DNA of 64,000 nucleotides, taken from positions 1 to 64,000 of the forward strand of contig PAQY01000010.1 in the NCBI GenBank assembly GCA_002709955.1, read 5' to 3'. Both the position numbers and the translations under genes were made by a program. Origin of the DNA: Rhodospirillaceae bacterium (GTDB lineage Bacteria; Pseudomonadota; Alphaproteobacteria; UBA8366; Aestuariispiraceae). The notes under the pieces were generated by a model. The model was given only the letters and a program-made list of their open reading frames with translations. It was not told where the DNA came from and ran no database searches. Numbering within the stretch: position 1 is the stretch's first letter; each line of letters starts with the position of its first letter. Below, in pieces: positions 1 to 64,000 of the stretch.

Positions 1-396
1 CGAGCACCCTCTGAAAGGAACCATGGATCAGCACCTGGTGGGTCAATCAGCCCGCCGTCGTTGGGGTGACCGATCCCAATGTGAATGGCAGCGGTAAAAG
101 TTGCCATCAGTTGAACCACTCAACTAAAAGTGCCGACGATTGAATAACAAGGATAACGGTGCGCCACCCTTCATTGTTGACATTGTTGGCTACCACTTTG
201 AAACAGCGTTCCAATGTGACCCGTTGCGAGCATGGCAAAATGGCGGCCTGGGCTTGTTTCACGTTGCTCCAAACTGGTTGATTAACGGTGGTAATGGGGC
301 GGGCGCATCCACGAATAGCTTGCCAGTGTCAAAGAAAACACCAAGTCGTGTCTGCTTAAACATACAGTCAACGTATAGCTACGAGGGGCAATCAAG
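1..396. other. Left-edge stretch with no recognised gene
   Basis: I recognise no protein, RNA or repeat in this stretch. A short open frame begins near 140 on the plus strand, but it runs into the hydrolase gene on the other strand, resembles no family I know and has no clear ribosome binding site. The stretch lies beside a transposase remnant and phage-type regulators, so it may be degraded mobile DNA, but that is inference. Confidence 0.4.
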
Positions 397-1362
397 CTAT
401 TTTTTGGCCATGTTCAAAATTCGTTGGAACGCGTCTTGTTGTGCCTCACGATCGTAATTGTAGGTGAGACCACCTTTCTTCGCACAGGCCTGAAAAATAT
501 CATTGATAAACGCCCTGTCGGTTGTGGCCCTATTGCCTGACCGATTTCCAGTGACAGTGCCATCTGCCGAGATGGACCATTCACAGTTACCCCCCGTTAA
601 ATCAAAACCCTCAAGGGTACCGCTCGGGAGGCCTTTATGGATGAAAGTGTGCGCAGCATTCGGGTAGACCACCAACTCGGCAGACCCGCCGGCAGACTTG
701 ATCGCATCTATGTAGGATGAGCATTGATTAACGCTAATGCTTGAATCACTTCCACCCTGCAGCAACAGTATCGGGGTATCGCTGGCAGCCACAGGTGCAG
801 CCCAAGTACACGGTCCATAAAGGCCCACATAGCCAGCGAAACCTTGTGTGCCAGTGCTATGGAGGACCATTGCAGTCCAGGCCCCCATCGACGCTCCCAC
901 TACGAAGATCCGACTTGGGTCGATGGAGGGGTGGGTCTGTAGTGCTTCAAGTGCAGCGATTGCATCGGCAGATTGGTCAGCCACGAAAGCGCGGGACCAC
1001 ATATCATAAAAATCGCGTCCTCGAATGCCCCGACTACCAAACGTGTCGACAACCACCCCAGCCACCCCGTTTTCTTGAAGAAAGTCTGCCAAGGTCTCCT
1101 CCCGGGCATCGTCGGTTCCTCCACCACCATGAAGAATTACAAACGCTGGCACCCGACTATCGGGTCCGGCCTCGCGCGGTAGTTTGATCTTGATTTCAAG
1201 CTCGATTGGTCTGCCAGCCCCGCTAACGAATTCGGTTAGTCCATCCACTTCACGTGATTGGATTACGACGTTACCCTCAGGCCCGTTGGACAAGTCATTC
1301 GCATAAGCACCGCCACTTAGGGCAACGCTGAAGGTGAGAACTGCAGCAATCTTAAATTTCAT
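397..1362 (-). CDS. Secreted dienelactone-hydrolase-family alpha/beta hydrolase
   Basis: A 321-residue alpha/beta hydrolase. Residues 1–21 form a signal peptide (charged start, hydrophobic core, AYA before the cut), so it probably works in the periplasm. The oxyanion segment HGGG is at 78–81, the nucleophile elbow GASMG has Ser158, and Asp206 (GGSD) and His238 complete a plausible triad. The fold resembles dienelactone hydrolases and secreted acyl esterases; the substrate is unknown. Its binding site AAGGAG lies in the last codons of the upstream Ner-like gene and only three bases separate the two genes, so they are probably cotranscribed and translationally coupled. Confidence 0.8.
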   Translation of the reverse strand: MKFKIAAVLTFSVALSGGAYANDLSNGPEGNVVIQSREVDGLTEFVSGAGRPIELEIKIKLPREAGPDSRVPAFVILHGGGGTDDAREETLADFLQENGVAGVVVDTFGSRGIRGRDFYDMWSRAFVADQSADAIAALEALQTHPSIDPSRIFVVGASMGAWTAMVLHSTGTQGFAGYVGLYGPCTWAAPVAASDTPILLLQGGSDSSISVNQCSSYIDAIKSAGGSAELVVYPNAAHTFIHKGLPSGTLEGFDLTGGNCEWSISADGTVTGNRSGNRATTDRAFINDIFQACAKKGGLTYNYDREAQQDAFQRILNMAKK

Positions 1363-1365
1363 GAT

Positions 1366-1743
1366 TTAAGGCTCCTTTGTCTTATTTTTTGTGGGGTCAT
1401 TGCGTCCGACGGTTCGCATTCGGCGAGGAAGATACTTCATGGGGATTCCGTTGACGTCATAGCGGCTCGGCCAAATCTCCATTGGCTTAAGGTCGACAGC
1501 CGCAGCGAGGATCTGTTCCACTGCAGGCCAGGGCGTCCTTAACGCCCGACCCGCCGCTGTTTGGGAATAGCCAGCGTCGCGTGATATTTGAGCCAGCGAC
1601 AGACCACGCTTTTCCAGCAATGCCTTTAAGTCGGCTGGATGCATGTCCTGTGGTTCAGTTGCCGTGGAATTAGTGAACGAGAATTTTTTTTCGGGATCAA
1701 GAACGGAGTTTCGTGTTATGTTATTTGAAATCCGATCCTTCAT
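1366..1743 (-). CDS. Ner/Nlp-type winged-helix transcriptional regulator
   Basis: A small DNA-binding protein of the Ner/Nlp (SfsB) family, known from Mu-like phages and as host regulators. The core begins at MHPADLKALL and carries the family pattern of a helix-turn-helix (LSLAQISRDAGYS) followed by a conserved tail with EIWPSRYD. The start is uncertain: ATG at 1743 is chosen, ATG at 1644 would give a protein closer to the usual size of about 90 residues, and a TTG at 1779 is also open. A perfect palindrome lies just upstream. It reads away from the CI-like gene, as in the Mu ner/c arrangement, and is followed at once by the hydrolase gene. Confidence 0.7.
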   Translation of the reverse strand: MKDRISNNITRNSVLDPEKKFSFTNSTATEPQDMHPADLKALLEKRGLSLAQISRDAGYSQTAAGRALRTPWPAVEQILAAAVDLKPMEIWPSRYDVNGIPMKYLPRRMRTVGRNDPTKNKTKEP

Positions 1744-1747
1744 AAGG

Positions 1748-1761
1748 TATCGTATACGATA
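1748..1761. promoter_or_regulatory. Perfect 14-bp palindrome, candidate operator of a divergent switch
   Basis: TATCGTATACGATA is a perfect inverted repeat lying between the divergent Ner-like and CI-like genes, four bases from the chosen Ner-like start and about 40 bases from the CI-like start. This position suits an operator for one or both regulators. The surrounding bases are AT-rich. Confidence 0.6.
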
Positions 1762-1802
1762 TTTTGTGTTTTTTGTCAATATACGCTGTTCTTAGGAAGC
1801 TG

Positions 1803-2483
1803 ATGATTATGAAATCTGAACACACAGAAATTGGGCACCGACAGGTCGAGGTACGAAAACAACTTGGGCTCACACAAGCGGACATGGCGGATCAACTTGG
1901 TATTCCGATCCGAACGTTATCGGATAATGAGCGCGGAATCTCGATATCTGGTGGGAAGGTCCTAACAGCCTATGCAGAACTCGGCATATCGGTGGACTGG
2001 CTTCTAACTGGTTATGGAAAGCCATTTAGGGAGGACGCCCCAAGGAATATTCGTAATTTGATCGAAGCCGCAGATGGCGGTCATATTGCCCTCGCTCACT
2101 TTCATCGAAATGATATAAGATCATCTTACCTCGTCAGCGCTGAAGAGCGCCGTGACCTATCACGGATTTCGATGACCCATGAAATGTCAGCCATATTATG
2201 TGGAACTGATGACCTTGGACTACCGGATGCCTTCCGCCTGTTTACCATAGCAGAAGGTGACAATCGGTTGCTTATTGGTGATGCGCGATTCGATGCAGTG
2301 CTACAGAGTGGTCAGTACATCTTCGTAGCAGACAAAACACTGAATCCATATCACATCCAAGCTCTACCTGAAGACCGACTGGCAATTATGTCAGCCACCG
2401 ACCCAACACGAGTTGATGATGTCCGGAACACATCTGACCTAACCCCAATCGCGAGGATTGTCGGATCGCTTTTAATGCTCTGA
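1803..2483 (+). CDS. CI-like repressor: XRE helix-turn-helix with degenerate S24-like C-terminus
   Basis: A 226-residue regulator. Residues about 8–65 form a Cro/CI-type helix-turn-helix (RKQLGLTQADMADQLG, then a recognition helix with RTLSDNERG). The C-terminal third has the shape of the LexA/CI S24 peptidase domain, but where the family has GDSM this protein reads GDARF, and the usual catalytic lysine segment is not apparent. Self-cleavage is therefore doubtful. ATG 1803 follows AGGAAG; a second ATG at 1809 is possible. It is divergent from the Ner-like gene, an arrangement like a temperate phage switch, but no other phage genes are present. Confidence 0.75.
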   Translation: MIMKSEHTEIGHRQVEVRKQLGLTQADMADQLGIPIRTLSDNERGISISGGKVLTAYAELGISVDWLLTGYGKPFREDAPRNIRNLIEAADGGHIALAHFHRNDIRSSYLVSAEERRDLSRISMTHEMSAILCGTDDLGLPDAFRLFTIAEGDNRLLIGDARFDAVLQSGQYIFVADKTLNPYHIQALPEDRLAIMSATDPTRVDDVRNTSDLTPIARIVGSLLML

Positions 2484-2548
2484 AAGCCGCATCAAAACGC
2501 TTGCAGGGATTAATTTGGTTGAATTGCCGACTTTTTCTCATCCATAGA

Positions 2549-2626
2549 CAGGCGCAATTCGAAATCGATCGATGCATCAAACAGTACAATCATATCCGCC
2601 CACATCAAGCCCTAAACATGAGGCCA
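2549..2626 (+). pseudogene. Transposase remnant (rve integrase-core C-terminus, IS3/IS481 type)
   Basis: The plus-strand frame here reads a segment containing KQYNHIRPHQALNMRP, the hallmark end of the integrase core in IS3/IS481-type transposases. Nothing of the catalytic core precedes it, since the CI-like gene ends at 2483, and no terminal inverted repeats were found. It is a fragment of a lost insertion sequence. The rest of 2484–2904 holds no gene I can support; a weak stem (2886–2891 with 2897–2902) sits just after the stop of the ABC gene that ends at 2905. Confidence 0.65.
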
Positions 2627-2904
2627 AACGTGGCAACGACAACCAATTCAATGCGCTGCCCATCCCAAGTTGGCACGCCTACAGAAGCTCGCAAGTTTTT
2701 ATGGATTACAGTGCGGCAAACACGGCTATAACGTGGGACATCGCAAAGCTAACCTATTGATTCTATTACGCCCCTAATTGCACTGTTGTGGGACATACTG
2801 TCGTTGATTCAGTTGTCGAAAGCGCGTCTTTCGCAAGCGCTTCGCCCGCTCCAATTTTTTCCCCAGAATGTAATGATTTGCAGGCCGTAAAGGCTGTTTA
2901 CGCC

Positions 2905-3618
2905 CTATGCGCCCAGATACGCATCCTTGATGCGTTGGTCGTTTTGCAGGTCGGCGCTTAGGCCTTCTGCGCCGATGGTGCCGTTTTCCAGGACATAGAC
3001 ATAATCGGCGATGGCCAGTGTCTTGTGGACGTCCTGTTCGGCCAGGATGACGCTGAGGCCCAGTTTGACCAGGCCGGGGATGATCTGGAAGATCTGTTTG
3101 GCGATGCCAGGGGCCAGGCCCAATGTGGGCTCGTCCAGCAGCAGCAGTTTCGGGTTGGCCATCAGGCCCCGGCCCAGGGCCAGCATCTGCTGCTCGCCGC
3201 CCGACAGGGTGCCGCCCAACTGGCTGCGGCGTTCTTTCAGGCGGGGGAAGAAGTCGAAGACGGTTTCCAGCGTATTGTCCCGGTCCGCCCTGGCGCGGGG
3301 ATTGACCGCGCCGATGGTCAGATTCTCGAAAACCGTCATGTCAGAGAAGATCAATCGGCCTTCCGGCACCAGGACGACGCCACGGGCCACCAGATCGTGG
3401 CTGGCCAGGGTGCTGATATCCTGACCTTCAAAGGTGATCTGTCCGCCTGTGGGGGGCAGCAGACCGGCCAGACGGCGCATCAGGGTGCTCTTGCCCGCCC
3501 CATTGGAGCCGATGACCGCTGTGACCCCTTGAGACCTGGCCGTCAGGGAGACACCCTTCAGGACCTGGACCTCGCCATAGCAGGCCGTCAGATCGGTGAC
3601 CAGAAGGGATGGGGTCAT
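2905..3618 (-). CDS. livF: Branched-chain amino-acid-type ABC transporter ATPase (LivF-like)
   Basis: A 237-residue ATPase of the Liv/HAAT importer family, acting on the inner face of the membrane. Walker A GSNGAGKST is at 37–45, the signature LSGGEQ at about 138–143, and Walker B LLLLDEP ends near 164. Its length fits LivF. It is the last gene of a long minus-strand operon and its start overlaps the LivG-like stop by four bases. The operon's catabolic enzymes suggest that the cargo is an aromatic or N-heterocyclic acid rather than leucine; the sequence alone cannot settle this. Confidence 0.93.
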   Translation of the reverse strand: MTPSLLVTDLTACYGEVQVLKGVSLTARSQGVTAVIGSNGAGKSTLMRRLAGLLPPTGGQITFEGQDISTLASHDLVARGVVLVPEGRLIFSDMTVFENLTIGAVNPRARADRDNTLETVFDFFPRLKERRSQLGGTLSGGEQQMLALGRGLMANPKLLLLDEPTLGLAPGIAKQIFQIIPGLVKLGLSVILAEQDVHKTLAIADYVYVLENGTIGAEGLSADLQNDQRIKDAYLGA

Positions 3619-4361
3619 GCCGGTGCCTCCAGGGGTTCTGCAATGCCGAAATAGGCTTCCTGCACAGCGGCATTATCCGCAATCTGCTTTGGTGTGCCCT
3701 GGGCGATCTTTTCCCCATGATGCAGCACCGTAATGGTATCTGACATGTCGGTCAGGGCGCTCATCACATGTTCGATGATCAGGATGGTCAGGCCATGGCT
3801 GTCCTTGACCCGGCGCAGGCTGGCGATCATGTCGGTGACTTCCACCGGCGTCAGTCCCGCCATGACCTCGTCCAGCATCAACAGGCGCGGTTCTGTGCCC
3901 AGGGCGCGGGCGACCTCCAACCGTTTACGCCCGGACAGAGTCAGAGATCCGGCCGGTTGGTCCGATAGGGCATCCAGGCCGATATCCGCCAGAATGTCCT
4001 GGGCCAGGGCCGCAGCTTCAGACACTTTTGGCGGGGTCTGTCTGCCATATAGAATGGCGATTTCGACATTTTCGCGCACGGTCAGACCGGCAAAGGGGCG
4101 CACGATCTGAAAGGTTCGGGAAATCCCCCGCTTACAGACCTGATCCGGGCGCAGGCCGTTGATGGGCTGTCCGGCAAACAGAATGGTGCCCGTCGTGGCC
4201 CGCTGATTGCCCGCAATGATGCTGAACAGGGTCGTCTTGCCCGCCCCATTCGCGCCCATCAGGCCATGCACGCTGCCTTCCGTCACATCCAGGGTGATTT
4301 GGTTCAGGGCCTGCAACCCGCCGAAATTCTTGCTGAGTGATTTAATGGACAGCAGGCTCAT
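3615..4361 (-). CDS. livG: Branched-chain amino-acid-type ABC transporter ATPase (LivG-like)
   Basis: A 248-residue ATPase, the second of the importer pair. Walker A GANGAGKTT is at about 36–44. The signature is LSGRKRLE rather than LSGGQ, a common LivG-type variant, and Walker B reads LLMLDEVMAGL, also typical of LivG. The frame is open for 42 codons upstream, but ATG 4361 is preferred: it begins MSLLSIKSLS, the usual N-terminus, and overlaps the LivM-like stop by four bases (ATGA). Confidence 0.92.
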   Translation of the reverse strand: MSLLSIKSLSKNFGGLQALNQITLDVTEGSVHGLMGANGAGKTTLFSIIAGNQRATTGTILFAGQPINGLRPDQVCKRGISRTFQIVRPFAGLTVRENVEIAILYGRQTPPKVSEAAALAQDILADIGLDALSDQPAGSLTLSGRKRLEVARALGTEPRLLMLDEVMAGLTPVEVTDMIASLRRVKDSHGLTILIIEHVMSALTDMSDTITVLHHGEKIAQGTPKQIADNAAVQEAYFGIAEPLEAPA

Positions 4362-5299
4362 GACACACTGCCCTTCGGCTGTTTGCGTCGTTTGATCAAG
4401 CCGATCAGACCGTTGGGCGCGAACAGGACAAAGCCGATCAGGAACAGGCCCAGCAGGATGAAATATAGCTGTGGTGCGGTGCTCCATAGAAGTTCCGCCA
4501 GGCCCAGCATGAACAGCGCCCCCAGGATGGGGCCGCGCGCATCACCCGCCCCGCCGATGATCGCCATGGTCACAATGGAGAAGGAGATGGTCGGATTGAA
4601 GACCTGCAGCACATCGAAATAGGTGGATCGCATCGCCATCAATCCACCGATCATGCCGGGAATGACGGCCGATGCCGCAAAGGCCAGCACTTTCAACCGG
4701 GTGACGGGGACGCCAATGGTTTCTGCCGCCGTCTCATCTTCACGCACCGCCGCCAGTCCCTTCCCAAAGCGGGAACGGCCGACGAAATAGGTGATCAATG
4801 TGGCGATGACGGCCAGGGCTGCGACCCAGTATAACAGGACTTCGGTCTTCGGGGCCCCGAACAGCAGGCGGCTGGATTTGCCGAAGGTTGTTTCTGTGTA
4901 GAGCAGGATATATTTTACAAGCTCCGCTAGGCCGAATGTCAGGATCACGAAATAGGGGCCGCGCACCCGCAGGACAGGGATGGCGACAATCAGGGCAAAC
5001 AGCCCGGCGGCTAATCCGCCCAGGGGGATGGAAAGCCACAGGGGGATCATCTTGAAGGTGACGGCCACCAGATAGGCCCCGATCCCATAGGCGACCACAT
5101 GCCCCAGGGAAATATAACCCGTCATGCCGCTGAACAGGCTCCAGCTTTGCGTCAACGCGATCCACATGAACAGGTTCAGGGCAACGACCGTCCAATAGGA
5201 CCCCATCGTGACGCCCAGGCCGACGATCAGGACTGCGCCGATCACGGTGGCGCTTACAGCAGGAAGCGAGCTGTTGGTGCTGATAAAGGGAATGGTCAT
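4358..5299 (-). CDS. livM: Branched-chain amino-acid-type ABC transporter permease (LivM-like)
   Basis: A 313-residue membrane protein with about nine or ten hydrophobic segments, and the LivM family segment YISLGHVVAYGIGAY near residues 60–75. The region around GMIGGLMAMRSTYFDV and the conserved GGAGDARGPILGA are likewise typical. It pairs with the LivH-like permease to form the channel of the importer. It overlaps both neighbours by four bases, so the permeases and ATPases are translationally coupled. Confidence 0.92.
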   Translation of the reverse strand: MTIPFISTNSSLPAVSATVIGAVLIVGLGVTMGSYWTVVALNLFMWIALTQSWSLFSGMTGYISLGHVVAYGIGAYLVAVTFKMIPLWLSIPLGGLAAGLFALIVAIPVLRVRGPYFVILTFGLAELVKYILLYTETTFGKSSRLLFGAPKTEVLLYWVAALAVIATLITYFVGRSRFGKGLAAVREDETAAETIGVPVTRLKVLAFAASAVIPGMIGGLMAMRSTYFDVLQVFNPTISFSIVTMAIIGGAGDARGPILGALFMLGLAELLWSTAPQLYFILLGLFLIGFVLFAPNGLIGLIKRRKQPKGSVS

Positions 5300-6183
5300 G
5301 ACTGGCGCGCTTTCCCCAACAGGCCTTGGGGGCGCAGGATCAAGACAGCCACGAAGATCCCATATAGCAGGATCGACCGCATATTGGCAGAGGTCAGGGC
5401 AACGGCATAAATCTCAATAAAGGCCAGCAGGAATCCTGCAATAATGCCGCCAAACACATTGCCCAGCCCCCCCATAATGATCACCACGAAACTGGCAATG
5501 GTGAAGGGGAACCCCATGAAGGGGGAGATCTGTTCGGCCATGCTGACCAGGCCACCGGCGATGCCAGCCACGCCAAAGCCCAGCGCGATGCTGGTCAGTT
5601 GCACACGCTCCACATTAATGCCGACAATGCGGGCGGCGTCCCGGTTCTGGATCAGGGCCTTGATCGACATGCCAAACATGGTGCGGTTCAGAACCAGAAT
5701 AATGGCAACCAGGCAGGTCAGGGCAATCGCCAGGGCCGCGATACGATTGCCGGTCATGGCAACCTGTCCAAAGTGATAGACATCGTCCAGATAGCGATAG
5801 GCGCGGGGCGTCGCGCTGAAGGCCAGCGCGATCACATTCTGGGTGACGACCGAAACGCCAAAAAACAACAGCAGAGAGTTTGCTTCAATTTGTGGGATCG
5901 GCTTGCCTGAGGATAATTGGCCGCGAAACAGCAGGTAATACAGGGCAATGCCCAGACCGGCAGTGATCGCCGCAATGACAGGCAGGCCCAACAGAGGGGA
6001 CATGCCCGTCAGCGTGAAACACCAGAATGCGCCATAGCCGCCAATCATCAGCAAATCGCCATGGGCAATGTTCAAAAGCCGCATCGTCCCATAGACCAGA
6101 TTCAGACCCAGGGCGATCAACGCATAAAGCCCGCCCAGAACAAGCGCGGCGAACAATAATTGTCCTGAAAGGAGACTCTCCAT
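5296..6183 (-). CDS. livH: Branched-chain amino-acid-type ABC transporter permease (LivH-like)
   Basis: A 295-residue membrane protein of the LivH family. It carries the diagnostic N-terminal block GGLYALIALGLNLVYGTMRL near residues 17–36 and the C-terminal GGLGNVFGGIIAGF. About eight membrane segments are visible. It is the first permease gene of the importer, lies 75 bases after the binding-protein gene, and is separated from it by a strong stem-loop that may lower its expression relative to the binding protein. Confidence 0.92.
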   Translation of the reverse strand: MESLLSGQLLFAALVLGGLYALIALGLNLVYGTMRLLNIAHGDLLMIGGYGAFWCFTLTGMSPLLGLPVIAAITAGLGIALYYLLFRGQLSSGKPIPQIEANSLLLFFGVSVVTQNVIALAFSATPRAYRYLDDVYHFGQVAMTGNRIAALAIALTCLVAIILVLNRTMFGMSIKALIQNRDAARIVGINVERVQLTSIALGFGVAGIAGGLVSMAEQISPFMGFPFTIASFVVIIMGGLGNVFGGIIAGFLLAFIEIYAVALTSANMRSILLYGIFVAVLILRPQGLLGKARQS

Positions 6184-6213
6184 TGCGGGGCTTTCCTATG
6201 ATACAAAGCACGA

Positions 6214-6242
6214 CCCCAACGACACGATACGTGTCGTTGGGG
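6214..6242 (-). terminator. 13-bp stem-loop between binding-protein and permease genes
   Basis: CCCCAACGACACG at 6214–6226 and CGTGTCGTTGGGG at 6230–6242 form a perfect 13-bp stem with a three-base loop. On the operon strand no U-run follows, so it is more likely an mRNA-stabilising or partial-terminating element than a full stop. Such a hairpin would allow a high ratio of binding protein to permease. Confidence 0.7.
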
Positions 6243-6258
6243 CTTTTACGCGCTGGTC

Positions 6259-7425
6259 TTAGCGTTTGATCAGATCGGCTGTAGCAATCGATTTCGGCCA
6301 GACAAGTTCCATGTCGCCCTTCTGGAGCTGAAGGAAGGCGCTGGGCGTGATGATGTTTTCCACGCCTTTGAACTTCACCGGACCGTTGATGGTATCGAAT
6401 GTGTCATTGGAAATGACTTCACGCAATTTGTCGTGGTCCAGCCCGGCCTTCGCCACGGCCTGTTGCAGAATTTCGCAGGACATATAGGCCAGCGCGGAGT
6501 CCAGGTAATCGGGTGCGCTGTTATATTTTGCGACATAAGCGTCGAAGAAAGGCTGTGCCCGTGGCCAGTCCGTCTGCTTTGGCGACCAATGGCCCAGGGT
6601 GATGATCCCGTCTGCAACCGGACCAAATGCATCCTTATAGGCCGCAATCGTCGGGCCGATTAGCAGGAACTGATAGGGGGTGGTAATCCCCAATTCCTTT
6701 GCCTGGCCGGTATACAGGAAGGCATCGGACGGATAGGTCAGGGCGATCACCGCATCAGCATTGGCAGATTTCATCTGCGTCAGCAGGGGTGTCATGTCCT
6801 TGATATCCGGCGGATAGCTTTCATTCATTTTGATTTCAATATTCGCCGCTTCCAGGGCCGGGACCAGGAATTGCAGGTTTTCCTGGCTGAAGGGCAGGAC
6901 GTTGGCGATGATCGAAACGGATTTCACGCCATTTGCCGCCAGCATATCAACCAGCGCAGGGCCGATCCGATCGGGCAAAACAGCGGTCGGGAACCAGATG
7001 TTGCCGGGCTCAACTTCCCGAATGGCGACGGAGCCTGCGGTGTTCCCAACCAAGGGGAAGCCGTGCTGTTCCATAACACCAGCAATGTTCAGGTGATGCG
7101 GCGTGCCCCAGGGTGCCAGAAGCAGATCAACCTTGTCGTCGCTGATCAGGCGCTCATAAATCTGTGCGGATTTGACCGGGTCGGATTCGTCATCATACCA
7201 GACCAGTTCAATCGGATGCTTCACCCCGGCGACATCCAGCCCACCGGCGGCATTCACCTGTTCCGCCCACAGGTCATAGGCATTGACCTGTGACGGTGCT
7301 GCTTGCGAGAACAGTCCGGTTTTGGCGATGGAATAGCCAATTTTCAGTGTTTCAGCAGCCTGTGCTGCGGTTGGCAGCGACAGCGCGGCTGCCAATGCCA
7401 GTCCCTGTGCAATCTTTTTTAACAT
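6259..7425 (-). CDS. ABC transporter substrate-binding protein (periplasmic type I, Liv/HAAT family)
   Basis: A 388-residue periplasmic binding protein. Residues 1–23 are a signal peptide ending AQA, and the mature part opens with ETLKIGYSIAKTG, the usual start of Peripla_BP_6 proteins. It captures the substrate and delivers it to the LivHMGF-like importer encoded next. AGAAGAAGG just upstream is the likely ribosome binding site. Its place between the formamidase-like hydrolase and the permeases ties the importer to the catabolic operon. Related proteins bind amino acids, amides, urea or aromatic acids, so the ligand cannot be named from sequence. Confidence 0.92.
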   Translation of the reverse strand: MLKKIAQGLALAAALSLPTAAQAAETLKIGYSIAKTGLFSQAAPSQVNAYDLWAEQVNAAGGLDVAGVKHPIELVWYDDESDPVKSAQIYERLISDDKVDLLLAPWGTPHHLNIAGVMEQHGFPLVGNTAGSVAIREVEPGNIWFPTAVLPDRIGPALVDMLAANGVKSVSIIANVLPFSQENLQFLVPALEAANIEIKMNESYPPDIKDMTPLLTQMKSANADAVIALTYPSDAFLYTGQAKELGITTPYQFLLIGPTIAAYKDAFGPVADGIITLGHWSPKQTDWPRAQPFFDAYVAKYNSAPDYLDSALAYMSCEILQQAVAKAGLDHDKLREVISNDTFDTINGPVKFKGVENIITPSAFLQLQKGDMELVWPKSIATADLIKR

Positions 7426-7442
7426 TCCTTCTTCTCCCAGTT

Positions 7443-7484
7443 TAAGCCGTTTGGCTTAGATTTGCAGGCCTGCGGAAAATCCGC
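7443..7484 (-). other. Two small stem-loops upstream of the binding-protein gene
   Basis: TAAGCC/GGCTTA (7443–7448 with 7453–7458) and GCGGA/TCCGC (7472–7476 with 7480–7484) form two adjacent short hairpins between the hydrolase and binding-protein genes. They could mark a processing or attenuation site in the long operon mRNA. Neither has a clear U-run. Confidence 0.35.
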
Positions 7485-7494
7485 GATGCACCTG

Positions 7495-8325
7495 TTACGT
7501 CCCCGAATTCATAAATTTCACCGCGGACTTGACCCAGTGTCCGTCTTGTTCTCCGGCCGCGTAACTTGCGCCCAGATGATCGCATTCATTCAGCGCCAGT
7601 GTTTCCACCATAACGCCGATTTTTTCCAAATCTGCTGCAAACTTTTCAGATTGTTTGATCAGATGTGGAAAATCCTTCGTGCCATAAGACACATGAAAAG
7701 GGGGGGCATCCGCGCGCAAATGCGTTTGCGGGGAGGCATCCACCTCTGCATTATTCGCTGGATCGCCCAGAAATCTAGGGCGCATCGACAGGCCCGATTC
7801 CGGACCGAACTGGAATGTGCCGGAAATTGGTAAGGCCCCTTTGATGACTGTGGCGGGCAGGTTGCGCTTGCTTTGCCAGTCGGTCTTCAGCGCCAGGAGG
7901 GCGGCCAGATGGCCCCCGGCGGAATGTCCACAGACATAAATCCGGTCCGGATCACCGCCCCATTTTGCAATGGATTTGTACATCCAGGCGACAGCATCCG
8001 CACAATCGTCAAAACAGGCGGGATAGACATGCTGCGGGGCCAGGCGATAGCCAATAGACACCACCGTAACACCACGCGCGTTTAGCCCCGGTGCCATTAT
8101 GGCCATCCATTCCTTATAGCCATTGGTCCAGCCGCCGCCATGCATCAGGCCGATGACCGCGCCTGTGGGCTGGTCCGCCGGATAGACGACGACGGATTGA
8201 TAGGGGTTTTCGCCGATGATGACGTTTTCGCCCTCAATGCCGGCGATGCGGGATGCGATTTCCTTTTGGTGGCGCGCGCCCAGTTCGCTGAACGGCTCCT
8301 GCGGTGGATAGTCTTCAGGTCGCAT
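7495..8325 (-). CDS. Alpha/beta hydrolase, formamidase/esterase type (candidate N-formylmaleamate deformylase)
   Basis: A 276-residue alpha/beta hydrolase resembling kynurenine formamidases and HGGG-type esterases. HGGGW is at 62–66, the nucleophile elbow GHSAGG gives Ser135, and Asp218 (GTKD) and His250 (CDH) fit a triad. There is no signal peptide, so it is cytosolic. The gene overlaps the end of the molybdenum hydroxylase large subunit by 11 bases. In the nicotinate pathway the NicX product N-formylmaleamate is hydrolysed by NicD, another alpha/beta hydrolase; this gene is the obvious candidate for that step, though of a different subfamily. This role is inference from context. Confidence 0.8.
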   Translation of the reverse strand: MRPEDYPPQEPFSELGARHQKEIASRIAGIEGENVIIGENPYQSVVVYPADQPTGAVIGLMHGGGWTNGYKEWMAIMAPGLNARGVTVVSIGYRLAPQHVYPACFDDCADAVAWMYKSIAKWGGDPDRIYVCGHSAGGHLAALLALKTDWQSKRNLPATVIKGALPISGTFQFGPESGLSMRPRFLGDPANNAEVDASPQTHLRADAPPFHVSYGTKDFPHLIKQSEKFAADLEKIGVMVETLALNECDHLGASYAAGEQDGHWVKSAVKFMNSGT

Positions 8326-10636
8326 CTTCGATTTCCAACATCTTGTTCAGAACTTTTTCCGGTTTCATGGGCAGGCTGTGCACATGGCCGCCAATCGCAT
8401 CGGCAATGGCATTGGCAATGGCGGCGGGGACAGGGACAAGGCCGATTTCGCCCGCCCCTTTTGCACCGAAAGGCCCGTCGGGTTCGGCAGCCTCTACAAT
8501 GATCGAATGGATGTTATAGGGCGTATCCAGGGTGGTCGGCACCTTGTAGTCCAGCAATGTCGGATTGGCCAATTTGGGGCCATCCCAGACCATTTCTTCG
8601 GTCAGCGCGAAACCCATGCCCTGGACAAAACCGCCCACGATCTGGCCTTCGACAGATGACGGATTGATCGCCCGTCCGACATCGACCGCAGACCAGGCTT
8701 CCACCACTTCTGTCTTGCCGCTGGCCTCGTCGGTCAGGGTATCAACGATCAGACAGCCAAAGCTGAAAACACCAACCTGAGGGAAGGGGATACCGCTGCA
8801 CACAGCCCGCTTGGGATCGACGGTTGGCTGGTTAAAGACCCAGGTGTGATGACCGACAATTGGTCCCCCCGCCGCCCAATGGGCGCGCAGGGATATCTGG
8901 TGGAAGGAGACTTCCTTGTCTGACCCGGACACTCCGACAATGCCGCCGGGGCGCAGTTCCAGGTCCATTTCTGAACATTCCAGCATCTGGGCGGCATGTT
9001 CTTTCAATTGCTTTTCAACCTCAGCCGCCGCCCCAACGACCGCGCGACCGGTGGTATAGGTGACACGGCTGGCCGTGGTGCCCCAGTTATAGGGGGAACC
9101 ATCCGTATCCGGGCTGGCCAGGCTAACCTTTTCCAGCGGGATTTTCAGGGCTTCGGCGCACATCTGGCTCAGCACGGTATCGGACCCTTGACCGATGTCC
9201 ACAGCCCCGGTGTTCAGCGCGACACTGCCGTCTTCAAACACGCGGATGATCGCCCCCGTGCCCAGCAGGCCGGAGATATGGGCGGCCAGGGCAACACCGG
9301 TGCCACGACGCTTGCCCTTGGGCGCAGTGCGGGATTTTCGGTTGTCCCAATCAGAGGCCGCGCGGGCTTTATCCACGCATTCCTGCAGCCCGTTAGAGGC
9401 TACTTTACCGCCACCAAACCAAGGGTCGCCTGGTTGAATCAGGTTCTTCTGGCGCAGATCCAGCGGGTCCATACCCAGCTTTTCTGCGATCTGATCCAAC
9501 TGGGTTTCCCCTGCAAAGGCGACTTGTGGATTGCCAAATCCCCGGAAAGCGCCAAAGCGCAGCTTGTTGGTATAGACCAGCTTGCCATGTGCTTTAGAAT
9601 TGGGAATGCGATAGGGGCCAAGGCACATCAATAGGCTGTAGCCCAGCACGCCGGGGCTATCGTCCCCAAAGGCCCCACAATCCAGCAACACTTCAACTTC
9701 GCGCGCGACAATGGTGCCGTCCTTTTTCACGCCGGTCTTACAGCGCACCTTGAAGGGATGGCGGGCGCGCACGCATTCAAAATCTTCCTCCCGGTTCAGG
9801 ATCATTTTCACGGGGCGTTTCGTCGCCTGGCACATTTGTACGACCAGCGGCTGGATGTGGGGCTCCATCTTGTTGCCAAAGCCACCGCCAACACGCGGGG
9901 TCAAACAGCGCAGCTTGCCCATGGGCATTTTCAGGCTTTCACAGACATTCGCCTGTACCCGGAAGACGGATTGATTGGCGGACCACAGGGTCACACGTCC
10001 CTGTTTGTCGATATCCGCCAGCGCGCCGCAGGGTTCTATTGCCAGATGCGCCTGCGGGGCAGTTTCATAGGTGCCTTCAACGATCAGGTCCGCTTGCGCA
10101 AAGCCTGCCTCCAGATCGCCTTCGTTTAACTCTGTATAAGACGCCATGTTGCCGGAGCTGATCGCCGGAAAGACCTTGATATAATCGTCCAGCTCTTCAT
10201 GAATGATCGCCGCACCCTCTGCCAGGCCTTCTTCCGGCGACAGGATGGCGGGCAGTTCTTCGTATTTCACGATGACGCGCTTGGCGGCTTCGCGGGCGAT
10301 GCCTTCTGTTTCGGCGGCAACGACGGCGACAGGCTCCCCAAAATAGCGGATTTTATCTTTGGCGATGGCGTGCTCATCCTTGATGAAGGCCCCCATGCGT
10401 CCATCGGGGAAATCCTCCCCGGTCAGAATGCAGACAACGCCTGGCACTGACAGCGCATCGGACAGGTCATAGCCCAGAATTTTTGCATGGGCGACGGTGC
10501 TTTGCGTGATCGCCGCATGCAGCATGTTGGGGCGTGACAGGTCCGCAATATACTCCGCCGCACCGGTTACCTTTTCCATGATTTCCAGGCGGTGGGGGCT
10601 GCTGCCGACGCCGTTAAATTCCAGACCGTCCATCAT
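8315..10636 (-). CDS. Molybdenum hydroxylase large subunit (xanthine dehydrogenase family)
   Basis: A 773-residue molybdopterin-cytosine-dinucleotide-type catalytic subunit. Cofactor loops are visible at VGGGFGNK (249–256), AFRGFGNPQ (363–371) and DIGQGSDT (about 480). The C-terminal KGAGE supplies the catalytic glutamate near residue 730. The AFRGFG loop is of the xanthine/nicotinate dehydrogenase type, not the cysteine-containing loop of true CO dehydrogenase. With the two subunits encoded just upstream it forms an S–L–M enzyme that hydroxylates a carbon next to a ring nitrogen using water. The likely substrate is a pyridine carboxylate or hydroxypyridine, judged from the NicX-like gene. 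Confidence 0.93.
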   Translation of the reverse strand: MMDGLEFNGVGSSPHRLEIMEKVTGAAEYIADLSRPNMLHAAITQSTVAHAKILGYDLSDALSVPGVVCILTGEDFPDGRMGAFIKDEHAIAKDKIRYFGEPVAVVAAETEGIAREAAKRVIVKYEELPAILSPEEGLAEGAAIIHEELDDYIKVFPAISSGNMASYTELNEGDLEAGFAQADLIVEGTYETAPQAHLAIEPCGALADIDKQGRVTLWSANQSVFRVQANVCESLKMPMGKLRCLTPRVGGGFGNKMEPHIQPLVVQMCQATKRPVKMILNREEDFECVRARHPFKVRCKTGVKKDGTIVAREVEVLLDCGAFGDDSPGVLGYSLLMCLGPYRIPNSKAHGKLVYTNKLRFGAFRGFGNPQVAFAGETQLDQIAEKLGMDPLDLRQKNLIQPGDPWFGGGKVASNGLQECVDKARAASDWDNRKSRTAPKGKRRGTGVALAAHISGLLGTGAIIRVFEDGSVALNTGAVDIGQGSDTVLSQMCAEALKIPLEKVSLASPDTDGSPYNWGTTASRVTYTTGRAVVGAAAEVEKQLKEHAAQMLECSEMDLELRPGGIVGVSGSDKEVSFHQISLRAHWAAGGPIVGHHTWVFNQPTVDPKRAVCSGIPFPQVGVFSFGCLIVDTLTDEASGKTEVVEAWSAVDVGRAINPSSVEGQIVGGFVQGMGFALTEEMVWDGPKLANPTLLDYKVPTTLDTPYNIHSIIVEAAEPDGPFGAKGAGEIGLVPVPAAIANAIADAIGGHVHSLPMKPEKVLNKMLEIEDAT

Positions 10637-11103
10637 GCACCTCCCCGAGATGCCGCCAGGGCGACAGCATCGACAATTTTACGATATCCAGAGCATCGAC
10701 AGATATTACCAGACAGTGCTGTGCGGATATCATCAATCGATGGATTGCTGTTGCGCTGCAGGAATTCATGGGCGGTCAGGATCATACCCGATGTACAGAA
10801 GCCACATTGAACCGCATCAGAATCGATAATGGCCTGTTGGATTGGCTTTAAGTCACCGCCTTCAGGCAATCCCTCGATGGTGGTGATTGATTGGCCTTCG
10901 GTATTGACCGCAAGGGTCAGACAGGCCCGCATTGGGGCACCATCCACCAGAACGGTACACGCGCCACAGACGCCCTGGTTACAACCCCGTTTGCTGCCCG
11001 TCAGCGCCAGGGTGTCGCGCAGCACGGTCAACAGGGTTGTTGTTGCCCCGCAGGACACTTCGTTGGCTTTTCCATTCACGGTCAGGGTGACGGGTTGGCT
11101 CAT
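10633..11103 (-). CDS. Molybdenum hydroxylase small subunit, two [2Fe-2S] clusters
   Basis: A 156-residue iron-sulfur subunit of full family length. The N-terminal plant-type ferredoxin domain has the cluster ligands in GCNQGVCGAC and a later cysteine in RACL; the C-terminal helical domain has CGFC and CRC. It passes electrons from the molybdenum site to the FAD subunit. It overlaps the genes on both sides by four bases (ATGA), which points to tight stoichiometric coupling of the three subunits. Confidence 0.95.
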   Translation of the reverse strand: MSQPVTLTVNGKANEVSCGATTTLLTVLRDTLALTGSKRGCNQGVCGACTVLVDGAPMRACLTLAVNTEGQSITTIEGLPEGGDLKPIQQAIIDSDAVQCGFCTSGMILTAHEFLQRNSNPSIDDIRTALSGNICRCSGYRKIVDAVALAASRGGA

Positions 11104-11984
11104 TGGGCGGGCTCCCGGATATTAATAAGATTATTAAAGGCGCGCTGTAACAGGCGCGGTACAACTTTCAACCGGTATTCAGCGCTGCCGCGAACATCAT
11201 CAACCGGGTCCAATTCCGCGACCAGCAATTCCGCAGCGGCGGCGATTGCGTCCGTTTCCAGCTTGGTTCCGATCAGGGCGTCTTCTGCGGCTTCAACCCG
11301 AACCGGGCCGCCGCCACATCCGCCAACCGCAAGGCGCAGCGTGGAAACGGTGTTGCTGGCATCGAAATCAATCGTCATCGCGATGGATGCCAGGGCAAAG
11401 TCACCAGCGATGCGGCACAGCTTTTCATATTGCCCGATGGAGCTTGCGGGCACAGGCGGCAGAATGACGGCGGTAACGATTTCGCCAGGTTCCAGGGCGG
11501 TTTCATACCAGCCCAGGAAGAAGTCTTCTGCCGGAATACAGCGGCGACCCTCCGGCCCTGCAATTTCAATTTCCGCATTTGCGGCGACCAGGGAAGGCGG
11601 GTAGTCCGCCGCCGGGTCGGCAAAGGAAATGGATCCACCAATCGTGCCCATATTGCGCACAGGCGGGTTGGCAATTTGCGATGCGGCACCAGAAACCACC
11701 TGATGGGCGGCCTTAAGGTCACTTTCGAAGGCGGTCTGGCGGTGGCGGCGCATGGCACCAATGCGAACCGAACCATCGGGTTGATGTGTGCATTGTGTCA
11801 GTTCTTCAATAGCAGAAAGGCTGACCAACCGTGATGGTTGGACCAGCCTTGCATTCATCAGTGCGACCAATGTTGCGCCCCCGGAAATCGGTCGGGCATC
11901 TTCGCCTGCTTCCTTTAATAAGGTTACAGCGTCTTCGACGGTGGTTGGTTTATGAAAATCTTGTTTCGTCATAAATGTCAGCAC
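11100..11984 (-). CDS. Molybdenum hydroxylase FAD-binding medium subunit
   Basis: A 294-residue FAD subunit of the CoxM/xanthine dehydrogenase type. The FAD segments are PISGGATLVALM near residue 37 and MGTIGGSISFADPAAD near 110; the C-terminal CO-dehydrogenase flavoprotein domain follows. It passes electrons from the iron-sulfur subunit to an unknown acceptor. GTG 11984 is chosen because AGGAAG lies five or six bases before it; this start overlaps the CoxG-like stop. ATG 11972 is the alternative but is too far from that site. Confidence 0.93.
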   Translation of the reverse strand: MLTFMTKQDFHKPTTVEDAVTLLKEAGEDARPISGGATLVALMNARLVQPSRLVSLSAIEELTQCTHQPDGSVRIGAMRRHRQTAFESDLKAAHQVVSGAASQIANPPVRNMGTIGGSISFADPAADYPPSLVAANAEIEIAGPEGRRCIPAEDFFLGWYETALEPGEIVTAVILPPVPASSIGQYEKLCRIAGDFALASIAMTIDFDASNTVSTLRLAVGGCGGGPVRVEAAEDALIGTKLETDAIAAAAELLVAELDPVDDVRGSAEYRLKVVPRLLQRAFNNLINIREPAQ

Positions 11985-12439
11985 ACTTCTTCCTGTGTTT
12001 CGGCCATCGTACGGAAGGAGTCTTCGAATTTCGCGGCCAATTTTGTGGCGATTTTTTTCATCATTCCAGACCCGTATCGACCCAGTCTGCCACTGATCTC
12101 AACGGTTGAGGAATAGTGGATTTCTGTGCCCCCCTCCGGCGTGTCGGTCAGGCGCATATCACTGATGGCCTGAACGACGCTGGCGCGGGACCCTTCCTCC
12201 CCTTTGGATTCGGTTCGAACATATTCCATTACGGTTTCTTCAATAACCTTTATGGTCATGCTGAACCGCGCCTTGATCGGACCGACAGAAACAACAACCG
12301 CCGCCTTGTAGGTGTCCGGGCCGGTCTCCTCAATGGAGTCACAGCCCGGTACACAGGTGATCATCTGCTCTGGATCGCGGATCAGGGTCCAGACCCTGGA
12401 TCGCGGCGCATTGACGGTGAAAGATTGTTCAATCTGCAT
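11978..12439 (-). CDS. CoxG-like SRPBCC-domain protein
   Basis: A 153-residue protein of the carbon monoxide dehydrogenase subunit G family, with a START-like fold. It opens with the typical FTVNAPRSRVWTLIRDPEQM segment, and VPGCDSIEETGPDTYK follows. CoxG proteins help to place or mature molybdenum hydroxylases, in some cases at the membrane. This one lacks the C-terminal membrane anchor of some homologues. The binding site AAGGAT precedes ATG 12439. It lies between the dioxygenase and the hydroxylase subunits. Confidence 0.88.
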   Translation of the reverse strand: MQIEQSFTVNAPRSRVWTLIRDPEQMITCVPGCDSIEETGPDTYKAAVVVSVGPIKARFSMTIKVIEETVMEYVRTESKGEEGSRASVVQAISDMRLTDTPEGGTEIHYSSTVEISGRLGRYGSGMMKKIATKLAAKFEDSFRTMAETQEEVC

Positions 12440-12469
12440 AACCTGATCCTTTTGGGAACCGCATAGACA

Positions 12470-13552
12470 TCACACGATCTTGACGCGTTCCACAATCATC
12501 TTCGGGTCAACAATCTTACCATTTTCAATGATGACCTTGTTGTCCAAGGAGATCGTGCAATCCCGCATTGGGACATCATAATGTCCGCGCGTTCTGCGAT
12601 TGCCACCGCCCTGGGTATTCGGTCCGGTCGAAAACAGGAAGTTGCCGGGGAAGGTGCGCGCGGCTGCCCGGCTGCGCTCCGGCTGGTCACCATTCAGGGC
12701 CAGTCCATACCAAAGCGCCTGTGGGTTCAAGCCCCAGCCCAGATGCGATACAGCAAACGGGTCCATGTCGTCTGGGCTGTCCTTGTTGTCGTCCAGCCAG
12801 TCCTGCATCAGCTTTGCGTCCAGGCCGCCTTCGATCTTGCGAATAAAGCCATCTTTGATTTCCAGGCGAACTTCGTCCACGACATAGCGGCAGAAGGGAA
12901 GGATGATGATATCGCCCGGCGCAAAGACAACAGTACCATTGGCGGACCCTTCATCCGGGAAGGTGTGGATGTGACCACCCCCCCAATGGTCGAAACGACC
13001 AGGCTCGTCCGCAAAACCCCACTGAGTCATGACCGGATATTCACCCCGGGTGAAGGTCAGATCCGTACCCGCAGCCGACGTGACCCGTACTGATTTCGTC
13101 TTGGAATAAAGGGCGTCTGCATACTGGCAGGCTTCTTTCAAACCGGGGGGCGCAATCAGTTGTTCCAGGTCATCAGGCGCATCGATGATCATCAGAACCC
13201 GGGTTCCGTTATCCCGCACGTCCTTCAACCAGCTGGTGAACAGCGGCACATGGAAGATCACGATGATGTCGGCTGCCTTGGCGGCTTCCAATGTGCCCTT
13301 GCACTGACCAATCGTTGGAACGCCAACCTTGGTCCAGCCGGGGATGGAGTTGACGCACATTTCATAGACATCCGCACCCAGCGTATCAGCCGCGGCAAAG
13401 GAAGCCTGGATATATTCACGTCGTGTCGTCAGGTCACTGACGCAACAAATTGTTTCGCCCTTTTTTACATTGGACAATTTGAATTGGCGCTCAAAGAGCG
13501 ATGCCATTTTGGCCGGGTTCATTTCCTGAGGTCGGATTGAAGCAACGTGCAT
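12470..13552 (-). CDS. nicX: NicX-like 2,5-dihydroxypyridine 5,6-dioxygenase
   Basis: A 360-residue protein matching, from memory, the NicX family of iron(II) ring-cleaving dioxygenases (aminopeptidase M29-like fold). Shared segments include FADEPGRFDHW, SHLGWGLNP and NFLFSTGPNT. The iron ligands of Pseudomonas putida NicX (His265, His318, Asp320) correspond here to His270, His324 and Asp326, with nearly the same spacing. The expected reaction opens 2,5-dihydroxypyridine to N-formylmaleamate. ATG 13552 is preferred over the GTG at 13582 because AGAAGAGA precedes it. It is the first gene of the operon, behind an AT-rich promoter region. A related ring as substrate cannot be excluded. Confidence 0.85.
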   Translation of the reverse strand: MHVASIRPQEMNPAKMASLFERQFKLSNVKKGETICCVSDLTTRREYIQASFAAADTLGADVYEMCVNSIPGWTKVGVPTIGQCKGTLEAAKAADIIVIFHVPLFTSWLKDVRDNGTRVLMIIDAPDDLEQLIAPPGLKEACQYADALYSKTKSVRVTSAAGTDLTFTRGEYPVMTQWGFADEPGRFDHWGGGHIHTFPDEGSANGTVVFAPGDIIILPFCRYVVDEVRLEIKDGFIRKIEGGLDAKLMQDWLDDNKDSPDDMDPFAVSHLGWGLNPQALWYGLALNGDQPERSRAAARTFPGNFLFSTGPNTQGGGNRRTRGHYDVPMRDCTISLDNKVIIENGKIVDPKMIVERVKIV

Positions 13553-13611
13553 TGGTTTCTCTCTTCTAGTTATCGCCAACACGGGGCGGCGGGATCGTTT
13601 GAATTTCTATT

Positions 13612-13628
13612 ACCGACTATCATTCGGT
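13612..13628. promoter_or_regulatory. Inverted repeat upstream of the nicX-like operon
   Basis: ACCGA (13612–13616) and TCGGT (13624–13628) are inverted around seven bases, 60–76 bases upstream of the nicX-like start. A perfect AT-rich palindrome, ATTTTCGAAAAT, follows at 13660–13671. Both lie between the TetR gene and the operon it probably controls, so either could be the operator. Confidence 0.4.
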
Positions 13629-13694
13629 TTTAAATTGGCGTCAATGATTTTTTTAAAATATTTTCGAAAATTCTCTATTTAATCGGAAATCAGT

Positions 13695-14276
13695 TCAGCG
13701 TGGGCTGCCCGCCAGCATGGTGACCATCAGATCAACGGAATGGTCGATGCGTTTAGAAGGGCCATTCAATTTATGATTCATCGCGAAACCGTCAAAGGCC
13801 ATGAACAAAATATGCGCAATGCTGCCCCTTTCGCACAGGTACCGGCGTTCTTCCGGCAGGCAGGATGCGATCAGCATGGATAACTTCTGTTCGGCCCAAA
13901 ACAGCAATTCACGCGAATACTTGTCTTTTGGCGATGCGGTGGACAGGGCCTGCATCAGGTTATTGGCAAAGCAATTTTCTTCCCCCGGAATCTCATGCCA
14001 CAGGGTTTTCAGGATGAACCGCAAGCGTTCGCGAGGGTCTTCAATTGTCATGACATCGGCTTCCAGTTGTTCCAACCGGGTCCGCTGCCAGGGATCGAAT
14101 AGGGTAAAAAGGATTTCCAGTTTAGAGGCGAAATAGACATAGATATTGGCGCTGGAGACACCGGAATGTTTCGCAATCTGGGCCATTGAGGCACCGTGAT
14201 ACCCGTATTCCCGAAACATTTTCCCGGCGGCATCAAGAATAGCTTGCTGGATTTCAGGTTTTTTAATCTGCGCCAT
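13695..14276 (-). CDS. TetR-family transcriptional regulator
   Basis: A 193-residue TetR regulator. The N-terminal helix-turn-helix is clear (ILDAAGKMFREYGYHGASM, then a recognition helix with SSANIYVYFASK near residues 40–52). The C-terminal ligand domain resembles no subfamily I can name. It lies directly upstream of the pyridine-catabolism operon and reads the same way, about 140 bases away, so it is the likely local repressor. It could respond to the ring substrate. Confidence 0.88.
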   Translation of the reverse strand: MAQIKKPEIQQAILDAAGKMFREYGYHGASMAQIAKHSGVSSANIYVYFASKLEILFTLFDPWQRTRLEQLEADVMTIEDPRERLRFILKTLWHEIPGEENCFANNLMQALSTASPKDKYSRELLFWAEQKLSMLIASCLPEERRYLCERGSIAHILFMAFDGFAMNHKLNGPSKRIDHSVDLMVTMLAGSPR

Positions 14277-14364
14277 TGCGGTGCAACCCTCAAATTAGTG
14301 TCATCTAAACATCAGATATTGAAAATCCTCCCCCACCTTTCTTACCTGCCAAATGAGGGGATAT

Positions 14365-14384
14365 GCAATTCAAATGCGAATTGC
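14365..14384. promoter_or_regulatory. Inverted repeat upstream of the TetR gene
   Basis: GCAATTC (14365–14371) and GAATTGC (14378–14384) are inverted around six bases, about 90 bases upstream of the TetR start. It may be an autoregulatory operator, though its distance from the start makes this tentative. Confidence 0.35.
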
Positions 14385-14395
14385 GCATAGCCAAG

Positions 14396-14421
14396 CGGAA
14401 GGCAAACCGCTTTGCCTTCCG
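14396..14421 (-). terminator. 11-bp stem-loop after the small membrane-protein gene
   Basis: CGGAAGGCAAA (14396–14406) and TTTGCCTTCCG (14411–14421) form a perfect stem with a four-base loop. It lies 30 bases past the stop of the membrane-protein gene ending at 14451 and before the TetR promoter. No U-run follows on either strand, so termination may be partial. Confidence 0.5.
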
Positions 14422-14450
14422 GGATAAGACATTGGAAATAGACTGGTTCT

Positions 14451-14810
14451 TCAGGTCGTCAGGTGACCGTGCGATCCACTTGTCATCAGCGCAGGTTTTT
14501 GTTTCTCGCGAATCAGAAAGGGAACAGTTAGTTTCCAGATTGCTGTTATCACAACAACCATCAAAACAGGTCCCAGGGCGGCAAAAAGGGTGATGAATGG
14601 AAGCGTTTCAGCGGAAAACGCTGCTGTCACAAAGTACAGCATGGCGAAAGATAGAATGACGGTGATGAAAAAGGCGACAAGGGATAGTTGAATGCTGATA
14701 TCCCTTTTGACCGGGACACGTTCAAAATAAGCATAAGCCAAGGGCAGCATGAAGGCTGCAAAACCAGTAAAACCCAACGCGATCGTAAAATCCATGAGCA
14801 CCGGTGACAT
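14451..14810 (-). CDS. Small membrane protein of unknown function (three segments)
   Basis: A 119-residue protein I do not recognise. Hydrophobic segments are at about 8–28, 42–64 and 74–96, followed by a polar tail rich in lysine and histidine. AGGAAC precedes ATG 14810. It is the last of four small membrane proteins that flank a threonine-synthase-like gene and a GntR regulator, all on the minus strand. A transport or membrane-partner role is possible but nothing in the sequence shows it. Confidence 0.6.
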   Translation of the reverse strand: MSPVLMDFTIALGFTGFAAFMLPLAYAYFERVPVKRDISIQLSLVAFFITVILSFAMLYFVTAAFSAETLPFITLFAALGPVLMVVVITAIWKLTVPFLIREKQKPALMTSGSHGHLTT

Positions 14811-14994
14811 GATGGTTGTTCCTAAAGATAGAGAGGTGCAGCGCGCAGACAGCCTTTGTCTGTGTCGACTGCAGGACTTTATGATTCGGCAACTCTGATC
14901 GTTTGAGCAGGGGGCTGAAAAGCAGGCCAGGAATGCAAACTCTGCGCTTCTGTTTTAAAATACAGCCCAGCAAAACCGATTGAATCGCACCAGA

Positions 14995-15225
14995 CTAAAG
15001 TGGGTCCAACCGCTGTTCTGCCTGATAGGCAGCCCCGGCCAGGAACCATATCGATGCCGCGCTGGGCAGGGCTGCGACAAGCATCGCAATGTTCAGTATG
15101 GGCACAGAAAAGATGACATTGTTGAAAATCGCCCAGACGAAGGCTGTGATCGTACTGAATACGACAATACCGGTCAGCAGCGATGCGGCTGCTGCCGTTA
15201 CATACCAGGAAAGCTTGCCCGCCAT
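14995..15225 (-). CDS. Small membrane protein of unknown function (two segments)
   Basis: A 76-residue protein with two hydrophobic segments at about 8–30 and 36–64 and a short charged tail. ATG 15225 gives a compact membrane protein; the frame remains open upstream, but that stretch reads like non-coding sequence. A GGAG lies 12 bases before the start, rather far. It lies about 110 bases after the threonine-synthase-like gene, in the same direction. I do not recognise the family. Confidence 0.5.
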   Translation of the reverse strand: MAGKLSWYVTAAAASLLTGIVVFSTITAFVWAIFNNVIFSVPILNIAMLVAALPSAASIWFLAGAAYQAEQRLDPL

Positions 15226-15334
15226 GATGACAGAAAACTCCAGAAGGGGTGAGGCTGGGATATCGGTTGCCCCAAATGGACTTTCCAGAGGCGGACAAGG
15301 CCCCACTGCAAATATATATTTTTGGCGCGCGGTC

Positions 15335-16555
15335 TTAAAACTGCGCGTAATCGATGGGCTGATGTCGGTCCAGGGCGCGGTCAATTCTGGGAAGGGGATA
15401 TTTCAACCCCGTTGCACAGTTGAACAACAGGGCCCGTTCATCACGGTCCACAAGGCCGTTTGCCAGGGCTTGCTTATAGGCCGCCATTGTGGCCGCGCCT
15501 TCCGGACATAACAGCAGACCGTCTTGTTTGCCCACTTCATCCAGAGACTCTGCAATTGCCTCATCTTCAACCGCAATGGCAAAGCCACCACTTTCACGCA
15601 CGGCCCGCAGGATCAGGAAGTCCCCGACAGCGATGGGGACACGAATGCCCGCCGCGTATGTATGGGCATTTTCCCACAGGGGGGCGTGCTCCTCCCCGGC
15701 CTCATAGGCTTTTACGATTGGTGCACAGCCAGTCGCCTGAACAGCCACCATTCTGGGCTTTTTCTGACCCAACCATCCAATCGCCTCTAATTCCTGAAAC
15801 GCCTTCCACATCCCAATCAGACCGGTGCCGCCGCCGGTTGGATAAAAGATAACATCAGGCACTTGCCAGCCCATTTGTTCGGCCAGTTCCAGCCCCATCG
15901 TCTTCTTGCCTTCAATCCGATAGGGTTCCTTCAGGGTGGACAGGTCGAACCAGCCGACCGGGCCTTTGCCGTCGCCGACAATCTTGCCGCAATCGTTGAT
16001 CAGGCCGTTGACGCGGTAAACAGTTGCCCCCTGCAGTTCGATTTCAGAGACGTTGACTTCCGGCGTATCAGCAGGACAGAAAACAGTGCTGCGAATCCCG
16101 GCCTGTGTGGCATAGGCCGCCATCGCCGCCCCTGCATTTCCATTCGTCGGCATGGCCAGATGGGTCAGCCCCAATTCCTTTGCCATAGACACCGCCAGCG
16201 CGAGACCCCGCGCTTTAAAGGATCCGGTTGGCAGGCGTCCTTCATCTTTGACAATGATCGATTTGGCATTCAGGCGCTTTGCTGTATGGGGCAGGGGGAT
16301 CAGGGGGGTCACAACCTCCCCCAGGCTGACGACATTTTCGTCCCGACGAATCGGCAGAAACTCGCGATAGCGATAAAAGCCCTCGGTACGCTTGGCGATG
16401 TCTTCCTTGGTCACGGCCTTTGCCAGCGCATCCAGATCATAGCGAACCAGTAAGGGTCGCCCTGCTTCCGACAGGCCTTGCACCGTGTCCGCCGGATAAG
16501 TTTTGCCCGTCATGGAACATTCCAGATGGGTGACGAAAGTGGGGGTATCAGTCAT
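15335..16555 (-). CDS. Threonine-synthase-like PLP-dependent enzyme
   Basis: A 406-residue fold-type II PLP enzyme of the threonine synthase family. The cofactor lysine is in PTGSFKARG, the phosphate-binding loop probably in PTNGNAGAA, and the glycine-rich YPTGGGTGLIGMWKAF is present. GGAG precedes ATG 16555. It is not beside hom or thrB, so it may be a paralogue used in catabolism, for example for a beta-substituted or hydroxy amino acid. It lies just downstream of the GntR gene. Its function is inferred only to class level. Confidence 0.82.
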   Translation of the reverse strand: MTDTPTFVTHLECSMTGKTYPADTVQGLSEAGRPLLVRYDLDALAKAVTKEDIAKRTEGFYRYREFLPIRRDENVVSLGEVVTPLIPLPHTAKRLNAKSIIVKDEGRLPTGSFKARGLALAVSMAKELGLTHLAMPTNGNAGAAMAAYATQAGIRSTVFCPADTPEVNVSEIELQGATVYRVNGLINDCGKIVGDGKGPVGWFDLSTLKEPYRIEGKKTMGLELAEQMGWQVPDVIFYPTGGGTGLIGMWKAFQELEAIGWLGQKKPRMVAVQATGCAPIVKAYEAGEEHAPLWENAHTYAAGIRVPIAVGDFLILRAVRESGGFAIAVEDEAIAESLDEVGKQDGLLLCPEGAATMAAYKQALANGLVDRDERALLFNCATGLKYPLPRIDRALDRHQPIDYAQF

Positions 16556-16653
16556 GGGATCTCCGTTGCGCTGCCAAGGGAAGGGAGTGCAGACTTACGC
16601 CTCCTCAATTGGTCGGTCAACGCGCAAGGGAAGCATCGATTATTCACCAAGGA

Positions 16654-17352
16654 TCAGTTGATATTCGATTGATCCAGGGTTGCTCGGGTGAATTTTTCGA
16701 TATAATTGATCAGCGTATCGGATGCTGCCGCAGCACCGCTGGAATCGCCATCGCCTATGGCTTTGGCAACCGCCGCATGCAAGCGCGCACACAGCGACAG
16801 GTCCAGCACTTGCTTATAATGCTGATACCAGAATCGCCGCGAAAGCCCGTGCATCAGACCCATAGCGCTGCGCGCATAATCGTTGCGGCAGACACGGGAA
16901 ATCATGCCATTCATGCGACGATCCAGGCGCATGAATTCAACATCATCAGCCGTGTGTGACGTTTCTTCCAGATTCGCGGCCAGTGTCAGAAAAGCGGCTT
17001 TCTCCTCCTGACTGGCACGGACGGCGCAAAGACGCGCCATCAGGCGTTCCACCTCACGCCGCACGGCCAGCAACTCCAACTGGTTGCGGACATTGATGTC
17101 AGATACCAGAATACCGCGCCGGGGGAGAATATTGACCAAACCCTCCCGGGCCAGCCGTTGCAGCGCCTCCCGAATTGGGGTGCGTCCAATCCCCAGTTCA
17201 AGGGACAGCGATGCTTCGGACAACACTTCGCCAGGTTCCAGGCGCAAGGTCACAATCCGCTCTTCAATCTGGCGATAGGCTTGTTCTGTCAGGCTAAGGC
17301 GTGCCTCTGCCTTTACGGATGCCTCTTCTTTGCGCTCCAAACCACGATCCAT
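16654..17352 (-). CDS. GntR-family regulator (FCD-type)
   Basis: A 232-residue GntR regulator. The winged helix spans about residues 18–85 (AYRQIEERIVTLRLEPGEVL and GIGRTPIREALQRLAREGLV), and the rest is an all-helical FCD ligand domain, with an FMRLDRRMN segment where such proteins bind metal or ligand. It lies in the middle of the unknown-substrate cluster and is the best candidate to bind the palindromic sites at 18155 and 23454. FCD regulators typically release DNA on binding an organic acid. Confidence 0.88.
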   Translation of the reverse strand: MDRGLERKEEASVKAEARLSLTEQAYRQIEERIVTLRLEPGEVLSEASLSLELGIGRTPIREALQRLAREGLVNILPRRGILVSDINVRNQLELLAVRREVERLMARLCAVRASQEEKAAFLTLAANLEETSHTADDVEFMRLDRRMNGMISRVCRNDYARSAMGLMHGLSRRFWYQHYKQVLDLSLCARLHAAVAKAIGDGDSSGAAAASDTLINYIEKFTRATLDQSNIN

Positions 17353-17471
17353 TTAAAACCCATCCTGCAATCTGCGCAGTCCGATCTTATGATCAAACTG
17401 CCTTTTACTCAGTATTGCGGAGTCCCAACCCGGCGGCAACGGAATACATCCATTCCTAGTTTCGGGTTATA

Positions 17472-17660
17472 TCACTTGCGACTTGTGGGGCTGCGGCGTT
17501 TCGTTTCCGGAAAAAGCCACAGCGCAAAAATCATGAATGCCCCAAGGCCCAGCGCAACCCAGGCAGGCGCGACATTTCCGATGTCCATTTGCCAGAAATG
17601 GGCGGTGATCCCGACAAGGGCGACCAAGACGGTCAGCAGAATTTTAAAGGGAACTGGCAT
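17472..17660 (-). CDS. Very small membrane protein (62 residues)
   Basis: A 62-residue protein with two hydrophobic segments at about 6–24 and 28–50 and a basic tail (KRRSPTSRK). A full AGGAGG sits seven bases before ATG 17660, strong support that it is translated. It follows the four-segment membrane protein by 34 bases and is probably cotranscribed with it. The pair may be a split small transporter or a partner of another membrane protein. The family is not recognised. Confidence 0.65.
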   Translation of the reverse strand: MPVPFKILLTVLVALVGITAHFWQMDIGNVAPAWVALGLGAFMIFALWLFPETKRRSPTSRK

Positions 17661-17694
17661 GAATAATCCTCCTGATTCTTTAGCTCTATTTCTA

Positions 17695-18069
17695 TTATAC
17701 CGGGACGACCCCGTGTAGCAGGAAACCTATCGTCAGACTAAGGCCCAGCGTGCAGACCAACCCTAAGGGTTGATCGCGCATCGAATGGGGAAGCAATTGA
17801 AACACCAAAGGACCGGTCAACAGGCCCAGCCCGGCAGCGATAATCGACCAACTGATGGGCAGGGTGTTTATGCACCATACCAGCAGGGAGATTATACAGG
17901 CCGCAATCGCGATGCCTGTTGCACAAACCAGCACCGTCATTGCGATGCTTGCGCCATCCCCCTTTGACACGTTCATCGGCAGAAACCCCGCCAGCAGAAT
18001 GATGCCCATCGTCAACAGAACTGCCGTGCCAAAGAGTGTCGCCAGGGCGGGAAGGTGTTGTACAAACAC
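17695..18069 (-). CDS. Membrane protein of unknown function (four segments)
   Basis: A 124-residue protein with four hydrophobic segments (about 8–30, 42–66, 72–92 and 102–122). The start is GTG 18069, with AAAGGA about ten bases upstream. It is divergent from the panB-like gene and shares its promoter region, so the two transcripts are likely co-regulated. I recognise no family. Confidence 0.6.
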   Translation of the reverse strand: MFVQHLPALATLFGTAVLLTMGIILLAGFLPMNVSKGDGASIAMTVLVCATGIAIAACIISLLVWCINTLPISWSIIAAGLGLLTGPLVFQLLPHSMRDQPLGLVCTLGLSLTIGFLLHGVVPV

Positions 18070-18154
18070 GGTTCTGACGTCCTTTCCGACAATTCGTTGG
18101 TCTTTGGCTAAATCACTACTTGACCAGATGTTTCAATATCCCTTACAGATATTA

Positions 18155-18170
18155 CAGATATATCAGTTGC
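18155..18170. promoter_or_regulatory. Candidate GntR operator upstream of panB-like gene
   Basis: CAGATATATCAGTTGC ends 24 bases before the panB-like start. Its reverse complement, GCAACTGATATATCTG, differs at one base from the site at 23450–23465. An overlapping direct repeat of TACAGATAT just upstream may add half-sites. The location suits an operator for the divergent promoters. Confidence 0.6.
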
Positions 18171-18194
18171 GTGTTTGTGAAAAGGGAGAGTTTG

Positions 18195-19064
18195 ATGACC
18201 GCCCAAGAAAAAAAGAAGCGGACCATCGGGGAGATACGAGATTCCAAAACCAGTGGCGAAAAAATGGTCTACACGTCGGTGCCGGACTATACATCGGCGC
18301 GCTGGGCAGAGGCTGCTGGTGTCGATGTATGCGTGGTAGGCGACAGCCTGGCGATGGTCGCCCATGGCTATCCCAGCACAATCCCCGCGACGATGGATAT
18401 GATGGTAATGCATGCCGCAGCCGTGCGCCGGGGGGCACCAAATACTTTCACATTGGGCTGTATGCCCTATCAAAGCTATAACACGGTGGACCGGGCACTG
18501 ATGAATGCGACCCGCTTCATGCAGGATGCCGGCTGTGATGCGGTCAAACCCCAGGGCGGTAAGTCACAGGCACATATCCTGAAGGCGCTGGTGGAATCCG
18601 GTATTCCCACTGCGTCCCATATCGGATTGACGCCCCACACGATCGCCATGTTTGGCGGGTTTAAAATTCAGGGGCGCACCGCGGAAACAGCCATGGTGAT
18701 CCTGGAAGATGCCCTGGCCATTCAGGATGCCGGATGTTTCATGCTGGAATTCGAAGCCGTTCCCGCGCCAATTGCCAAACTGATCTCTGAACAGTTGGAA
18801 ATCCCCACAATTGGGATCGGGGCCGGGGTCGGCACCGATGGTCAGATCCTGCTCAGCTATGATTTGTTGGGTGTGTTCACGGACTTCAAACCGAAATTTA
18901 CAAAACGATACGCCAATCTGACAGATGTCGCTGTTGCGGGCCTGAAAGAATATGTGCGTGAGGTTAAGGAAAGCCAATTCCCGGATGACGACCACAGCTA
19001 TTCGGTCGCGGATGGTGTGCTGGAAGAATTCCAGACCTTGATTGAGAAGCGTAAACAACACTGA
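18195..19064 (+). CDS. panB: PanB-like protein with altered metal site (ketopantoate hydroxymethyltransferase family)
   Basis: A 289-residue homologue of 3-methyl-2-oxobutanoate hydroxymethyltransferase. It aligns almost without gaps to my recollection of Escherichia coli PanB (GDSLAM, AAVRRGAPN, GLTPH, QGR, GIGAG, TDGQ). Asp45 (Asp50 here), Lys112 (Lys118) and catalytic Glu181 (Glu187) are kept. The magnesium ligands Asp84 and Glu114 are replaced by Cys89 and Gln120. No panC lies nearby; the gene heads a transporter and oxygenase operon. It is probably a paralogue acting on a different keto acid or running in the cleavage direction. ATG 18195 follows GGGAGAG. Confidence 0.85.
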   Translation: MTAQEKKKRTIGEIRDSKTSGEKMVYTSVPDYTSARWAEAAGVDVCVVGDSLAMVAHGYPSTIPATMDMMVMHAAAVRRGAPNTFTLGCMPYQSYNTVDRALMNATRFMQDAGCDAVKPQGGKSQAHILKALVESGIPTASHIGLTPHTIAMFGGFKIQGRTAETAMVILEDALAIQDAGCFMLEFEAVPAPIAKLISEQLEIPTIGIGAGVGTDGQILLSYDLLGVFTDFKPKFTKRYANLTDVAVAGLKEYVREVKESQFPDDDHSYSVADGVLEEFQTLIEKRKQH

Positions 19065-19106
19065 AAACCGCAGAAATAATACTGTGGACGACCAGGGGAA
19101 ACGACT

Positions 19107-19409
19107 GTGAAGACATATACCGGCGACCGCACCATCGATGGCGTTCAAGTCATGGTCGATGGCGTGCCCCTAGACCCCAGATTTGACCTGAAAACCCTCA
19201 GTGAACTGGGGTTTGAATGGGGATATGAAGGAACAGCCCCAACACAATTGGCCTTGGCGCTGGCTGCAGATTTGTATGGTGATGATGCGCTGGCCCTTAA
19301 GGTCTGTGACACCCTGATGAAACGGGTCGTCGCGAATTTCGCCAATGAATGGGTCATGACGGAAGGCGATATAAAAGACGCCCTGTCAGACCAGGTGGAA
19401 CCGAAATAA
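19107..19409 (+). CDS. DUF6166-type small protein
   Basis: A 100-residue protein that opens MKTYTGDRTIDGVQV and contains FEWGYEGTAPTQLALALAAD, a pattern I associate with DUF6166. The function of that family is unknown. No signal or membrane segment is seen. The start is GTG 19107 with AGGGGAAA upstream. It lies 42 bases after the panB-like gene and is probably cotranscribed. Confidence 0.7.
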   Translation: MKTYTGDRTIDGVQVMVDGVPLDPRFDLKTLSELGFEWGYEGTAPTQLALALAADLYGDDALALKVCDTLMKRVVANFANEWVMTEGDIKDALSDQVEPK

Positions 19410-19497
19410 CATCCGCGCAATAAGGTGACGGAAAAGTCACCAGATTTCATCAACACGGTGGCCAAGCGGGGCCCCCAGGAAGAGTGGGAGGATTGCT

Positions 19498-20559
19498 ATG
19501 TTTAACCTGAAAAAGATTGGGGTTGTTTCGACCCTGTGTGCGGCGGTTTTTGGGATGTCCTTTGCGGCAACCACGGCTTTCGCGCAAGAGCACAAGTTCA
19601 AAATGGCGACCGGTTGGTCCGGTGGACCGTTGATGGATATTGGCGCGCAAGCCTTTGCGGATCGCGTCAAAGAAGCATCCAATGGCCGGATTGAAGTTGA
19701 AGTTTTCGCCGCCGGGACGCTTGGCCCGGGACTTAAGGTTTCTGAAACAGTCAGCAGCGGCGTGGCGCAGATGGGCCACACCTGGGCAGGATATGACTGG
19801 GGCGCGGATCCGACGGCAGTGTTGTTTGGTGGATATGCTGGCAGCTTCGATACAGAACGGATGCTGCATTGGCTGTATCGCGCCGGTGGTGCCGAATTGC
19901 AGGCAGAATGGCGCAAGGAAAAATTCAACCTGGTTTCAATGCCGCTGTTCATTCGGACTGCGGAAGTTTTCCTGCATTCCCGCAAGCCTGTGAAATCTCT
20001 GGCTGACTTGCAGGGTCTGAAGCTGCGTACGGCTGGTGCCTGGTTGGAAATTTCCCAAAGCATGGGTGCTGCTCCGGTTACGACAGCCGGCGGCGAAGTG
20101 TATGCCGCGCTGGAACGTGGTGCTATTGATGCAACGGAATGGGGCACCTTGTGGGAAGATATTTCTCCTGGTTTCCACCGTGTCACAAAATACGTGATCA
20201 TTCCGGGTGTGCATCAGCCGACCGCACCGTTCGAACTGGTGATCAACAGCGAAACCTGGGCCACCTTGTCTGAAGCGGATCAGAAGCTGATCAAGGATGC
20301 TGCGTTTGATACGACGATGAATTCCTGGCTGACCATTGGTCAGGAAGATGCAAAAGCCTTGGCCTTCTATCGGGCACAAGGCAATGAAATCATCGAACTG
20401 GATGCCGAAACCCAGATCGCTGCACACAAGGCGGGCATCGAATGGGCGAATAAAATCGCTGCGGATAATGCCTGGTTCAAGCGTGTCTTGGACGATCAGG
20501 CTGCCTTTGCAGACCTTTGGAAAGATGCCAATCGCTATCGCAACGTCATCAGCGAATAG
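19498..20559 (+). CDS. dctP: TRAP transporter substrate-binding protein (DctP family)
   Basis: A 353-residue periplasmic binding protein with a signal peptide of about 29 residues (TTAFAQ before the cut). The mature part begins HKFKMATGWSGG. LADLQGLKLRTAGAWLEI near residue 170 is the DctP signature and contains the arginine that normally binds the carboxylate of the ligand. YAALERGAIDATEWG is typical of the keto-acid-binding branch. GGGAGG precedes the start. The operon's other enzymes suggest an organic or keto acid as cargo. Confidence 0.93.
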   Translation: MFNLKKIGVVSTLCAAVFGMSFAATTAFAQEHKFKMATGWSGGPLMDIGAQAFADRVKEASNGRIEVEVFAAGTLGPGLKVSETVSSGVAQMGHTWAGYDWGADPTAVLFGGYAGSFDTERMLHWLYRAGGAELQAEWRKEKFNLVSMPLFIRTAEVFLHSRKPVKSLADLQGLKLRTAGAWLEISQSMGAAPVTTAGGEVYAALERGAIDATEWGTLWEDISPGFHRVTKYVIIPGVHQPTAPFELVINSETWATLSEADQKLIKDAAFDTTMNSWLTIGQEDAKALAFYRAQGNEIIELDAETQIAAHKAGIEWANKIAADNAWFKRVLDDQAAFADLWKDANRYRNVISE

Positions 20560-20572
20560 TCGTGTGAATTCG

Positions 20573-20607
20573 TTTGGTCGAGAGGTGCAACAGCCCTCTC
20601 GACCAAA
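20573..20607 (+). terminator. 13-bp stem-loop between dctP and dctQ
   Basis: TTTGGTCGAGAGG (20573–20585) and CCTCTCGACCAAA (20595–20607) form a perfect 13-bp stem with a nine-base loop. Only a short T-rich stretch follows, so it probably protects the dctP message or limits read-through rather than ending it. It is the same design as the hairpin after the ABC binding-protein gene. Confidence 0.7.
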
Positions 20608-20639
20608 TGTTTGTTGGTATCTTATTTTCAAAGAGGGCT

Positions 20640-21161
20640 ATGATGCACTCAATCATCCGCGTGATCGAAGGCCTGACGACGCGCACAGGCTTCCTGATAT
20701 CATTAACGATTATTCCGCTGGTGCTGACCGCGACCTATGAGGTCTTTGCCCGCTATGTATTTGGCGCACCGACGATCTGGGCCTATGAATTGGGCTGCAT
20801 GATCACCGGTACGCATTTTTTGATTGGCGCAGCGATGACACTGGCGCGCGACGGTCATGTTCGAATTGATATTCTGTATGATCGACTGTCCTTAAAGTCG
20901 CGGGCCTTTGTGAATCTGGCCTTTTACGTGGTGCTGTTTTTGCCGTTTCTCGCATTGTTGAATGATGCGTTGTGGCATTACGCGATCACGGCCTTTCACA
21001 GTGGGGAGCGGTCCGGCAACTCAGCCTGGAACCCGCTGATCTGGCCGTTTCGCATGCTGCTGGCCTTTGGCTTTATCCTTTTGGCGCTGCAAGTCATCGC
21101 AGAATGCCTGAAAAGCCTGCTGACCCTGCTCAATCGACCCTATTCTGACGTGGAGAGATAA
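20640..21161 (+). CDS. dctQ: TRAP transporter small permease (DctQ family)
   Basis: A 173-residue membrane protein with four hydrophobic segments and the DctQ pattern VFARYVFGAPTIWAYELG near residues 35–52. It forms the membrane complex with the DctM protein encoded five bases later. ATG 20640 (or 20643) follows AAAGAGGGCT; an upstream GTG in the frame falls inside the stem-loop and is rejected. RDGHVRIDILYDRL is also typical of the family. Confidence 0.92.
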   Translation: MMHSIIRVIEGLTTRTGFLISLTIIPLVLTATYEVFARYVFGAPTIWAYELGCMITGTHFLIGAAMTLARDGHVRIDILYDRLSLKSRAFVNLAFYVVLFLPFLALLNDALWHYAITAFHSGERSGNSAWNPLIWPFRMLLAFGFILLALQVIAECLKSLLTLLNRPYSDVER

Positions 21162-21165
21162 GGCA

Positions 21166-22509
21166 ATGGAAGCCCTTTTGATGTTCCCGGCATTGCTGCT
21201 TTTGATTTTTTTGGGCGTGCCGGTCGCCTTTGCCCTGATGGGGGTCGCCTTTGTCTTTGGCTTGTTCGCCTTTGGTGAGGCTTCTTTCTTTTTGTACACC
21301 CAGAAGATTGAGGAAATCGCCGGTAACTTCATTCTGGCCGCTGTTCCCATGTTCGTCTTCATGGGGGCCATGCTGGAACGGTCTGGTATCGCTGAGAATC
21401 TGTTCAGTGCTGTCCATCTGTGGACACGGCGACTGCCAGGTGGTCTGGCGATCGGGACGATCATCATGTGCATCATTTTCGCTGCATCGACCGGTGTGGT
21501 CGGCGCGACAGAGACCGTAGTCGGTCTTTTGGCGATCCCGGCCATGATGCGGTATAAATATAACAAATCCCTGATTTCCGGAACGATTTGCGCGGGGGGA
21601 TCCTTGGGAACAATTATTCCTCCCTCCGTCGTGGTCGTTGTTCTGGGGCCAATTGCGGATGTGTCCATCGGTGATCTGATGGTTGGGATGATCTTCCCTG
21701 GATTGCTGTTGTCATGCCTGTACATCCTCTACATTTTGGGTCTGTGTATCCTGAAACCCGAAGCCGGTCCGCCACGGACACTGGAGCCGGGTGAAGTCGA
21801 TATGCCGCTTTCTGAAAAGCTGATCATCACGGCAAAGGCTTTGGTGCCGCCGGTTGCGATGATTTTCGCTGTGCTGGGCTCCATCATGATGGGATGGGCT
21901 GCGCCAACGGAAGCATCCGCACTGGGTGCTTTGGGTGCATTCCTGCTGACGGTTCTATATGGCAAATGCACATGGCAGACCTTTAAAGAGGCGATTTTAA
22001 AGACCCTGACTGTGACGGCGATGATCATGCTGATCCTGTTGGGCGGCAGCATCTTCACCGGGGTTTTTGTCGGTTCTGGCGGCATGAGCATCATGCGGGA
22101 GATGATCGATGCGGTAAATCTGGGTCCGTGGGGCTTGTTGTTCCTGTTCCTGGCCTTGGTCTTTATTGCTGGTTTCTTCCTGGAATGGATTTCGATCCTG
22201 CTGATCTTTGTTCCCCTGTTCATCCCGTTCATCCGGGAAAGCTGGGCGGCAACCGGTTATGGCGGATATTTTGATCCAGTATGGTTCTGCATGCTGATCC
22301 TGGTCATGATCCAGTCCAGTTATCTATCGCCGCCCATGGCACCGGCGATTTTCTATCTGCGCGGTATCGCACCGCCGGAGATTACGCTGAAGGATATGTA
22401 TAAGGGCGTTGTGCCATTCCTGGTCATACAGGGCATAACCTTGGCGATTGTTATGGCATTCCCCCAGATAACGCTGTGGTTACCCAAACAGCTGCTGGGC
22501 TTTAACTAA
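21166..22509 (+). CDS. dctM: TRAP transporter large permease (DctM family)
   Basis: A 447-residue membrane protein with about twelve hydrophobic segments. It begins with the typical LLMFPALLLLIFLGVPVAFA block and carries PMFVFMGAMLERSGI and GTIIPPSVVVVVLG, family hallmarks of the transport core. It uses a sodium or proton gradient to move the ligand delivered by DctP. Length and order (P–Q–M) are standard. Confidence 0.94.
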   Translation: MEALLMFPALLLLIFLGVPVAFALMGVAFVFGLFAFGEASFFLYTQKIEEIAGNFILAAVPMFVFMGAMLERSGIAENLFSAVHLWTRRLPGGLAIGTIIMCIIFAASTGVVGATETVVGLLAIPAMMRYKYNKSLISGTICAGGSLGTIIPPSVVVVVLGPIADVSIGDLMVGMIFPGLLLSCLYILYILGLCILKPEAGPPRTLEPGEVDMPLSEKLIITAKALVPPVAMIFAVLGSIMMGWAAPTEASALGALGAFLLTVLYGKCTWQTFKEAILKTLTVTAMIMLILLGGSIFTGVFVGSGGMSIMREMIDAVNLGPWGLLFLFLALVFIAGFFLEWISILLIFVPLFIPFIRESWAATGYGGYFDPVWFCMLILVMIQSSYLSPPMAPAIFYLRGIAPPEITLKDMYKGVVPFLVIQGITLAIVMAFPQITLWLPKQLLGFN

Positions 22510-22528
22510 CTGATGAGGTGATAGGACG

Positions 22529-23416
22529 ATGCGCAAAGAAGACATAATGAGCCGTCCGGCCAAGGTTTTGAGCCAGGCACAACGGGAAGAATATTTCGAG
22601 GATGGCGCGGTCGTCGTGCCAGCCTTGATTGGCGCGGAATGGCTGGGGAAACTGCGCGATGCGATTGATCGCCAGATCGAATTGAGCCGCGCCCATACCA
22701 AGAGTGGGGCGATATTTGACCTGGAGCCCACTCATACGGCAGAGGAGCCACGCCTGCGGCGTGTTTCCAGCCCCTGTGATCAGGATGAAGTGTTCTGGCA
22801 ATTCCTGACGGATTCCAAGATTGGGGATGCGTTTGAAGATCTGCTGGGCCCGAATGTGAAATTCTATCAGTCCAAGCTGAATTTTAAATGGGCCAAGGGT
22901 GGGGCAGAGGTGAAATGGCACCAGGATGCGCCGTTCTTTCCCCATACCAATACCAGCGTTCTGACCTGTGGTCTGTATCTGAACGATTGCGATATGGATC
23001 AGGGGCCGCTGGCCATCCTGCCGGGCAGCCACAAGGGTCCGATCTATGATCATTATACAGAAGACGGGCATTGGACCGGCGACATTCAGGACAAGGATCT
23101 GGGTAAGCTGGATGTCGATAATGTCCGCTATCTGCATGGGCCAGCCGGGTCCGTGACCTTCCATAATTATCGTACGGTGCATGGGTCCAAACCCAACCTG
23201 ACCGGGCGGGGGCGCCCCCTTCTGCTGAATGTCGTATCGTCGGCGGATTCATTGCCCTATACCTCTCAACCGCTGCCATCACGCTATGAACAGGCGATTA
23301 TTCGGGGGCAACAGGCCCGCTGGGCGCATCATGAGGATGGCGATTACATCGTCCCGCCGGATTGGAGTGGCGGCTATACCTCAATCTTTGCAACACAACA
23401 GCGCGAACAGATGTGA
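22529..23416 (+). CDS. Phytanoyl-CoA dioxygenase (PhyH) family protein
   Basis: A 295-residue iron(II)/2-oxoglutarate oxygenase of the PhyH family. The iron triad is visible as His131 and Asp133 (WHQDAPF) and His218 (RTVHGSKPN); an arginine about ten residues further on (GRGRPLL) can hold 2-oxoglutarate. Members hydroxylate acyl-CoAs, amino acids such as ectoine, and other small molecules; the substrate here is unknown. It follows dctM by 19 bases and is in the same operon. GAGGTGATAGGA is the nearest binding site; a second ATG at 22547 is possible. Confidence 0.9.
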   Translation: MRKEDIMSRPAKVLSQAQREEYFEDGAVVVPALIGAEWLGKLRDAIDRQIELSRAHTKSGAIFDLEPTHTAEEPRLRRVSSPCDQDEVFWQFLTDSKIGDAFEDLLGPNVKFYQSKLNFKWAKGGAEVKWHQDAPFFPHTNTSVLTCGLYLNDCDMDQGPLAILPGSHKGPIYDHYTEDGHWTGDIQDKDLGKLDVDNVRYLHGPAGSVTFHNYRTVHGSKPNLTGRGRPLLLNVVSSADSLPYTSQPLPSRYEQAIIRGQQARWAHHEDGDYIVPPDWSGGYTSIFATQQREQM

Positions 23417-23449
23417 TGTCATATGCGTTTAAGATTGAATTCATGATGT

Positions 23450-23465
23450 GCAACTGATATATCAG
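23450..23465. promoter_or_regulatory. Candidate GntR operator upstream of the hydroxylase gene
   Basis: GCAACTGATATATCAG contains the perfect 12-bp palindrome CTGATATATCAG (23454–23465). It matches 15 of 16 bases of the inverted site upstream of the panB-like gene. It lies in the 110-base gap between the PhyH and hydroxylase genes, which suggests a second promoter under the same regulator. Confidence 0.6.
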
Positions 23466-23526
23466 ATGAAGAAGCGATCCTGTTTATCTCATTGGGCATC
23501 GCGCAGAGCATCTAAAGGAGAGAGCA

Positions 23527-24324
23527 ATGGAACTTCAAACGTCTCCCATGTCGGACCGCCAGCGCAAGTATCGGGGTGAATACCGGGATCGTATTGCCGG
23601 ATGGTACAATGGTTTCTTGCATGTCGCCGTGATCTATACGATCGGCATCGCGGCCCTGTACATCTATATCAGCAATATGCAGTCGCCGCTGTGGTGGGAA
23701 TGGTTGACCGTGCCCATCGTGTTCCTGATGTGTAACTTCTTTGAATGGTTCCTGCACCGCCATGTCATGCACCGGCCGCTGAATATTATCGGGCTGCGGG
23801 CGATCTATACCCGCCATACCCTGATGCACCATCAGTTCTTCACAGAAAATGAAATGCGTTTCGCCGATCAGCGCGACTGGCGTGTTACATTCTTCCCGCC
23901 CTATGCGCTGGTGACGTTCATTCTGGCAACCATCCCAGGCGCATTGGTGCTGGGCTGGCTGGTCTCCCCAACCGTGGGATGGCTGACAATGTGCACGACG
24001 ACAGGCATGTACCTGACCTATGAATTCATGCATTTCTGCTGTCATGTGGAAGAAAACTCCTTCGTGCGCAACATGCCGTTTGTGAATACGATCCGCCGCC
24101 ACCACACCGCCCATCATGATCAATCCTTGATGATGGAGCGGAACATGAACCTGACCTTCCCAATCGCCGATTGGTTGTTTGGAACGTCGGATCTTAATCG
24201 CGGTTTGCTGGGCCACATCTTCAATGGCTACAGCACCAAGCATATCCGCAAGGATATGCGCAAAACCTCAAAGACACCGAAGGTTGCCCCTGCTGCGGGT
24301 ACAGCGCCTAGCATGGCCAGCTAA
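23527..24324 (+). CDS. Membrane fatty-acid-hydroxylase-superfamily protein
   Basis: A 265-residue integral membrane di-iron enzyme. Histidine clusters are at 77–82 (HRHVMH), 97–102 (HTLMHH), 169–173 (HFCCH) and 192–197 (HHTAHH), the pattern of sterol desaturase, carotene hydroxylase and fatty acid hydroxylase relatives. Four membrane segments flank them. Such enzymes use oxygen to hydroxylate lipids or alkyl chains. AAGGAGAG precedes the start. It has its own copy of the candidate operator, so it belongs to the regulon, but how a membrane oxygenase serves the pathway is unclear. Confidence 0.88.
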   Translation: MELQTSPMSDRQRKYRGEYRDRIAGWYNGFLHVAVIYTIGIAALYIYISNMQSPLWWEWLTVPIVFLMCNFFEWFLHRHVMHRPLNIIGLRAIYTRHTLMHHQFFTENEMRFADQRDWRVTFFPPYALVTFILATIPGALVLGWLVSPTVGWLTMCTTTGMYLTYEFMHFCCHVEENSFVRNMPFVNTIRRHHTAHHDQSLMMERNMNLTFPIADWLFGTSDLNRGLLGHIFNGYSTKHIRKDMRKTSKTPKVAPAAGTAPSMAS

Positions 24325-24350
24325 CAGCCTGCTGAATGAAAAAACAGCAT

Positions 24351-24379
24351 CGGGGCGCGATATCTTCGCGCCCCGTTTT
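24351..24379. terminator. Rho-independent terminator between convergent genes
   Basis: CGGGGCGCG (24351–24359) and CGCGCCCCG (24367–24375) form a perfect 9-bp stem followed by TTTT on the plus strand. An A-run lies on the other side, so it can serve the convergent CoxL-like gene as well. Confidence 0.85.
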
Positions 24380-24429
24380 GTATGAAATGCCTTTTGCTGT
24401 CGTATTCGGTGGTAATTGATGGGGAGATG

Positions 24430-26670
24430 TCAAAGGGAATTCAGCGCGCGCCAGACCCGTTCCGGGGTCATGGGCATGTCGATATCCTGTGTGCCCAAGG
24501 CATCGGCGATGGCGTTGATGACGGCGGCAGGGCCCCCGATGGAGGCATTTTCCCCAACGCCCTTCATCCCCAGGATATTGTTGTCGGTTGGAATATCGAC
24601 ATCATGCAGATCGAAATTGGGCAAATCCCCGGCGCGGGGCAGTTGATAGTCCATGAAGGAGCCGCTGAGCAATTGCCCGGTATCGGGATCAAAGATGGTG
24701 CGCTCAAACATCGCCTGACCGATTGCCTGCGCCAGGCCGCCATGGATTTGACCTTCCGCGATCATCGGATTGACGCGGCGGCCTAAATCATCGGCAGCTG
24801 TTAATGCCACCAGCGCGACGTGACCGGTTTCTGGGTCGACCTCGACTTCCGCGATATAGGCCCCATGGGGCACTGTCTGAATCTCATGGTCGCTGTCGGC
24901 CATGCCACACAGCTTCTCGCTCTCTGGCGGTTGCGCGGCTGCCAGTTCGACCAAGCTGATACGTTTGTCGGTCCCGACGACGGTGAAGCCCCCATTGCCA
25001 TATTCAATATCGCCTATGGCCGTTTCCAATTGCTCTGCCGCCTGTGCCTTTGCTAAGTCGATCAGGGCGTCTGTTGCCTTCATGATCGTCACCCCGGCGA
25101 TGGGCAGAGACGACGATCCGCCAGTCCCGCCACCGGTTTTGATCAGGGCTGTGTCGCCTTCGATGACCTCAATGTGGTCCATCGGGATTTGCAGTCGGTC
25201 AGCGACCATCTGGGCGAAGGCGGTTTGATGCCCCTGGCCCGACGCCTGAACGCCGGTCAGGATCTGGATCGATCCGTCCTGTTGCAACAGGACTTCACTC
25301 TTTTCCTTGGGGCTGCCACCGGTTAAGTGCAGATAGACGCCAACGCCAATGCCTCGCTTCAGGCCCTTTACCTCTGACGCGGCGCGCCGTTGTGGGAAGC
25401 CATCCCAATCGGCGGCTTTAACGCCTGCCATCATGGCCTGCTCAAAATGCGCGGAATCATAGGGGAATCCATTGGCGGCCTTATAGGGCATTTTGCTGGG
25501 GGGGATCAGGTTTTTCTGGCGAAAGGCAATGGCCCCCAGCCCGGTTTCGGTTGCGGCCTTGTCGATCAGACGTTCCACCAGATACTGCGCTTCAGGCTTA
25601 CCGGCCCCCCGATAGGCATCGGTCGGGGCAGCATTGGTATAAACCGCCTTTACCCGGTAATGCAGCATGGGAATGTCATAGGCATGGCCCAGCGTCTTCC
25701 CAAACCCTTTCGTCAAAACGCTGATCCCAAGTGCGGAGGCATAGGCCCCCATATCCCCGACCGAGTCGACCGACAGGGCCAGAATGCGCCCCTCACTGTC
25801 CAAGGCAAGCTTTGCTGTGCTGGCCTGACCCCGCCCATAGGCATCGGTCAGGAAAGCCTCTGATCGGCTGGAAACCCAGCGCACCGGACGCCCAGTTTCC
25901 CGCGCGGCCACAAGAACCAGGCTCTGCTCTGGATAGTTTGTCAGCTTGATGCCAAAACTGCCGCCCACATCGGCGGTGATCACGCGGATCGTGGCCGGGT
26001 CCGCGCCAAGTGTCGTTGCCATCATATCGCGCATGAAATGCACACCCTGGCTTTGGGTGTGCAATGTGTATTGGCCATTTTCCCAGATTCCCAGGGCGGA
26101 GCGTGTCTCAATTGGGCTAACGGCGATGCGATCACTGCGCTGGGTGATTTCAACAACCCGTGCGGCCTTGGCAAAGGCCTGATCTATCGCGGCTTTGTCG
26201 CCTTCTTCCCAGATGCAGGCGATGTCCTGTGATTGGGTCGGTTCTGTAATGGCATCTTCTTCTTCATAATCGACCATAATCAATTCCATGGCGGAAATTG
26301 CTATGGCTTCGGAGTCGGCGACAATGAAGGCGACAGGATCGCCTGCAAACCGCACCCTGTCTTGTGCCAGAAGGGGCCGGATCGGTGCCTGGAAGGGGGT
26401 GCCATCGCTGCTGGGATGGGCGGTTACACAGGGCATGGGATGACAGCCCAACCGTTCCAGATCCGCCCCTGTATAGATCGCCAGAACGCCCGGCATGTCC
26501 ATCGCGTCACTGATATCCAGGCTGGTGATCCGACCATGCGCAATGGGGGAACGAAGAACCACGGCATGGGCTGTGTCTGGCAGTTGGATATCCTCAACGA
26601 ACTGTCCCAAGCCGGTCAGCAATCGCTGATCTTCAACCCGATGTACCGATGTGCCTGTAAATTCTGTCAT
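24430..26670 (-). CDS. Orphan molybdenum hydroxylase large subunit (CoxL form II-like)
   Basis: A 746-residue xanthine-dehydrogenase-family catalytic subunit. The cofactor loop is VGGSFGIK near 235–242, AYRGAGKPE is at 352–360, and KGVGE near 710 supplies the catalytic glutamate. AYRGAG is the mark of form II CoxL-like proteins, which lack the copper-binding cysteine of CO dehydrogenase. No small or medium subunit is encoded nearby, so it must borrow partners from elsewhere, for example the cluster at 10.6–12.0 kb, or act with others outside the window. It is divergent from a TetR gene across a palindrome. The substrate is unknown. Confidence 0.9.
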   Translation of the reverse strand: MTEFTGTSVHRVEDQRLLTGLGQFVEDIQLPDTAHAVVLRSPIAHGRITSLDISDAMDMPGVLAIYTGADLERLGCHPMPCVTAHPSSDGTPFQAPIRPLLAQDRVRFAGDPVAFIVADSEAIAISAMELIMVDYEEEDAITEPTQSQDIACIWEEGDKAAIDQAFAKAARVVEITQRSDRIAVSPIETRSALGIWENGQYTLHTQSQGVHFMRDMMATTLGADPATIRVITADVGGSFGIKLTNYPEQSLVLVAARETGRPVRWVSSRSEAFLTDAYGRGQASTAKLALDSEGRILALSVDSVGDMGAYASALGISVLTKGFGKTLGHAYDIPMLHYRVKAVYTNAAPTDAYRGAGKPEAQYLVERLIDKAATETGLGAIAFRQKNLIPPSKMPYKAANGFPYDSAHFEQAMMAGVKAADWDGFPQRRAASEVKGLKRGIGVGVYLHLTGGSPKEKSEVLLQQDGSIQILTGVQASGQGHQTAFAQMVADRLQIPMDHIEVIEGDTALIKTGGGTGGSSSLPIAGVTIMKATDALIDLAKAQAAEQLETAIGDIEYGNGGFTVVGTDKRISLVELAAAQPPESEKLCGMADSDHEIQTVPHGAYIAEVEVDPETGHVALVALTAADDLGRRVNPMIAEGQIHGGLAQAIGQAMFERTIFDPDTGQLLSGSFMDYQLPRAGDLPNFDLHDVDIPTDNNILGMKGVGENASIGGPAAVINAIADALGTQDIDMPMTPERVWRALNSL

Positions 26671-26748
26671 GGCCTGATCCTTCCTGTCTTAAATTAGGTT
26701 TAGCAATGCCAGACGGTCCGGACAAACACCAAAATCTGCGTAATTATT

Positions 26749-26760
26749 GAATGATCATTC
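26749..26760. promoter_or_regulatory. 12-bp palindrome, candidate TetR operator
   Basis: GAATGATCATTC is a perfect palindrome in the 139-base gap between the divergent CoxL-like and TetR genes, 50 bases before the TetR start. It is the natural candidate operator for both promoters. Confidence 0.55.
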
Positions 26761-26809
26761 CAGTAAATACTGATAGGCTGGTTTAACCAAATGAAAAGGA
26801 GCATGACGC

Positions 26810-27400
26810 ATGGGCCGGTTGCGATCCTTTGATCCTGATAAAGTTCTGGACAGGGCGATGCATGCCTTTTGGGCACGGGGTTTTGAGGCAACCTCCATTG
26901 AGGATTTGGTCGCGTGTACGGGGATTAACCGCGCCAGCTTGTATGGCGCGTTCGGGGACAAACGGGACCTGTTTCTGAAAGCGCTTCAGCTTTATGTCGA
27001 AACAGGACCGATCATTGAATTGGACCCCTCAACCCGCAAGGGTGGGGTGCGCCCCGCCTTACAGGCCTATATCGATCAGGTCATGGGCCTTGTATCAGAT
27101 GGACGAAACCGGGGATGTTTCATCACCAATACAGTGACGGAGTTTGGCAGTCAGGATGCCGATATCTTGGCCCAGACACGCATCGCCCTGGCGGGTGTCG
27201 AAAACGCGTTTGATCGATTGTTGCGATGGGGCCAGCAAACGGGGGAGGTGCCGGCAAAGGCTGATGTACGCGCCCGCGCCCGGCTGCTTTTGGCCGCGAT
27301 ACAGGGCCTGCAGGTTGTTTCGAAAGTGAACCCGGATGTCCGCGCCCTAAGACAAATCGCCGATCAGGCCATTGCTGCCGCCTTGGCCCCCGTTTCCTGA
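26810..27400 (+). CDS. TetR-family regulator (AcuR/NemR-like)
   Basis: A 196-residue TetR regulator. The helix-turn-helix is in RAMHAFWARGFEATSIEDLV and INRASLYGAFGDKRDLF (residues about 13–55), a wording typical of the AcuR/NemR branch. The C-terminal domain contains GCFITNTVTEFG, also a mark of this branch, whose members often sense reactive electrophiles through cysteines. It probably controls itself and the divergent CoxL-like gene. Confidence 0.88.
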   Translation: MGRLRSFDPDKVLDRAMHAFWARGFEATSIEDLVACTGINRASLYGAFGDKRDLFLKALQLYVETGPIIELDPSTRKGGVRPALQAYIDQVMGLVSDGRNRGCFITNTVTEFGSQDADILAQTRIALAGVENAFDRLLRWGQQTGEVPAKADVRARARLLLAAIQGLQVVSKVNPDVRALRQIADQAIAAALAPVS

Positions 27401-27420
27401 TATCAACGCTGCGGCAAATT

Positions 27421-27442
27421 CTGATCAGGCAACCCTGATCAG
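27421..27442. terminator. Stem-loop at the tetR/tyrS convergence
   Basis: CTGATCAGG (27421–27429) and CCTGATCAG (27434–27442) form a 9-bp stem with a four-base loop. It overlaps the tyrS stop codon and is followed on the plus strand by a T-rich stretch, so it may end the TetR transcript. Confidence 0.5.
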
Positions 27443-28675
27443 GGCATGTTTCTTTTTGCCCAGGGACAGCTTTATCACGCCCTCAGAAACATCCGACGTC
27501 CCCAGAACGCGGCGATCATCGTCCACCTTTTCGTCATTGATGCGCACGGCACCACCCTTGATTTGACGACGGGCATCCCCGTTGCTTTGCGTCAGTCCAG
27601 CACGTGTCAGGGCTTCCAATACGCCAATGCCAGCCTCAATTTCTACAGCGGTGACATCAATGGTTGGAAGGTCATCACCAATCGTGCCCTCGGCAAAGGT
27701 TTTATGGGCGGTTTCCTCTGCTGCCCGGGCGGCATCCTCGCCATGGCACAGGCGCGTCGCTTCATTGGCCAGCACAATTTTCGCAGCATTGATTTCCGCG
27801 CCATCCAGGGATTCCAGGCGCACAATTTCGTCCAGCGGCAGATCCGTGAACAATTTCAGGAAGCGCCCGACATCGGCATCTTCTGTATTGCGCCAATATT
27901 GCCAATAGTCATAAGGGCTCAACCGATCCGCATTCAGCCAGACAGCACCTGATGCTGTTTTGCCCATCTTTGCGCCAGACGCCGTGGTCATCAAGGGGAC
28001 TGTCAGACCAAACAGCGCGCTGTCATCGGTGCGCCGGCCCAATTCCACGCCATTGACGATATTGCCCCACTGGTCCGATCCGCCCATTTGCAGACAGACC
28101 TTATGGCGTCGGTTCAACTCTACAAAGTCATAAGCCTGCAGAATCATATAGTTGAATTCCAGGAAGCTAAGCGGCTGTTCCCGTTCCAGCCGCAGGGCGA
28201 CACTGTCAAATTTCAACATGCGATTGACAGAAAAATGCCGCCCGTAATCCCGCAAGAAACTGATATACTGTATCTTGGACAGCCAATCGTCATTGTTGAC
28301 CATGACCGCATCTGTAGGGCCGTCGCCGAAGGTCAGGAACTTCTGGAATATCTGTTTAATGCCGGTGATGTTCTGTTCGATATCCGCATCGGTCAGCATT
28401 TTGCGGGCTTCGTCTTTGCCGCTGGGGTCGCCAACCTTGGTCGTGCCCCCACCCATCAGGACGATGGGCTTGTGGCCGGTCCGTTGCAGCAGGCGCAGCA
28501 GCATGATTGGCACCAGGGATCCGGCGTGCAGCGAATCAGCTGTCGCATCAAAGCCAATATAGGCTGGAATTGGCCCTTCCATGGCGCGCGTATCCAGGGC
28601 GTCCATATCTGTGCATTGATGCAAAAAGCCCCGGTCACGGACGGCTTTCAGGAATTCCGAGCGTATTTGTGTCAT
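27425..28675 (-). CDS. tyrS: Tyrosyl-tRNA synthetase
   Basis: A 416-residue class I synthetase that charges tRNA-Tyr. The HIGH-type motif reads HAGS at about residue 50, and the KMSKS loop reads KMGKT near 236. YMILQAYDF and GGSDQWGNI are hallmark substrate-binding segments. The last 60 residues form an S4 RNA-binding domain. The frame is open for 53 codons further upstream, but ATG 28675 begins at the conserved N-terminus. It is divergent from anmK. Confidence 0.95.
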
Positions 28676-28778
28676 AATATGCGAACTGCTGTTTGTAGAA
28701 AATAGGAAGCGCGAGATAGCATGTCGGTCACGGCCCGGCAACCAAGCTGCTGTATACCGGGTTGGGAGGAACATTAAA

Positions 28779-29864
28779 TTGACAAAAAAAAGTCGCGCGA
28801 TTGGATTGATGAGTGGCACCAGCCTGGACGGCATTGATGCGGCTTTGATTGAAACCGATGGGGATGGTGTCCAGTCCTTTGGTCCATATCTGACGCTGCC
28901 CTATGACCCTGCATTTCGATCGCGGTTGCGGTCCGTTCTGGGCGCAGTGGAACGCAATGCCGCCATTGATATTCTGGAGCGGGAATTAACCGACCTGCAT
29001 GCTGTTGCTGTAACCCGTTTGCTGGATCATGCCGGACTATCCGCCCCCTCCATTGATGTGATTGGGTTCCACGGTCAGACCATCAATCACCGTATTGATC
29101 TGGGGTGGACCTGGCAATTGGGGCTTGGGGGGCGGCTGGCAAAGGCTGTGGGGATCGATACAGTCTATGACTTTCGGCGCGCCGATGTGGCTGCCGGTGG
29201 ACAGGGGGCCCCTTTGGCCCCTGTCTATCATCGCGCCCTTGCGCAAGCCCTGGATATGCCTGTGGCAATCCTGAATCTGGGCGGTGTCGGCAATATCACC
29301 TTCCTTGAAGGCCCCGACAGCGATCCCATTGCATTTGATACCGGTCCCGCCAGTGCCCTGCTGGATGATTGGATCAGTCGGAATGGTGCGGGCCAAATGG
29401 ATGAAGATGGTCACATATCCGGGTCAGGATCGGTGAATGCTGGTGCGCTGGGGCAGTTGATGGACAATCCCTATTTTGATCAGCCTTACCCGAAATCCCT
29501 GGACCGAAATGCGTTTGATCCCGGCCCGGTGGCGGATCTGTCTTTGCCGGATGGTGCTGCGACCCTGGCCGCCTTCACGATTGAAAGCGTGGCCAGGGGC
29601 ATAGAGTTGCTGCCGGTTCGACCGGTTCGGATTCTGGTCACGGGCGGGGGGCGTCATAACCCGACCTTCATGACCGGCATGGCCAAACGCGTGTCCCTGC
29701 CAGTGGAACCCGTCGAGGCCGTTGGCTGGAACGGGGATGTGCTGGAGGCACAGGCTTTCGCCTATATGGCCGTGCGCAGCCGCCAGGGGCTGGCAATCAG
29801 TTTTCCAATGACAACCGGCGTGAAGACCCCTTTGACGGGCGGTCGCTTTGCCTCGAAATCTTAG
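28779..29864 (+). CDS. anmK: Anhydro-N-acetylmuramic acid kinase
   Basis: A 361-residue kinase that converts anhydroMurNAc from cell-wall turnover to MurNAc-6-phosphate. [17 protein letters not shown] opens the protein, GFHGQTINH and NLGGVGNIT follow, and VTGGGRHNP closes the nucleotide site. The start is TTG 28779, eight bases after GGAGGA. Divergence from tyrS is the usual arrangement in many proteobacteria. Its stop overlaps the stop of the convergent hydrolase gene. Confidence 0.95.
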
Positions 29865-30511
29865 AACGGGCCGTTGCTGAGGCGCTTGTCCAGATAGGTG
29901 CTGACGCTGTCTTTCAGGTCATCGACTTTGCCGGTGAAGAAATGATTTGTGTCGGGCATGACTTCGTAATCGATCGTGATGCCCTTTTGCGCCCGCAGCT
30001 TGTCGACCAGCTTGCCGACCGTTTCATGGGGAACGATGTCATCATCATCACCCTGCAAAATCAGCCCAGAAGAGGGGCAGGGGGCCAGGAAGGTAAAATC
30101 ATACTGGTTCGCGGGTGGCGCGATGGAGATAAACCCATTGATTTCCGGTCGGCGCATCAGTAATTGCATCGCAATCCAGGCTCCGAAGGAAAATCCGGCG
30201 ATCCAGCAATCGCGGGCGTTTTCATTATAGGTCTGCAACCAGTCCAGGGCGGTTGCCGCATCGGACAACTCCCCTTCACCCCGGGAGAACACACCCTGTG
30301 ATCGCCCAACACCCCTGAAATTAAAGCGCAGACAAGAAAACCCGCGCCTGGCGAAAGTATGGTACATTTCATAGACGATGCGATTGTTCATCGTGCCGCC
30401 ATGCTGTGGATGCGGATGCAGGAACAGGGCGATGGGTGCATTGCTGTCGGTCCCATGGGTATAGCGCCCTTCAAGGCGACCTTCTGGACCGTTAATTGTA
30501 ACTTCCGGCAT
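29861..30511 (-). CDS. Alpha/beta hydrolase (dienelactone-hydrolase-like)
   Basis: A 216-residue cytosolic alpha/beta hydrolase of a family widespread in alphaproteobacteria. LHPHPQHGGTMNN opens the core, RFNFRGVGRSQG follows, GFSFGAW gives the nucleophile serine near residue 107, and GDDDDIVP and the final NHFF supply the acid and histidine. No specific substrate is known for this family. ATG 30511 follows GGGGAT. It is convergent with anmK; the two stop codons share the bases TTAG. Confidence 0.88.
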   Translation of the reverse strand: MPEVTINGPEGRLEGRYTHGTDSNAPIALFLHPHPQHGGTMNNRIVYEMYHTFARRGFSCLRFNFRGVGRSQGVFSRGEGELSDAATALDWLQTYNENARDCWIAGFSFGAWIAMQLLMRRPEINGFISIAPPANQYDFTFLAPCPSSGLILQGDDDDIVPHETVGKLVDKLRAQKGITIDYEVMPDTNHFFTGKVDDLKDSVSTYLDKRLSNGPF

Positions 30512-30772
30512 AAAGAATCCCCGGTAGAAGTGAGAGGATGGCAAAACTGTTATTACCAAGCCATTGGCTGTAAACGTCAAGACCTTGAGATACAAGCGTA
30601 ATCGCGGTGATGTGTTCCGGGCGTCGCTTGACGCTGACGAAACAGACAGTATATCTAAGGCGTGAAGTCGTGACTTTAAAGGGTGGCTTTATGGTTTCAG
30701 TCTGGCGAAAACCCCGGATTTCAGGCGGTTCGAAAAGATTGAAATGAATACCCAAACAAAGCGGGTGATGTG

Positions 30773-31528
30773 ATGTTTAAAACTTTGAAGTCCGATATTG
30801 ATGCGATGATTTCCCGTGACCCGGCCGCCCGGTCGCGGTTGGAAGTTGCGCTGTTGTATCCGGCATTTCACGCCATCATCATCTATCGTGCCGCCCATTG
30901 GCTGTATGGCAAGAAGTGGTTTTTCTTGGCCCGTGCGCTGTCGCAACTCGCCCGTTTGCTGACCGGGATTGAAATTCATCCAGGTGCCAAGATTGGTCAT
31001 GGATTCTTCATCGACCATGGTATGGGGGTTGTGATTGGGGAGACGGCGGAAATTGGCAATAATGTCACCCTGTATCACGATGTAACCCTGGGCGGGGTTT
31101 CCCCCTCAGAAAATTCGGACGGTCAACGCTGTCAGAAGCGCCACCCGACTTTGGGGGACAATGTGATTGTTGGATCTGGGGCCCAAATTCTGGGGCCGAT
31201 CACGGTTGGCCGCTGTGCCCGGATCGGGGCAAATGCCGTTGTGATTAAAAATGTTGCTGAAATGGCAACGATGGTTGGCATTCCGGCAAAGCCCGTCGCG
31301 GGTCAGGCCAATCGCGCCGATTCCAGCTTTGCGCCCTATGGGACGCCGCTGGGCGATTTGCCGGACCCTGCCGCCCGCGCCATTGAGGCCTTAATGGCGC
31401 AAGTGGATGTGCTGAAAGCACAAGTGGGTGACCTGGAAAGCCGTTTGTCCGACGCAGAGCAACGCCCGAATTTTTCATTTGGTGCCGATGATGCACAAGA
31501 TGACTCAGCGCATTCTGCAAAGAAATAA
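30773..31528 (+). CDS. cysE: Serine O-acetyltransferase
   Basis: A 251-residue enzyme making O-acetylserine for cysteine synthesis. The N-terminal helical domain ([19 protein letters not shown]) is followed by left-handed hexapeptide repeats with [15 protein letters not shown] and [14 protein letters not shown], which hold the active site. A helical tail of about 50 residues, likely a coiled coil, follows. It lies upstream of an Rrf2 regulator and cysteine desulfurases, linking cysteine supply to iron-sulfur assembly. Confidence 0.94.
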
Positions 31529-31739
31529 CATAGTCAAAAATTATATCCCTGCTGTGATCCAGCCTTAAATCCCCACCGTAATAATTTACGAGGGGTACCC
31601 CAGAAGCATATTCGGTTGACGGTGCGTACAGACTTACGGGTAAGGCGTGCACTGTTATGTGCTGTGTAAATGTCGCGCCCACCGTGTCATGGGGTCATAC
31701 CTGTTGGTTTTTATGACAATCAGGGTTTGGAGGATTGGT

Positions 31740-32198
31740 GTGAAGATATCGACAAAAGGGCGCTATGCCGTAATGGCTGTTGTGGATTTGACCAGCATGA
31801 GCGCCGGTCAACCAGTGCCACTTGCAGATATTGCGGAGCGCCAGGATATCTCTTTGTCCTATCTTGAACAGCTTTTCGCGAAGCTGAAAAAGGGGGGTGT
31901 GGTGAAAAGTGTGCGGGGGCCAGGCGGTGGCTATATGTTGGCGGCTCCTGCCTCGACGATCCTGATATCCACCATCATAAAGTCCGTAGATGACTCATCG
32001 CGGCCGGTACGCTGTTCCCCCAGTTCGCCGAACCAGTGCATGCCCGGAAATCAGCGATGCGCGACCCATGCTCTATGGGAAATGTTGACGATTCAAATGG
32101 ATGCGGCCTTGTCATCGGTCAGTCTGGCCGATGTATGTGAGGGGCATATCCCCAGTCCAGAGCAACAGGTCCCGTCAATGGTTGGACATGGCGGCTAA
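31740..32198 (+). CDS. Rrf2-family iron-sulfur regulator (IscR-like)
   Basis: A 152-residue Rrf2 regulator. It begins MKISTKGRYAVMAVVDL, the IscR-type N-terminus, with the recognition helix in LSYLEQLFAKLKKGGVV and the wing in VRGPGGGYML. Three cysteines (RCSP, QCMP, RCAT) are spaced C-X7-C-X6-C, slightly wider than in Escherichia coli IscR, and probably hold a [2Fe-2S] cluster. The start is GTG 31740 after TTTGGAGG. It probably controls the desulfurase genes that follow. Confidence 0.9.
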   Translation: MKISTKGRYAVMAVVDLTSMSAGQPVPLADIAERQDISLSYLEQLFAKLKKGGVVKSVRGPGGGYMLAAPASTILISTIIKSVDDSSRPVRCSPSSPNQCMPGNQRCATHALWEMLTIQMDAALSSVSLADVCEGHIPSPEQQVPSMVGHGG

Positions 32199-32264
32199 GA
32201 CTGGTCTGGTTGATCTGTCGTCAGCGTCCTTTTCTTAAGGTCGCAGGCATGCGAAAAATGCCTG

Positions 32265-33398
32265 ATGCAAACACAGCAAATATATCTGGATTATAACGCC
32301 ACCAGCCCGGTTTTGCCGGTTGCTGCAGATGCGGTCGGCAAGGCGATTGCGGTTGGCGGTAATCCGTCATCTATTCACGGTGCAGGACGGGCGGCGCGGG
32401 CCCTGATCGAACAGGCGCGACGTCAGGTTGCGGCCCTGGTTGGGGCGCGACCGGGGGCCGTTGTGTTCACATCTGGTGCCAGCGAGGCAAATGTCCTGGC
32501 GCTGCGCGGCCTTCCCCGTCACCGTGTTCTGGTCTCCGCAATAGAACATGACAGCGTTCTGAACGCCGTTCCTGATGCGGTGGTCCTGCCAGCAACGGCG
32601 CAGGGCGTGATCGATTTGGATGCCTTGCGACAGTCTGTGCAGGCGGGGGATCTGGTATCGGTCATGGCGGTCAATAATGAAACCGGCCTGATCCAACCAA
32701 TTGAAGACGTTGCGGAAATAGTGAAGGCGGCCGGTGCGTTGCTGCATGTTGATGCGGTTCAGGCCGTCGGGCGGCTTCCCTTTGATATACGCGCCCTTGG
32801 CCTTGCCGCACTCAGCCTCAGCGCCCATAAGATTGGTGGGCCAACCGGCGTGGGGGCGTTGGTTTTCAATGAAGGTCTGGCCCTTGCCGCACAGACAAAG
32901 GGCGGCGGGCAGGAAAAGGGACGCCGGGGTGGCACTGAAAATGTTGCTGGTATTGCTGGTTTCGGGGCAGCAGCGGAATGGGTCCTGGATCATATGGCAT
33001 CGGAACAGGCGCGTCTTTCTGGACTGCGCGATAAGATGGAACAACAGCTTGCACAGAATTGCGCGGGGTTGGGCATCATTGGGGCCGATCTGCCGCGCGT
33101 TGCCAATACATCCTGCTTGTCGTTGCCCGGTGTGCCCGCGGAAAAGCAAGTCATCAGTCTGGACCTGGCGGGGGTTTGTGTCAGTGCCGGATCGGCTTGT
33201 TCCTCGGGCAAGGTGAAAAGCAGTCCTGTCCTGACGGCGATGGGGTTGCCTGCCGACATCGCCGGATCAGCGATCCGGGTCAGTCTGGGTTGGCGCACGA
33301 CACAAGAGGATATCGATGCCTTCGTGAACGCCTATCTGGCCATGGCGGAACGCCTGGTTCCAAAAGATATGCCCCATGCGGATCAGGCGACGGGATAG
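32265..33398 (+). CDS. Cysteine desulfurase, NifS/IscS-type (first of two)
   Basis: A 377-residue PLP enzyme taking sulfur from cysteine. YLDYNATSPV opens the protein, the PLP lysine is in SLSAHKIGGPTGVGAL, the histidine of the active site is in VDAVQAVG's neighbourhood, and the catalytic cysteine is in SAGSACSSG near residue 310. It is shorter and more divergent than the desulfurase encoded next. It may serve a special acceptor, such as tRNA thiolation or assembly of molybdenum cofactor sulfur; that is inference. ATG 32265 has a weak binding site. Confidence 0.9.
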   Translation: MQTQQIYLDYNATSPVLPVAADAVGKAIAVGGNPSSIHGAGRAARALIEQARRQVAALVGARPGAVVFTSGASEANVLALRGLPRHRVLVSAIEHDSVLNAVPDAVVLPATAQGVIDLDALRQSVQAGDLVSVMAVNNETGLIQPIEDVAEIVKAAGALLHVDAVQAVGRLPFDIRALGLAALSLSAHKIGGPTGVGALVFNEGLALAAQTKGGGQEKGRRGGTENVAGIAGFGAAAEWVLDHMASEQARLSGLRDKMEQQLAQNCAGLGIIGADLPRVANTSCLSLPGVPAEKQVISLDLAGVCVSAGSACSSGKVKSSPVLTAMGLPADIAGSAIRVSLGWRTTQEDIDAFVNAYLAMAERLVPKDMPHADQATG

Positions 33399-33407
33399 GA
33401 TCGTGCA

Positions 33408-34571
33408 ATGACCGTCAACCGCCCAAACCGTCCGATCTATCTGGACTATCAGGCCACAACGCCTTGTGATCCCCGTGTCGTGGATCGCATGCTGCCCTAT
33501 TTCAGCGATATCTTTGGCAATCCCCATTCTGCCGACCACCGGCATGGGTGGGAGGCGGAAGCCGCCGTGGAGACGGCGCGGGGGCAGGTGGCAACCCTGA
33601 TCGGGGCAAAGCCAAGGGACATTATTTTCACGTCCGGCGCGACAGAATCCAACAATCTGGCGATAAAGGGCGCGGCCCGGCATCGACGCCAGGCGGAGGG
33701 TCGCGACACGGTGATCACGCTGGCCAGTGAGCATAAATGCGTCCTGGAAAGCACCGCACGGTTAGGCCGGGAAGGCTTTGACGTTAAGATTTTACCCATT
33801 CAGAAGAATGGATTGCTGGATCTTTCGACCCTGAAAGCGGCGCTGGACGACCGGGTTTCAATCGTATCTGTCATGGCGGCGAATAATGAGATCGGGGTGA
33901 TCCAATCCCTGGCCGATATCGGTGCGATGGTGCGGGAATGCGGCGCGTGGTTTCATACCGATGCGGCACAGGCTTTCGGGAAGTACCCGCTGGATGTTGA
34001 AGCTCTGTGCATCGATATGATGAGCATTTCCGGCCATAAGATCTATGGACCCAAGGGGGTCGGCGCACTGTATGTAAGGGGTCGCAAGCCAAAGGTGGAA
34101 CTGGATCCGTTGATGGATGGCGGGGGCCAGGAACGGGGATTGCGGTCCGGCACCTTGCCCGTTCCCCTGTGCGTTGGACTGGGCGCGGCGGCCGATATCG
34201 CCAAATCCGAAATGGGGCAGGAGGCTGAAAGACTGACCCGGATGCGCAACCGGTTGTGGGACCTGCTGCAACAGTCTGATGCGGATTTAAGTTTGAACGG
34301 GGATTTGGATCAACGCCTTCCGGGCAATCTGAACATCACCGTGCCGGGGGTGGAGAGCAGCGAATTGCTGGCCGCATTGGATGGATTATCAGTTTCCAGC
34401 GGCTCCGCCTGTTCATCTGGGGCGCAAGCCGCCAGCCATGTTCTGCAGGCGCTGGGCCACGACCCGGCCAAGGTTGCAGCGGGCCTACGCATTGGACTGG
34501 GACGGTTCACGACCGACGATGATATCACGGCTGCGGCTGAAATGCTGTTGGCGGCTGTCAGCACGAAGTAG
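33408..34571 (+). CDS. iscS: Cysteine desulfurase, IscS-type (second of two)
   Basis: A 387-residue group I desulfurase, closer to housekeeping IscS. Landmarks are IYLDYQATTPCDPRV, FTSGATESNNLAIKG, HTDAAQAFGK, SISGHKIYGPKG (PLP lysine) and SSGSACSSG (catalytic cysteine near 330). It begins nine bases after the previous gene. No iscU, hscA or hscB follows; only a ferredoxin gene does. It therefore probably supplies sulfur for tRNA and other uses, while SufS serves the SUF pathway. Confidence 0.93.
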   Translation: MTVNRPNRPIYLDYQATTPCDPRVVDRMLPYFSDIFGNPHSADHRHGWEAEAAVETARGQVATLIGAKPRDIIFTSGATESNNLAIKGAARHRRQAEGRDTVITLASEHKCVLESTARLGREGFDVKILPIQKNGLLDLSTLKAALDDRVSIVSVMAANNEIGVIQSLADIGAMVRECGAWFHTDAAQAFGKYPLDVEALCIDMMSISGHKIYGPKGVGALYVRGRKPKVELDPLMDGGGQERGLRSGTLPVPLCVGLGAAADIAKSEMGQEAERLTRMRNRLWDLLQQSDADLSLNGDLDQRLPGNLNITVPGVESSELLAALDGLSVSSGSACSSGAQAASHVLQALGHDPAKVAAGLRIGLGRFTTDDDITAAAEMLLAAVSTK

Positions 34572-34660
34572 CCAAGAAACCTGTAAGGCGATTGACTTCA
34601 CCGGGGCTTTATCCCAAATAACCGCCTTAGCGAAGAATAGTCAGGCGTAAGGAAACCGGG

Positions 34661-34978
34661 ATGCCAAAAATCACCTTTATTCACCGTGACGGCAGCGAGA
34701 CCGTTGTTGATGCGAAAGCGGGCCTGTCGGTCATGGAAACCGCTGTCGAGAATGATGTTGAGATCGAGGCGGCCTGTGAAGGGTCCCTGGCCTGCGCAAC
34801 CTGTCATATGGTCGTTGAAGATCAAGATTGGTATGAAAAGCTTGATCCGCCCAGCGAAGATGAAGAAGACATGCTGGATCTGGCATTTGGCTTGACCAAG
34901 ACATCCCGCCTGACCTGCCAGATTCGCGTAACCGATGCGCTGGATGGCATTCGCTTGCGCGTGCCGGAAGAAACCTGA
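34661..34978 (+). CDS. fdx: [2Fe-2S] ferredoxin, ISC type
   Basis: A 105-residue adrenodoxin-like ferredoxin. The cluster ligands are in CEGSLACATC and a later C in RLTCQI, the C-X5-C-X2-C-Xn-C pattern. The segment EDEEDMLDLAFGL is typical of ISC ferredoxins. It donates electrons during cluster assembly or to other enzymes. It lies 89 bases after iscS, with an AAGGAAACC site before ATG 34661. Confidence 0.95.
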   Translation: MPKITFIHRDGSETVVDAKAGLSVMETAVENDVEIEAACEGSLACATCHMVVEDQDWYEKLDPPSEDEEDMLDLAFGLTKTSRLTCQIRVTDALDGIRLRVPEET

Positions 34979-35393
34979 CCCCTTCGACGGGAATGTCACA
35001 TTTAATCCGGGATGGTCAGTATCCCGATAAATAATTCGTCGTTTGAGAATTATGGTTAATACTGCCAGGGCTTGTACGGGCAAACCATTACAAAAATCGG
35101 GCTGTTCGGCATAGGAAAAGGGGGGAATGCAAGATTCCCCTTGCATTCCGTATGGTTCGGGCGCATGGTCCGCCTCGTGACGACCCCGCACCTGGTTTGC
35201 GAGTGATGTTTGACTTTAGAGACGATACTAAGCTTACGCTTGCGACCGTGCTAGAGACTACCTTCCTCAAAAAATCCTAATCAGGGCGACTCGCCCCGGT
35301 TCCGCACGAGCGCGGTCCGGGAATGCATATCGGGTTTGGTCTTTCAATGAAGGAAGGCCGACCAGCGAATCAAACAAGTAGGACTACGAGAAA
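34979..35393. other. Gene-free stretch: end of the fdx unit and long leader of the cold-shock gene
   Basis: No gene is supported in this 415-base stretch. A weak hairpin CGGGAT/ATCCCG (35008–35013 with 35021–35026) follows fdx. A perfect 10-bp stem is described separately at 35124. From about 35210 a TTGACT and then GC-rich inverted segments precede the cold-shock gene, consistent with the long structured leader that such genes use as a temperature sensor. The promoter position is a guess. Confidence 0.45.
35124..35149. repeat. Perfect 10-bp inverted repeat in the fdx–cspA gap
   Basis: GGAATGCAAG (35124–35133) and CTTGCATTCC (35140–35149) pair around a six-base loop. No T-run follows directly. 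It might be a terminator, a small RNA element or an operator; the sequence does not decide. Confidence 0.5.
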
Positions 35394-35597
35394 ATGGCCA
35401 AAGGCACCGTCAAATTTTTCAACACCACCAAAGGTTTCGGCTTCATCACACCGGATAGCGGCGAAAAGGACGTTTTCGTCCACATCACTGCTGTTCAGGC
35501 TTCCGGCATGGACACGCTCAGCGATGGTCAAGCCGTGGAATTCGAGGTCGAAGCCGACCGTCGCGGCCCGAAGGCGGTGAATTTGCGCGCATCCTAA
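35394..35597 (+). CDS. cspA: CspA-family cold-shock protein
   Basis: A 67-residue single cold-shock domain of standard length. The RNA-binding motifs KGFGFI and VFVHI are intact. It binds single-stranded nucleic acid as an RNA chaperone. It stands alone with a long upstream region and a strong terminator, the usual layout for a post-transcriptionally controlled cold-shock gene. Confidence 0.95.
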   Translation: MAKGTVKFFNTTKGFGFITPDSGEKDVFVHITAVQASGMDTLSDGQAVEFEVEADRRGPKAVNLRAS

Positions 35598-35658
35598 CGC
35601 CGCGCGAACCGATTTTGGGGCGTAATCCTTAAGACCGGTACCGCGCAGCGGTGAAGAG

Positions 35659-35690
35659 GGGCGGTGCCAATGGCACCGCCCTTTCTTTTT
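35659..35690 (+). terminator. Rho-independent terminator of the cold-shock gene
   Basis: GGGCGGTGCC (35659–35668) and GGCACCGCCC (35672–35681) form a perfect 10-bp stem with a three-base loop, followed by TTTCTTTTT. A textbook intrinsic terminator 62 bases after the cspA stop. Confidence 0.92.
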
Positions 35691-35801
35691 GTCTGGTTGG
35701 TGATGTCGTCCAGATCGTCTTACAATCTTCACTCGCCAGATGTCGGTGTGTTTGGCAGGGTTGTTTGTGTGATTTAGACAGGGACTTCTTAAGGATCGGG
35801 C

Positions 35802-36641
35802 ATGTCGAAGATTATTGTGTTCACGGATTTGCACATACTCCCCATCGGCAAGACGATTATTGGTCTGGATCCCTATGCGCGTCTTGCCGCTGGTATCGAT
35901 CATGCAACCAGGGTCCATCCTGATGCAGACCGCATCGTCTGTACCGGTGACTTAACCCATCGGGGGGATACAGAGTCTTACGAGCGCCTGGCGGAACTGT
36001 TGGACCGGACGCATATTCCCGTCAGCCTGTTGATCGGCAATCATGATTCCCGCGAAACATTCCTGTCCTGTTTCCCCGACGTGTCCGCGGATCCAAATGG
36101 CTTTGTCCAAAGTGTCCTGGATGTTGGGGATTGGCGTCTGGTCTTTCTGGATACGTTGAATGCGCCCCCTTATGAATTCCCGGAAACGTATAGTGGCTAT
36201 CTGTGTCCGGCCCGGCTGGACTGGCTGCAAGGACAGTTACGGGACGCTGGGGATCGACCCGTGCTGCTGTTCCTGCATCATCCGCCCCATGATATCGGGT
36301 TTCCCGGCATGGATGCCATCAAGCTAAAGAATGGTCCGGCCCTGTATGATGTCATCGGGCGTTTCAATTGCGTGAAGCATCTTGTGGCGGGCCATGTGCA
36401 TCGCACGATTTCCGGCTCTCATCGCGGGGTGCCCTTCAGCATATTTAAAAGCCCCTGTCACCAGATGCCGATGAATATGGATTCGATGGATGTATCCCTG
36501 TCGGTGGATGAACCAGCGGCCTATGGCATCCTGTTGACCACGCCGACCGGCGTTCTGGCGCACAGCGAGGACTATGAAATCGCAATTGCGGATGTGGGTA
36601 CCTCACACGAGGCCCTGGGGGCCGGTGTCGCCGCCGCATAA
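35802..36641 (+). CDS. Class III cyclic-nucleotide-phosphodiesterase-like metallophosphoesterase
   Basis: A 279-residue calcineurin-fold phosphoesterase of the CpdA type. The metal ligands lie in FTDLHI, CTGDLTHRGD, LIGNHDSR, FLHHPP and AGHVHR, the five conserved blocks of the family. There is no signal peptide. Relatives cleave cyclic AMP or phosphodiester lipids. The gene stands alone between the cold-shock and suf units, so its neighbours do not help. Confidence 0.9.
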   Translation: MSKIIVFTDLHILPIGKTIIGLDPYARLAAGIDHATRVHPDADRIVCTGDLTHRGDTESYERLAELLDRTHIPVSLLIGNHDSRETFLSCFPDVSADPNGFVQSVLDVGDWRLVFLDTLNAPPYEFPETYSGYLCPARLDWLQGQLRDAGDRPVLLFLHHPPHDIGFPGMDAIKLKNGPALYDVIGRFNCVKHLVAGHVHRTISGSHRGVPFSIFKSPCHQMPMNMDSMDVSLSVDEPAAYGILLTTPTGVLAHSEDYEIAIADVGTSHEALGAGVAAA

Positions 36642-36701
36642 ATTTCACATTTCCCGATTCAGGCCTTGCAAAGACGACCTTTTCCGCTACATCTAGAAAC
36701 A

Positions 36702-36716
36702 GGACTTATTTAGTCC
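36702..36716. promoter_or_regulatory. Short inverted repeat upstream of the suf operon
   Basis: GGACT (36702–36706) and AGTCC (36712–36716) flank five AT bases just before the Rrf2 gene that heads the suf operon. It could be an operator for the operon's own Rrf2 protein or another iron regulator. Five-base arms are weak evidence. Confidence 0.35.
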
Positions 36717-36743
36717 AGTATGAGAAAGCGAAAGGTTTTCAGT

Positions 36744-37208
36744 GTGTTTCGCCTGTCACGAATGACAGATTACGGTGTGGTGTTGTTGAGCTATATGGCC
36801 CAGCAACCCAATGTGTTATGCACGGCCCCAGAATTGGCTGATCGCACAACACTGCCTGCGCCGACGGTCGCCAAGATATTGAAATGCCTGTCCAAGGCTG
36901 GTGTGTTGGCAGCGACTCGTGGGGCGTTGGGGGGCTATGTTCTGTCCCGCCCCACACGGGAAATCAGCGTTTCTGAAATCATCGCGGCCTTGGATGGGCC
37001 CGTCGCACTGACGGCCTGTGTCGACGGATCGGATGATAATTGTGCAGTGGAAAGCCTGTGCCCCATGGCGGGCGGGTGGAACCGCATCAATCTGGCGGTT
37101 AAGACGGCTTTGGACAATGTAAGTCTGGCGGATTTGATCAGTGACAGTGGCATGATCCGACATTTTGAAAATGCGCCCGCTTCTGGGCTGGCGACAGTAG
37201 GACGGTAA
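36744..37208 (+). CDS. SUF-system Rrf2-family regulator
   Basis: A 154-residue Rrf2 protein of the SUF-associated type. FRLSRMTDYGVVLLSYM is its usual N-terminus, the recognition helix is in APTVAKILKCLSKAGVL and the wing in TRGALGGYVLSR. Cysteines in ACVDG, NCAV and LCPM (C-X8-C-X5-C) may hold an iron-sulfur cluster. GTG 36744 is chosen because the family begins there and AAAGG lies upstream; ATG 36720 is the alternative. Six bases separate it from sufB, so it autoregulates the operon in all likelihood. Confidence 0.88.
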   Translation: MFRLSRMTDYGVVLLSYMAQQPNVLCTAPELADRTTLPAPTVAKILKCLSKAGVLAATRGALGGYVLSRPTREISVSEIIAALDGPVALTACVDGSDDNCAVESLCPMAGGWNRINLAVKTALDNVSLADLISDSGMIRHFENAPASGLATVGR

Positions 37209-37214
37209 TTTATC

Positions 37215-38681
37215 ATGGCGACGACAGACACAGTTGAACGCGTAAGCGCCCTGGAAGCGGAAAAGTACCGCTATGGCTTTTCCACAGATATTGAGATGGA
37301 TTTCGCGCCCAAGGGCTTGAACGAAGACATCGTGCGCCTGATTTCCGCCAAAAAAGAAGAACCCGAATGGCTTCTGGAATGGCGGCTGAAGGCCTTTGCC
37401 CTGTGGCAGGATATGCCGGAACCCGGCTGGCAAAAGCCAGATGTGCCGCAGATCGATTATCAGGATGTCTATTATTATGCCGCCCCGAAGAAGGATGGCC
37501 CCAAGTCTTTGGATGAGGTTGATCCGAAGCTGTTGGAAACCTATGCCAAGCTTGGCATCCCCTTGAAGGAACAAGAGGTCCTGGCTGGTGTTGAAGGTGC
37601 ACCCCGGGTTGCCGTGGATGCTGTTTTCGACAGCGTATCGGTCGCGACAACCTATCGAAAAGAGCTGGAATCCCATGGCATTGTCTTTTGTTCGATCTCA
37701 GAAGCGGTGAAAACGCATCCAGACCTTGTGAAGAAATATCTGGGCTCTGTCGTACCATATTCAGATAACAAACATGCCTGTCTGAATGCCGCCGTGTTTA
37801 CTGATGGCAGCTTTGTCTATATCCCCAAGGGCGTGAAATGTCCGATGGAATTGTCCACCTATTTCCGCATCAATGCTCAGGAAACCGGGCAGTTTGAACG
37901 CACCCTGATCATTGCTGACGAAGGGTCGTATGTCAGCTATCTGGAAGGGTGCACCGCGCCAATGCGCGATGAAAATCAGCTGCATGCCGCCGTGGTGGAG
38001 CTGATCACGCTGGACGATGCGGAAATCAAATATTCGACGGTGCAGAACTGGTATCCCGGAGATGTGAACGGCAAGGGCGGGATCTTTAATTTCGTGACCA
38101 AGCGCGGTGCCTGTCGCGGGCGCAATTCCAAAATCAGCTGGACCCAGGTCGAAACCGGGTCTGCGATTACCTGGAAATATCCAAGCTGCATCCTGCAGGG
38201 TGATAATTCGGTGGGCGAATTCTATTCCGTTGCGATCACGAATAACTGTCAGCAGGCCGATACCGGTACGAAGATGATCCATATCGGCAAAAACACCCGG
38301 TCGCGCATCATCTCAAAGGGGATTTCGGCCGGGCGTGCGGATCAGACCTATCGCGGGCTGGTGCGGGTCCTGCCCAATGCCAGTGGCGCGCGGAATTTCA
38401 CCCAGTGCGACAGCCTGCTGATTGGCGATAAATGCGGGGCGCATACCATCCCCTATATCGAAAGCCGCAATCCCACGGCGCAATTGGAGCATGAGGCAAC
38501 AACCAGCCGGATCAGCGAGGATCAGCTGTTCTATTGCCTATCCCGCGGGATTGGCGAGGAAGAGGCCGTGGCGCTGATCGTCAATGGTTTCTGTAAGGAA
38601 GTGATGCAGACCCTGCCCATGGAATTTGCGGTCGAGGCACAAAAGCTGATCGGCATTTCCCTGGAAGGCAGCGTTGGATAA
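37215..38681 (+). CDS. sufB: Fe-S cluster assembly protein SufB
   Basis: A 488-residue scaffold subunit of the SufBCD complex, of the usual length. The family segments [49 protein letters not shown] and [13 protein letters not shown] are all visible. The cluster is built on the SufB–SufD interface. It is the first structural gene of the operon. The gap to sufC holds a dispersed palindromic element. Confidence 0.96.
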
Positions 38682-38703
38682 GGCGATAGAAGTTAATACG
38701 TCA

Positions 38704-38779
38704 TTCCCGCGCAAGCGGGAATCCAGAGCCAAACGCAGGAAGCCAGCGTGGCGCTCTGGACCCCGGATCAAGTCCGGGG
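38704..38779. repeat. Dispersed alphaproteobacterial palindromic element
   Basis: Three nested stems are visible: TTCCCGC/GCGGGAA (38704–38710 with 38715–38721), CCAGAGC/GCTCTGG (38723–38729 with 38753–38759) and CCCCGGA/TCCGGGG (38761–38767 with 38773–38779). The pattern of a GTCATTCCCGC start and a CTGGACCCCGGAT end is known as a widely dispersed intergenic repeat in alphaproteobacteria. It has inserted between sufB and sufC and may alter mRNA stability there. Confidence 0.8.
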
Positions 38780-38815
38780 AGACGGTGGGTCTTTTGAGGA
38801 ATGGAAAGAACAGTA

Positions 38816-39571
38816 ATGTCATTGTTGAAGATTGAAAATTTAAGCGCGACCGTTGGCGGCACGGAGATCCTGAAGGGGATCAACCTAGATATACAGCCGG
38901 GCGAAGTGCACGCGATCATGGGCCCGAACGGGTCTGGTAAATCGACCCTGTCCTATGTTCTGGCGGGGCGTCCCGGATATGAAGTGACCGGCGGCTCCGT
39001 CACCTATCAGGGCAAGAACCTGCTGGAGATGGCCCCGGAAGAGCGCGCCTGTGAAGGGGTCTTTCTGGCCTTTCAATATCCCGTAGAACTGCCGGGCGTT
39101 GCCAATACGACCTTCCTGAAACACGCCCTGAACGCGCGCCGGAAACATCAGGGTGAGGCTGAACTGGATGCGTTGGAATTCGTGAAGGCACTGCGCAAAA
39201 AGGCGAAAGAGTTGAATATCCCGGATGATATGCTGAAACGGCCCGTCAATGTCGGCTTTTCTGGCGGCGAGAAGAAGCGCAACGAGACACTGCAAATGGC
39301 CATCCTGGAACCGCGTATGGCGATTTTGGATGAAACCGACAGCGGGCTGGATATCGATGCCCTGAAGCTGGTATCCGATGGCGTCAATGCGCTGCGCAGC
39401 GCGGATCGTTCATTCCTGGTGATTACCCATTATCAGCGGCTGTTGGACTATATCGTGCCGGACAAGGTGCATGTTCTGTCCGCTGGTCGGATTGTGAAGA
39501 CCGGTGGTAAAGAGCTTGCGCAGGAATTGGAGAAGACCGGTTATGCAGCCTATGAGGACGAAGCGGCATGA
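38816..39571 (+). CDS. sufC: Fe-S assembly ATPase SufC
   Basis: A 251-residue ABC-type ATPase that drives the SufBCD complex. Walker A GPNGSGKST is near residue 36, the signature is FSGGEKKRNE, and Walker B reads MAILDETDSGLDIDAL. ATG 38816 gives the usual MSLLKIENL start; ATG 38801 in the same frame has its binding site too close. It overlaps sufD by four bases. Confidence 0.96.
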   Translation: MSLLKIENLSATVGGTEILKGINLDIQPGEVHAIMGPNGSGKSTLSYVLAGRPGYEVTGGSVTYQGKNLLEMAPEERACEGVFLAFQYPVELPGVANTTFLKHALNARRKHQGEAELDALEFVKALRKKAKELNIPDDMLKRPVNVGFSGGEKKRNETLQMAILEPRMAILDETDSGLDIDALKLVSDGVNALRSADRSFLVITHYQRLLDYIVPDKVHVLSAGRIVKTGGKELAQELEKTGYAAYEDEAA

Positions 39572-40788
39572 CGGATAACCTGCTGCAAGATCTGCTGCGT
39601 CAGCGGGGCGATTCCGGGCGGTTCGACCCTAAGGAGGCGCTGCCCACCCGTAAGGCGGAAGCATGGAAATATACCGACCTGAAGCGGTTGGAAAAGTTCG
39701 GCTGGTCGGTCTGGCTGGCGGAAGACAGCCATGGTGTGACAGCGATACCAGATGCCGCCCTTAAGATTGAAGGCGCGATTAATATCGTTCTGGTCAACGG
39801 GTTTCTGGATCGGGATCTGTCCGCATTGGATCATCTGCCAATGGGCCTGTCGCTGGAAGCCGGACCAGCCTCTGAAGCCTATGGTGATGGCTTCACGGAT
39901 CGGTTGAGCGATGCCCTGACGCAGGAAGAACTGACCTTGCATGTCGATGCAGGCAAGGTGATTGAGGCCCCCATCCATATCCATCACATCACCTGGGGCG
40001 CGGATGCGGATGCCGCCATCGCCCATGCGGCGCGGGTCACGATCACGTTGGACAAGGGGGCGGAGGCAACCGTTGTGGAAAGCCATGTGACCGCCAGCGG
40101 CAATGGATTTACGGTGCCAAGCCTGGGCGTCAGTCTGGGTGAAAATTCCAGGCTGGGCCTGTATTCCGCATTGATGGAAAAGGCCGGGTCATCGCAAATC
40201 GGCCTTGCCGATATCGGTGTGTCAAAAGGGGCGGTTCTGGATTCCTTTATCCTGTCGATCGGCAAGGGCCTGGCGCGACGGGAAGTGCGCCTGACCATGG
40301 CTGGGGAACGGGGCGAAGCCGCCTTGTCCGGGGCCTATTTCGGGACAGGCGATGCGCTGATCGATACGACGACCTTTGTCACCCATGGTGCAGAAAATGC
40401 CACCAGTCGGCAATTCTTCCGGGGCGTGCTGGATGACCGGTCCCGTGGCGTCTTCCAGGGCAAGGTGCTGGTACGGGAAGGAGCCCAGGGCACCGATGGT
40501 CAACAGCAACACAAGGCCTTGCTGTTATCCGCCCAGGCCGAAGTTGATGCCAAGCCGGAACTGGAAATCTATGCGGATGATGTGCAATGCGCCCATGGCG
40601 CAACCGTTGGTGCGTTGGATGAAGATCAACTGTTCTATTTGCGGGCGCGCGGCATACCGGAAGCGCAGGCGCGCGCGCTGCTGACGCAATCTTTCCTGAT
40701 TGAGGCCGTGGAACATATTGCCCGACCGGCAATTCGGGATGTCTTCCGTGACGCGCTGGCCCATCGGTTGGAAGGAGATTTGGTATGA
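39568..40788 (+). CDS. sufD: Fe-S cluster assembly protein SufD
   Basis: A 406-residue partner of SufB in the scaffold complex. The N-terminus has the EAWKYTDLKRL motif typical of SufD, and the C-terminal beta-helix ends with DDVQCAHGATVGALDEDQLFYLRARGI in two conserved pieces. It overlaps sufC and sufS by four bases each, so expression is tightly coupled. Confidence 0.94.
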   Translation: MTDNLLQDLLRQRGDSGRFDPKEALPTRKAEAWKYTDLKRLEKFGWSVWLAEDSHGVTAIPDAALKIEGAINIVLVNGFLDRDLSALDHLPMGLSLEAGPASEAYGDGFTDRLSDALTQEELTLHVDAGKVIEAPIHIHHITWGADADAAIAHAARVTITLDKGAEATVVESHVTASGNGFTVPSLGVSLGENSRLGLYSALMEKAGSSQIGLADIGVSKGAVLDSFILSIGKGLARREVRLTMAGERGEAALSGAYFGTGDALIDTTTFVTHGAENATSRQFFRGVLDDRSRGVFQGKVLVREGAQGTDGQQQHKALLLSAQAEVDAKPELEIYADDVQCAHGATVGALDEDQLFYLRARGIPEAQARALLTQSFLIEAVEHIARPAIRDVFRDALAHRLEGDLV

Positions 40789-42038
40789 ACGACGCCGCAA
40801 TCCGACTGACAGATGACCTGGCCTATGATGTCGAGGCTGTTCGCGCCGATTTCCCGATCCTAAGCCAGACCGTCCATGGCAAGCCACTGGTCTATCTGGA
40901 TAGTGGGGCGTCCGCGCAAAAGCCCAGGGCGATGATTGAGGCGATGCGTGCGTCTTTTGAGGAATGCTATGCCAATGTGCATCGCGGGGCCTATGACTTT
41001 TCCGAACGCACCACGGCGGCGTATGAGGGCGCGCGCGAAATCATTCGCGCCTTCCTAAATGCCAAAAGTGAACGTGAAATCATCTTCACCAAGAATGCCA
41101 GCGAGGCTATTAACCTCGTTGCGTATTCCTATGGTCGGGGCCTGCTGAAAGCAGGCGATACGGTTCTGATTTCGGAGATGGAACACCATTCCAATATTGT
41201 CCCCTGGCAGTTGTTACGAGATGCCACCGGTGTTGCACTAAAGGTCGTGCCGATCACCGATGACGGCGAATTCCGCATGGATGCCTATGCCGACATGCTG
41301 GACGACAGCGTTAAGCTGGTGGCGGTCACCCATGTGTCCAATGTGTTGGGCACGATCACGCCCGCGAAGAAAATCGTGGACATGGCCCATTCTGTGGGTG
41401 CGAAAGTGCTGTTTGATGGCAGCCAGGCGGTGATGCACATGTCTGTTGATGTGCAGGATCTGGATTGCGATTTCTATGCCTTTACGGGCCACAAACTGTA
41501 TGGCCCGACAGGCATTGGTGTGCTGTATGGCAAGGAAGCGCTGTTGGAGGCCATGCCGCCCTTTCTGGGGGGCGGGGATATGATTTCTTCCGTCACCTTT
41601 GAAAAATCGACCTGGGCCGAACTGCCATCCAAATTTGAGGCCGGAACACCGCCGATTGTCGAAGCCATCGGGCTTGGCGCGTCCATACAATATCTGACCG
41701 GGGTTGGAATTGAGCGTGTGGCGGCGCATGAGCATGACTTGTTGACCTATGCCATGCAGCGGTTGGCTTCTATTGAGGGATTGCGCGTGGTTGGCACGGC
41801 GCCCAACAAAACGGCGGTGATTTCATTTGTGATGGGCGAAGCGCATCCGCATGACATTGCGACAATCATCGACCAACAGGGCGTTGCCGTGCGGGCCGGA
41901 CATCATTGTGCGGAACCCCTGATGCATCGCTTGGGGGTGGTGGGCACCGCCCGTGCCTCATTAGGCATGTATAATACCCGCAGCGACATTGATGCCCTGG
42001 CCCAGGCCTTGGAAAAAGTGAACGCGATTTTTGGATAG
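40785..42038 (+). CDS. sufS: Cysteine desulfurase SufS
   Basis: A 417-residue group II desulfurase. YLDSGASAQKP opens the core, the PLP lysine is in FTGHKLYGPTG, and the catalytic cysteine is in RAGHHCAEPLM near residue 370. Group II enzymes need a sulfur acceptor, usually SufE or SufU; neither is encoded in this operon. It overlaps sufD by four bases. Confidence 0.95.
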   Translation: MNDAAIRLTDDLAYDVEAVRADFPILSQTVHGKPLVYLDSGASAQKPRAMIEAMRASFEECYANVHRGAYDFSERTTAAYEGAREIIRAFLNAKSEREIIFTKNASEAINLVAYSYGRGLLKAGDTVLISEMEHHSNIVPWQLLRDATGVALKVVPITDDGEFRMDAYADMLDDSVKLVAVTHVSNVLGTITPAKKIVDMAHSVGAKVLFDGSQAVMHMSVDVQDLDCDFYAFTGHKLYGPTGIGVLYGKEALLEAMPPFLGGGDMISSVTFEKSTWAELPSKFEAGTPPIVEAIGLGASIQYLTGVGIERVAAHEHDLLTYAMQRLASIEGLRVVGTAPNKTAVISFVMGEAHPHDIATIIDQQGVAVRAGHHCAEPLMHRLGVVGTARASLGMYNTRSDIDALAQALEKVNAIFG

Positions 42039-42048
42039 GAAGATCGAT

Positions 42049-42510
42049 ATGGACGACCGTACCAACGAACGAGACCGGCTGGAAGTCGCCCCGGCCCCAC
42101 AGACAGGGGCGGATTTTGCGCATCCCTATCTGGGTGGCTTTGGCGAAAAGCAGGCTGAGGAAGGGATGCAGGCCCTGTCAGGTGATATTCTGCCAGAGGG
42201 CGCCACTGTTGCCAGCCCGGATGCGGTAGAAGCGGCCTTGCGCACGGTCCATGATCCGGAAATCCCGGTGAATATCTATGATCTGGGCCTGATCTATGCC
42301 TGTGAGGTGGATGAAAAAGGGGATTGCGACATCACCATGACCCTGACCGCCCCGGCTTGTCCCGTGGCGGGCGAGATGCCGCAACAGGTTGCCGATGCCG
42401 TCGCGGCGGTTGAAGGTATCGGGGTGGTGTGTGTTACCCTGACCTGGACGCCACCCTGGCGCCCGGAAATGATGTCGGAAGATGCCAAAATGGCACTGGA
42501 TTTCTTCTGA
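42049..42510 (+). CDS. sufT: SUF-system protein SufT (DUF59/MIP18 family)
   Basis: A 153-residue protein. The MIP18 domain begins VEAALRTVHDPEIPVNIYDLGLIYA and contains TMTLTAPACPVA, whose cysteine is conserved in the family. A polar, likely disordered N-terminal extension of about 60 residues precedes it. It is an accessory factor for delivering clusters under high demand. ATG 42049 follows ATAGGAAG; the upstream TTG is rejected. Confidence 0.92.
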   Translation: MDDRTNERDRLEVAPAPQTGADFAHPYLGGFGEKQAEEGMQALSGDILPEGATVASPDAVEAALRTVHDPEIPVNIYDLGLIYACEVDEKGDCDITMTLTAPACPVAGEMPQQVADAVAAVEGIGVVCVTLTWTPPWRPEMMSEDAKMALDFF

Positions 42511-42560
42511 CATCGTTATGATATAGTGTACAGTGCGTTATAGGAATGCGAGGAACTGAT

Positions 42561-42911
42561 ATGTTTGGGACTGGAAAAGCCATAGTGACCCTGACCGATA
42601 CTGCCGCTGAACGGGTGCGCAGCTTGATGGAAAAGGGTGGTGACGGCGTGATCGGCCTGCGGATTGGTGTATCCTCTAAGGGCTGCTCTGGCCTGTCTTA
42701 CGTTGTCGAATATGCCAAGGATAAGAAACAGTTTGAAGAAGAAGTCGATGTCGATGGTGCCAAGGTGCTGATCGATCCGGCGGCGACGATGTTTCTGATC
42801 GGGGCGGAAATCGACTATGAAGAATCCAAACTTCAGTCTGGATTTACCTTCCGCAATCCAAACGAAACCGCGCGCTGTGGCTGTGGTGAGAGCTTCTCTG
42901 TCGCGTCATAA
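42561..42911 (+). CDS. sufA: A-type Fe-S carrier (SufA/IscA family)
   Basis: A 116-residue HesB-family carrier. The three cluster cysteines are in SKGCSGL and CGCGESF. It passes clusters from the SUF scaffold to target proteins. GAGGAAC precedes ATG 42561. It is the last gene of the suf unit, 50 bases after sufT, and converges with the MFS gene. Confidence 0.94.
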   Translation: MFGTGKAIVTLTDTAAERVRSLMEKGGDGVIGLRIGVSSKGCSGLSYVVEYAKDKKQFEEEVDVDGAKVLIDPAATMFLIGAEIDYEESKLQSGFTFRNPNETARCGCGESFSVAS

Positions 42912-42928
42912 AGGCTGAACGACCGAAG

Positions 42929-44197
42929 TCACTCTTCGACCAGTTGTTTGCAATGCGTCTCCCGCAATAGGACGCAGGCAATAAACCCGATACCATAAGC
43001 AATGATCAGCATTGAAAATGCGGTGACATAGGCTGCATTTTCATAGATGCGGGCCCCGTTTTCTTCCTGGCCGGTCCATCCCAAATCCAGGATGAAGCCT
43101 AGCAATGGTTGGAACAGCGCGCCCGATCCCACAACGGCCATATTCACAAAGCCAAGCCCGGCCCCCATGCGGCTGGGACGGTTTGTTTCGCGCACACAGG
43201 TGAACGACAAGATCATCGTGCAGCCACTGACACCATTCACGAAGAACAGAGATCCCAATACGGTGGGTGACAGATTGGGGATGTAAATCATGATCGCCAA
43301 TGACAGGGCACCCATTATGAATCCGGCATACAGGATGGGTTTCCGGCGTCCAATTTTTTCCGTCATGATGCCAAGGGCCGGACCCACACAGGCCCATCCC
43401 AGAAAAATCAGGGATGCACAGGCAGCAGCATCGGCCTTTGTATAGCCTTGTGTCTGAACCAGCCAGGGAACCGCCCACAGGCCCGCAAAGGACAGCATGG
43501 GCGCAGCCAGGGTGAATCCCAATATCGCACAGGCCCAACTGTCCCGGCGGGACAGCACATCCTGAAACGCGCCCCCGCCCGTGACGGGTTTTCCCGAAGC
43601 AGGTTGGGGTTTTGATTTAGGGATTTCAGCGACTACGAAAAAGATCAGGACCGCCAGAATGGCCCCGATCACCCCCAGGCTGATAATCGTTTCCCGCCAT
43701 CCATAGGACGAAACGAAGAAGCTGAGTGGCGCTTGACCGACCATCGCCCCGGTCATGCCGACGCTTTGCAATATGCCAATCAACATGCTGAAGCGGCGGG
43801 CCGGAAACCAGGCGGCAGCGATGCTCATCGTGCCGACATATCCACAGGCGACAGATGCACCAATAATGGCGCGCCCGATAGAGGCGATGCCCAGACTATC
43901 CGCCAGGGCAAAGATAAGGCTGCCGATCAAACACAGCGTCATGGCCCCGCTGAGCAGCTTTCTAGGGCCAAAGCGATCCATCAAGACGCCAACAGGCATC
44001 TGCATCCCGGCATAGGCGTAGAAATAGAAGGCGCTCAGCGATCCCAATGCCCCGCCGCCAACGGCGAAAGCCCGCATCAGGTCTTCGGTCATGACGCTGG
44101 GGGCGACCCGTTGTGTGAAGGCATACCCAAAACACAGACATCCAAGGGCAAAGGCGGCCCAGGCCCTGAGTGAGGGACGACGAACGGTATCGGTCAT
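42929..44197 (-). CDS. MFS transporter
   Basis: A 422-residue major facilitator with twelve predicted membrane segments. The loop-2/3 motif reads GVLMDRFGPRKLL near residue 75, and a second copy, GIMTEKIGRRKPIL, follows the central loop. The substrate is not apparent. It is convergent with sufA, and divergent from the GMC oxidoreductase gene across 238 bases with no gene. Confidence 0.9.
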   Translation of the reverse strand: MTDTVRRPSLRAWAAFALGCLCFGYAFTQRVAPSVMTEDLMRAFAVGGGALGSLSAFYFYAYAGMQMPVGVLMDRFGPRKLLSGAMTLCLIGSLIFALADSLGIASIGRAIIGASVACGYVGTMSIAAAWFPARRFSMLIGILQSVGMTGAMVGQAPLSFFVSSYGWRETIISLGVIGAILAVLIFFVVAEIPKSKPQPASGKPVTGGGAFQDVLSRRDSWACAILGFTLAAPMLSFAGLWAVPWLVQTQGYTKADAAACASLIFLGWACVGPALGIMTEKIGRRKPILYAGFIMGALSLAIMIYIPNLSPTVLGSLFFVNGVSGCTMILSFTCVRETNRPSRMGAGLGFVNMAVVGSGALFQPLLGFILDLGWTGQEENGARIYENAAYVTAFSMLIIAYGIGFIACVLLRETHCKQLVEE

Positions 44198-44435
44198 AGC
44201 ACCCCTCCCACAATCACAGCGCTGCCAAGCTCACCCCTAGAGTGCTGGACTGAATGGAAACAGGTTTGCCGATCCGCATGAATATTTCTCCCCACCGTGA
44301 TATAGGCGGTATGGTCTAGTGGATTTTCCGAAATGTAAAACACCGAATGGGTTTCTTCACCCTGCACGATTTGCCATCCTTGACGATCAGGTCGCAATGA
44401 CCCAAACCCGTAAGGTGTGAAACAGGGGAACAGAC

Positions 44436-46142
44436 ATGTCCGAAAATCAGACGTATGACTTCATCATTGTGGGGGCTGGATCGGCCGGATGTGTTCTGGC
44501 GGCACGCCTGACAGAGGACGCTGATGTTCGGGTATTGCTGATCGAAGCGGGGGGCAGCGACTCGTCGATCTTTATTCAAATGCCGACTGCGCTGTCGATC
44601 CCGATGAATATGACGAAATTCAACTGGTTCTTTGAAAGCCAACCTGAACCGGGGCTGAACAATCGCCTGATGCACACGCCGCGTGGAAAGGTGCTGGGGG
44701 GCTCTTCTTCCATCAATGGTCTGGTCTATGTGCGCGGGCATGCCTGCGATTTTGATGAATGGGAAGAGCAGGGGGCCAAAGGCTGGGCCTATCGCCACTG
44801 CCTGCCTTATTTCCAGCGGGCGGAAACCTGGTCAGACCCGGATGGGCGCCCACAGGATGCGTATCGGGGCACGGATGGCCCCCTGTCTACCTGTAACGGC
44901 AACAATATGAAAAACCCGCTTTATCGTGCCTGGATTGAGGCGGGGGAGCAGGCAGGATACGGCAAGACCGAGGACTATAACGGCTATCGGCAAGAAGGCT
45001 TTGGCCGGATGCATATGACGGTGAAAGATGGCGTGCGCTGGTCAACCGCCAATGCCTATTTGAAACCTGCCATGGACCGCCCGAATCTGACGGTCGTGAC
45101 AAAGGCCCTGACGGAAAAAATTCTCCTGGAAGGCAAGAAGGCTGTCGGTGTGCGCTATCAGGTCAATGGCAAAGTCACAGAGGCGCGGGCCAGTCGGGAA
45201 GTTATCTTAAGCGCCGGATCGGTTGGATCGCCACAAATCCTTCAACTGTCAGGGATTGGGCCAGCGGATGTGCTGAAAAAGGCCGGTGTGGATGTTGTCC
45301 ACGACCTGCCCGGTGTCGGGGGTAATCTGCAGGATCATCTGGAAGTTTATTTCCAGTTTCGCAGCAAGAAGCCGATCACCCTGAATGGAAAGCTGAACCT
45401 GTTCAGCAAGTTCATGATCGGGGCGCGCTGGTTCTTTTTCAAATCCGGGCTGGGGGCGACCAATCATTTTGAATCCTGCGCCTTTATCCGATCCAAACCA
45501 GGGCTGAAATCACCAGATTTGCAGTATCACTTCCTGCCAGCCGCGATGCGGTATGACGGCAGAGCTTCTTTTGACGGACACGGCTTTCAGGTCCATGTGG
45601 GGCCAAATAAGCCCAAAAGCCGGGGACATATCCACATCACATCCCCGGACCCGGCCGCAAAACCGGCGATCCTGTATAACTATATGACAGAACAGGAAGA
45701 TATTGAGGCGTTCCGCGCCTGCATTCGATTAACCCGGGAGATCATGGCACAACCGGCAATGGATGACTTTCGGGGGCCTGAAATTCAGCCGGGCGAAGCC
45801 ATTGCGGATGATGCGGAGATTGATGCCTGGATCAGGGAGAATGCTGAAAGCGCCTATCACCCCTCCTGTACCTGCAAGATGGGGGCGAAAGACGATCCAA
45901 CCGCCGTTATTGATACGGAATGTCGTGTGATTGGTATCCAATCCCTGCGGGTTGTGGACAGCTCAATCTTCCCAACCATTCCCAATGGCAATTTGAATGC
46001 GCCAACCATTATGGTGGGAGAAAAGGCAGCGGACTTGCTGAGGGGGCGCGATCCATTGCCCGCCTCGAACGCGCCGGTTTGGATTGCACCGGATTGGGAA
46101 ACTACACAGCGGGAAGGGGTGCCTGTTCGGGCCCCGAACTAG
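44436..46142 (+). CDS. GMC-family oxidoreductase (choline-dehydrogenase-like)
   Basis: A 568-residue flavoprotein. The FAD-binding [15 protein letters not shown] is at 11–25, [16 protein letters not shown] is the GMC signature near 88–103, and the C-terminal [10 protein letters not shown] and [18 protein letters not shown] complete the active site and FAD lid. It oxidises a primary alcohol to an aldehyde, as BetA does with choline. No betaine aldehyde dehydrogenase or betI is present, so another alcohol is equally likely. Confidence 0.92.
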
Positions 46143-46149
46143 GGCAAGT

Positions 46150-46674
46150 TCAAATATCGGCGCAGTTAATTCGCACGATATGCCCTGATAAGGGCGGAAT
46201 GTGCACGGGTTCGAAATTTACATATCGATACAGGCTGACACCCAGAACATAGGCTGTCTCGCCGGATGTGTCTTTCATTGGAACCAGCATTCGCTCTGCT
46301 TGTTGCGTGGTTTGCTCCGTCAGTCTTTCCTTGGCGGTGCCATACTGAATCAGAGGCGTGCCAACAATGCGTTTCCAGCGCTCAAGGACTTTTGGATAGT
46401 CCACCGGGCCAACGATCTGCGCCAGGGTCTTGTTTTTAATGCTATGGCCCCAGGCTGCATTCACTTCCTCCCCCGCTAGGCGACACAGATAGTTGCCTGT
46501 CGATGGCTCGTATCGATACAGCCAAACAAACTGTAAAAGGGCCGGTATCCGCATCGGATCAAAATTATGTTTGAAGGGGACAATTTCATTTTCCCGACGC
46601 GCAGCGCGCCAGGCATTCAGGAAATCCAGAATCCTGGGGTCTGCATCAGGCAATTGGGCGTGTGATTGTTCCAT
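46150..46674 (-). CDS. PAS-domain protein (PAS_5 type)
   Basis: A 174-residue single-domain protein of a family common in Rhodospirillales. The segment WLYRYEPSTGNYLCRLAGEEVN and a later PMKDTSGETAYVLGVSLY form the PAS_5 fold. No output domain is present, so it is a stand-alone sensor or scaffold of unknown partner. It converges with the GMC gene, seven bases apart. Confidence 0.82.
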   Translation of the reverse strand: MEQSHAQLPDADPRILDFLNAWRAARRENEIVPFKHNFDPMRIPALLQFVWLYRYEPSTGNYLCRLAGEEVNAAWGHSIKNKTLAQIVGPVDYPKVLERWKRIVGTPLIQYGTAKERLTEQTTQQAERMLVPMKDTSGETAYVLGVSLYRYVNFEPVHIPPLSGHIVRINCADI

Positions 46675-46842
46675 AGTTTCTTGTTAGGCCTTTTTAGCCG
46701 CTGTGACCGATATTGGCCATAAAGTTACAGTCTGTGTAATTGAAACCGATCCTGCGTCACAGGTGCCCCTTGCCAAGGGCAAAATTGGGACGTCTACTCT
46801 ATCTGTTTGAGATCTATGTAAAAACCTTATGGATTCAAGATT

Positions 46843-47841
46843 ATGAGCCGCTCCCCCATTCAATGCAGCGTTGATCTGACAGTTACAGGCCGAAATCTGG
46901 GGACTCTCAGAGTGCCTCATTCTGTGCACCGTTCCGCATATGGGCATATTCCGCTGCCAATTGCATCCTTTGTCGGGCAAAAGCCGGGACCGGCCGTCTT
47001 GCTGATGGCGGGCAATCATGGCGACGAATATGAAGGCCAGGTCATCCTGTCTGATTTAATCCGGACCCTGAACCCAGATGATATATGCGGTCGCCTGACG
47101 CTTTTACCAATGGCAAATTTTCCAGCGGCAGAGGCGGGGCTGAGAACCTCACCCCTGGACAGCGGCAATCTGAACCGCAGCTTCCCGGGGCGGGCGCTGG
47201 GGGCACCGACAGAGATGATTGCATATTATATCGAACATCATCTGATCGCTGGTATGGATATGGTGATTGACCTGCATTCAGGAGGGTCGTCGTTATATTG
47301 TGTGCCCTTTGCCATGACCTCCTGGGTTGAAGGGAACGACCGAAATGTAATGCGCCAAAAGGTATTGGATGCATTGGGGCTGCCATTTGTGCTGCGGCAT
47401 GGGCCGGAAGCCGATGGGTGGTATTCGTCCTCTGCATCCTGGCGGGCCGGGGCGGCGGGTTTCACCCTGGAATTAGGCGGGGGTGGAACGGTCGATCCCG
47501 TGATCCGACAGGGTGCGCAAACCGGCATCTTGCGGGCATTGGCGGCGGTTGGGTCTTACACCGGCCCGATTGTTGGGGATGTTCTGGCCCCTGCCTATCG
47601 TGACTTTCAGGGGGAAGACTATGTTTTCGCGCAAGAGCCAGGCCTGTATGAACCCCTGGTTCGGGCCGGTGAGGAGATCAAAGCAGGGCAAAAAGTCGCG
47701 CATATTCATTTTCCGGAGACACCGGGCAAGGCACCGTTGGATGTTCATTTTGATCAGGCAGGCGTTGCGATGGCGCATCGTGTCCCGGCGCGGGTCATAC
47801 GGGGGGACTGTTTGTTCCATATTGCGCTGAACCCTTCCTGA
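46843..47841 (+). CDS. Succinylglutamate desuccinylase/aspartoacylase-family deacylase
   Basis: A 332-residue zinc amidohydrolase. The metal ligands are in GNHGDEYEG (His and Glu near residue 53) and DLHSGG (His near 142); NLNRSFPG is the conserved substrate loop. The arrangement resembles DoeB, the deacetylase of ectoine degradation, but none of the other doe genes is near. A catalytic glutamate sits in FTLELGGGG. The function is set only to family level. Confidence 0.86.
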   Translation: MSRSPIQCSVDLTVTGRNLGTLRVPHSVHRSAYGHIPLPIASFVGQKPGPAVLLMAGNHGDEYEGQVILSDLIRTLNPDDICGRLTLLPMANFPAAEAGLRTSPLDSGNLNRSFPGRALGAPTEMIAYYIEHHLIAGMDMVIDLHSGGSSLYCVPFAMTSWVEGNDRNVMRQKVLDALGLPFVLRHGPEADGWYSSSASWRAGAAGFTLELGGGGTVDPVIRQGAQTGILRALAAVGSYTGPIVGDVLAPAYRDFQGEDYVFAQEPGLYEPLVRAGEEIKAGQKVAHIHFPETPGKAPLDVHFDQAGVAMAHRVPARVIRGDCLFHIALNPS

Positions 47842-48171
47842 GGATTAGCGGTCCGGGCGACCGTGACCGATCAGAAATTGCCTTCACTCTGATTGGATCA
47901 GAAAACATGCGCAAAACAGCCTGTTGCGGCATTCAGATGCTTGATTTCACCTAGGTTAGACCATACAGTCGCGCCGCTATGAAACACTGCTTCACCCGCT
48001 TTTCGCGCTTTGGCGCTTTTGGGACTCGAATTATCGGCCCGGCCCTCGCGGGGCGGGGCTCGCGGGCGTCGGGATAGTTTTGGTGTTGCCGCGACCGTTA
48101 TCTGGTCTGGCGCATCCCCTTCGAACCGAGTCCACCTTCTACAAAGATATAAGACAGAGAGTCTGAAAACG
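47842..48171. other. Gene-free stretch upstream of ileS
   Basis: No gene is supported in these 330 bases. A small stem CGGTC/GACCG follows the deacylase stop. Around 48045–48066 a GC-rich tract contains CTCGCGGG twice (48045–48052 and 48059–48066). It may be a structured leader of ileS. ribF, the common neighbour of ileS, is absent. Confidence 0.4.
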
Positions 48172-51054
48172 ATGAGCGCTGAAACGCCACAGAGCGTCGA
48201 TTACAAAGATACCATCAATCTGCCCCAGACAGATTTTCCGATGCGGGCGGGGCTGCCGGAACTTGAGCCGAAAATTCTGGATCGCTGGGCCCAGACCAAA
48301 TTGTGGGACCGCCTGCGTGCCGACAGCAAGGGGCGCGAGAAATTCATTCTGCATGATGGTCCCCCTTATGCGAATGGCGACCTGCATATCGGCCATGCCT
48401 TAAATAAGATCCTGAAGGACATCATTGTTCGGTCTCGTCAGATGACGGGGTATGACGCCCCCTATGTGCCGGGTTGGGATTGCCACGGCCTGCCCATCGA
48501 ATGGAAGATTGAAGAACGCTATCGTGCGGCTGGTCTGGACAAGGATGATGTGCCGATTGTGGAATTCCGTCAGGAATGCCGCGTCTTTGCCGATGAATGG
48601 ATCGACAAGCAACGCACCCAGTTCAAACGCCTGGGTGTGCAGGGGGATTGGGACAATCCCTATACCACCATGGCCTATGGTGCCGAAGCACAGATCGCTG
48701 CGGAAATCGGCAAGTTTCTGATGCAGGGCAGCCTGTATAAGGGTGCGCGTCCGGTCTGGTGGTCGGCGGTTGAGAAAACCGCGCTGGCCGAAGCCGAAGC
48801 CGAATATATGGAACATAAATCCACCACGATCTGGGTGAAGTTCCCGGTCAGCGTGGCAAAGTCCCCTGCTTTGGAGGGGGCGTCGGTGGTGATCTGGACC
48901 ACGACCCCCTGGACCATACCGGGCAATCGCGCGGTCGCCTGTCATGAAGATTTCGACTATGTCGTGATGCAGGTCGATGCGGTGGATGAGGGGGCTAAAG
49001 GTGCTGTTGTCGGGGAGAAGCTGGTGATCGCCAAGTCCCTGATTGACGCTGTCTGCACACAGGCCAAGATCACGGAACACACGGTCCTGTCCACCCTGAA
49101 AGGGGCGGATATGGCGGGGTCCGTTTGTCGTCACCCCTGGTTCGATCATGCCGAAGCAGGCGATGGCTATGGGTTTGACGTACCGGTCCTGCTGGCGGAT
49201 TTCGTAACCGACGATACCGGGACGGGGTTCGTTCATATCGCGCCGGGCCACGGCGCCGATGACTGGCAGTTGGGCAAAAAGAACAATATCGAAATCCCGC
49301 AGACCGTTGGCGAGGATGGCAGCTTCTATGACTTCGTGCCACTGATGGCGGGCAAGGTCGTGATCACGCAGGATGGCAAGGAAGGCGATGCCAATCCATC
49401 CGTCATGCGCGAACTGGCCATTGTCGGGCGCTTGCTGGCCAAGGGCAGCCTGCGTCACAGCTATCCTCATAGCTGGCGTTCCAAGGCACCGCTGATTTTC
49501 CGCAACACGGCCCAGTGGTTCATTTCCATGGAAAGCCATGGTCTGCGCGATGTGGCGCTGCAAGCCATTGAGGACACGGAATTCTATCCGAAACAGGGCA
49601 AAACCCGGCTGCATTCCATGATCAAGGAACGCCCGGATTGGTGCATCAGCCGCCAGCGGGCCTGGGGCGTGCCCATTCCTGTTTTCGTGAACAAGGAAAC
49701 CGGGGAGCCCTTGCGGGATCAGGCCGTCGTGGATCGTGTCGTTGCCGCATTCCGGGAGGAAGGGGCCGATGCCTGGTTCTCCAGCGATCCGTCCCGATTC
49801 CTGGGCAATGACTATAATGCTGAAGAGTATGAGCAGGTCCGAGACGTTGTTGATGTGTGGTTTGACTCCGGCTCCACCCATGCCTTTGTGCTGGAAGGGC
49901 GGGAAGACCAGCAATGGCCGGCATCCCTGTATCTGGAAGGGTCGGATCAGCATCGCGGCTGGTTCCATTCCAGCCTGTTGGAAAGCTGTGGCACGCGGGG
50001 GCGCGCACCCTATGACGCGGTGTTGACCCATGGCTTTGTGATGGCGGAAGACGGTCGCAAAATGTCCAAATCCCTGGGCAATGTTGTGGTCCCCGCCACG
50101 GTGAACGACAAATACGGTGCAGAAATCCTGCGTCTGTGGGTGGTGTCGGAAGATTATTCCGGCGACCTTCGCATCGGGGAGAGCATGCTTAAGCAGCTGA
50201 CCGATTATTATCGGCGGGTCCGCAATACGCTGCGCTGGCTGTTGGGCAGCCTGGCCTATTACCAGCCGGAAAAGCGGGTCGACCCCGCCGATATGCCGGA
50301 ACTGGAACGCTGGGCGCTGCATCGCATTGCGGAAATCGACAAGGTTGTCCGTAAAGGCATCGAAACCTATGACTTCACCCTGATCTTCCGTGAAGTTCAT
50401 GAATTCTGTGCAGTGGACCTGTCGGCATTCTATTTCGATATCCGTAAGGATTCGCTGTATTGCGATGCGCCGGACAGCCCGACCCGACTGGCGGCTTTGA
50501 CTGTGCTAGATACCTTGTTCAACAGCCTGACCGCGTGGCTGGCCCCGATCTTGTGCTTCACGACAGAAGAAGCCTGGCTGACCCGGCACGGCGATGGGCC
50601 GGATGTGTCCGTGCATATGCGCCAATTGCCTGATGTGTCCGCCGATTGGCTGCTGCCGGAGGTGCAGGCTGCGCGATGGAACAAGGTCCGTCGGGTTCGG
50701 CGTGTCGTTTTGGCCGCCCTGGAACAGAAGCGCACGGAAAAAGTCATCCGTTCCAACCTGGATGCGGCCCCGACCGTTTATGTCGATGCAGCACATCAGG
50801 CGGCTTTTGCCGATCTGGACCTGGCCGATATCCTGATCACCTCTGCGGGCACATTAAGTCTTGAAACACCGCCGGAAGGGGCATTCACCTTATCGGATTG
50901 CCCAGGGATCGCGGTTGTCTTCAAACTGGCCGATGGGACCAAATGCCAGCGTTGCTGGAAGGTTCTGTCCGATGTCGGCAGCCGCCGCCAGACACCGGGT
51001 ATTTGTGGACGCTGTTCGGATGCTGTCTCGGCCTCGCCCCAGGCGGCGGAGTGA
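48172..51054 (+). CDS. ileS: Isoleucyl-tRNA synthetase
   Basis: A 960-residue class I synthetase. The HIGH motif is in GDLHIGHALNKIL near residue 66 and KMSKS in GRKMSKSLGNVV near 625. The editing domain lies between them, with TTTPWTIPGN typical of it. The C-terminal zinc knuckle has CQRCWK and CGRC. ATG 48172 gives the conserved start; the open frame upstream reads like leader sequence. lspA follows at once, as in most proteobacteria. Confidence 0.96.
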   Translation: MSAETPQSVDYKDTINLPQTDFPMRAGLPELEPKILDRWAQTKLWDRLRADSKGREKFILHDGPPYANGDLHIGHALNKILKDIIVRSRQMTGYDAPYVPGWDCHGLPIEWKIEERYRAAGLDKDDVPIVEFRQECRVFADEWIDKQRTQFKRLGVQGDWDNPYTTMAYGAEAQIAAEIGKFLMQGSLYKGARPVWWSAVEKTALAEAEAEYMEHKSTTIWVKFPVSVAKSPALEGASVVIWTTTPWTIPGNRAVACHEDFDYVVMQVDAVDEGAKGAVVGEKLVIAKSLIDAVCTQAKITEHTVLSTLKGADMAGSVCRHPWFDHAEAGDGYGFDVPVLLADFVTDDTGTGFVHIAPGHGADDWQLGKKNNIEIPQTVGEDGSFYDFVPLMAGKVVITQDGKEGDANPSVMRELAIVGRLLAKGSLRHSYPHSWRSKAPLIFRNTAQWFISMESHGLRDVALQAIEDTEFYPKQGKTRLHSMIKERPDWCISRQRAWGVPIPVFVNKETGEPLRDQAVVDRVVAAFREEGADAWFSSDPSRFLGNDYNAEEYEQVRDVVDVWFDSGSTHAFVLEGREDQQWPASLYLEGSDQHRGWFHSSLLESCGTRGRAPYDAVLTHGFVMAEDGRKMSKSLGNVVVPATVNDKYGAEILRLWVVSEDYSGDLRIGESMLKQLTDYYRRVRNTLRWLLGSLAYYQPEKRVDPADMPELERWALHRIAEIDKVVRKGIETYDFTLIFREVHEFCAVDLSAFYFDIRKDSLYCDAPDSPTRLAALTVLDTLFNSLTAWLAPILCFTTEEAWLTRHGDGPDVSVHMRQLPDVSADWLLPEVQAARWNKVRRVRRVVLAALEQKRTEKVIRSNLDAAPTVYVDAAHQAAFADLDLADILITSAGTLSLETPPEGAFTLSDCPGIAVVFKLADGTKCQRCWKVLSDVGSRRQTPGICGRCSDAVSASPQAAE

Positions 51055-51079
51055 TTACTTTGATAGCATCGGGTTTATA

Positions 51080-51553
51080 ATGCAGCGCCTTGGGCTAATT
51101 CTCGCAGTCTGTGTTTTTGGGTTGGATCAGATCTCCAAGCCCTGGATTCTGTCCGTGTTTGACGGGGGCGTGCGATTTGTTGAGGTAACCCCGTTTTTCA
51201 ATCTGGTGCTGGTCTATAACCGGGGGGTCAGTTTTGGGCTGTTGTCGAATGATAGTTCATTTGGTCCCTATATCCTGGCCGGGTTGGCAATCGCGATTGC
51301 GTTGGCGATATATTATTTTCTGCTGCGCAAAACCGACAAGCGGATCATGGTCATTGCCTGTGGTCTGATCATCGGTGGGGCCTTTGGCAATGCGCTGGAC
51401 CGGCTGTTATACGGGGCGGTTGTTGATTTTCTGGATTTTCATATCGCAGGCTATCACTGGCCATCCTTCAACGTTGCGGATTGCGCCATCGTGGTCGGCG
51501 CCTTCCTGATTGCATACGATGGCTTGTTTGGGACACCGAATGAGCCTAAATAG
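51080..51553 (+). CDS. lspA: Lipoprotein signal peptidase
   Basis: A 157-residue membrane aspartyl protease with four segments that removes the signal peptide of lipoproteins. NRGVSFGL, GGAFGNALDRL (with the first catalytic Asp soon after, VVDFLDF) and FNVADCAI (second Asp) are the conserved blocks. It lies 25 bases after ileS. Its substrates include the DUF3035 lipoprotein just downstream and BamD at the end of the window. Confidence 0.95.
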   Translation: MQRLGLILAVCVFGLDQISKPWILSVFDGGVRFVEVTPFFNLVLVYNRGVSFGLLSNDSSFGPYILAGLAIAIALAIYYFLLRKTDKRIMVIACGLIIGGAFGNALDRLLYGAVVDFLDFHIAGYHWPSFNVADCAIVVGAFLIAYDGLFGTPNEPK

Positions 51554-51626
51554 TTTAGGGTATATAATGCGATCCAACGTCTTATGTGCTAATATGGACA
51601 GATGATTGCAGTAGTGGTGGAAACGA

Positions 51627-52229
51627 ATGGTTGCTGGGCTTTATAAGATACGGCGTCACGTCGGCACGGTATGTATCGTAACCTCGCTGTTTGCGTTGGG
51701 CGCATGCGGTGGGGAAACCGGTAAAATTCTTGGCCTGGACCGCCAGACCCCAGACGAATTTGCCGTGGTGACCCGCGCGCCCTTGACCCTGCCGCCGGAA
51801 TTCGGTTTGCGCCCGCCAGATCCTGATGGGCAACGCACGCAGGACCTGAAGCCGGGGCTGGAAGCACAACGGGCCGTATTTGGCGAAGACGCCGTACAGA
51901 GACGCCTTGAGACAGAGGCCGATATGCGCCGCGCCGGCAGCAGCCAGGGGGAAATCGCCCTGTTGACGCGCACCGGTGGTCTGGATGCGGATTCCAGCAT
52001 TCGTCGGGTCGTGGATCAGGAAACGGCGGCCCTGACCGCTGAACAGGAATCCTTTGTGGATACCCTGGTATTCTGGCGCGACAAGGAACCCGCCGGGGAC
52101 ATTGTGGATGCAGGGGAAGAAACCCGCCGTCTGCAAGGCAATTCAGCCCTTGGGCAGCCCGTCACGGACGGAAACACCCCCATCATCACCCGTGAAGGTG
52201 AAAGATCCCTCTTTGAGTGGCCTTTTTAG
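51627..52229 (+). CDS. DUF3035 lipoprotein (BamF-type)
   Basis: A 200-residue lipoprotein with lipobox LGAC at residues 24–27. The segment TPDEFAVVTRAPLTLPPEF is the DUF3035 signature. In alphaproteobacteria this type has been linked, as I recall, to the outer-membrane BAM complex (BamF). It lies between lspA and two M16 peptidases, a common order in Rhodospirillales. It would sit in the periplasm, anchored to the outer membrane. Confidence 0.88.
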   Translation: MVAGLYKIRRHVGTVCIVTSLFALGACGGETGKILGLDRQTPDEFAVVTRAPLTLPPEFGLRPPDPDGQRTQDLKPGLEAQRAVFGEDAVQRRLETEADMRRAGSSQGEIALLTRTGGLDADSSIRRVVDQETAALTAEQESFVDTLVFWRDKEPAGDIVDAGEETRRLQGNSALGQPVTDGNTPIITREGERSLFEWPF

Positions 52230-52430
52230 GACGGTCTGAGTTTTTCTCTCATCGATATCCTGTTCTGCGACATTTTTGCGAATTCTGAAAAGTGTGTCGG
52301 TTTATGACCGCAGGCTGTGGAACACGCGCAGTCGCGACACTATGTTATCTCCACATCCTGTTCCGGGACCCAGAGGGGTTCCTTTATCCATGACTCCGGA
52401 TGCTCGCACCGCACCGGTTTAGGAGGCTTA

Positions 52431-53801
52431 ATGAGACTCCCCTTTATCGCCAATCTTGGGAAGACAATCGCCGCGTCTGCGCTGTTATGGGGCGTGACCT
52501 TATCGTCCGCACAGGCAGAAATTTATGATGCGAAACAAATGGTTCTGGACAATGGCATGCAGGTCGTTGTGGTGGAAAATCACCGCGCGCCTGTTGTGAC
52601 CCATATGGTCTGGTACCGTGTTGGCGCGATGGATGAACCGCCGGGGAAATCTGGGATTGCCCATTTCCTGGAACATCTGATGTTCAAAGGCACAGATACG
52701 GTTGCGCCCGGGGAATTCTCTGCAACGGTCGCCCGGAACGGGGGGCAGGATAACGCCTTTACCAGTCAGGACTACACCGCCTATTTCCAATCGGTCGCCA
52801 GCGATCGGTTGGAAATGGTGATGAAGCTTGAATCCGATCGAATGGCGAATCTGAAAATCGCAGAAGAACAATTTGCTCCAGAAAAGCAGGTGGTTCTGGA
52901 AGAACGCAGCATGCGCACGGACAATGATCCTGGCTCTATTCTGCGGGAGCAGGCGGCCTCTGCCTTCTATCGCAATCATCCATACGCTATTCCAATCATT
53001 GGTTGGCGCCACGAAATCGAAGCATTGCAGGTGCAGGATGCGATTGATTTCTACAATGCCTATTATACGCCTAACAATGCCATCCTGGTCGTTTCCGGTG
53101 ATGTAGAGGCCCAAAAGGTCTTTGATCTGGCAAAACAGTATTATGGTGTCATCCCGGCCCGAGCCGTTCCAGATCGCCCGAAATTGCAAGAGCCCCCCCT
53201 TCTTGTATCCAGCCGCGTGACGTACCGGGATGACCGTGTGCGCCAGCCCAGCCTGTCGATCCGAAAGCAGGCCCCCGGTTGGGCCCAGGCAGATGACAAG
53301 GCGGATACCTATGCACTGGAAGTCTTGGGACAGGTCTTGGGCGGCAACAGCACCAGCCGTCTGTATCGGTCCCTTGTTATCGATCAGGGCGTCGCGGTCA
53401 GTGCTGGCAGTTGGTATGACGGCGATGGCCGGGGACCAGGCATGATGGGTCTGTATGTCAGCCCTGCCCAGGATGTTGATCTGGAAAAGGCGGAAGCAGC
53501 CCTGCGCGCACAGATCGATCTGGTTTTGAAAGAGGGCGTCACCCAGGATGAGGTAACCCGCGCGATCACCCGTATCCAGGATTCCGCCGCAACCGCCCGG
53601 GACAGCTTGAGCGGGCCTGCGATGAATATCGGTCGGGCCTTGTCGGTGGGCTACAGCCTGGATGATGTCGAAACCTGGCCTGACAAAATTGGACAGGTGA
53701 CCGTGGATCAGGTCAATGATGTGGCACGGCGTGTTCTGGGCGCACCCGGTGAGGTGGTCGATATCCTGTTACCGAAATCAGATGCGGAGGTCACGCAATG
53801 A
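52431..53801 (+). CDS. M16-family zinc metallopeptidase, catalytic subunit
   Basis: A 456-residue pitrilysin-type peptidase with a signal peptide of about 27 residues (SSAQAE). The inverted zinc motif HFLEH is near residue 77, and the distal glutamate is in EEQFAPEKQVVLEE. AGGAGG lies six bases before ATG 52431, which decides the start over a longer frame. It pairs with the following gene, as the two-subunit periplasmic M16B peptidases do. Confidence 0.93.
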   Translation: MRLPFIANLGKTIAASALLWGVTLSSAQAEIYDAKQMVLDNGMQVVVVENHRAPVVTHMVWYRVGAMDEPPGKSGIAHFLEHLMFKGTDTVAPGEFSATVARNGGQDNAFTSQDYTAYFQSVASDRLEMVMKLESDRMANLKIAEEQFAPEKQVVLEERSMRTDNDPGSILREQAASAFYRNHPYAIPIIGWRHEIEALQVQDAIDFYNAYYTPNNAILVVSGDVEAQKVFDLAKQYYGVIPARAVPDRPKLQEPPLLVSSRVTYRDDRVRQPSLSIRKQAPGWAQADDKADTYALEVLGQVLGGNSTSRLYRSLVIDQGVAVSAGSWYDGDGRGPGMMGLYVSPAQDVDLEKAEAALRAQIDLVLKEGVTQDEVTRAITRIQDSAATARDSLSGPAMNIGRALSVGYSLDDVETWPDKIGQVTVDQVNDVARRVLGAPGEVVDILLPKSDAEVTQ

Positions 53802-55198
53802 GACAATCTGGCACCCAAACGACCGCTGCAGTGACCCTCAAGTCCGTCATGATGGCAAAAGTCGCCGTCTTGGTGACGCTGGCTTCGTTAATTCTATTAC
53901 TGGCACTGCGCCCAGCTTTAGCCGAAGTGAAGGTTGAAGAAGTGGTCAGCCCCGGCGGCATCACCGCCTGGCTGGTCCGGGATGAGACTGTGCCTGTCAC
54001 CGCGATCGAGTTTTCTTTCAAAGGCGGCGGTGCCGGTCATGACAAGCCCGGTAAGGAAGGCACAGCGCGCCTGACGGCCAGCACGATTGATGAAGGGGCT
54101 GGCCCCTTAGACAGCAAGGCCTTTCAGGGGAAATTGTCGGATCAGTCCATTACCATCTCTTTCAATGCCGGACAGGATGCCTTTTCAGGCAGTTTCTATA
54201 CACTTAACCGTTATCGAGAAGAGGCGGTTGAGCTTCTGTCCCTGGCTTTGACAGAGCCGCGCTTTGATGAAGAGCCGGTCGAACGGGTGCGTTCCCAAAT
54301 ACTGATCGGTTTGAAACAGGCCCAGACGGATCCTGCCACGATTGCTGGCAAGGCGATGGCGGAAACGGTTTTTAAGGATCACCCCTATGGTCGCCCGGAT
54401 GAAGGCACGCTGACCAGCGTTCCCAATATCACTGTGGCGGATATGAAGGCCTATATGGCCGACGCCTTGACGCGCGATAAGCTGAAAATCGGCGTTGTTG
54501 GCGCGATCACACCCGCAGAATTGGGTCCCATGCTGGATAAGATTTTCGGCAAACTGCCGGAGACGGGCGCATCCGACGAAATCCCAGACTTTGCTGGCAA
54601 AACACCGGGCGGCACTGTTGTGATTGATATGGATGTGCCCCAAAGCACCATCGCCTTCGCACAGCCGGGTTTGTCTATTGATGATCCGCGCTATTATACC
54701 GGCATGGTGATGAATTATGTGCTGGGGGGTGGATCGTTCAGCTCTGTTCTGACCGATGAAATCCGCGTCAAACGCGGCCTTGCCTATTCCGTGTACAGCT
54801 ATATGGCATCCATGGATCACGCGGCCCTGTTGCGGGGAGGGGCCGGGACCCAGAATGCACGAGTCGGGGAAACGATTGATTTGGTGAAGAAGGTCTTCGC
54901 GGACTTCAAGGAAAATGGTCTGGACGCGGAGAAGGTTGCTGATGCAAAGACCTATATCACCGGGTCCTTTCCGCTGCGCTTCACCAGTTCCTCTCGAATC
55001 GCGGGGCAATTGGAATCCATGCAGTATTTCGGATTTCCGATTGATTATTTTGAAACCCGAAACAGCTTGATCGAGGCAGTGACGCTGGAGGATGTGAATG
55101 CCCTGGCACAGGACTTACTGGACCCAGACGCACTGACCTTTGTTGTTGTTGGCAAGCCGCAGGATGTGGCGGCAACACTGCCAACACCTGGCGGCTGA
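53798..55198 (+). CDS. M16-family peptidase, non-catalytic partner
   Basis: A 466-residue M16 homologue with an N-terminal membrane or signal segment (about 25–43). It keeps the fold but lacks the HXXEH zinc motif; the corresponding region reads GKEGTARLTASTIDEG. It probably supplies the arginine-containing substrate site of a heterodimer with the preceding protein (DEIRVKRGLAYSVYS). GGAGG precedes ATG 53798, which overlaps the upstream stop. Confidence 0.92.
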   Translation: MRQSGTQTTAAVTLKSVMMAKVAVLVTLASLILLLALRPALAEVKVEEVVSPGGITAWLVRDETVPVTAIEFSFKGGGAGHDKPGKEGTARLTASTIDEGAGPLDSKAFQGKLSDQSITISFNAGQDAFSGSFYTLNRYREEAVELLSLALTEPRFDEEPVERVRSQILIGLKQAQTDPATIAGKAMAETVFKDHPYGRPDEGTLTSVPNITVADMKAYMADALTRDKLKIGVVGAITPAELGPMLDKIFGKLPETGASDEIPDFAGKTPGGTVVIDMDVPQSTIAFAQPGLSIDDPRYYTGMVMNYVLGGGSFSSVLTDEIRVKRGLAYSVYSYMASMDHAALLRGGAGTQNARVGETIDLVKKVFADFKENGLDAEKVADAKTYITGSFPLRFTSSSRIAGQLESMQYFGFPIDYFETRNSLIEAVTLEDVNALAQDLLDPDALTFVVVGKPQDVAATLPTPGG

Positions 55199-55203
55199 TT
55201 GAA

Positions 55204-56550
55204 TCAGACCGTGCTGGAATGCCGCGCCGTGCCCTGGCTGAAATAGGTATCGAAGCAGGCGGCGATCTGGCGAATATAGGGTCTGCCGATCTGGGTAACA
55301 GTGATCTGGCTTCTGCTATGGGTCAGCAGCCCGTCCTGTTCCATCTGCCGCAGCCTGGGAAAGGCGTCGGAAAGGCACGCGATATCCGCGCCAAACAGGG
55401 TGCAGATGGCGGCAAGATCGACGGAGAAGGCACACATCAAGCGCTCGATGATCGATGCGCGTAACTGATCATCCGGGCTTAACAGGACCCCTTTTGCGAT
55501 TGGCAGATGCCCTTCTGTCACCCTTCGGGCATGGCTTTTCAGGGATGGTTCGTTCTGGATGAACATATCGGGCAGACGGCCGATGGAACTGGCCCCGACC
55601 GGCAACAGGGTGGTTGCCTGATCGGTCGTATAGCCCTGAAAGTTTCGCCGTAACATGCCAGCATCGCTGGCTAAAGACAGGCTGTCCCCTGGCAGGGCGA
55701 AATGATCAATGCCGATCTGGCGATATCCTGCAGAAAGCAATAAGGCCGCAGCAGCATCGGCGGCTTCCCGCCGCGCTTCTGGCCCAGGAAGTGCGTCTTC
55801 AGGGATCAGGCGCTGATGGGCCTTCATCCAGGGAACATGCGCATAGCCAAACAGGGCGACCCGGTCTGGCGCCAGTGTCAGCGCGTGTTCCATGGTGCCA
55901 AGGGTCCGGTCTAATGTTTGATAGGGCAGGCCATACATCAGATCCAGATTCAGGCTCTGCACCCCATGGTTTCTCAGGCTATGGGCGGCGGCTGCCGTTT
56001 CTTCAAAACTCTGGGTGCGATTGATCGCTTTCTGGACCTGGGGGTCGAAATCCTGAACCCCGATGCTGGCGCGGGTCAGGCCCGCTTCCGCCAGGGCGGC
56101 AATGCGGTCCTCGCCTGTTTCTCTGGGGTCAATCTCCACCGCGAATTCAAATGCTTCTGTGGGGGAAAACAAATCTTTTGCGGTGCGGGCCAGGCGCAGC
56201 GTGTCTTTGGGGGTCAGCAGGGTTGGTGAACCACCGCCCCAATGCATATGGCTCATCCGCATGTCTGGCGGTGCGGCGCGTGCCAGTTCAGCCATTTCCA
56301 GTATTAGAATATCGACATAGTCCAGGACAGGTTCATACCGGCGCGTGATTTTGGTATGGCATCCACAGAACCAGCACAATGTGTCGCAAAAGGGGATATG
56401 AACATAAAGCGAAATCGGCTCTGGTGCCAGACTGGCCAAGCGGGCGCGATAGGGTGTTTCCCCAATATCCGCACTGAAATGTGGGGCGGTGGGATAGCTG
56501 GTATAGCGCGGCGCGTTGCCGCCATAGCGGCTGATCAGATCATGTGTCAT
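55204..56550 (-). CDS. hemN: Oxygen-independent coproporphyrinogen III dehydrogenase
   Basis: A 448-residue radical SAM enzyme of haem synthesis under low oxygen. The cluster motif is Cys55-X3-Cys59-X2-Cys62, with Cys64 next, within HIPFCDTLCWFCGC; RYTSYPTAPHF is the HemN N-terminal mark, and GGGSPT binds SAM. No clear ribosome binding site precedes the ATG. A perfect FNR-type box lies 34 bases upstream. Confidence 0.95.
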   Translation of the reverse strand: MTHDLISRYGGNAPRYTSYPTAPHFSADIGETPYRARLASLAPEPISLYVHIPFCDTLCWFCGCHTKITRRYEPVLDYVDILILEMAELARAAPPDMRMSHMHWGGGSPTLLTPKDTLRLARTAKDLFSPTEAFEFAVEIDPRETGEDRIAALAEAGLTRASIGVQDFDPQVQKAINRTQSFEETAAAAHSLRNHGVQSLNLDLMYGLPYQTLDRTLGTMEHALTLAPDRVALFGYAHVPWMKAHQRLIPEDALPGPEARREAADAAAALLLSAGYRQIGIDHFALPGDSLSLASDAGMLRRNFQGYTTDQATTLLPVGASSIGRLPDMFIQNEPSLKSHARRVTEGHLPIAKGVLLSPDDQLRASIIERLMCAFSVDLAAICTLFGADIACLSDAFPRLRQMEQDGLLTHSRSQITVTQIGRPYIRQIAACFDTYFSQGTARHSSTV

Positions 56551-56583
56551 GCCGTGTTATCGCCGGTTCATAAAATGCGTGCC

Positions 56584-56597
56584 TTGATCCTGATCAA
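56584..56597. promoter_or_regulatory. FNR/FnrL-type box between hemN and gapR
   Basis: TTGATCCTGATCAA matches the FNR consensus TTGAT-N4-ATCAA exactly. Its centre is about 41 bases from the hemN start codon. hemN is a known FNR target in many proteobacteria, so oxygen control of hemN is likely; effects on the divergent gapR cannot be excluded. Confidence 0.8.
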
Positions 56598-56688
56598 AGT
56601 GCTGTTGCGTCTTGAAGCAGCGGGGGCGCACCGGTACAGTCCCCCCAACATCACCTCACCCCGAAGATATGAATAGGGAGCCGATCGC

Positions 56689-56976
56689 ATGGCTGATATC
56701 GCCGCCACCGCCGACAATGACACCAGTCCTGAAGACGCGACCCAAACCGCCACCGGCGCGCGCCTGCGGTCGTTCATTGAGCGTATTGAGCGCCTGGAAG
56801 AAGAAAAGAAGGCCCTGGCTGAAGATATCAAGGAAGTCTATGCAGAATCCAAGGGTCATGGCTTTGACGTAAAGATCATCCGGAAGATCGTCAGTCTGCG
56901 CAAGAAGGACCCGGATGATCGCGCGGAAGAAGAAGCCCTGCTGGACACTTATATGTCCGCCCTGGGCATGCGCTAA
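56689..56976 (+). CDS. gapR: Nucleoid-associated protein GapR (DUF2312)
   Basis: A 95-residue DNA-binding protein specific to alphaproteobacteria and their phages. The coiled-coil segment [18 protein letters not shown] leads into [15 protein letters not shown] and a short C-terminal helix. GapR clamps overtwisted DNA ahead of polymerases and is important for replication. It stands alone, divergent from hemN, and is immediately convergent with the L,D-transpeptidase gene. Confidence 0.95.
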
Positions 56977-57774
56977 TCAATCCCCGGCCACCTGTATCTT
57001 ACCCATAGGGATTTCTGCCATTTCCTGGATCAGATCGGCATAGACACGGTCTGTCCACTGCGGATTTCCCGGATGGGTCGGGGCAGGGTTGCGCCGAAGA
57101 TCTGTTGGGGCCAGCAGGACACGAATGTTATGAATGCCGGTATCGGCGGCCAGGGTGAACAGTTCTTCGATGTCTGAATTCTCAACGACGATACAGCCCT
57201 CAGATCCGCCGGTCTTGCCATGGATCATGATATCCCCCCCTAATTCAGTGCGTCCATCTTCCTGACCGCGGGCGCGTTCAAACGCATTGGGGTAGCCGAT
57301 GCGCAACGAGACATAGGCGATAGAATTCGGGTTCAGGTAATCGATACCGTAAACGCCTTCTGGTATCTGGCGATCTCCTTCGCGCAGTTTCGGGCCCAGA
57401 CGGCCGGTCCAGGCGGCAAAGGGGTATGATTTGATAAAGCGCAGCTCATCCCCCGGCGCACGGCCATACAATTCCAGTAATCTTTCCTGCTTCAGGCCCA
57501 ACAGCACGATTTCTGCCGGTGGATAGGGCAGGGGCGCGGCAAGGAACGCCTTTTTCAGGCGGGTGCGCGCTGAGGGTCCGAAACTGTTCAGCCGGCTTTT
57601 GACCGTGTGCGGACGGTTGATATCTTCCGGCAGCAGACGTTCCGCTGTCAGGCGTTCCATCGTCTGGGCCGGACCAGGATCACGGGACCAAAAGTAAGCC
57701 CCCACAGGGGCGGCGATGGCCAGTCCGATGCCGATCATGCTGACGGCAAGCATAGGAAGGATGCGGTATGTCAT
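56977..57774 (-). CDS. L,D-transpeptidase family protein (YafK-like)
   Basis: A 265-residue YkuD-fold protein with an N-terminal membrane or signal segment (about 4–24). The catalytic motif HGKTGGSEGCI holds the histidine and cysteine near residues 185–195. It may cross-link or trim peptidoglycan or attach proteins to it; the YafK branch includes amidase-like enzymes. ATG 57774 is chosen; a GTG nine bases earlier is possible. The gap to the next gene is about 100 bases. Confidence 0.86.
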   Translation of the reverse strand: MTYRILPMLAVSMIGIGLAIAAPVGAYFWSRDPGPAQTMERLTAERLLPEDINRPHTVKSRLNSFGPSARTRLKKAFLAAPLPYPPAEIVLLGLKQERLLELYGRAPGDELRFIKSYPFAAWTGRLGPKLREGDRQIPEGVYGIDYLNPNSIAYVSLRIGYPNAFERARGQEDGRTELGGDIMIHGKTGGSEGCIVVENSDIEELFTLAADTGIHNIRVLLAPTDLRRNPAPTHPGNPQWTDRVYADLIQEMAEIPMGKIQVAGD

Positions 57775-57840
57775 GCCAGGCACATTGCCAGTGCTTCTGG
57801 GCGGTGATGCGGATGGATTTAGGCAATTTGGGGGCTATTT

Positions 57841-57873
57841 CCCAATCAGCAGGCCCCAATCAGCAGGCCCCAA

Positions 57874-57882
<9 letters not shown>
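57841..57882. repeat. Three perfect 14-bp tandem repeats over the protease stop codon
   Basis: CCCAATCAGCAGGC occurs three times in a row without a mismatch. The stop codon of the S8 protease (57874–57876) falls in the third copy. Fourteen is not a multiple of three, so a change in copy number shifts only the downstream side unless it reaches the coding part. Confidence 0.85.
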
Positions 57883-62959
<5,077 letters not shown>

Positions 62960-62970
62960 GGCGCGCCGTT

Positions 62971-63795
62971 CTAAAAGATCCAGGACCAGGTCCAGCTGAG
63001 CCAGGAATTGTCTTCCGGCTCGTCCAAATTCTTGCCTTCTAGCAGTGCATAGGAGTCTGAATACCACTCGCTGCCTGGGAAATTATATCCCAGAACCGAT
63101 GCGGTACGCTCCGCCTCCGGTCGAATGCCCAGGGCGAAATAGCTTTCCACCAGCCGATGCAGCGCTTCGGGCACATGGGTTGTCGTCTCATAGTCCCGGA
63201 TCGTGGCGGTAAACCGGTTAATGGCCGCCAGATATTCCCCCTGGCGCTGATAGTATCGGCCTACGGACATTTCCTTGCCAGCCAGATGGTCCCTTGCCAG
63301 ATCAATCTTCAACTGCGCGTCGCGCGCATATTCTGAGTTCGGGAAACGACGCACGACATCTTGCAGAGAGTCGAGGGCAAGGCGCGTGATTTTCTGGTCG
63401 CGACCGACATCGACAATTTGTTCATAATAGGAAATTGCCCGCAGATAATACGCGTATCCAATGTCCCGATTGCCGGGGTGAAGGTCGACGAACCGGTCCA
63501 GGGCGATGATCGCCTCGTCATATTTATCAGCGCGATAGTTCACATAGGCCGACATTAACTGTGCCTTTGTCGCCCAAACTGAATAAGGGTGCTGACGGTC
63601 AACTTCTTCAAAAGAAGCAACCGCGCCGGTGTAATTCTGCACCTCCAGCATGTCCATGGCTTCGTTATACAGTTCTTCAACCGGACGTTCGACATAGACC
63701 GGTTCTTCATCAGAACAGGCCGTCAACGCCAGCAGCATCAGGGCCGCGATAGACAGTATCAGACGATTGGGTGAGACGAATTCTCTCAGACGCAT
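62971..63795 (-). CDS. bamD: Outer-membrane assembly lipoprotein BamD
   Basis: A 274-residue lipoprotein with lipobox LTAC at residues 24–27. Five tetratricopeptide-like repeats follow (YNEAMDMLEVQNYTGAV, then SYYEQIVDV and others). With BamA it inserts beta-barrel proteins into the outer membrane. Its place after lpxC and before recN is standard. Confidence 0.95.
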   Translation of the reverse strand: MRLREFVSPNRLILSIAALMLLALTACSDEEPVYVERPVEELYNEAMDMLEVQNYTGAVASFEEVDRQHPYSVWATKAQLMSAYVNYRADKYDEAIIALDRFVDLHPGNRDIGYAYYLRAISYYEQIVDVGRDQKITRLALDSLQDVVRRFPNSEYARDAQLKIDLARDHLAGKEMSVGRYYQRQGEYLAAINRFTATIRDYETTTHVPEALHRLVESYFALGIRPEAERTASVLGYNFPGSEWYSDSYALLEGKNLDEPEDNSWLSWTWSWIF

Positions 63796-63924
63796 CGGGA
63801 CCGCTCATTTCTGCAGTGGGAACGAACGCACAGACTATAGCATTCGGGGCGGGGGATCAAAACGCCAATAGCGATAATCTGCGACCGAATAGCGCCACTT
63901 CAAGAACCAGGATGCTGAATGGGA

Positions 63925-64000
63925 TTAAACGCTGGTCAGTACGGATGAACTGGGAACCAGCTCGTAATTATCCGCATCCGCGAAAACCGCCCGCAACAGG
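63925..64000 (-). CDS. lpxC: UDP-3-O-acyl-N-acetylglucosamine deacetylase LpxC, 3' end
   Basis: The last 24 codons of a minus-strand gene that continues beyond the window. They read LLRAVFADADNYEL and a short tail before TAA at 63925–63927; the LLRA-FAD pattern is the usual LpxC C-terminus. LpxC makes the committed step of lipid A synthesis. The order lpxC–bamD agrees with many alphaproteobacteria. Confidence 0.7.
   Translation of the reverse strand, partial: LLRAVFADADNYELVPSSSVLTSV

Follow-up and report, generated by a model that had tools for sequence, protein, structure and literature searches.

A conserved PanB-fold subfamily with an altered active site near oxygenase genes, and its possible role in one-carbon transfer

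The window, the whole 64,000-nucleotide stretch of contig PAQY01000010.1 (Rhodospirillaceae bacterium) that was analysed, contains a gene for a PanB-like protein at the head of a row of genes on the same strand. The row continues with a DUF6166 protein, the TRAP transporter proteins DctP, DctQ and DctM, a PhyH-type dioxygenase and an FA_hydroxylase. The original prediction placed the gene in a transport and oxygenase operon, and the same-strand row fits a putative operon of this kind. The genes of the locus are:

16654..17352, - strand: GntR/FCD regulator (Pfam match)
17695..18069, - strand: small membrane protein, a recurrent neighbor (no Pfam family; 23/62 Cys/Gln loci)
18195..19064, + strand: PanB-fold paralogue (Cys/Gln form), 289 aa, ATG at 18195, stop ending at 19064
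19107..19409, + strand: DUF6166 protein, GTG start (PF19663, 98.8 bits)
19498..20559, + strand: TRAP solute-binding protein DctP (Pfam match)
20574..21161, + strand: TRAP small permease DctQ, read from its first candidate start codon, TTG (Pfam match)
21166..22509, + strand: TRAP large permease DctM (Pfam match)
22529..23416, + strand: PhyH-type Fe/2-oxoglutarate dioxygenase (PF05721, 103.6 bits)
23527..24324, + strand: membrane di-iron hydroxylase of the FA_hydroxylase (sterol desaturase) superfamily (PF04116, 33.8 bits against a cut-off of 31)

The solved proteins that match DctP best by sequence include 2hzk (TakP), the keto-acid binder 7ug8, and lactate binders (2zzv with its relatives). 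The PhyH of the window resembles ectoine and leucine hydroxylases, among others. A search by sequence for a solved relative of the FA_hydroxylase found none.

The PanB-like protein matches PF02548 with 314.2 bits over positions 9-264. It also scores 279.8 bits against the panB equivalog TIGR00222 (cut-off 207.55) and 302.1 bits against NF001452 (cut-off 272), and thus automatic annotation would name the gene panB. The 28 best solved folds found by Foldseek are all PanB chains, with isocitrate lyase and PEP mutase folds matching at lower scores. A MAFFT alignment to E. coli PanB is nearly free of gaps, at about 40% identity, and gives the following correspondences (all by alignment):

18342..18344, + strand: codon of Asp50, E. 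coli Asp45, kept
18459..18461, + strand: codon of Cys89, E. coli Asp84; the group has Cys, Ser or Ala there
18546..18548, + strand: codon of Lys118, E. coli Lys112, kept
18552..18554, + strand: codon of Gln120, E. coli Glu114; Gln in the whole group
18618..18620, + strand: codon of His142, E. coli His136, kept
18636..18638, + strand: codon of His148, E. coli Gln142; His in the whole group
18747..18749, + strand: codon of Glu185, E. coli Val179; a new Glu in the whole group
18753..18755, + strand: codon of Glu187, E. coli Glu181, kept

The secondary structure of an AlphaFold2 model (mean pLDDT 88.4) puts Cys89, Ser141, Glu185 and Leu220 in strands and Gln120 at a strand end. Asp45, Asp84 and Glu114 of PanB are presumably the Mg ligands (UniProt/HAMAP). 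Asp84 and Glu114 are present in all five distinct solved PanB sequences that we compared with the window protein; of the three presumed ligands, the window protein keeps Asp45 and has Cys and Gln at the other two. The original prediction spoke of two metal ligands replaced, Cys89 for Asp84 and Gln120 for Glu114, with the equivalents of Asp45, Lys112 and Glu181 kept. The alignment bears out each of these residues and adds His136 to those kept. The difference from canonical PanB stands, but the direction of change implied by the word "replaced" is not established, as an outgroup of three distant PF02548 proteins (on long branches) puts the root where the Cys, Ser/Ala and canonical groups meet in a three-way split; the two Gln groups together need not form a strict clade.

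Relatives of the window protein were taken from the window's order, from named genomes (79 loci) and from class and phylum samples. The named-genome search used two patterns of the Gln group and kept the best 80, so that the sample favors the Cys/Gln form. In this Gln-favoring sample of 142 distinct homologues (E. coli and the window included), 68 have the Cys/Gln pair, 30 have Ser or Ala with Gln, and 44 are canonical. The differences are coordinated. Gln114 and Glu179 occur in all 98 sequences without Asp84, Val179 occurs in all 44 canonical ones, and no intermediates between the two forms were seen among the 142. Ser135 and His142 (E. coli numbering) are invariant in the Gln group, which thereby differs from canonical PanB at Gly/Ala135 and Gln142, and there are further changes at positions 23, 25, 32, 42 and 214. 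The window protein has Gln114, Glu179, Ser135 and His142 and lies with the group on one side of the branch. At the kept positions, one of the 30 Ser/Ala-Gln sequences has Tyr at 136 and one of the 44 canonical sequences has Glu at 45. The Cys at position 84 is one of three small residues (Cys, Ser, Ala) found in the Gln group; the steady marks of the group are Gln120, Glu185, His148 and Ser141 in the numbering of the window protein. Since Glu185 and His148 are steady, the predicted site would gain a carboxylate and a histidine besides lacking two carboxylates.

That the Cys/Gln form would make a separate group had been raised as a question, and the trees agree that it does. When selected rows were put into a maximum-likelihood tree after masking of 12 active-site columns, 36 Gln rows and 33 canonical rows split with support of 100/99, with a program warning of some long branches among the canonical rows. 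The Cys group (100/100) and the Ser/Ala group (100/99) form separate branches of the same tree. Scores fall apart in the same manner, dropping from 466.6 to 293.3 bits in the class sample with nothing between, and from 532.7 to 302.6 bits in the phylum sample, where 2/398 genomes lie above the gap (the window's own and one other). A later sample of 35 rows contained 31 canonical sequences (Val or Ile at 179), including one from Enterococcus within a panBCD operon and one from Sagittula within panBC, and the remaining four were Cys/Gln. The Cys/Gln pair was absent from all PanBs of clear pantothenate context that we examined (the five solved proteins and those of panBC and panBCD operons). The Cys/Gln pattern is more than chance, and marks a distinct and conserved subfamily of the PanB fold, for which the name PanB given by current models is very probably wrong. 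Among the matches listed from the open-licence PMC literature (CC0/CC BY/CC BY-SA), none describes the Gln114/Glu179 group.

The gene is not decaying. Over 15 pairs of close relatives dN/dS is 0.004-0.095, the ratios being rough as dS is at least 1.0 in 12/15. Cys/Gln members from Alpha- and Betaproteobacteria and others share a mean identity of 0.82-0.83, compared with 0.43-0.55 for the five linked proteins tested, and the Cys/Gln protein is thus more conserved than each of these partners. The homologue in Methylorubrum thiocyanatum has 80% identity to the window protein. Among the five, the divergence of DUF6166 tracks that of the Cys/Gln protein most closely (Mantel r 0.62); the value for PhyH (Mantel r 0.20) is not clear of shuffles (34/500).

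A second, canonical panB, which the original prediction had asked after, is present elsewhere in the window's own genome, where it overlaps panC. The lack of a panC partner, also predicted, extends to the whole group: panC is near 0/102 loci of the Gln form (79 with up to 10 kb of flank) versus 25/43 canonical loci (most with about 1.5 kb). Both families were searched for in 25 genomes, 17 of them with the Gln form, and in 20 chosen for having it, which with two shared gives 35 Gln-form genomes. Canonical PanB, called by residues and for G349 by identity alone, is found together with PanC in 27/35. Four others (G010, G012, Stella and Fodinicurvata) have neither a canonical PanB nor a full PanC. 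The search for PanC gave no match in Stella and Fodinicurvata, and in G010 and G012 gave matches of 22-23 bits over about 50 of 268 positions (Pfam cut-off 20.7), which we take to be another protein because the same matches occur beside a real PanC in relatives such as G000. In the last four (G106, G129, G332 and G409) the search found PanC but no canonical PanB. These genomes are fragmented, 68-96% complete in 280-520 contigs. The stretches around their panC, two of them cut by contig ends, contain no PanB, and both of the PanB fragments found in G332 come from the Cys/Gln form. They are the main evidence that some bacteria might use the Cys/Gln form for pantothenate.

Two genomes of the window's own taxonomic family, G004 and G005, have PanC and no PF02548 gene that we could find. 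Another source of ketopantoate may exist there, and PanC without PanB thus also arises without the Cys/Gln form. The panB of M. nodulans is given as located on pMNOD02 in the available text of PMC3082293. This copy is of the Cys/Gln form, and both forms are present in six further genomes of Methylobacterium or Methylorubrum. Across the 35 genomes the presence of the Gln form does not track PanC, and there is good support for the Cys/Gln form having some role besides ketopantoate synthesis. The new reaction suggested by the original prediction holds to this extent, given the separate group, the canonical panBC elsewhere and a Cys/Gln pair not seen in the pantothenate contexts examined; cleavage or another keto acid, which it also named, stay conjectures.

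Genes for oxygenases recur near the Cys/Gln gene. Neighbors were counted with models built from the loci themselves, in the 35 full Cys/Gln loci (those of 20 kb or more), with the Ser/Ala loci, not random loci, as the contrast. An FA_hydroxylase-type protein is present in 31/35 full Cys/Gln loci and in 0/17 Ser/Ala loci. GntR is present in 32/35, a count inflated by its being a common family. DUF6166 occurs in 22/35 (36/62 of all Cys/Gln loci), PhyH and DctP in 18/35 each, and the small membrane protein in 14/35. The Ser/Ala loci have PhyH in 7/17 and Rieske proteins in 6/17. The transporters vary between loci and may be TRAP, ABC or MFS.

Some of the loci have genes for one-carbon enzymes nearby. 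In 4/17 Ser/Ala loci a gene strongly matches a DmdA-like H4F demethylase (in L100, 466.8 bits against a cut-off of 410); weak matches to the DmdA model comprise two of GcvT type in the 17 Ser/Ala loci and 2/62 Cys/Gln loci. MeTr, RACo or MTHFR genes occur in 8/62 Cys/Gln loci, in most cases accompanied by URO-D-type genes, MtaA-like or other. The window's group showed no match to purU in its 79 named loci, and folD was found in one; the link to H4F oxidation therefore rests on a second family of PF02548 proteins, described below.

This second non-canonical family, which we call Moc-type, shares about 25-33% identity with the window protein. Copies are located at L171:4484-5428, L172:3909-4799, L174:4757-5521, L175:4160-5077 and L245:32818-33633. 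His136, Glu179 and Glu181 are present in 10/10 members. Asp84, Lys112 and Glu114 are absent in 10/10 (one has Gln at 114), and Asp45 is absent in 9/10, L175 being the only one to have it. The window protein, which keeps Asp45 and Lys112, is outside the family, and three Moc-type rows form their own branch (100/100). At a score of at least 244 bits, the family is present in 21/386 sampled genomes of the same class, with four copies in G202. A further divergent PF02548 protein, at L173:4651-5508, keeps Asp84 and Lys112, has Asp at 114 and attaches close to the canonical group in the tree, its branch being very long.

Moc-type genes are annotated panB in several rhizobial plasmids and are often found beside desaturase/MocE, PhyH or Rieske oxygenase genes. 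A MocD-, MocE-, PhyH- or Rieske-like gene lies within two genes in 11/21 alphaproteobacterial Moc-type loci, a count without a background control; in three of the 21 sampled loci the gene caller did not give the PanB-like gene as such. The order desaturase, MocE-family ferredoxin, reductase and Moc-type gene is found in R. etli, R. leguminosarum, Sinorhizobium sp. B11 and R. indicum. The R. indicum row starts with MocR (739 bits, cut-off 650) and has purU after the PanB-like gene (330.6 bits, cut-off 285.95); this purU-bearing locus is on one plasmid. After a Bradyrhizobium copy come a protein of the sterol-desaturase family and a MocE-like ferredoxin, which at 135.1 bits falls narrowly short of its cut-off (136.15). 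Direct homology between the oxygenase partners of the two families was considered and is not supported, as the FA_hydroxylase is significantly similar neither to the desaturase of R. indicum nor to the Bradyrhizobium sterol-desaturase protein.

Rhizopine is an O-methyl compound, and mocDEF is its demethylating system. The mocCABRDEF genes are described as catabolic (PMC6668481). R. etli RHE_PE00443 is taken to be the Moc-type copy of plasmid p42e, since the sole place on p42e that matched has the right length. According to the available text of PMC3082293, a Mg-binding domain was not detected in RHE_PE00443, which neither replaces nor complements panB. Moc-type proteins are like the window group in PF02548 membership, in His136 and the Glu179/Glu181 pair, in oxygenase-type neighbors and, through this tested member, in the role outside pantothenate synthesis that we infer for the window group. 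They differ in lacking Lys112 and, with one exception, Asp45, and in that several adjoin desaturase-MocE genes, not FA_hydroxylase.

Canonical PanB (EC 2.1.2.11), which the window protein resembles in fold and length, combines metal-assisted enolisation of a keto acid with one-carbon transfer from methylene-H4F (PMC7770189; PMC4814558). The metal serves the enolisation (PMC7770189), a step that one-carbon capture would not need, and this counts for a one-carbon role. Judged from the alignments, the residues for enolisation appear to be absent partly in the window group and almost fully in the Moc-type family, with His136 and Glu181 kept and Glu179 common to both, which together with the oxygenase neighbors suggests a one-carbon enzyme. 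Given the altered active site, and neighbors that are oxygen-using enzymes instead of vitamin genes, the most likely task of the gene is to handle one-carbon units while some compound is broken down. The reading that we tentatively favor, and hold to be quite possible, is that the PanB paralogue moves a formaldehyde-level one-carbon unit between H4F and the product of a neighboring oxygenase. Relative to ketopantoate hydroxymethyltransferase, the keto-acid/metal end of the Cys/Gln form would be altered and the one-carbon end kept. The di-iron hydroxylase or the PhyH dioxygenase would oxidize a methyl group of an imported carboxylate to formaldehyde or a hydroxymethyl group, which, in the most likely version, the Cys/Gln protein would capture onto H4F as 5,10-methylene-H4F. 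The use of H4F, the direction of transfer, the substrate and the reaction are all proposals here.

Several observations speak against one-carbon transfer of this kind, among them the purU and folD counts given above and the unchanged growth of the E. coli panB and ltaE deletion described below. With Asp45 and Lys112 kept, the window protein may still bind a keto acid, and the TRAP binding protein of the window appears keto-acid-like by sequence. The Pfam match of the FA_hydroxylase is just above the cut-off, the corrinoid methyltransferases found as neighbors yield methyl-H4F and not formaldehyde, and the four fragmented genomes noted above have PanC without a canonical PanB found. The neighbors point to oxygenase-linked one-carbon transfer, with the other keto acid named in the original prediction as a live rival.

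The rival that keeps most of PanB chemistry is an H4F-dependent dehydroxymethylase (a retro-aldolase) acting on a different, more polar 2-oxo acid, which we consider possible but rather doubtful. PhyH or the di-iron enzyme would hydroxylate a branch methyl, and the Cys/Gln protein would then remove it as methylene-H4F, much as methylserine hydroxymethyltransferase is proposed to act in TRIS breakdown; such a retro-aldol removal is a strong rival. The kept Asp45, Lys112, His136 and Glu181, the TRAP binding protein of keto-acid type and the likeness of PhyH to ectoine and leucine hydroxylases, among others, agree with it. So does the fact that positions 25, 42, 179 and 214 are all changed, Val214 being an active-site residue that has been mutated (PMC7610986), and catabolic H4F dehydroxymethylation has precedent (PMC10848231). 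It has to contend with the absence of two of the three presumed metal ligands for enolisation and with transporters that differ in type among the loci. Chemistry free of H4F is an unlikely alternative in which the PanB barrel would house a lyase, hydrolase or isomerase acting on the oxygenase product, as in the PEP mutase/isocitrate lyase superfamily. The lower-scoring Foldseek matches to those folds would fit, and the new Glu/His pair could form a new site, but one-carbon enzymes are encoded near part of the loci and the closest relatives are H4F enzymes.

It is improbable that the protein works as a PanB for pantothenate, with Glu185/His148 standing in for Asp84/Glu114 at the metal site. Its score above the panB equivalog cut-off, the PanC without canonical PanB of G106, G129, G332 and G409, and the naming of the Cys/Gln copy on pMNOD02 as panB (PMC3082293) are what such an enzyme would have in its favor. 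They are set against the canonical panBC of its own genome, the four genomes that keep the Cys/Gln gene without a full PanC, the absence of panC near any of the 102 loci, the Methylobacterium and Methylorubrum genomes with both forms, and PanC without any PF02548 gene in G004 and G005. A non-catalytic or decayed copy would explain the absence of two expected ligands and is very improbable in view of the low dN/dS, the high identity among Cys/Gln members relative to the five partners and the kept catalytic residues.

The one-carbon reading has parallels in other enzymes. Fae, whose fold differs from that of PanB, has the same type of reaction as the one proposed here (formaldehyde onto a pterin carrier), with no homology implied. 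Methylserine hydroxymethyltransferase is a PLP enzyme of unrelated fold. In TRIS breakdown it offers a likeness in its proposed catabolic transfer of a hydroxymethyl group to H4F (PMC10848231). The carrier of Fae is tetrahydromethanopterin (PMC7073904). Deletion of panB and ltaE in E. coli, made to test PanB as a candidate promiscuous catalyst, leaves formaldehyde-dependent growth unchanged (PMC7073904), and thus canonical PanB does not load formaldehyde measurably. The spontaneous reaction of formaldehyde with H4F is too slow for growth, and the available text leaves an uncharacterised enzyme possible (PMC7073904). It is conceivable, if speculative, that the Gln/Glu group, and perhaps the Moc-type family too, is the missing H4F counterpart of Fae, condensing formaldehyde or an oxygenase-bound hydroxymethyl group with H4F. 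Oxidative demethylation would then release no free formaldehyde.

One set of the proteins called PanB by current models, among them the M. nodulans copy that has appeared in print as the pantothenate gene, is very probably not PanB, and therefore vitamin B5 prototrophy would be over-called where only the Cys/Gln form is present. If the one-carbon reading is true, it matters to the question of whether formaldehyde is loaded onto tetrahydrofolate by an enzyme in cells, and would tie several clusters of oxygenase genes, from marine and soil bacteria, to one-carbon metabolism.

The window also encodes a xanthine-dehydrogenase-type molybdenum hydroxylase of three subunits with CoxG (8315-12439). 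We considered a link of this set to the PanB-like gene and rejected it, as the two share no cluster in other loci, single subunits aside. Nicotine catabolism was likewise set aside as an explanation for panB, as PMC3891541, in the text available, concerns pantothenate supply. The available main text of PMC10418091 makes no mention of PanB-like proteins in type 1 mlp clusters. Beside the molybdenum hydroxylase genes is one for a protein of 370 aa (12470-13582) that matches nothing in Pfam or NCBIfam at E 0.001, and beyond them are genes for an alpha/beta hydrolase (7495-8325) and for ABC transporter proteins of the branched-chain type. The molybdenum hydroxylase set looks like a separate catabolic cluster.
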